Assembly (NCBI GenBank): GCA_025454075.1
Contig: JALOPD010000057.1
Location: 1 to 16,649, forward strand
Origin: Desulfobacterales bacterium
GTDB taxonomy: Bacteria; Desulfobacterota; Desulfobacteria; Desulfobacterales; UBA2174_A
Reading direction: 5' to 3'
DNA: 16,649 bases
Shown: positions 1 to 16,649 of the stretch, one piece after another
Numbering within the stretch: position 1 is the stretch's first letter
Layout of the letters: each line of letters begins with the position of its first letter
Notes under the pieces: model-generated
What the model was told of the DNA's origin: nothing
The model's input: the letters and a program-made list of their open reading frames with translations, nothing else
Databases searched by the model: none
Made by a program: the position numbers and the translations under genes

Positions 1-44
1 GAAATCCACCATTTCTGGATGGACACTATTTAGATGTGGATTTC
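1..44. repeat. 9-bp inverted repeat at window edge
   Basis: GAAATCCAC at 1-9 is matched by its reverse complement GTGGATTTC at 36-44, with 26 nt between them. The window starts exactly at the left arm, so the element may extend further left. It could be the end of a mobile element or a hairpin. No gene is visible in the rest of positions 45-192. Confidence 0.35.
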
Positions 45-192
45 AAACGGCGTGCGGCGCTGAAAATTCGAAATCGGTTCCGACGGGCCTGAGTTGGGTT
101 CCATCTTAGTACAAAGCCGTTGAAACCTCAACCATGCGTTGCACGATCACCCGGGTTTAGGCTCCTTGCCGGGGGGGCTCGGGGTCGGAATT

Positions 193-618
193 TCAGCGCT
201 TGTGCTTGTCGGCCACGGCGTTCATTTTTTTGACGAAACCGGCGACGGAGCGGTCATCCGAAAAACGTTCGACGACCTCCCCGGCCGGGTTCAGAAAGAA
301 GATGGCGGGGATCCCGCGGACCTTGTATGCGGCGAGCGTGTCGTAATTTTTGTCCACGTCGATGTAGATGTTCACCAGCCGCGCGGAGGCGGCGGCCACG
401 CGCTTGTCCGAGAAAACGTATTTTTTCAACTCCACGCAGGGGCCGCACCAGTCGGCGGTAAAGAAGAGCATCGCGGGCTTGCCGGTCTCCTTCGCCCGCC
501 GCAGCCCTTCGGGCAGGTCCTGCACCCACTGGATCTTGGCGGCCGGGCTGTCGTCCGGTCCCGCCCAACAGCCCGTCACGAGCAACAACACCAGGGCCAA
601 CGCAAGCACACGACTCAT
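193..618 (-). CDS. thioredoxin-like lipoprotein
   Basis: This 141-residue protein starts with a lipoprotein signal: a hydrophobic stretch followed by the lipobox LVTGC, with the lipidated Cys at residue 17. The mature part is a thioredoxin fold with the redox motif WCGPC (Cys58 and Cys61) and the conserved cis-proline in RGIPAIFF (Pro104). It is therefore expected to act as a membrane-anchored thiol:disulfide oxidoreductase outside the cytoplasm, in the DsbD-gamma/thioredoxin_7 style. The partner is not visible. The ATG is supported by a GGAGGGAG ribosome site about 8 nt upstream. It begins 19 bp after the stop of the Dabb gene on the same strand, so the two probably form an operon. The fold and motif are clear; the substrate is unknown. 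Confidence 0.88.
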   Translation of the reverse strand: MSRVLALALVLLLVTGCWAGPDDSPAAKIQWVQDLPEGLRRAKETGKPAMLFFTADWCGPCVELKKYVFSDKRVAAASARLVNIYIDVDKNYDTLAAYKVRGIPAIFFLNPAGEVVERFSDDRSVAGFVKKMNAVADKHKR

Positions 619-637
619 CCGGGTTTCTCCCTCCGGG

Positions 638-997
638 TTACCGCTTCAGTTTTTCAAAAGGGTCTTGCTCCCATGCCGCAGGGCCGGCCTCGGTCGAGCC
701 GGCATCGCTTCCGTAAAAGTCCACCGTCGCCACGTTCTCGCACATGGCCTTGACTTTTTCAATCACCGGCAGGTGGTCCGGGTGGTTTTGGTAGCGCTGC
801 AGAGCCATGGGGTTGGCGAACAGGGAGACGATGGCGAAGTCGTGGGAGCGCGGCGACCGCAGGATGTCCCGGCCGAACTCGTACATTTTGATTTCCATGA
901 TTTTGTTGGGCAGCTGGTCGAGGGATTTTTCCAGGTCGCGGATCGCCTCCTCGGTGACCCCGGCCTTGAACTTCATGACTACCACGTGATTCAGCAT
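638..997 (-). CDS. Dabb (stress-responsive alpha/beta barrel) protein
   Basis: The protein has 119 residues when started at the ATG at 997, which follows an AAGGAG ribosome site spaced about 10 nt. The open frame extends to 1096, but that extension runs through an inverted repeat and should not be coding. The sequence has the features of the Dabb family: an N-terminal strand MLNHVVVMKFK, a helix rich in Glu and Leu, a middle strand around HDFAIVSLFAN, and the conserved YQNHPDHLPV segment. Dabb proteins are small dimeric ferredoxin-like barrels; most have no assigned reaction. The C-terminal 25 residues after the domain look disordered. It is probably translated from the same message as the downstream thioredoxin-like lipoprotein. 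Family assignment is good, function unknown. Confidence 0.85.
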   Translation of the reverse strand: MLNHVVVMKFKAGVTEEAIRDLEKSLDQLPNKIMEIKMYEFGRDILRSPRSHDFAIVSLFANPMALQRYQNHPDHLPVIEKVKAMCENVATVDFYGSDAGSTEAGPAAWEQDPFEKLKR

Positions 998-1043
998 GGG
1001 CGGGTTGCTCCTTGGTTCGAAGCTTTTAAACGGGCCTTTTTTA

Positions 1044-1086
1044 AAATCCCCCCGGCCCTCTTTTCCAAAGGGGGCCGGGGGGATTT
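1044..1086 (-). terminator. Long inverted repeat, probable terminator
   Basis: Two perfect 15-bp arms (1044-1058 and 1072-1086) of the AAATCCCCC...GGGGGATTT type enclose a smaller CTTT/AAAG stem. Read on the minus strand the hairpin lies about 80 bp past the stop of the 1167-1889 gene and is followed by a short T-containing stretch, so it may end that transcript. Similar palindromes are scattered in proteobacterial genomes as REP-like repeats, which is the other reading. A reduced relative appears near 7413-7431. Confidence 0.5.
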
Positions 1087-1166
1087 CGTTCCACATCAGG
1101 TTGGCGTGACGCGCCCCACCCGGCTGTCGACAAGCGAAAACGGCCGCATCGGACGAGTGGCCCGCT

Positions 1167-1889
1167 TTACTTGGCCGGCACCCATTCGGACGATCCCGAA
1201 AGGCGGACGGCCACGTCGGTGAACCACACCCGGAAGGCGCCGTCGGCGCTTTTGTGGTCGAGCGACAGAGTCAACGGTCCCACCTTCTTGTAATCTTCCC
1301 ACGTGGTGACCCGGGTGGGTTGGGGGTCTCCGCCCTTGCGGTAGATCCATTGCGCAATCCGGCCGGAGCCGTCGAGGAAAAGTTCGTAGACGTCCCCGGG
1401 GGTGTACCCTTCGTTGGCCGGGTATTTCACCACCATACGCTTGGCCTGGCCGGTTCCGATGGGCAGGTTCATCGGCGCTTTGTCCACGGTGACCGTGGCC
1501 GACCGGTCCCAGTAGAGGCGCAACGGGAAGAGCAGCCAGTAATTGTCGTTGACGAACTGGGGGTCGACCTTCTTGACCTGCTCGCCGGCCGCGCCGGCCG
1601 GCACGGAGCGCTCGTAGGCCACGGTACCGCCTTGCTCGGCCGTGCCCCTGAACGTCACGCGGTCTTTCTTGGGCTCCCACGACCAGGCGCGGCTGATAAC
1701 CCGGTCGGGGAGCTTGACATTGAACGTGTACCGCAGCTCCTCCACCTGGTCGAAATTTTGCAGACCGTACGCATCGGCAAGCCGGTCGCGCGGGGACTCG
1801 GAGCGCTGCCACCCGGCACAGCCCCAGCCGGTCGCGAGCAAGAGGGTGCTCACGGCGAGAAAGATGAATTTGGGGAATACGAGTTTCAT
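1167..1889 (-). CDS. Hypothetical secreted protein, probable lipoprotein
   Basis: The protein has 240 residues. The ATG at 1889 is preceded by AAAGGAGG at 6 nt spacing, which decides the start over the upstream in-frame codons. The N-terminus is a signal peptide with a Cys at residue 24 (LLATGWGC), close to but not a textbook lipobox. The mature chain has many alternating polar and aromatic strands, for example VEELRYTFNVKLP, YWLLFPLRLYWD and the late WEDYKKVGPLTLSLDHK. That last segment resembles the LolA-like beta-sheet proteins that bind lipids or lipoproteins; this is a resemblance by eye only. No catalytic motif was seen. I do not recognise a named family, so export to the periplasm or outer membrane is the only firm inference. 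Confidence 0.8.
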   Translation of the reverse strand: MKLVFPKFIFLAVSTLLLATGWGCAGWQRSESPRDRLADAYGLQNFDQVEELRYTFNVKLPDRVISRAWSWEPKKDRVTFRGTAEQGGTVAYERSVPAGAAGEQVKKVDPQFVNDNYWLLFPLRLYWDRSATVTVDKAPMNLPIGTGQAKRMVVKYPANEGYTPGDVYELFLDGSGRIAQWIYRKGGDPQPTRVTTWEDYKKVGPLTLSLDHKSADGAFRVWFTDVAVRLSGSSEWVPAK

Positions 1890-1954
1890 GGAAAGCCTCC
1901 TTTTTTTCATGGCCGGCGAATTGCGGCAGTAAAATTCCCGCAGGTATAGGAGGC

Positions 1955-1963
1955 AATATAACA
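1955..1963 (-). promoter_or_regulatory. Candidate extended -10 promoter
   Basis: On the minus strand the sequence TGTTATATT matches an extended -10 element (TG-N-TATAWT), with no convincing -35. It would start transcription about 60 nt before the 1167-1889 gene. Confidence 0.3.
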
Positions 1964-2041
1964 TCAAAATCCGGCCGGGAAAGGTAGATGAAAAATTAGG
2001 CCGATCCTGCGGCGGCATCCGGCGCGGCGGAAACGCCGTCC

Positions 2042-2566
2042 CTATCGTCCGCCTTTGCGCGCGTGCACGATCTGGTTTTTGATCTCGCTCAGGATGAAAC
2101 TGCTCTTCAGGCTGCGGGCGACGTCGTCCTCGCTGGGGGCCGCGCCGAGCATGGCCTTGGCGTGCTTGCGGATGCCGAGGACGCCTTCGGCGATCGGTCG
2201 GATGAAATAGCCGGCCCGGGCCAGGGAATTCCTCGGCGGTCCGGACATCAGGTTGATCCGCACGCACAACCGGCTCAGGCCGGGAGCTTCCTCGGCCCTC
2301 TCCTCCCCGGCCGGCTTTTTGCGGAGGTAGTTGATCTGGTTGGTGACCTCGTCGAGCGTGAAATAGGATTTCAGGACGGCGGCGATTTCGTCCTGGCTCG
2401 GCTCGGTTCCGGTCGCCTGCCGGACATAGGCCATGATCATCAGGATGGCCTCTTTCAGGCCGGCCCCGAGCTTCATCAGCGGCGGGGTCGCAGTCTTAAG
2501 GGCCGGGGCCCCCGGGGTGGCGCTGCGGCCTGCCGTTTCCAACGAGTTCATGGCGGGGTTCGGCAA
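2042..2566 (-). CDS. Hypothetical protein with two repeats
   Basis: I do not recognise this 174-residue protein. It is clearly built from two related, mostly helical units: residues 37-84 and 125-172. Both share the pattern E-x2-L-x-I, then G-x2-P-S, then a block with LKS-x-F-x-L-x-E and NQI, roughly 40 percent identical by eye. The unit linker contains a charged stretch and a small basic segment. The predicted start is a TTG at 2566 with GAGG 7 nt upstream; an in-frame ATG at 2551 lacks a good ribosome site, so the start is uncertain by five codons. There is no signal peptide or membrane segment, so it is probably cytoplasmic. The codon use resembles the neighbours, which supports a real gene. 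Confidence 0.7.
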   Translation of the reverse strand: MPNPAMNSLETAGRSATPGAPALKTATPPLMKLGAGLKEAILMIMAYVRQATGTEPSQDEIAAVLKSYFTLDEVTNQINYLRKKPAGEERAEEAPGLSRLCVRINLMSGPPRNSLARAGYFIRPIAEGVLGIRKHAKAMLGAAPSEDDVARSLKSSFILSEIKNQIVHARKGGR

Positions 2567-2595
2567 TCGTCGGCCTCGATCCGGCAGACGATCTA

Positions 2596-2624
2596 CCGCA
2601 GCGCCCGTTTATCGGGCGCTGCGG
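2596..2624. terminator. Perfect 12-bp GC-rich hairpin
   Basis: CCGCAGCGCCCG at 2596-2607 pairs perfectly with 2613-2624 around a TTTAT loop. It lies 58 bp past the stop of the 2682-3020 gene on the minus strand, so it may act as its transcript end. No T-run follows, so it is not a textbook intrinsic terminator. A REP-like palindrome is the alternative. Confidence 0.5.
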
Positions 2625-2681
2625 AACTGCCGCCGGCTTTTATGGCTCGGAGGGTGTCGGGATGGGGGCAAGCCCGGTCAG

Positions 2682-3020
2682 CTAAAACTCACCCAACGGG
2701 CGCTCGAAGGTCCACTCGAAGGGGTCCGCGACAAGCCTCTGCGTGGATTGATCGGTGTTGCCGCCCAGAGCGGCGAACGGGTAGCTGACGAGCCAGACCA
2801 CCGACCCCAGCGCCGTGCCTACGATGCCGATCGGCCGCATGACCAGGGCATCCCACATCATCATGCCGCCGGTGGGCTCCTGCTCGCACCCGGAGTAATA
2901 GTCCCGGTCCATGCAGCCGGCAGTGCTGCTTTGATAGGCCAGGGCCGGCGACCCCACGGAGCCGACCAGCAGAGCGGCAATCAGCGCAACGGCCATCCAG
3001 TTCGGTTTGAATCCAGACAT
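2682..3020 (-). CDS. Small exported or membrane protein
   Basis: The protein has 112 residues. It starts with a signal peptide ending in SPALA at residue 28. The mature N-terminus has two Cys (36 and 45) that could form a disulfide. A hydrophobic segment at about residues 60-84 may be a membrane helix, and the chain ends with DPFEWTFERPLGEF. The arrangement MRPIG-hydrophobic helix-P-F followed by a C-terminal F-x-RPLG is, as I remember it, a recurring small proteobacterial protein family with no known function. The ATG follows GAGGAGG at 5 nt. A sigma-70-type promoter about 115-140 nt upstream should drive it, alone or with the 2042-2566 gene. It is exported or inner-membrane bound; nothing more can be said. 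Confidence 0.82.
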   Translation of the reverse strand: MSGFKPNWMAVALIAALLVGSVGSPALAYQSSTAGCMDRDYYSGCEQEPTGGMMMWDALVMRPIGIVGTALGSVVWLVSYPFAALGGNTDQSTQRLVADPFEWTFERPLGEF

Positions 3021-3133
3021 CTGATCCTCCTCGGGTTCAAATTTTGATATATGGTAGCGTCCTCAAAAAAATCCTCATCGCTGATGCACCAGGCTGTGTC
3101 GCGAACCTGTTGCATGCGGCGGCACTTAAACGT

Positions 3134-3163
3134 ATTATACCCCGAAATCGGCCGGAAATTCAA
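3134..3163 (-). promoter_or_regulatory. Sigma-70-type promoter
   Basis: On the minus strand TTGAAT (3158-3163) is followed after 18 nt by a perfect TATAAT (3134-3139). Transcription would start near 3127 and leave an untranslated leader of about 107 nt before the gene ending at 2682. Confidence 0.6.
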
Positions 3164-3300
3164 ATTTTGTAATAATATTTAACCGATTCAAATGGTTGAA
3201 TATGTTTTTTCCATAGCTTGAACATCGGCATGATTTCGTCTGAAACCGGCTTTTAGAGCCTGCCCATTTCGCATTTTATTTATCGTCTCGAAATAGTACC

Positions 3301-3385
3301 GTCATGCCGGGCTTGATCCGGCATCCAGACGAGTCGAATTGAGTGGATTCCGCCCCGGATCGAGTCCGGGGTCAGCCGGAATGAC
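3301..3385. repeat. Palindromic intergenic repeat element
   Basis: The element begins GTCATGCCGG and ends CCGGAATGAC, imperfect inverted ends of one 85-bp unit. Inside are two smaller palindromes, one near 3307-3323 and one near 3352-3372. This GTCATnCCGG type with inner 'gatccgg' stems is known as a dispersed repeat in many proteobacterial genomes. It ends 17 bp before the priA start codon. Confidence 0.6.
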
Positions 3386-3402
3386 AACGTAAAGACAATT
3401 AT

Positions 3403-5856
3403 ATGACCGTTAATGTGACCGCATTTGCCGCACCCGCCATCGAAGTCGCCGTGGCCATGCCCGTTCGCGGGACCTTCACCTACGGCGTGCCGGAGCCGTT
3501 CGTCTTGGCGGCCGTTCCCGGTGTGCGCGTGCTGGCGCCGTTCGGCCGCCGCCGGGCGACCGGCTACATCCTGGGCCGGGGCGGCTCCCCCGGGCAGAAG
3601 GAGATCAAGCCCATCCTGGACATCCTGGATGAAAGCCCGGTCTTTCCGGCATCCATGATCCCTTTCTTTCGCTGGACGGCCGATTACTACAAACACCCTC
3701 TCGGCGAGGTCATTGAGGCCGCGCTGCCGGGCGGCATGACCTTCGTTGACTGCGCGGCCTTCAGCATCACGGAAAAAGGCCGCCGGCAGCTGGACGGCGG
3801 CGGGTTGACCGAGCTTGAGCGCCGGGTCCTGGACCGGCTCGCCCGCGCCCGGCTTCGGGCGCGCGAGCTTCGGAAGCAGGTGGGGCAGGAGGTGCCCGGG
3901 CCGCTGCTCTCCGCTCTCGAGCGCCGGGGGCTGTTGGCGCGGCAGGTGCTTTTGCGGGGGGGAGCGGCCAAGCCGCTGCAGGAACGCTGGGTGCGGGCGG
4001 GGGCCGCGCCGCCCTCGGGCGGGCTGTCCCCGAAGAAGCGCGCCGTCTTAGAGACGCTCCTCTCCGCCGGAGAGCTGCCGGTAAGCGAGCTGGCCGCCCG
4101 CGTCCCGCGCGCCGCGGCGCACCTGCGGGCGCTCGAGCAGGCGGGACACCTGGCGATCTTCAGCCGCAGGCTCTACCGGGACCCTTTCGGTGAGCCGATC
4201 CCTCCGGACGCCCCCCCCACCCTCACCGCGGCCCAGGACGCGGCGGTGAAAAATGTCTGCGCGGCGCTCGGGAAGGGGTTTCGCACCTTTCTGCTGAAAG
4301 GCGTCACGAGCAGCGGCAAGACCGAGGTCTACATGCGGCTGGCGGCCGAGGCCGTGGCCTCCGGCCGTTCCGCGCTCGTCCTGGTGCCCGAGATCGCCCT
4401 CATCAGCCAGACCGAGCGCCGGTTCCGCGCCCGCTTCGGGGAGCGGATCGCCGTGCTGCACAGCGCGCTTTCCGGGGGCGAACGGCTCGACCAGTGGACC
4501 CGCATCCTGCGGGGGGAGGCCCGGATCGCGATCGGCGTCCGTTCGGCGGTCTTCGCGCCCTTTTCCGACCTCGGGGTCATCATCGTCGACGAGGAGCATG
4601 ACGCCTCTTACAAGCAGGAGGGAGGTCTGCACTACAGCGCGCGCGATCTCGCGGTGGTCAGGGCGCAGCAGCTCAAGGCCGTGGCCCTTCTGGGCTCGGC
4701 CACGCCCTCGCTCCAGTCCTATTACAATGTGCGGACCGGAAAATACACGGAGCTGGCCCTGCCGCAGCGCATCGAGGAACGCCCCCTGCCCGATATCCGG
4801 GTGGTGGACCTGAGGCAGCTCCGGGACCTGCGCGGCCCGGGGCGCTTCATCAGCGACGAGCTGAAACACGCCATGGCCGAAACCCTGTCGCGCGGCGAGC
4901 AGGCGCTGCTGTTCCTGAACCGGCGGGGCTACGCCAGCTTCCCGGTGTGCGCCGCCTGCGGCAGCTCGCTGCGCTGCCGGCACTGCGACATCTCCCTCAC
5001 GCTGCACCAGGCGGCCGAGGCCTACCGGTGCCATTATTGCGGGTACAGCCGGCCGGCCACGGCCGTCTGCGACGCGTGCGGCTCCGGCAAGATCAAGCGG
5101 CTGGGCATGGGCACCGAAAAGGTGGAAGCGGCCGTTCGGGCCCTTTTCCCGCAGGCGCGCATCGCGCGCATGGACCACGACACCACCCGCCGGAAGGGCA
5201 GCATCCTGAACCTTCTGAAGGGCCTGCGCGAGAGGACCGTCGATGTGCTGGTCGGCACCCAGATGGTGGCCAAGGGGCACGATTTCCCGGCCATCACCCT
5301 GGTGGGCATCATCTGCGCCGACCTGTCGCTCAGCTTCCCGGATTTCCGGGCCGGCGAACGGACGTTTCAGCTGCTGGCGCAGGTGGCCGGCCGCGCCGGG
5401 CGCGGCGAGCGGCCGGGCCAGGTCATTCTCCAGACCTACAACCCGGAGAACTTCAACATCCGGGCCGCCCGCGATCAGGACTTCGAGGCTTTCTACGAAA
5501 AGGAAATCGGTTTCCGCAAGGCCTTGAGCTACCCGCCGGTGGCGCGCATGATCCAGCTGCGGATCTCCGGCCGGGACCCGCAGCGCACGCGGCAGTCGGC
5601 CGAGCGGCTGGGGGGCTGCTGCCGTGCGCTCAAGGCGGCGGAGCCGGAGAACTTCGCCGCGCTGGACATCCTGGGGCCGGCCGAAGCCGCTCTGGCACGC
5701 ATCGCCGGCAACTTTCGCTGGCAGGTTCTGCTGAAATCCCTGAGCGGCGGGGCCCTGCACCGGTTCATGGACCGGCTGATCGCCGACCATCCCAAGGTCT
5801 TCGCCGCCCGTTCCGAAAGGGTCGTGATCGATGTGGACCCGTTCTTCATGATGTAA
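3403..5856 (+). CDS. priA: Primosomal protein N' (replication restart helicase PriA)
   Basis: PriA is the 3'-to-5' superfamily 2 helicase that recognises stalled replication forks and reloads the replicative helicase. The 817-residue product has the full set of family features: an N-terminal DNA-binding domain (VAVAMPVRGTFTYGVP), Walker A in GVTSSGKTE (301-309), the DEEH box (396-399), and the zinc module with eight Cys (516, 519, 525, 528, 543, 546, 556, 559). The helicase C-terminal motifs GTQMVAKGHDFP and QVAGRAGRGERPGQV follow. The length is at the long end of the family, with an insertion of about 100 residues before Walker A. The ATG gives the expected N-terminus but has only a weak ribosome site. 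It is a complete single gene with no visible partners in the primosome nearby. Confidence 0.97.
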   Translation: MTVNVTAFAAPAIEVAVAMPVRGTFTYGVPEPFVLAAVPGVRVLAPFGRRRATGYILGRGGSPGQKEIKPILDILDESPVFPASMIPFFRWTADYYKHPLGEVIEAALPGGMTFVDCAAFSITEKGRRQLDGGGLTELERRVLDRLARARLRARELRKQVGQEVPGPLLSALERRGLLARQVLLRGGAAKPLQERWVRAGAAPPSGGLSPKKRAVLETLLSAGELPVSELAARVPRAAAHLRALEQAGHLAIFSRRLYRDPFGEPIPPDAPPTLTAAQDAAVKNVCAALGKGFRTFLLKGVTSSGKTEVYMRLAAEAVASGRSALVLVPEIALISQTERRFRARFGERIAVLHSALSGGERLDQWTRILRGEARIAIGVRSAVFAPFSDLGVIIVDEEHDASYKQEGGLHYSARDLAVVRAQQLKAVALLGSATPSLQSYYNVRTGKYTELALPQRIEERPLPDIRVVDLRQLRDLRGPGRFISDELKHAMAETLSRGEQALLFLNRRGYASFPVCAACGSSLRCRHCDISLTLHQAAEAYRCHYCGYSRPATAVCDACGSGKIKRLGMGTEKVEAAVRALFPQARIARMDHDTTRRKGSILNLLKGLRERTVDVLVGTQMVAKGHDFPAITLVGIICADLSLSFPDFRAGERTFQLLAQVAGRAGRGERPGQVILQTYNPENFNIRAARDQDFEAFYEKEIGFRKALSYPPVARMIQLRISGRDPQRTRQSAERLGGCCRALKAAEPENFAALDILGPAEAALARIAGNFRWQVLLKSLSGGALHRFMDRLIADHPKVFAARSERVVIDVDPFFMM

Positions 5857-5897
5857 TTTTTATGCGAACCCTTCCGGGAGGGGTCTGCATAAAAATT
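5855..5897 (+). terminator. Near-perfect hairpin at the priA stop
   Basis: An 11-bp outer stem (AATTTTTATGC at 5855-5865 with GCATAAAAATT at 5887-5897) encloses an inner 7-bp stem around a CGG loop. It begins inside the priA stop codon. The T-rich side is upstream rather than downstream, so it is not a classical intrinsic terminator; it may mark or protect the transcript end. Confidence 0.5.
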
Positions 5898-5964
5898 GCC
5901 TGGGCCGTGCGCCCTCAGGCGTTGCTTCCGGCACGGAAAATCGGTTTTTTGGCCGAGCGATGCC

Positions 5965-5993
5965 TTGACTTTGTGCAGGCCTCCACCTAAAAT
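5965..5993 (+). promoter_or_regulatory. Strong sigma-70-type promoter
   Basis: TTGACT (5965-5970) and TAAAAT (5988-5993) are separated by 17 nt, each matching consensus at five of six positions. Start of transcription would be near 6000, about 33 nt before the DUF1573 start codon. It separates this unit from priA. Confidence 0.65.
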
Positions 5994-6032
5994 TCAGTGT
6001 TCAAGCGTCAACGCTGCAAAGGAGAGCGCGGA

Positions 6033-6779
6033 ATGTACGTGAAACGAATAATGGTTTTCGGACTGCTGGCGGTGGTGGTCGCGGGGTGGGGCGTCTTTCC
6101 GCCGGCCGCGGCGCAGACCCTTGCGGGCGCCGGTGATGCCCCGGCCGTGTTCTTCCCGGAAAAGGCCTTCGAATTCGCGCCGGTGATCGACGGCGTCAGC
6201 GTCGTGCACGATTTCGTCGTTTTCAACAAGGGCACGGCGCCCCTGCAGATCAGCAACGTGCGGACCGGCTGAGGGTGCGCGGCCGTCTCCTTCCCGAGAC
6301 AGATCCCCGCCGGCGGCGAGGGAAAAATCAGCATCAAGGTCGACACATCGGGCTACGGCGGAAGAAAGCTGGAGAAGTCCGCCGAGGTCCTTTCCAACGA
6401 CCCCAAAGAGCCCGTGGTGCAGCTGGCGATCGCCGGCACGGTGGACCGGTTTGCCGCCATCAACCCGCGCATGTTGAACCTGCGAGGGACGGCCGGCGAA
6501 AAACTGCAGGGCACCGTGACCATCGTGCCCGAAGAGAAATACCCCTTCAAGGTGCTCGGCGCCCGCTCCCGCGAGGGGAAGCTCGCGACGAGCCTGAGCG
6601 AGGTCAAGGAGAACGGCCGGACGGCGTATGCCGTCGTCGTGGAAAACCTGAAGGCCGAAGCCGGGTCCTTCAACGACACGGTGGTGTTGAAAACCGACAG
6701 CCCCCTCCAGCCGGAGCTCGATGTGCGGGTGTTCGTCTACCTGCGGGCGGCGCCGCCGGCGGAAAAGAAGGCCCAGTGA
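6033..6779 (+). CDS. DUF1573 protein with in-frame TGA, candidate selenoprotein
   Basis: Read through the single TGA at 6270-6272, this is a 248-residue exported protein. The ATG at 6033 has AAAGGAG about 8 nt upstream. A signal peptide ends near PPAAAQ (about residue 33). The DUF1573 domain follows (about 45-145), an Ig-like fold related to ASH/hydin domains. It runs through NKGTAPLQISNVRTG, then the TGA, then GC, and continues in the same frame as IPAGGEGKI and DTSGYGGRKL. The family normally has Cys-Gly-Cys here, so the TGA replaces the first Cys (residue 80) and Cys82 is kept. The C-terminal half is a second beta domain. The next gene starts one base after the stop. Selenocysteine insertion is the favoured reading; a nonsense mutation or sequencing error is the alternative. 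The molecular role of DUF1573 is unknown. Confidence 0.75.
6270..6272 (+). other. In-frame TGA, possible selenocysteine codon
   Basis: This TGA is the only stop in an otherwise continuous frame of 249 codons. It sits at the first Cys of the conserved Cys-Gly-Cys of DUF1573 proteins, in the context RTG-TGA-GC. TGA replacing a conserved redox-type Cys is the usual signature of a selenocysteine codon. Confidence 0.55.
6279..6310 (+). promoter_or_regulatory. SECIS-like hairpin after the TGA
   Basis: GTCTC (6285-6289) pairs with GAGAC (6296-6300) around a CTTCCC loop, and GCGG (6279-6282) pairs with CCGC (6307-6310) across an asymmetric internal loop. The apical loop begins 18 nt after the TGA, inside the range known for bacterial SECIS elements. 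The loop has no G in its first two positions, unlike the canonical bacterial form, so support is only partial. Confidence 0.3.
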
Positions 6780-6780
6780 C

Positions 6781-7398
6781 ATGAGGGACGTTCGCGTGGT
6801 GGCGTTCGACTGCGACGGCGTGCTGTTCGACACGCTCGAGGCCAACCGGCACTACTACAACCACATCCTGCAGCATTTCGGGCGGCCGCTCATGACCCCC
6901 GGGCAGCTGCGCTTCGTCCACGCCCACACCGTTCAGCAGGCCCTGGAGCATCTGCTCGAAGACGACGCGCAGCGGCAGGCGGCGCACGCCTTCCGCAAGA
7001 CGATCGACTACGGCGGGTTCCTCAAGCACCTGACCATCGAGCCGCACCTGGTCGCGCTGCTGGATTGGATGCGCGGGAAATTCAAAACCGCCATCGCCAC
7101 CAACCGCACCGACACGATGAACCGCCTGCTGCGCGAGTTCGGCCTCGCGGACCGGTTCGACCTCGTGGTCACCTCCCTCGATGTGGAGCGGCCGAAGCCC
7201 TTCCCGGACCCGCTGTTCAAGATTCTCGCGCAGTTCAAGGCCGCACCGCGCCAATCGCTGTTTGTCGGGGATTCGGAAGTGGACGAAAACACCGCCCGGG
7301 CCGCCGGGGTCCCTTTCGTCGCCTACTGCAACCCGTCGCTGCAGGCCGATTATCACATCGACAGTTTGAAAGATCTCAGGCCGCTGCTGGAAAGTTGA
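6781..7398 (+). CDS. HAD-family phosphatase
   Basis: This 205-residue protein is a haloacid dehalogenase-type hydrolase of the phosphoglycolate phosphatase-like (HAD-IA) group. Motif I is FDCDGVLFDT with the nucleophile Asp10 and acid/base Asp12. Motif II is the Thr in IATNRT, motif III is Lys139 in ERPKPFPDP, and motif IV is GDSEVD with Asp164 and Asp168. All catalytic positions are intact, and a helical cap lies between motifs I and II (about residues 18-85). It is cytoplasmic and Mg-dependent; the phosphate ester is not predictable, although 2-phosphoglycolate or a nucleotide-like substrate is typical. It starts one base after the DUF1573 stop, so it is translationally coupled and shares that promoter. 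No functional link between the two is obvious. Confidence 0.92.
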   Translation: MRDVRVVAFDCDGVLFDTLEANRHYYNHILQHFGRPLMTPGQLRFVHAHTVQQALEHLLEDDAQRQAAHAFRKTIDYGGFLKHLTIEPHLVALLDWMRGKFKTAIATNRTDTMNRLLREFGLADRFDLVVTSLDVERPKPFPDPLFKILAQFKAAPRQSLFVGDSEVDENTARAAGVPFVAYCNPSLQADYHIDSLKDLRPLLES

Positions 7399-7487
7399 CG
7401 CGCATCGGAAAATCCCCCTATGCAAAGGGGCCAAGTGGAATTTCGTCGCGCCGCTAATTCGTTGCGCGATCGTCAAGGAGTGACACG

Positions 7488-7832
7488 ATGGAATCCGAGG
7501 TGAACGAGATGGGGCCGGGCGCCGCTTCAGATGCCTCCGAATGGCATCACCGCAGGCTCTGCAGCGACGAGAGCTGCATCGGCGTGATCGGCCCGGACGG
7601 CCGCTGCAAGGAGTGCGGCCGACCCGATGCCGGTGCGGCGGCGGGCGGGGATGCCGAGGCGCCCCGTCCGGAACCGTCGAGCGAGCCGTGCAACCCGCCG
7701 CCCGTTTCAGCTGAAACGGGCGCTCCCGACGACGAGTGGGCGTCCCGCAGGCTCTGCAGCGACGAGAGCTGCATCGGCGTGATCGGCGCCGACGGCCGCT
7801 GCAGGGAGTGCGGCAAACCGTTTGCCGGCTGA
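7488..7832 (+). CDS. Duplicated zinc-ribbon-like small protein
   Basis: The 114-residue protein has two almost identical modules, residues 23-45 and 88-110, each reading RRLCSDESCIGVIG then DGRC and ECG. Each has four Cys spaced C-x4-C-x9-C-x2-C (25, 30, 40, 43 and 90, 95, 105, 108), which suggests one bound zinc per module. The modules are joined by a Pro/Ala/Glu-rich linker with one extra Cys (68). No signal or membrane segment is present. The start is set by AAGGAG 7 nt before the ATG. It lies 89 bp after the HAD gene and may be on the same transcript. Similar single modules seem to occur in other proteobacterial proteins, from memory; the function is unknown, with protein or nucleic-acid binding the likely options. 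Confidence 0.8.
   Translation: MESEVNEMGPGAASDASEWHHRRLCSDESCIGVIGPDGRCKECGRPDAGAAAGGDAEAPRPEPSSEPCNPPPVSAETGAPDDEWASRRLCSDESCIGVIGADGRCRECGKPFAG
7551..7619 (+). repeat. In-gene direct repeat, copy 1
   Basis: This 69-bp stretch encodes the first four-Cys module and recurs 195 bp downstream with 66 of 69 bases identical. Confidence 0.9.
7699..7722. repeat. Perfect 24-bp palindrome
   Basis: The sequence is its own reverse complement over 24 bp, centred on CAG|CTG, with arms starting CGCCCGTTT. It lies in the linker between the two Cys modules and is therefore also coding. Confidence 0.8.
7746..7814 (+). repeat. In-gene direct repeat, copy 2
   Basis: This is the second copy of the 69-bp module. 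It differs from copy 1 only at the codon after VIG (two bases) and at one Lys-to-Arg change, which points to a recent duplication or gene conversion. Confidence 0.9.
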
Positions 7833-7880
7833 GGCGGTGTCCGGTCCCTCGCCTTCCCCGCCCCGTTCCGCCGACCCGGC

Positions 7881-7907
7881 GTCCGACGGCTATTGGCCGT
7901 CGCGGAC
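7881..7907. terminator. Hairpin between convergent genes
   Basis: GTCCGACGGC pairs with GCCGTC-gc-GGAC around a TATTG loop, ten base pairs with a 2-nt bulge. It contains the stop codon of the histidine kinase and lies 48 bp after the zinc-ribbon gene, so it could end transcription from both sides. No T-run follows. Confidence 0.4.
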
Positions 7908-9596
7908 GGCCTGGCGAAGCGGCAGCGTGATGGTGAACGCGGCCCCGCCGCCGGGTGCGTTCTCCGCCGTGATCTTGCCCTGGTGCTCCTCGATGATGCC
8001 GTGGCAGATGGCCAGCCCGACCCCCATCCCCATGGGTTTCTTGCTCGTGAAAAACGGGTCGAAGATGCGGTTGAGGTCGCCCGGCGGGATGCCCGGGCCG
8101 CTGTCTTTCACCTCGATCACGAAATGATCGTCGCGGTTGAAGGTCCGGATGGAGATGCTGCACTCTCCGCCTTGCGACAGGTGGACGTGCTCGAAATAGC
8201 CGGGCATGCCGGTGATGGCCTCCACCGAGTTGTTGATCAGGTTCATCAGCACCTGCCCCATCTGCTGGGGGGAGGCGATGAAGGTCGAGTTCTGCGCCTC
8301 CGGGTGCAGGTGCACGGAGATCATGTTTTTCTTGAGCAGGCTTTTGACCAGCGCCACGGTGTTCTCGATCACCTGGTTCATGTCGGTCAGCTGCATTTTC
8401 TCCTTGCCGGGGCGGTTCAAGTCGATCAGGTTTCTGACCGTGTCGCGGATGCTGTTGAAGGCGCTCTTGATCAGCTCCAGCTTGCGCTGCAGGTATTCAT
8501 CGCTGCTGTAGGTCGAGCGCAGGACATTCAGCAGGGCCGTGATGCCCTGCAGGGGCGAGTTGATTTCATGGGCGATGGAGGCGGCCAGCTGCCCGGTGGC
8601 GGCGAGCCGCTCGGAGCGGACCAGTTGGTTCTGCATTTGCTTGGTCTGGGTCACGTCGCGCGCCACGCACAGGAAACAGGGCTCGCCCAGGTACACCACG
8701 GGCCGGCAGCTGATTTCAAACGGGACCGCGCGGCCGTCCTTGGTCTTGAGGTGGAGCTCGAAGCGGGACTCCTTCTGCCCTGCGACCTGCTGCAGCATTC
8801 TGCGGGCGAGGGCGGCCTGGTCGTCGACGGCCAGCTGGCTGATGGGCATGGAGACCAGCTCCGGGGGGGCAAAGCCGATGCTCTCCTGGACCCGGTCGTT
8901 GCACTCCATGATGATGCCCTTCTGGTTCAAGATGAAGACGCTGTCCCCGACGTTTTCGAAAAGCTCCTTGTAGCGCATGAGCTCTTCCGCCCGCTTGAAT
9001 TCGGTCGTGTTGGTCGAAATAATGGTGGCGGCGATGACGCGGCGGTCGAGGCGCAGGGGTCCCACCCGGAACGTGTACCAGGCGGGGCTGCGTTGGTCCT
9101 CCATGAGCACCTCGAACATGTCGGTCTGGCCCGTCTGGAAAACGGTCCTGACGATCTCCTGCGCCGTGGCCCGGTAGCCGACGGGAAGCAGATCGTAGAG
9201 CGACCGTCCGGTGACCGTCCCCGGCGGCATCTCGGCCAGGGGGTGGTTGATGAAGCGGACCACGCCGGAATGATCCACCGTCATGATGGTGTCCGGCGCG
9301 GTTTCCACCAGCGACCGCCACAGCTCCTCGGACTCGTTCAGCTTCTGGGTGGCCTCTTTCAGGCGATTGATGATGGACTGTGCATGGGACCCCAGGATGA
9401 CCAGCAGGCACAACACCACGATGCGGATGTAAATATCGTACAGGTCCGGTCCGATCAGCTGGGCGATCAGGTTGAACTTGTTCGAGAAGAAGATGTTCAG
9501 GATCGAGTCCAGCACCCAGTAGACCGTCGAGATCAGGACGACGGCCAGCACCATGGAGTCCGGCGTCTTGCCGAGTTGCAGGCCTTGGGCTTTCAT
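7890..9596 (-). CDS. Two-PAS membrane sensor histidine kinase
   Basis: The 568-residue protein is a sensor kinase of a two-component system. Two membrane helices lie at about residues 15-36 and 52-71, with only a short loop between them. PAS 1 is at about 92-197 and PAS 2 at about 208-320. The dimerisation domain has the phospho-accepting His343 in SIAHEINSPLQG. The ATPase domain follows, with N box QVLMNLINNSVEA, G1 DSGPGIP and G2 GMGVGLAICHG. All catalytic motifs look intact. With so little periplasmic sequence, the signal is probably sensed in the membrane or by the PAS domains. The ATG at 9596 has AGAAGG 7 nt upstream. No response regulator lies next to it, so it is an orphan in this window and its target cannot be named. 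Confidence 0.92.
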   Translation of the reverse strand: MKAQGLQLGKTPDSMVLAVVLISTVYWVLDSILNIFFSNKFNLIAQLIGPDLYDIYIRIVVLCLLVILGSHAQSIINRLKEATQKLNESEELWRSLVETAPDTIMTVDHSGVVRFINHPLAEMPPGTVTGRSLYDLLPVGYRATAQEIVRTVFQTGQTDMFEVLMEDQRSPAWYTFRVGPLRLDRRVIAATIISTNTTEFKRAEELMRYKELFENVGDSVFILNQKGIIMECNDRVQESIGFAPPELVSMPISQLAVDDQAALARRMLQQVAGQKESRFELHLKTKDGRAVPFEISCRPVVYLGEPCFLCVARDVTQTKQMQNQLVRSERLAATGQLAASIAHEINSPLQGITALLNVLRSTYSSDEYLQRKLELIKSAFNSIRDTVRNLIDLNRPGKEKMQLTDMNQVIENTVALVKSLLKKNMISVHLHPEAQNSTFIASPQQMGQVLMNLINNSVEAITGMPGYFEHVHLSQGGECSISIRTFNRDDHFVIEVKDSGPGIPPGDLNRIFDPFFTSKKPMGMGVGLAICHGIIEEHQGKITAENAPGGGAAFTITLPLRQAVRDGQ

Positions 9597-9655
9597 CTCA
9601 GAGCCTTCTTGTTTGGCAGTCGAATTTATGGTTCGAGCTTTGGAGCACAAGATTC

Positions 9656-9664
9656 ATTATCACA
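9656..9664 (-). promoter_or_regulatory. Candidate extended -10 promoter for the kinase
   Basis: On the minus strand TG-T-GATAAT forms an extended -10 element, with only a weak -35 (TTTATC, 16 nt away). It would give a leader of about 50 nt before the kinase start codon. Confidence 0.4.
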
Positions 9665-9702
9665 AGTGGAAACGATTGATAAAGCAAAATAAACAACGCC
9701 GG

Positions 9703-9721
9703 GCGGGCGGCTTCAGCCCGC
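9703..9721. repeat. Small GC hairpin between divergent genes
   Basis: GCGGGC and GCCCGC form a 6-bp stem around a 7-nt loop. It resembles the REP-like palindromes elsewhere in the window and lies between the kinase and ybaK. Confidence 0.35.
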
Positions 9722-9776
9722 TGTGAAACGGCTCATCTCTGAGCGACCTGTTCGGAAACACCCTGCTGTATTCAAA

Positions 9777-9798
9777 AATTGTAACTATTCGTACAATT
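9777..9798 (+). promoter_or_regulatory. Inverted repeat containing a -10-like box
   Basis: AATTGTA and TACAATT are perfect 7-bp arms separated by 8 nt. The right arm contains TACAAT (9792-9797), five of six to a -10 box, and ends 3 nt before the ybaK ATG. It could be an operator over the promoter. No clear -35 is seen. Confidence 0.35.
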
Positions 9799-9801
9799 GT
9801 T

Positions 9802-10275
9802 ATGCCAACGCGAGCGATTCTTTTCCTAAAACAACGACGGATACCATTCGAAGCGGTGCACTACGACCACCTCGAAAAGGGCGCTGAATTTGCGGCCCGG
9901 GCCACCGGGTTCCCGCTGGAGCGCACCGTCAAGACACTGGTGGTCGGCATCGGGGCGCATCGCCACGCGCTGGTCCTCCTATCCGGCGAGCGCCAGCTCG
10001 ACATGCGGCGGCTGGCCCAGGCGCTCTCGGTCAAGCGGGCCGAGATGGCCGACGCCGCAACGGCGGAGCGCCTGACCGGCTACCATGTCGGCGGCATCAG
10101 CCCCTTCGGCACCCGGCAGCCGCTGCCCGTGGTGATGGATGCACCCCTCATGAGCAAAGATGAAGTGCTGATCAACGCCGGGCAAAGGGGGGTCATGCTC
10201 AGGATGAGGCCGGTGGACATTCACGCGGCGCTCGACTGCATCGCGGCGGATGTCTCGCAGAGGAGCGAAAGATGA
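9802..10275 (+). CDS. ybaK: YbaK/EbsC-type aminoacyl-tRNA deacylase
   Basis: The 157-residue protein belongs to the YbaK/ProX editing family, which hydrolyses mischarged tRNAs in trans; YbaK removes Cys from Cys-tRNA(Pro). Family features seen are the N-terminal FLKQRRIPFEAVHYDH, the segment RTVKTLVVG with the conserved Lys, LSGERQLDMRRLA, GYHVGGISPFGT, and the terminal block MSKDEVLINAGQRGVMLRM. The length fits the single-domain YbaK group, and the GGISPFG segment favours YbaK over ProX or the ProRS insertion domain. The ATG gives a normal N-terminus but has no ribosome site; a -10-like TACAAT ends only 4 nt before it, so the message may be leaderless. It is divergent from the kinase. The exact substrate amino acid is inferred from subfamily only. 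Confidence 0.9.
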   Translation: MPTRAILFLKQRRIPFEAVHYDHLEKGAEFAARATGFPLERTVKTLVVGIGAHRHALVLLSGERQLDMRRLAQALSVKRAEMADAATAERLTGYHVGGISPFGTRQPLPVVMDAPLMSKDEVLINAGQRGVMLRMRPVDIHAALDCIAADVSQRSER

Positions 10276-10325
10276 CCCAACCCTCCGTTTCCACAGGACA
10301 CGGGCCCCCCCATCGAGTCATTTGA
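10272..10325 (+). CDS. Possible 17-codon ORF overlapping the ybaK stop
   Basis: An ATG that overlaps the ybaK stop (ATGA) has AGGAG 6 nt upstream, a better ribosome site than ybaK itself. It encodes [17 protein letters not shown] and ends 55 bp before msrAB. No family is recognisable in so short a peptide. It could be a coupled small protein, a leader peptide, or chance. Confidence 0.2.
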
Positions 10326-10350
10326 CAGCCTCCCGCCGCGGCACCATCTT
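10322..10350 (+). promoter_or_regulatory. Candidate msrAB promoter
   Basis: A perfect TTGACA (10322-10327) lies 17 nt before CATCTT, a poor -10 box. It would give a leader of about 25 nt before msrAB. Confidence 0.3.
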
Positions 10351-10380
10351 ACCGGGTGTTCACTCAGGGAGGAGCCACAC

Positions 10381-11493
10381 ATGAAACGATCCATGATCAT
10401 CGCCGCGATACTGTTCGCAGGCTCCCTCAGCATGGGAGCCCATGCGGCCACTCAACCAGCAACCGGAAAACCAGAGGACATGAAAACTCAATCGGATCAC
10501 CTGAAAAAAGCCACCTTCGCCGGCGGCTGCTTTTGGTGCAGCGAGGCGGATTTCGAAAAAGCGGAGGGCGTGGTCGAGGTCATGTCCGGCTACACCGGCG
10601 GCAAAAGCGAAAACCCGACCTACGAAGAGGTCAGCGCCGGACGCAGCGGGCACCTGGAAGCCGTGCAGGTCCTCTACGACCCCGCCAAGATTTCCTACCC
10701 GCAGCTCCTGGATGTTTTCTGGCGGCACGTGGACCCAACGGACCCCGGCGGCCAGTTCGCCGACCGCGGGCCTCAGTACCGGACCGCGATCTTCTACCAC
10801 GACGAGGACCAACGGCGCCTGGCCGAGGAATCCAAAAAGCAGCTCGACGTCTCCGGCCGCTTCAAGAAACCGGTCGCAACCGAAATCGTGCCGCTCGGGA
10901 AATTCTACCCCGCCGAGGACTACCACCAGGACTATTACAAGAAAAACTCGCTGCGCTACAGCATGTACCGGCAGGGGTCCGGCCGCGATCAATTCATCCG
11001 GCAGGCCTGGGGTCCGGCGGACGCCAAGACCCCCGGGCCCTCGGCCGGCTACACCAAGCCGAGCGAGGCCGAGCTGCGGAAGCGGTTGACACCGTTCCAG
11101 TACCACGTGACCCAGGAGGAGGGCACCGAGCCGCCGTTCGAAAACCAGTTCTGGAACCACAAGGACGAGGGCATCTACGTGGACATCGTTTCCGGGGAGC
11201 CGCTCTTCAGTTCGACGGACAAGTTCGACTCCGGCACCGGTTGGCCCAGCTTCACGCGGCCGGTGGACCCACTCTTCATCGTGGAGAAGGCGGACCGATC
11301 CCTGTTCATGGTGCGGACGGAGGTGCGCAGCCGGTTCGGCGACTCCCACCTGGGGCATCTCTTCCCGGACGGGCCGCCGCCGACCGGTTTGAGGTACTGC
11401 ATCAACTCGGCGTCGCTGAGGTTCATTCCCAAGGCGGAGATGGAAAAACAGGGATACGGGGAGTACCTGGAACGGTTCGCGCAAAAGAAATGA
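10381..11493 (+). CDS. msrAB: Exported bifunctional methionine sulfoxide reductase MsrA-MsrB
   Basis: This fusion repairs both stereoisomers of methionine sulfoxide: MsrA reduces the S form and MsrB the R form. A signal peptide ends in MGAHA (about residue 22), so the enzyme acts outside the cytoplasm. The MsrA domain (about 43-200) has GGCFWC with catalytic Cys50 and Cys53, then GYTGG and HLEAVQV. The MsrB domain (about 228-350) has [41 protein letters not shown] and the catalytic Cys340 in [11 protein letters not shown]. The two zinc-binding CxxC pairs of many MsrB proteins are absent, and so is the usual resolving Cys (Thr in GTGWPSF), so regeneration may need an outside thiol partner. The ATG has GGGAGGAG 6 nt upstream. 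The total length of 370 residues is normal for signal peptide plus both domains. Confidence 0.96.
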
Positions 11494-11496
11494 ACC

Positions 11497-11523
11497 CGCG
11501 AGCCGGCGGAACGCCGGCTCGCG
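11497..11523 (+). terminator. 12-bp GC hairpin after msrAB
   Basis: A perfect stem (CGCGAGCCGGCG with its complement) around a GAA loop begins 3 nt after the msrAB stop. No T-run follows, so it may be a Rho-assisted or processing end, or a REP-like palindrome. The rest of the gap up to the transporter shows no gene. Confidence 0.5.
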
Positions 11524-11701
11524 ATTGACTGTCACCGTTCAACCGCGTAAAGTTGGGGCGCCTTTTGACGCGGTCGGTGCCGGTTTGCGGAGCGCCGGAC
11601 TGCGGCAGGGCCGCGCCCCATTCGCCTGAGCAAACGAAAACCTCCCCTCCCGGGCCGTGGCGGGGCGCCGAGTTTATGCAACCCAGCGAGGGCGTCGCCG
11701 C

Positions 11702-13555
11702 GTGCTGGCTGTTTTATCACACATCGCTCCTTTTGTTCCGTGGTTGCGGAAATACCGTGCGAGCCACCTGCGGGCGGACGTGACGGCGGGCCTGACCGTG
11801 GCGGTGGTGGCGGTGCCCCAGTCCATGGCCTACGCCCTGATCGCCGGCTTGCCCGTCCAGTACGGGCTCTACGCCTCGATTGTCCCCACGATCGCCGCCT
11901 GCCTGTGGGGGAGTTCCGCGCACCTCATCACCGGCCCGACCACGGCCGTCTCCCTGGTGGTCTTCACGTCTCTGGCGGGGCTGGCTCCGGCGGGGACCCC
12001 GCAGTACGTCGAGCTGGCGTTTACGCTCGCGCTGATCGTGGGCGCGATCCAGATCGGCATGGGGCTGGCGCGGCTGGGGGTTTTTCTCAACTTCGTCTCG
12101 CACTCCGTCATTTTAGGGTTCAGCGCGGGCGCAGCGGTTCTGATCGGTTTCAAGCAGGTCCCCAACTTCCTGGGCCTGGCCTCCGGCGGGGGCGGCTCCT
12201 TTCTGACGTCTCTGTTGGACACACTGCACCGCCTCGGCGACACCCACTTCATGACCTTGGCGCTGGGGCTGCTTACCGTCGCCCTCATCGTAGCGCTGAA
12301 AAGATACCGGCCGGCCTGGCCCGGCACCCTCATCGCCATGCTGGTCTCGGGGGTCCTGGTGGGGGTCTTCGACCTGGCCGACCGCGGGGTTGCCGTGGTG
12401 GGGGCGGTTCCCCGCAGCCTTCCCCCCTTCCATTTTCCGGCGGCATCGTTGAGCGAAAATTTCGGGCGGCTGGCCCCGGGCGCGCTGGCGGTAGCCGTGC
12501 TAGGGCTGGTCGAGGCCGTGTCCATCGCCAAGTCCATTGCCGGTCAGACCCGTCAGCGGCTCGACATCGACCAGGAGTTCCTGGGGCAGGGGCTTGCCAA
12601 CATCGCCGCCGCTTTTTTCAGCGGGTACCCCGGCAGCGGGTCCTTCACGCGGTCGGCCGTCAATTTCCGGTCCGGCGGCAGGACTCCCGTCAGCGGCATC
12701 GTCTCGGGCCTGGCCGTCGCGGCGGCGGTTCTCGTAGCGGCGCCCCTGGCCGCGAACCTTCCGGTCGCGGCCCTGGCCGGCGTGCTGCTGGTGGTCGCCG
12801 TCGAGATGATCCACGTCGACGACATCCGGCGCACCATCCGCGCCACCCGCAACGATGCCGCCGTCCTCGCGCTGACCTTTCTGTCCACCCTGCTGCTGAA
12901 CATAGAATTCGCGGTGTACGTGGGGGTGCTGCTCTCGATCGGGCTGCATCTGAAGACCACGTCGCACCCGCGCATCTATTCCACGGCGCCGGATTTCATC
13001 AGCGGCAAAATGGTCGCGGCGAGCCACGGCCGGACCTGCTGCCAGATGGACATCATCCGGGTCGAGGGGTCGATTTTCTTCGGTTCGGCCGCCTACGTGC
13101 TGGAAGACCTGCAGCGACGGCTGAAAAGCCACCCCAACATGATCTGCCTGCTCATCCGCATGCACCAGGTCAACAACTTCGACGCCAGCGGCGTGCACCT
13201 GCTGGAACAGGTCGCAGAGGAGCTGCGCGGACGCGGCGGCGGCCTCTATTTCTCCGGGGTCAACAACCGGGTGTTCCAGGTGTTCAAGAATTCCGGCCTG
13301 CTGACCCAGGTCGGCGAGACCCACATCCGCAGCAGCACCCGCTCCGCCATCCGCCAGGCGATGCGCGAATCCTTCTGCCCCGTCATCTGCGCCGCGTGTG
13401 AGGTTGCGGTGTTTCACGAGTGCCGGGACCTGAAGCGGGGCAACTGGGAGATATTGGGGAAGGGGGTCCGCCCTCGCTGTCCACGCGACCTGGCCGTTGG
13501 AAGCGACCGGGAAGGTTCCGCGCCAAGCGCCTCGATCCCTCAACGTGCGACATAA
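11702..13555 (+). CDS. SulP-family anion transporter with STAS domain
   Basis: The 617-residue protein is an inner-membrane anion permease of the SulP (SLC26-like) family, which carries sulfate, bicarbonate or other anions. The family signature follows the N-terminus: VAVPQSMAYALIAGLPVQYGLYAS, then many membrane helices to about residue 430 and a segment FFSGYPGSGSFTRSAVN in the transport core. A cytoplasmic STAS domain lies at about 450-555 with DASG at 494-497. After it comes a tail with CPVICAACEVAVFHEC (Cys559, 563, 566, 574), which might bind a metal. The start is uncertain: no ATG or good ribosome site exists, and GTG at 11702 gives the usual short N-terminus, while the frame is open from GTG 11657. 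It is followed by a universal stress protein 10 bp later, so the two form an operon. The anion is not predictable. Confidence 0.92.
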   Translation: MLAVLSHIAPFVPWLRKYRASHLRADVTAGLTVAVVAVPQSMAYALIAGLPVQYGLYASIVPTIAACLWGSSAHLITGPTTAVSLVVFTSLAGLAPAGTPQYVELAFTLALIVGAIQIGMGLARLGVFLNFVSHSVILGFSAGAAVLIGFKQVPNFLGLASGGGGSFLTSLLDTLHRLGDTHFMTLALGLLTVALIVALKRYRPAWPGTLIAMLVSGVLVGVFDLADRGVAVVGAVPRSLPPFHFPAASLSENFGRLAPGALAVAVLGLVEAVSIAKSIAGQTRQRLDIDQEFLGQGLANIAAAFFSGYPGSGSFTRSAVNFRSGGRTPVSGIVSGLAVAAAVLVAAPLAANLPVAALAGVLLVVAVEMIHVDDIRRTIRATRNDAAVLALTFLSTLLLNIEFAVYVGVLLSIGLHLKTTSHPRIYSTAPDFISGKMVAASHGRTCCQMDIIRVEGSIFFGSAAYVLEDLQRRLKSHPNMICLLIRMHQVNNFDASGVHLLEQVAEELRGRGGGLYFSGVNNRVFQVFKNSGLLTQVGETHIRSSTRSAIRQAMRESFCPVICAACEVAVFHECRDLKRGNWEILGKGVRPRCPRDLAVGSDREGSAPSASIPQRAT

Positions 13556-13565
13556 GGAGAATGCA

Positions 13566-14510
13566 GTGAAAATTCTTGCGGCCATCGACGGCAAGCCCGC
13601 CTCCGCCAAAGCGCTTGACGCCGCAGCGCTGCTCGCTGAGCGACTGAAAGCGGAGCTGGGGGTCATCACGATCCGCTCCGGCACCCACGCCACCGAAACC
13701 CCGCCGCCGGTCGGGGTGGATATCCCCCTTCAAAATCGGGATGAGCTTTCGGACGGCATTCGAATCCTTTTTGGAGGCGCAGACCGCCTGGTCCGGTCCG
13801 GTCTGCTGGCGCCGCTGCCGGCCATCACGCTTCGCGACCTACCCCACGGCCACCTGTTTTTGGCGCCGGCCGCCGGCGGTGCGCCCGTGCCGTTTTCGGA
13901 GCGCTTCGGGAACCTCGTCGACGAACTCAACCACGAGATCGCCGAAAATCAATACGAGCTGGTGGTCGTCGCTGCCCCCCGGCGCGGCGCCCTCGGCCGG
14001 TTCGCTCCCATGAACACCCCGCGCAAACTGGCCCTGGACCTGCACTGCTCGTTTCTGGTGGTTCGGGGAGGCACCCCGGACAGCCGCTTCGTGGTGGGCG
14101 CCGACGGCTCTCCCTCTTCGCGCCGCATTTTCCCTTTTCTTAGAAAGCTGCTGCCCGCCATCCGCGGCCCGATCGACCTCATCTGCGTGCAGAAACCGGA
14201 GCCCGACCCCAAGGAGGTCGCCCAGGCCGAGCACTGCCTGAACCTCGCCAACGAGTGGCTGACCCGCTGCGGCAAAGCGGTGAAGGTGTCGCAGCCCCGC
14301 GGGGCGAAGCGCTACCAGGTGATCCTGGAAGCGGCGGGCAGCGACGCGATCATCGTGATGGGCGAAAGCCACATGCACGACGTCCGCCGCCGCACCCTGG
14401 GGACGCTCCCCATGAAGGTCCTGCCGCGCACCGACGCGAGCTTCCTCATGGTCAAACAGCCCACCGAGCCGGATCCGGAGATGTTCGAGGAGGGCTTCAC
14501 GTGCGAGTGA
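13566..14510 (+). CDS. Universal stress protein with two Usp domains
   Basis: The 314-residue protein is a tandem universal stress protein. Domain 1 begins at VKILAAIDGKPASAKALDAA and runs to about residue 170, with the strand YELVVVAAPRRG and the end strand SFLVVRGG. Domain 2 (about 174-305) begins RFVVGADGSPSSRR and has IIVMGESHMHDVRRRTLG and SFLMVKQ. The ATP-binding G-x2-G-x9-G-S/T pattern is not intact in either, so nucleotide binding is doubtful. GTG at 13566 is the start: AAGGAG lies 6 nt upstream, and upstream in-frame codons overlap the transporter gene. It begins 10 bp after the transporter stop and is probably cotranscribed. Pairing of SulP with Usp proteins is common and suggests a stress or regulatory role for transport; that role is inferred. 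Confidence 0.88.
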   Translation: MKILAAIDGKPASAKALDAAALLAERLKAELGVITIRSGTHATETPPPVGVDIPLQNRDELSDGIRILFGGADRLVRSGLLAPLPAITLRDLPHGHLFLAPAAGGAPVPFSERFGNLVDELNHEIAENQYELVVVAAPRRGALGRFAPMNTPRKLALDLHCSFLVVRGGTPDSRFVVGADGSPSSRRIFPFLRKLLPAIRGPIDLICVQKPEPDPKEVAQAEHCLNLANEWLTRCGKAVKVSQPRGAKRYQVILEAAGSDAIIVMGESHMHDVRRRTLGTLPMKVLPRTDASFLMVKQPTEPDPEMFEEGFTCE

Positions 14511-14540
14511 TGAGGGGGCTTCGCTCTTCGGATGAGTCGG

Positions 14541-14574
14541 AAAAATAATAGGGGACAAAAAATAATAGGGGACA
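14541..14574 (+). repeat. Tandem 17-bp direct repeat
   Basis: AAAAATAATAGGGGACA occurs twice head to tail (14541-14557, 14558-14574), 52 bp before the transposase. A shorter match (ATTAGGGGACAG) occurs inside the transposase gene near 15295. TAGGGGACAG-type sequences next to Y1 transposases suggest an element end or recognition sequence. Confidence 0.7.
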
Positions 14575-14592
14575 GGCATGAAAATATGAATT

Positions 14593-14629
14593 GCATATTT
14601 GGGCATTGAATGATATCGAAGCGATATGC
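14593..14629. repeat. Nested inverted repeats at the transposase start
   Basis: GCATAT (14593-14598) pairs with ATATGC (14624-14629), and inside it ATATCG (14613-14618) competes to pair with CGATAT (14622-14627) around AAG. The structure covers the start codon, so it could limit translation or be a single-strand hairpin recognised by the transposase. Confidence 0.4.
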
Positions 14630-15717
14630 CACGCAAAGCCCGCATAGACGCCGCTGGTGCGCTGCACCATATCATTTGCCGGGGAATAGAACGGCGTAAG
14701 ATTTTTTGGACTGATTTTGACCGGGATGATTTCATCGAACGGCTTGAGACGGTTCTGGCGGAATCCGGGACGCCCTGTTACGCATGGGCGCTGATGCCGA
14801 ACCATGTCCACTTGCTGCTGAGGACGGGAAATGCACCAATAGCTAAGGTGATGAGTCGGCTATTGAGTGGATACGCGGGCAGTTTCAACCGGCGGCATCG
14901 CCGATTGGGTCACTTGTTTCAAAACCGCTATAAATCTATCCTGTGTCAGGAAGATTCCTATCTGCTGGAACTGGTGCGCTATATTCACCTTAATCCGTTA
15001 CGAGCCGAGTTGGCAGCAACGATGGATGAATTGGAGCGATACCGTTTCAGCGGCCACAGCACTTTGATGGGGCACCAGAACCACGCATGGCAGGATGTAA
15101 ATACAGTGCTCAAATTGTTCGGGAAACGCGCTTCCTCGGCCCGCAAAGCCTACCGTGCCTTCGTGGAAGAGGGGATTTCGCAGGGCAAGCGGCCGGAGTT
15201 GACCGGGGGCGGTTTGATCCGCAGCATGGGCGGGTGGGGTGCGGTAAAGTCTTTGCGCCGGTTGTGCGAGCATGTCAAGGGCGATGAACGCATATTAGGG
15301 GACAGCGATTTTGTGAAGTCGGTGCTGCTTGAACAGAATGAACGTTTCGACCGCCGCTATGCGCTGCAATCTCAAGGCTATGATTTTCAAGCGGTCGTCC
15401 GTAGGGTTGGAGACATTTTCAGCCTCAAACCCGAAATGGTTTTATCGCCAGGCAAACAACCGGTCCGCGTGGAGGCACGAAGCGTAGCGTGTTATTGGGC
15501 GGTGCGGGAATTGGGGATGACGACGGTGGACGTGTCGCAGCGACTTGGCATCACGCAGTCGGCGGTGACGAAGGCGGTCTATCGTGGGGAGAAATTGGCC
15601 AACGGTAAGGGTTTCCAGATGATGCCGGATGCGAAAAGAACGGGTTCATGCCGCTATCCGAATAATATGGATCGCAGCCGATATCATCCGACAGAAATTG
15701 ATTTTTCTCGCGCGTAA
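14626..15717 (+). CDS. REP-associated Y1 (IS200-like) transposase with DnaA-like domain
   Basis: The 363-residue protein begins with a Y1 transposase domain of the REP-associated (RAYT) type, residues 1-130. It has the HUH metal-binding pair His60 and His62 in MPNHVHLLL, and the block RYIHLNPLRAEL whose Tyr119 is the likely nucleophile, with Tyr112 as alternative. Such enzymes cut single-stranded DNA at hairpins. The C-terminal part (about 245-330) resembles the DNA-binding domain IV of DnaA: ARSVACYWAVRELGM followed by a helix-turn-helix in RLGITQSAVTKAV. This makes it longer than plain RAYT proteins. No ribosome site is seen. Base composition is more AT-rich than upstream genes, consistent with acquisition. 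Its 3' end overlaps the convergent nucleotidyltransferase gene by 34 bp. It appears complete. Confidence 0.88.
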   Translation: MPRKARIDAAGALHHIICRGIERRKIFWTDFDRDDFIERLETVLAESGTPCYAWALMPNHVHLLLRTGNAPIAKVMSRLLSGYAGSFNRRHRRLGHLFQNRYKSILCQEDSYLLELVRYIHLNPLRAELAATMDELERYRFSGHSTLMGHQNHAWQDVNTVLKLFGKRASSARKAYRAFVEEGISQGKRPELTGGGLIRSMGGWGAVKSLRRLCEHVKGDERILGDSDFVKSVLLEQNERFDRRYALQSQGYDFQAVVRRVGDIFSLKPEMVLSPGKQPVRVEARSVACYWAVRELGMTTVDVSQRLGITQSAVTKAVYRGEKLANGKGFQMMPDAKRTGSCRYPNNMDRSRYHPTEIDFSRA

Positions 15718-16013
15718 ATAGTCACACCTGATTTTGTGATTTCCTTCAGTAATCCACTTTGGTCATTCAGTTCCTCCAAAGCCACCGGCTCGATTCGGTG
15801 CTCAACATCTCGCCGGATCCTCGTCAGGCGGGTTATCACGTCCAAATAATCCCCGTCGATGCTTTCAAATACTACGGCCACGTCAATGTCACTGTCTTCC
15901 CGGGCCGTGCCTTTTGCGTACGAGCCAAAGAGAATGACTTTCTTGACATCAAAGTCATGCCGAACGCGCTCGGCATATTTTTTCACTGATTCAATAGCTG
16001 CTGTTTTATCCAT
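15684..16013 (-). CDS. MNT-type nucleotidyltransferase (antitoxin-like)
   Basis: This 109-residue protein is a minimal nucleotidyltransferase. It has the motif FGSYAKGTAREDSDIDVAVV, with Gly30, Ser31 and the two metal-binding Asp42 and Asp44. In the MntA/HepT toxin-antitoxin systems such an enzyme adds AMP to its HEPN partner and neutralises it. The partner gene lies directly upstream and overlaps by 31 bp, and GAGG 10 nt before the ATG lies inside that gene, so translation is coupled. The last residues (about 99-109) are encoded across the end of the convergent transposase gene, so the C-terminus may have been changed by insertion of that element. Catalytic residues appear intact. Whether this pair is toxin-antitoxin or another MNT-HEPN function is not shown. 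Confidence 0.9.
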   Translation of the reverse strand: MDKTAAIESVKKYAERVRHDFDVKKVILFGSYAKGTAREDSDIDVAVVFESIDGDYLDVITRLTRIRRDVEHRIEPVALEELNDQSGLLKEITKSGVTIYAREKSISVG

Positions 16014-16378
16014 GTGAACAAATCCTCGGTGCGTTCAAAGATGGATTTGCACCGGTCGTCGGTTAGCGAGCGGAACAATTGATCCTTCCGGGTCGGGTAC
16101 CGCGCTTCGACATTGAGAGGCCCCAGAACATCAAGCAGGCTCTTCTGCGCTTCATCCATACTGTCGTAAAGACCGCTTTGACTGGCGATTACGCTTAGAT
16201 TGTGGGTGTGGGGAGGTGTATCTTTTCGAGAAAACTGATAATGCCCTTTAAGGGCTTTCTCGACGACTTGATGGCACATGAACCCGACATACAACAACCG
16301 CTTGCTGGATAACATGACCTTGGCGGTTTCGAGATCGTACTCCGCAAGCTCGATCCAATAGCGTATTTTCTGATCCAT
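15983..16378 (-). CDS. HEPN-domain protein (toxin-like partner)
   Basis: The 131-residue protein is all-helical and matches the HEPN family: an N-terminal YWIELAEYDLETAKVML, the block VGFMCHQVVEKALKGHY, the segment TPPHTHNLSVIA, and EARYPTRK. HEPN proteins are often RNases or bind nucleotides. The catalytic R-x4-6-H motif of HepT toxins is not at its usual late position; an R-x5-H occurs earlier (Arg51 to His57) in the TPPHTHNL region, which is conserved for another reason. The YPTRK subgroup is often paired with a nucleotidyltransferase, as here. The first gene of the pair, it starts at an ATG without a ribosome site. A toxin role is possible, not demonstrated. Confidence 0.9.
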   Translation of the reverse strand: MDQKIRYWIELAEYDLETAKVMLSSKRLLYVGFMCHQVVEKALKGHYQFSRKDTPPHTHNLSVIASQSGLYDSMDEAQKSLLDVLGPLNVEARYPTRKDQLFRSLTDDRCKSIFERTEDLFTWIKQQLLNQ

Positions 16379-16491
16379 ATGTAAAGGGGTCGGTGCCTTT
16401 CGTCCTGCCGATGGAATTCTATATGGTTAACCGCATTGAACCTTGACCCACTTTTTCATTAATATAGCACATCTTGAAAACTTTGTAATCA

Positions 16492-16538
16492 GTAAGGGTT
16501 TTCAGATGATGCCGGATGCGAAAAGAATGAGTTCATGA
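16492..16538 (+). pseudogene. Fragment of a second transposase copy
   Basis: This stretch matches 15605-15650 of the intact transposase with 43 of 46 bases identical. It reads KGFQMMPDAKRMSS and then stop, against KGFQMMPDAKRTGS in the intact gene. About 12 further bases upstream show weaker similarity, and CCGCTAT is shared again after a 5-nt insertion. Everything else of the copy is missing. Confidence 0.8.
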
Positions 16539-16585
16539 CTGGCCGCTATTTTATTAAGGGTTGCACAATTGTATAGACACGGACG

Positions 16586-16640
16586 CCCCCTCACCCTGCC
16601 CTCTCCCCCAGGACTGGGGGAGAGGGTAAGGGAGAGGGGG
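16586..16640. repeat. REP-like palindrome
   Basis: A perfect 12-bp stem (16599-16610 with 16615-16626) closes a GGAC loop, and imperfect C-rich/G-rich flanks (CCCCCTCACCCT and GGGAGAGGGGG) extend it. This CCCTCTCCC-type palindrome is a widely dispersed intergenic repeat in proteobacteria. Confidence 0.7.
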
Positions 16641-16649
16641 TTGCTCTCG

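Follow-up and report, generated by a model that had tools for sequence, protein, structure and literature searches.

The question raised by the locus at positions 6033-6779 of the window (i.e., the whole stretch of 16,649 nucleotides analyzed here) is whether the TGA interrupting an otherwise intact DUF1573 gene encodes selenocysteine (Sec), and by means of which signal in the mRNA. The reading we adopt, to which we give a probability of about 0.85, is that the gene encodes an exported DUF1573 protein consisting of two Ig-like domains, in which UGA codon 80 is translated as Sec in a U-G-C motif, and that the SECIS element responsible comprises two hairpins and extends from the UGA to about position +53. 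RNA positions are numbered here from the U of the UGA, which is taken as 0.

The DUF1573 Reading Frame and Its Internal TGA

The following features of the gene and its surroundings are used below.

5965..5993, + strand: promoter-like site TTGACT-17-TAAAAT (scan for the sigma-70-like consensus)
6020..6024, + strand: ribosome-binding site AGGAG (sequence)
6033..6779, + strand: predicted DUF1573 selenoprotein gene, 248 residues including Sec80 (read-through frame, Pfam, homologues)
6270..6272, + strand: UGA codon 80, very probably the selenocysteine of the U-G-C motif (TGA/Cys alternation in relatives)
3403..5856, + strand: priA, conserved upstream neighbor (Pfam)
6781..7398, + strand: HAD_2 hydrolase gene, conserved neighbor (Pfam)

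The preliminary description of this DNA placed a single TGA at the first Cys of a Cys-Gly-Cys motif, followed by a continuation of 168 codons, and both statements were confirmed: the frame contains exactly one internal TGA, at codon 80 (6270-6272), within the context ...VRTG-U-G-C-AAVSF..., and codons 81-248 precede the closing TGA. The read-through protein matches PF07610 (DUF1573) over residues 41-137 (E 6e-17; 61.8 bits, as against a curated cut-off of 26.1), which means that the domain extends over both sides of the TGA. Apart from the terminal stop, the gene has no Cys or TGA codons other than those of Sec80 and Cys82.

The promoter and the ribosome-binding site attributed to the gene were also recovered. 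AGGAG lies 8 bases upstream of the ATG, and the sigma-70-like site agrees with the consensus at 10/12 positions (50 shuffles gave a mean of 0.0), this being a consensus match only. The downstream gene, which had been described as coupled, encodes the HAD hydrolase; a single base separates the DUF1573 stop from its start at 6781. Judging from the sequence, these three features would fit an expressed gene.

Distribution of TGA and Cys Codons at Position 80

Other genomes having TGA at the same codon, which the preliminary description had recommended looking for, were found in large numbers. In 112 distinct homologous sequences, codon 80 is TGA in 82 cases, TGC in 23 and TGT in 7, and no other codon occurs; these counts are not frequencies, since reported stop status had guided the retrieval of 20 Cys loci (out of 30) and 20 TGA loci (out of 82). 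The in-frame TGA is therefore aligned with a conserved Cys, and its presence at exactly codon 80 in 82 of the 112 sequences, with Cys codons in the other 30, is not a matter of chance. The initial genome scan with the read-through protein yielded 23 loci, and all of the 22 covering residue 80 have TGA there; further loci, selected for having a TGA, carry it at codon 80 in 40/40 cases. The class-wide search gave matches in 261 of 291 genomes. At least one TGA is present in 135 of the best 150 matches listed, and 15 are without any internal stop (counted by eye), the location of the TGA having been verified in the fetched loci only. The phylum-wide search matched 86 of 395 genomes at 1e-20.

It had been proposed that Cys codons in all the close relatives would speak against Sec. 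The relatives mostly carry TGA, but the two nearest genomes examined (G042 and G129; 56% identity) have TGC at codon 80, with the same priA-DUF1573-HAD gene order. These two genomes are what might suggest a nonsense mutation, a pseudogene or a sequencing error in the window, an explanation which can practically be dismissed, given that 82 of the 112 distinct sequences share this TGA, that the protein is conserved on both sides of it, and that a conserved RNA structure is linked to it (see below). The database stub most similar to the window protein (84% identity) starts past the TGA, so that TGA is probably also the codon found in the lineage to which the window belongs. A quickly built tree implies at least 13 changes of the Sec/Cys label, 6 of which are forced by starred branches.

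Among 65 database relatives, for which the proteins only were available, 56 are stubs starting at residues 84-114, i.e., past the TGA, while residue 80 is Trp in 6 and Cys in 3. These stubs and Trp entries are as expected if gene callers stop at the TGA or misread it. They might also be taken to mean that TGA is read as Trp, or that the two halves of the protein are made separately. This is very improbable: throughout the 112 sequences the alternative codon is always a Cys codon and never TGG, the Pfam domain extends across the TGA, and 9 of the 17 window ORFs checked, the DUF1573 ORF included, terminate in TGA, which is thus used as an ordinary stop as well.

Selenocysteine Decoding Machinery

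Of the sel genes, the presence of which had been named as a check on the Sec reading, those for SelB, tRNA-Sec and SelD were searched for in the relatives' genomes. SelB scored over the cut-off in 18/23 of them (G003 has in addition a SelB in two pieces), tRNA-Sec, with at most 117 candidates scored, was over the gathering score in at least 15/23, 12 of these being above 70 bits, and SelD was over the cut-off in 12/14, with a TGA of its own in 11 SelD genes. The alpha subunit of FDH was over the cut-off in 13 of 14 genomes, and 19 of the 24 matches contain a TGA by our count. Since SelB, tRNA-Sec, SelD and TGA-bearing FDH are found in the relatives, UGA very probably stands for Sec in these bacteria. 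The presence of SelB failed to predict which form of the DUF1573 gene a genome carries: it was detected in 20/24 Sec genomes and in 22/24 "Cys-only" genomes, the latter being a rough class, as G042 and G426 hold a TGA paralogue.

Taken at the level of sequence, the TGA at 6270-6272 is very probably a selenocysteine codon, as the preliminary description had proposed; this assignment is well supported by the TGA/Cys alternation, the Sec-specific RNA structure and the machinery present in most of the relatives' genomes searched. No match at the gathering score was obtained on scanning the window with Rfam, and no tRNA was found in the tRNA scan of the window.

A Two-Hairpin Element Downstream of the UGA

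In the Sec forms, third codon positions are constrained up to about +53, while they are mostly unconstrained in the Cys forms. Two hairpins lie within this stretch:

6285..6300, + strand: hairpin HP1, stem 6285-6289 with 6296-6300, loop 6290-6295 (CTTCCC, no G); evidence at the family level
6305..6322, + strand: hairpin HP2, stem 6305-6311 with 6315-6322 (bulged A at 6319), loop GGC at 6312-6314; evidence from the family and from the z score in the window

In terms of the family, HP1 pairs 15-19 with 26-30, and in HP2 a GGN loop (42-44) is closed by pairing of 35-41 with 45-52, in two registers. When the protein was held fixed and only synonymous codons were varied, the mean z score of HP1 was -2.93 in 82 Sec forms versus -0.22 in 30 Cys forms, and that of HP2 was -1.98 versus 0.01; segments further downstream of HP2 gave values near 0 in both forms. 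HP1 passed this test in 80/82 and 39/40 Sec forms and in 6/30 Cys forms, and both hairpins passed it in 73/82 Sec forms versus 1/30 Cys forms. The borders of HP1 and HP2 had been set from the data themselves, by inspection of the hairpins and of a table of values per position, and the procedure was then repeated on 40 unused TGA loci, in which z was below -1 for HP1 in 39 and for HP2 in 35, the numbers for three control segments being 8, 3, and 3.

The base pairing itself points in the same direction. With the flanking pair 14-31 included, 84% of the HP1 cells are paired in the Sec forms and 41% in the Cys forms, and the maximum reached in 1000 reshuffles was 79%. HP1 and HP2 jointly have 87.1% of their cells paired and a covariation score of 0.206, each of which was reached by 0/500 shuffles; versions of the structure slid along the alignment were 39-56% paired, and two other of the five whole-structure measures were not extreme, values as high occurring in 44/500 and 18/500 shuffles. 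Two-sided changes affect all five HP1 pairs and, in a fixed register, one of the seven HP2 pairs. Both hairpins were predicted by RNAalifold from 79 Sec sequences, with pair probabilities of 0.84-1.00, and neither of them from 30 Cys sequences. The six independent pairs available on starred branches gave 4.9 for and 0 against HP1, 2.9 for and 0.2 against HP2, and 0.8 for and 0.7 against a control segment, numbers too small to be significant alone. The HP2 register is shifted, with matching changes, in such sequences as L021, L067, and L072, as well as in L153 by eye, and the support for HP2 comes mainly from the constraint at the codon level and from these register-shifted sequences. These computations show that both hairpins are conserved in the Sec forms beyond what the protein requires, and that the Cys forms are mostly without both.

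A SECIS-like structure downstream of the UGA is thus present at the level of the family; in the window taken alone, HP2 has a z score of -1.99, while HP1, with a z score of -0.66, is not more stable than its synonymous variants, the window being one of the 2 of 82 Sec sequences in which HP1 misses the synonymous-codon test. Treating the region from +3 to +48 as a single longer fold blurred the signal (mean z -0.65 in the Sec forms, 0.20 in the Cys forms, and +1.01 in the window).

A lower stem, formed by the GGG behind the UGA and the CCC at +35, was also considered and not retained: its pairs form in 66-100% of the sequences, but two of them scarcely vary, and RNAalifold gives preference to HP2. 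This stem might alternate with HP2. Base 5 after the U of the UGA (window position 6275), which is the third base of a Gly codon, is G in 49/80 Sec forms versus 3/30 Cys forms, and this G may perhaps reflect the stop-codon context or the lower stem with the CCC at +35.

Forty genomes were searched with a covariance model built on the element, at most 140 candidates being scored, and the nine stronger hits outside the known genes, with more than about 20 bits, were examined. Four correspond to TGA-bearing DUF1573 paralogues (L149, L151, L152, and L153) and three to TGC paralogues (L150, L154, and L156), while L155 and L157 are not such genes. Several of these paralogues have features of their own. 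L149, with 53.7 bits, is a second, TGA-bearing DUF1573 gene present beside the Cys orthologue in G042, the genome nearest to the window; L151 encodes a longer DUF1573 protein with a TGA; in L152 (G218) the second Cys has been lost (U-G-A-P); and in L154 (G296), a Cys paralogue, the stretch following the CGC is expanded into a repeat of about 12 residues present in several copies (KEDIPPGGEETT).

Comparison with Known SECIS Elements and Possible Modes of Action

The bacterial SECIS (bSECIS) model, as given in PMC13188914, requires that a G occupy one of the first two loop positions and that the loop lie 16-37 nt from the UGA. The DUF1573 element resembles this model in having hairpins right behind the UGA and an HP2 loop beginning with GG, and differs from it in having two hairpins, the G-bearing one of which lies at 39 nt. 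The HP1 loop lies within the accepted distance, 17 nt after the UGA, but its first two positions are without G in 60/79 and 36/40 sequences, including the window; it starts with GU or GG in 18/79 and 4/40 relatives, in which the canonical rule is formally satisfied by HP1, though this G usually has a potential partner on the opposite side of the loop. Conversely, HP2 has GG at 42-43 in 78/79 and 37/40 sequences and attains the -7.5 kcal/mol of the model in 74/79 and 35/40, but at a distance of 39 nt, so that neither hairpin generally qualifies as a canonical single-hairpin bSECIS. A Gly-Gly in the protein also dictates the GG of the HP2 loop, which is retained in 28/30 Cys forms.

The SECIS elements of SelD (11 loci) and FDH alpha (12 loci) in related genomes are likewise hairpins located in the coding region behind the UGA, but they are single. 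The loop is GGN at +23 in 11/11 SelD loci, and GUC (11/12) or GGC (1) at +22 in those of FDH. No equivalent of HP2 was found in these 11 and 12 loci, where the z scores at +33 to +54 were +0.37 and +0.15, respectively.

The mode of action that we tentatively favor, while giving it somewhat less than an even chance, is that of a distinct bipartite class of SECIS, in which HP1, lying close to where the mRNA enters the ribosome, would fold away about 16 nt and HP2 would be presented to SelB at a normal distance; both hairpins would be needed, and they would have been kept in the Sec forms and dropped in the Cys forms in the course of repeated exchanges. In this scheme SelB would recognize HP2 by its GG loop, in keeping with the accepted loop rule; HP1, the loop of which mostly lacks G, would serve as a folded spacer bringing HP2 to SelB. 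Bridging the 16 nt of HP1 would shorten the distance between the UGA and the HP2 loop from 39 nt to about 23 nt, which is near the 19-20 nt of FDH and SelD in the related genomes.

It is less probable, but still worth considering, that HP1 alone is the SelB-binding site and belongs to a SECIS class not needing a G in the loop, HP2 being an accessory element or a translational brake. The 17 nt separating the HP1 loop from the UGA fall in the accepted 16-37 nt, covariation is stronger in HP1, its loop even begins with GU or GG in 18/79 and 4/40 sequences, and a subset of bacterial SECIS elements departing from the model is acknowledged in a 2026 review (PMC13188914). This explanation has to contend with the G-less loop starts of most HP1 sequences (60/79 and 36/40), with the one ordinary G-containing hairpin retained by SelD and FDH in the same genomes, and with the selection acting on HP2 in its own right in the synonymous-codon tests on 82 and 40 Sec loci. 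The converse explanation, which takes HP2 for an ordinary SECIS whose spacer, at 39 nt, is somewhat long and has HP1 do no more than slow the ribosome, seems improbable. The loop rule and the free energy are those expected of HP2 in this case (GG in 78/79 and 37/40; -7.5 kcal/mol in 74/79 and 35/40), and the spacer exceeds the range given in PMC13188914 by just 2 nt; but HP1 passes the synonymous-codon test in 80/82 and 39/40 Sec forms versus 6/30 Cys forms, and the one-codon insertions present in L015 and L116 lie within the HP1 stretch and leave the 4-nt link to HP2 intact (by eye).

Predicted Protein and Gene Neighborhood

The structure model of the DUF1573 protein (mean pLDDT 88) consists of two all-beta domains, the N-terminal one of which matches Ig domains of the PapD/HYDIN type, and an N-terminal export signal was read by eye. 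The U80-G-C82 motif lies between strands 71-78 and 83-86 of the model. Among the solved structures searched by sequence, the best match was 2qsv (E 0.0075). Identity to the HYDIN/ASH/PapD-like Ig domains is 12% (2qsv) and 21% (2e6j), and no function can be transferred from them.

Sec80 and Cys82, which are the only two such residues in the protein, might form a reversible selenylsulfide, and the protein may accordingly act as a thiol/selenol redox protein in the periplasm. Metal binding by the U-G-C motif instead of redox chemistry appears doubtful: such a site could be formed by the two chalcogen residues, which lie two positions apart in a protein otherwise devoid of Cys, but two ligands alone are few, and none of the fold and sequence matches listed points to a metal site, which is a weak argument. 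The neighboring genes give no functional clue. A HAD homologue on the same strand is present near the DUF1573 gene in 51/81 loci and a priA match in 25/81, some genomes being counted twice in both cases.

Three further features of the window were recorded. A small Cys-rich ORF (7488-7832, + strand) contains two near-identical copies of RRLCSDESCIGVIGxDGRCxECG. An adjacent pair of ORFs (15684-16378, - strand), recognized by eye, resembles a nucleotidyltransferase (MNT) and a HEPN protein and is toxin-antitoxin-like. The MsrA-MsrB fusion (Pfam PMSR and SelR) encoded at 10381-11493 (+ strand) has no internal TGA, although some bacteria have a Sec-containing MsrA.

A Known Selenoprotein Family and Its Signal

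The preliminary description had suggested that DUF1573 could be a new selenoprotein family, which proved not to be so. DUF1573 (PF07610, motif UGC) is listed as a selenoprotein in PMC9312934 (2022) and PMC13188914 (2026), both of which cite Zhang and Gladyshev 2007, and the Pfam domain and the U-G-C motif are the same as here. In comparison with the selenoprotein as it appears in these lists, the present data add the TGA found in 135 of the best 150 class-wide matches, the gene order, the Cys counterparts and the two-hairpin element. The family being already known, it is the two-hairpin signal that looks new: no such SECIS was found in print in the literature searches, most subscription papers, including the 2007 original, having been out of their reach.

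Since 62 of the 65 database relatives look cut or misread at codon 80, this widespread selenoprotein is largely invisible in its database entries. Its two-hairpin element, which might also be carried by other families, provides a concrete example of the bacterial SECIS elements described as departing from the model in PMC13188914, and it could serve to widen the prediction of SECIS elements.
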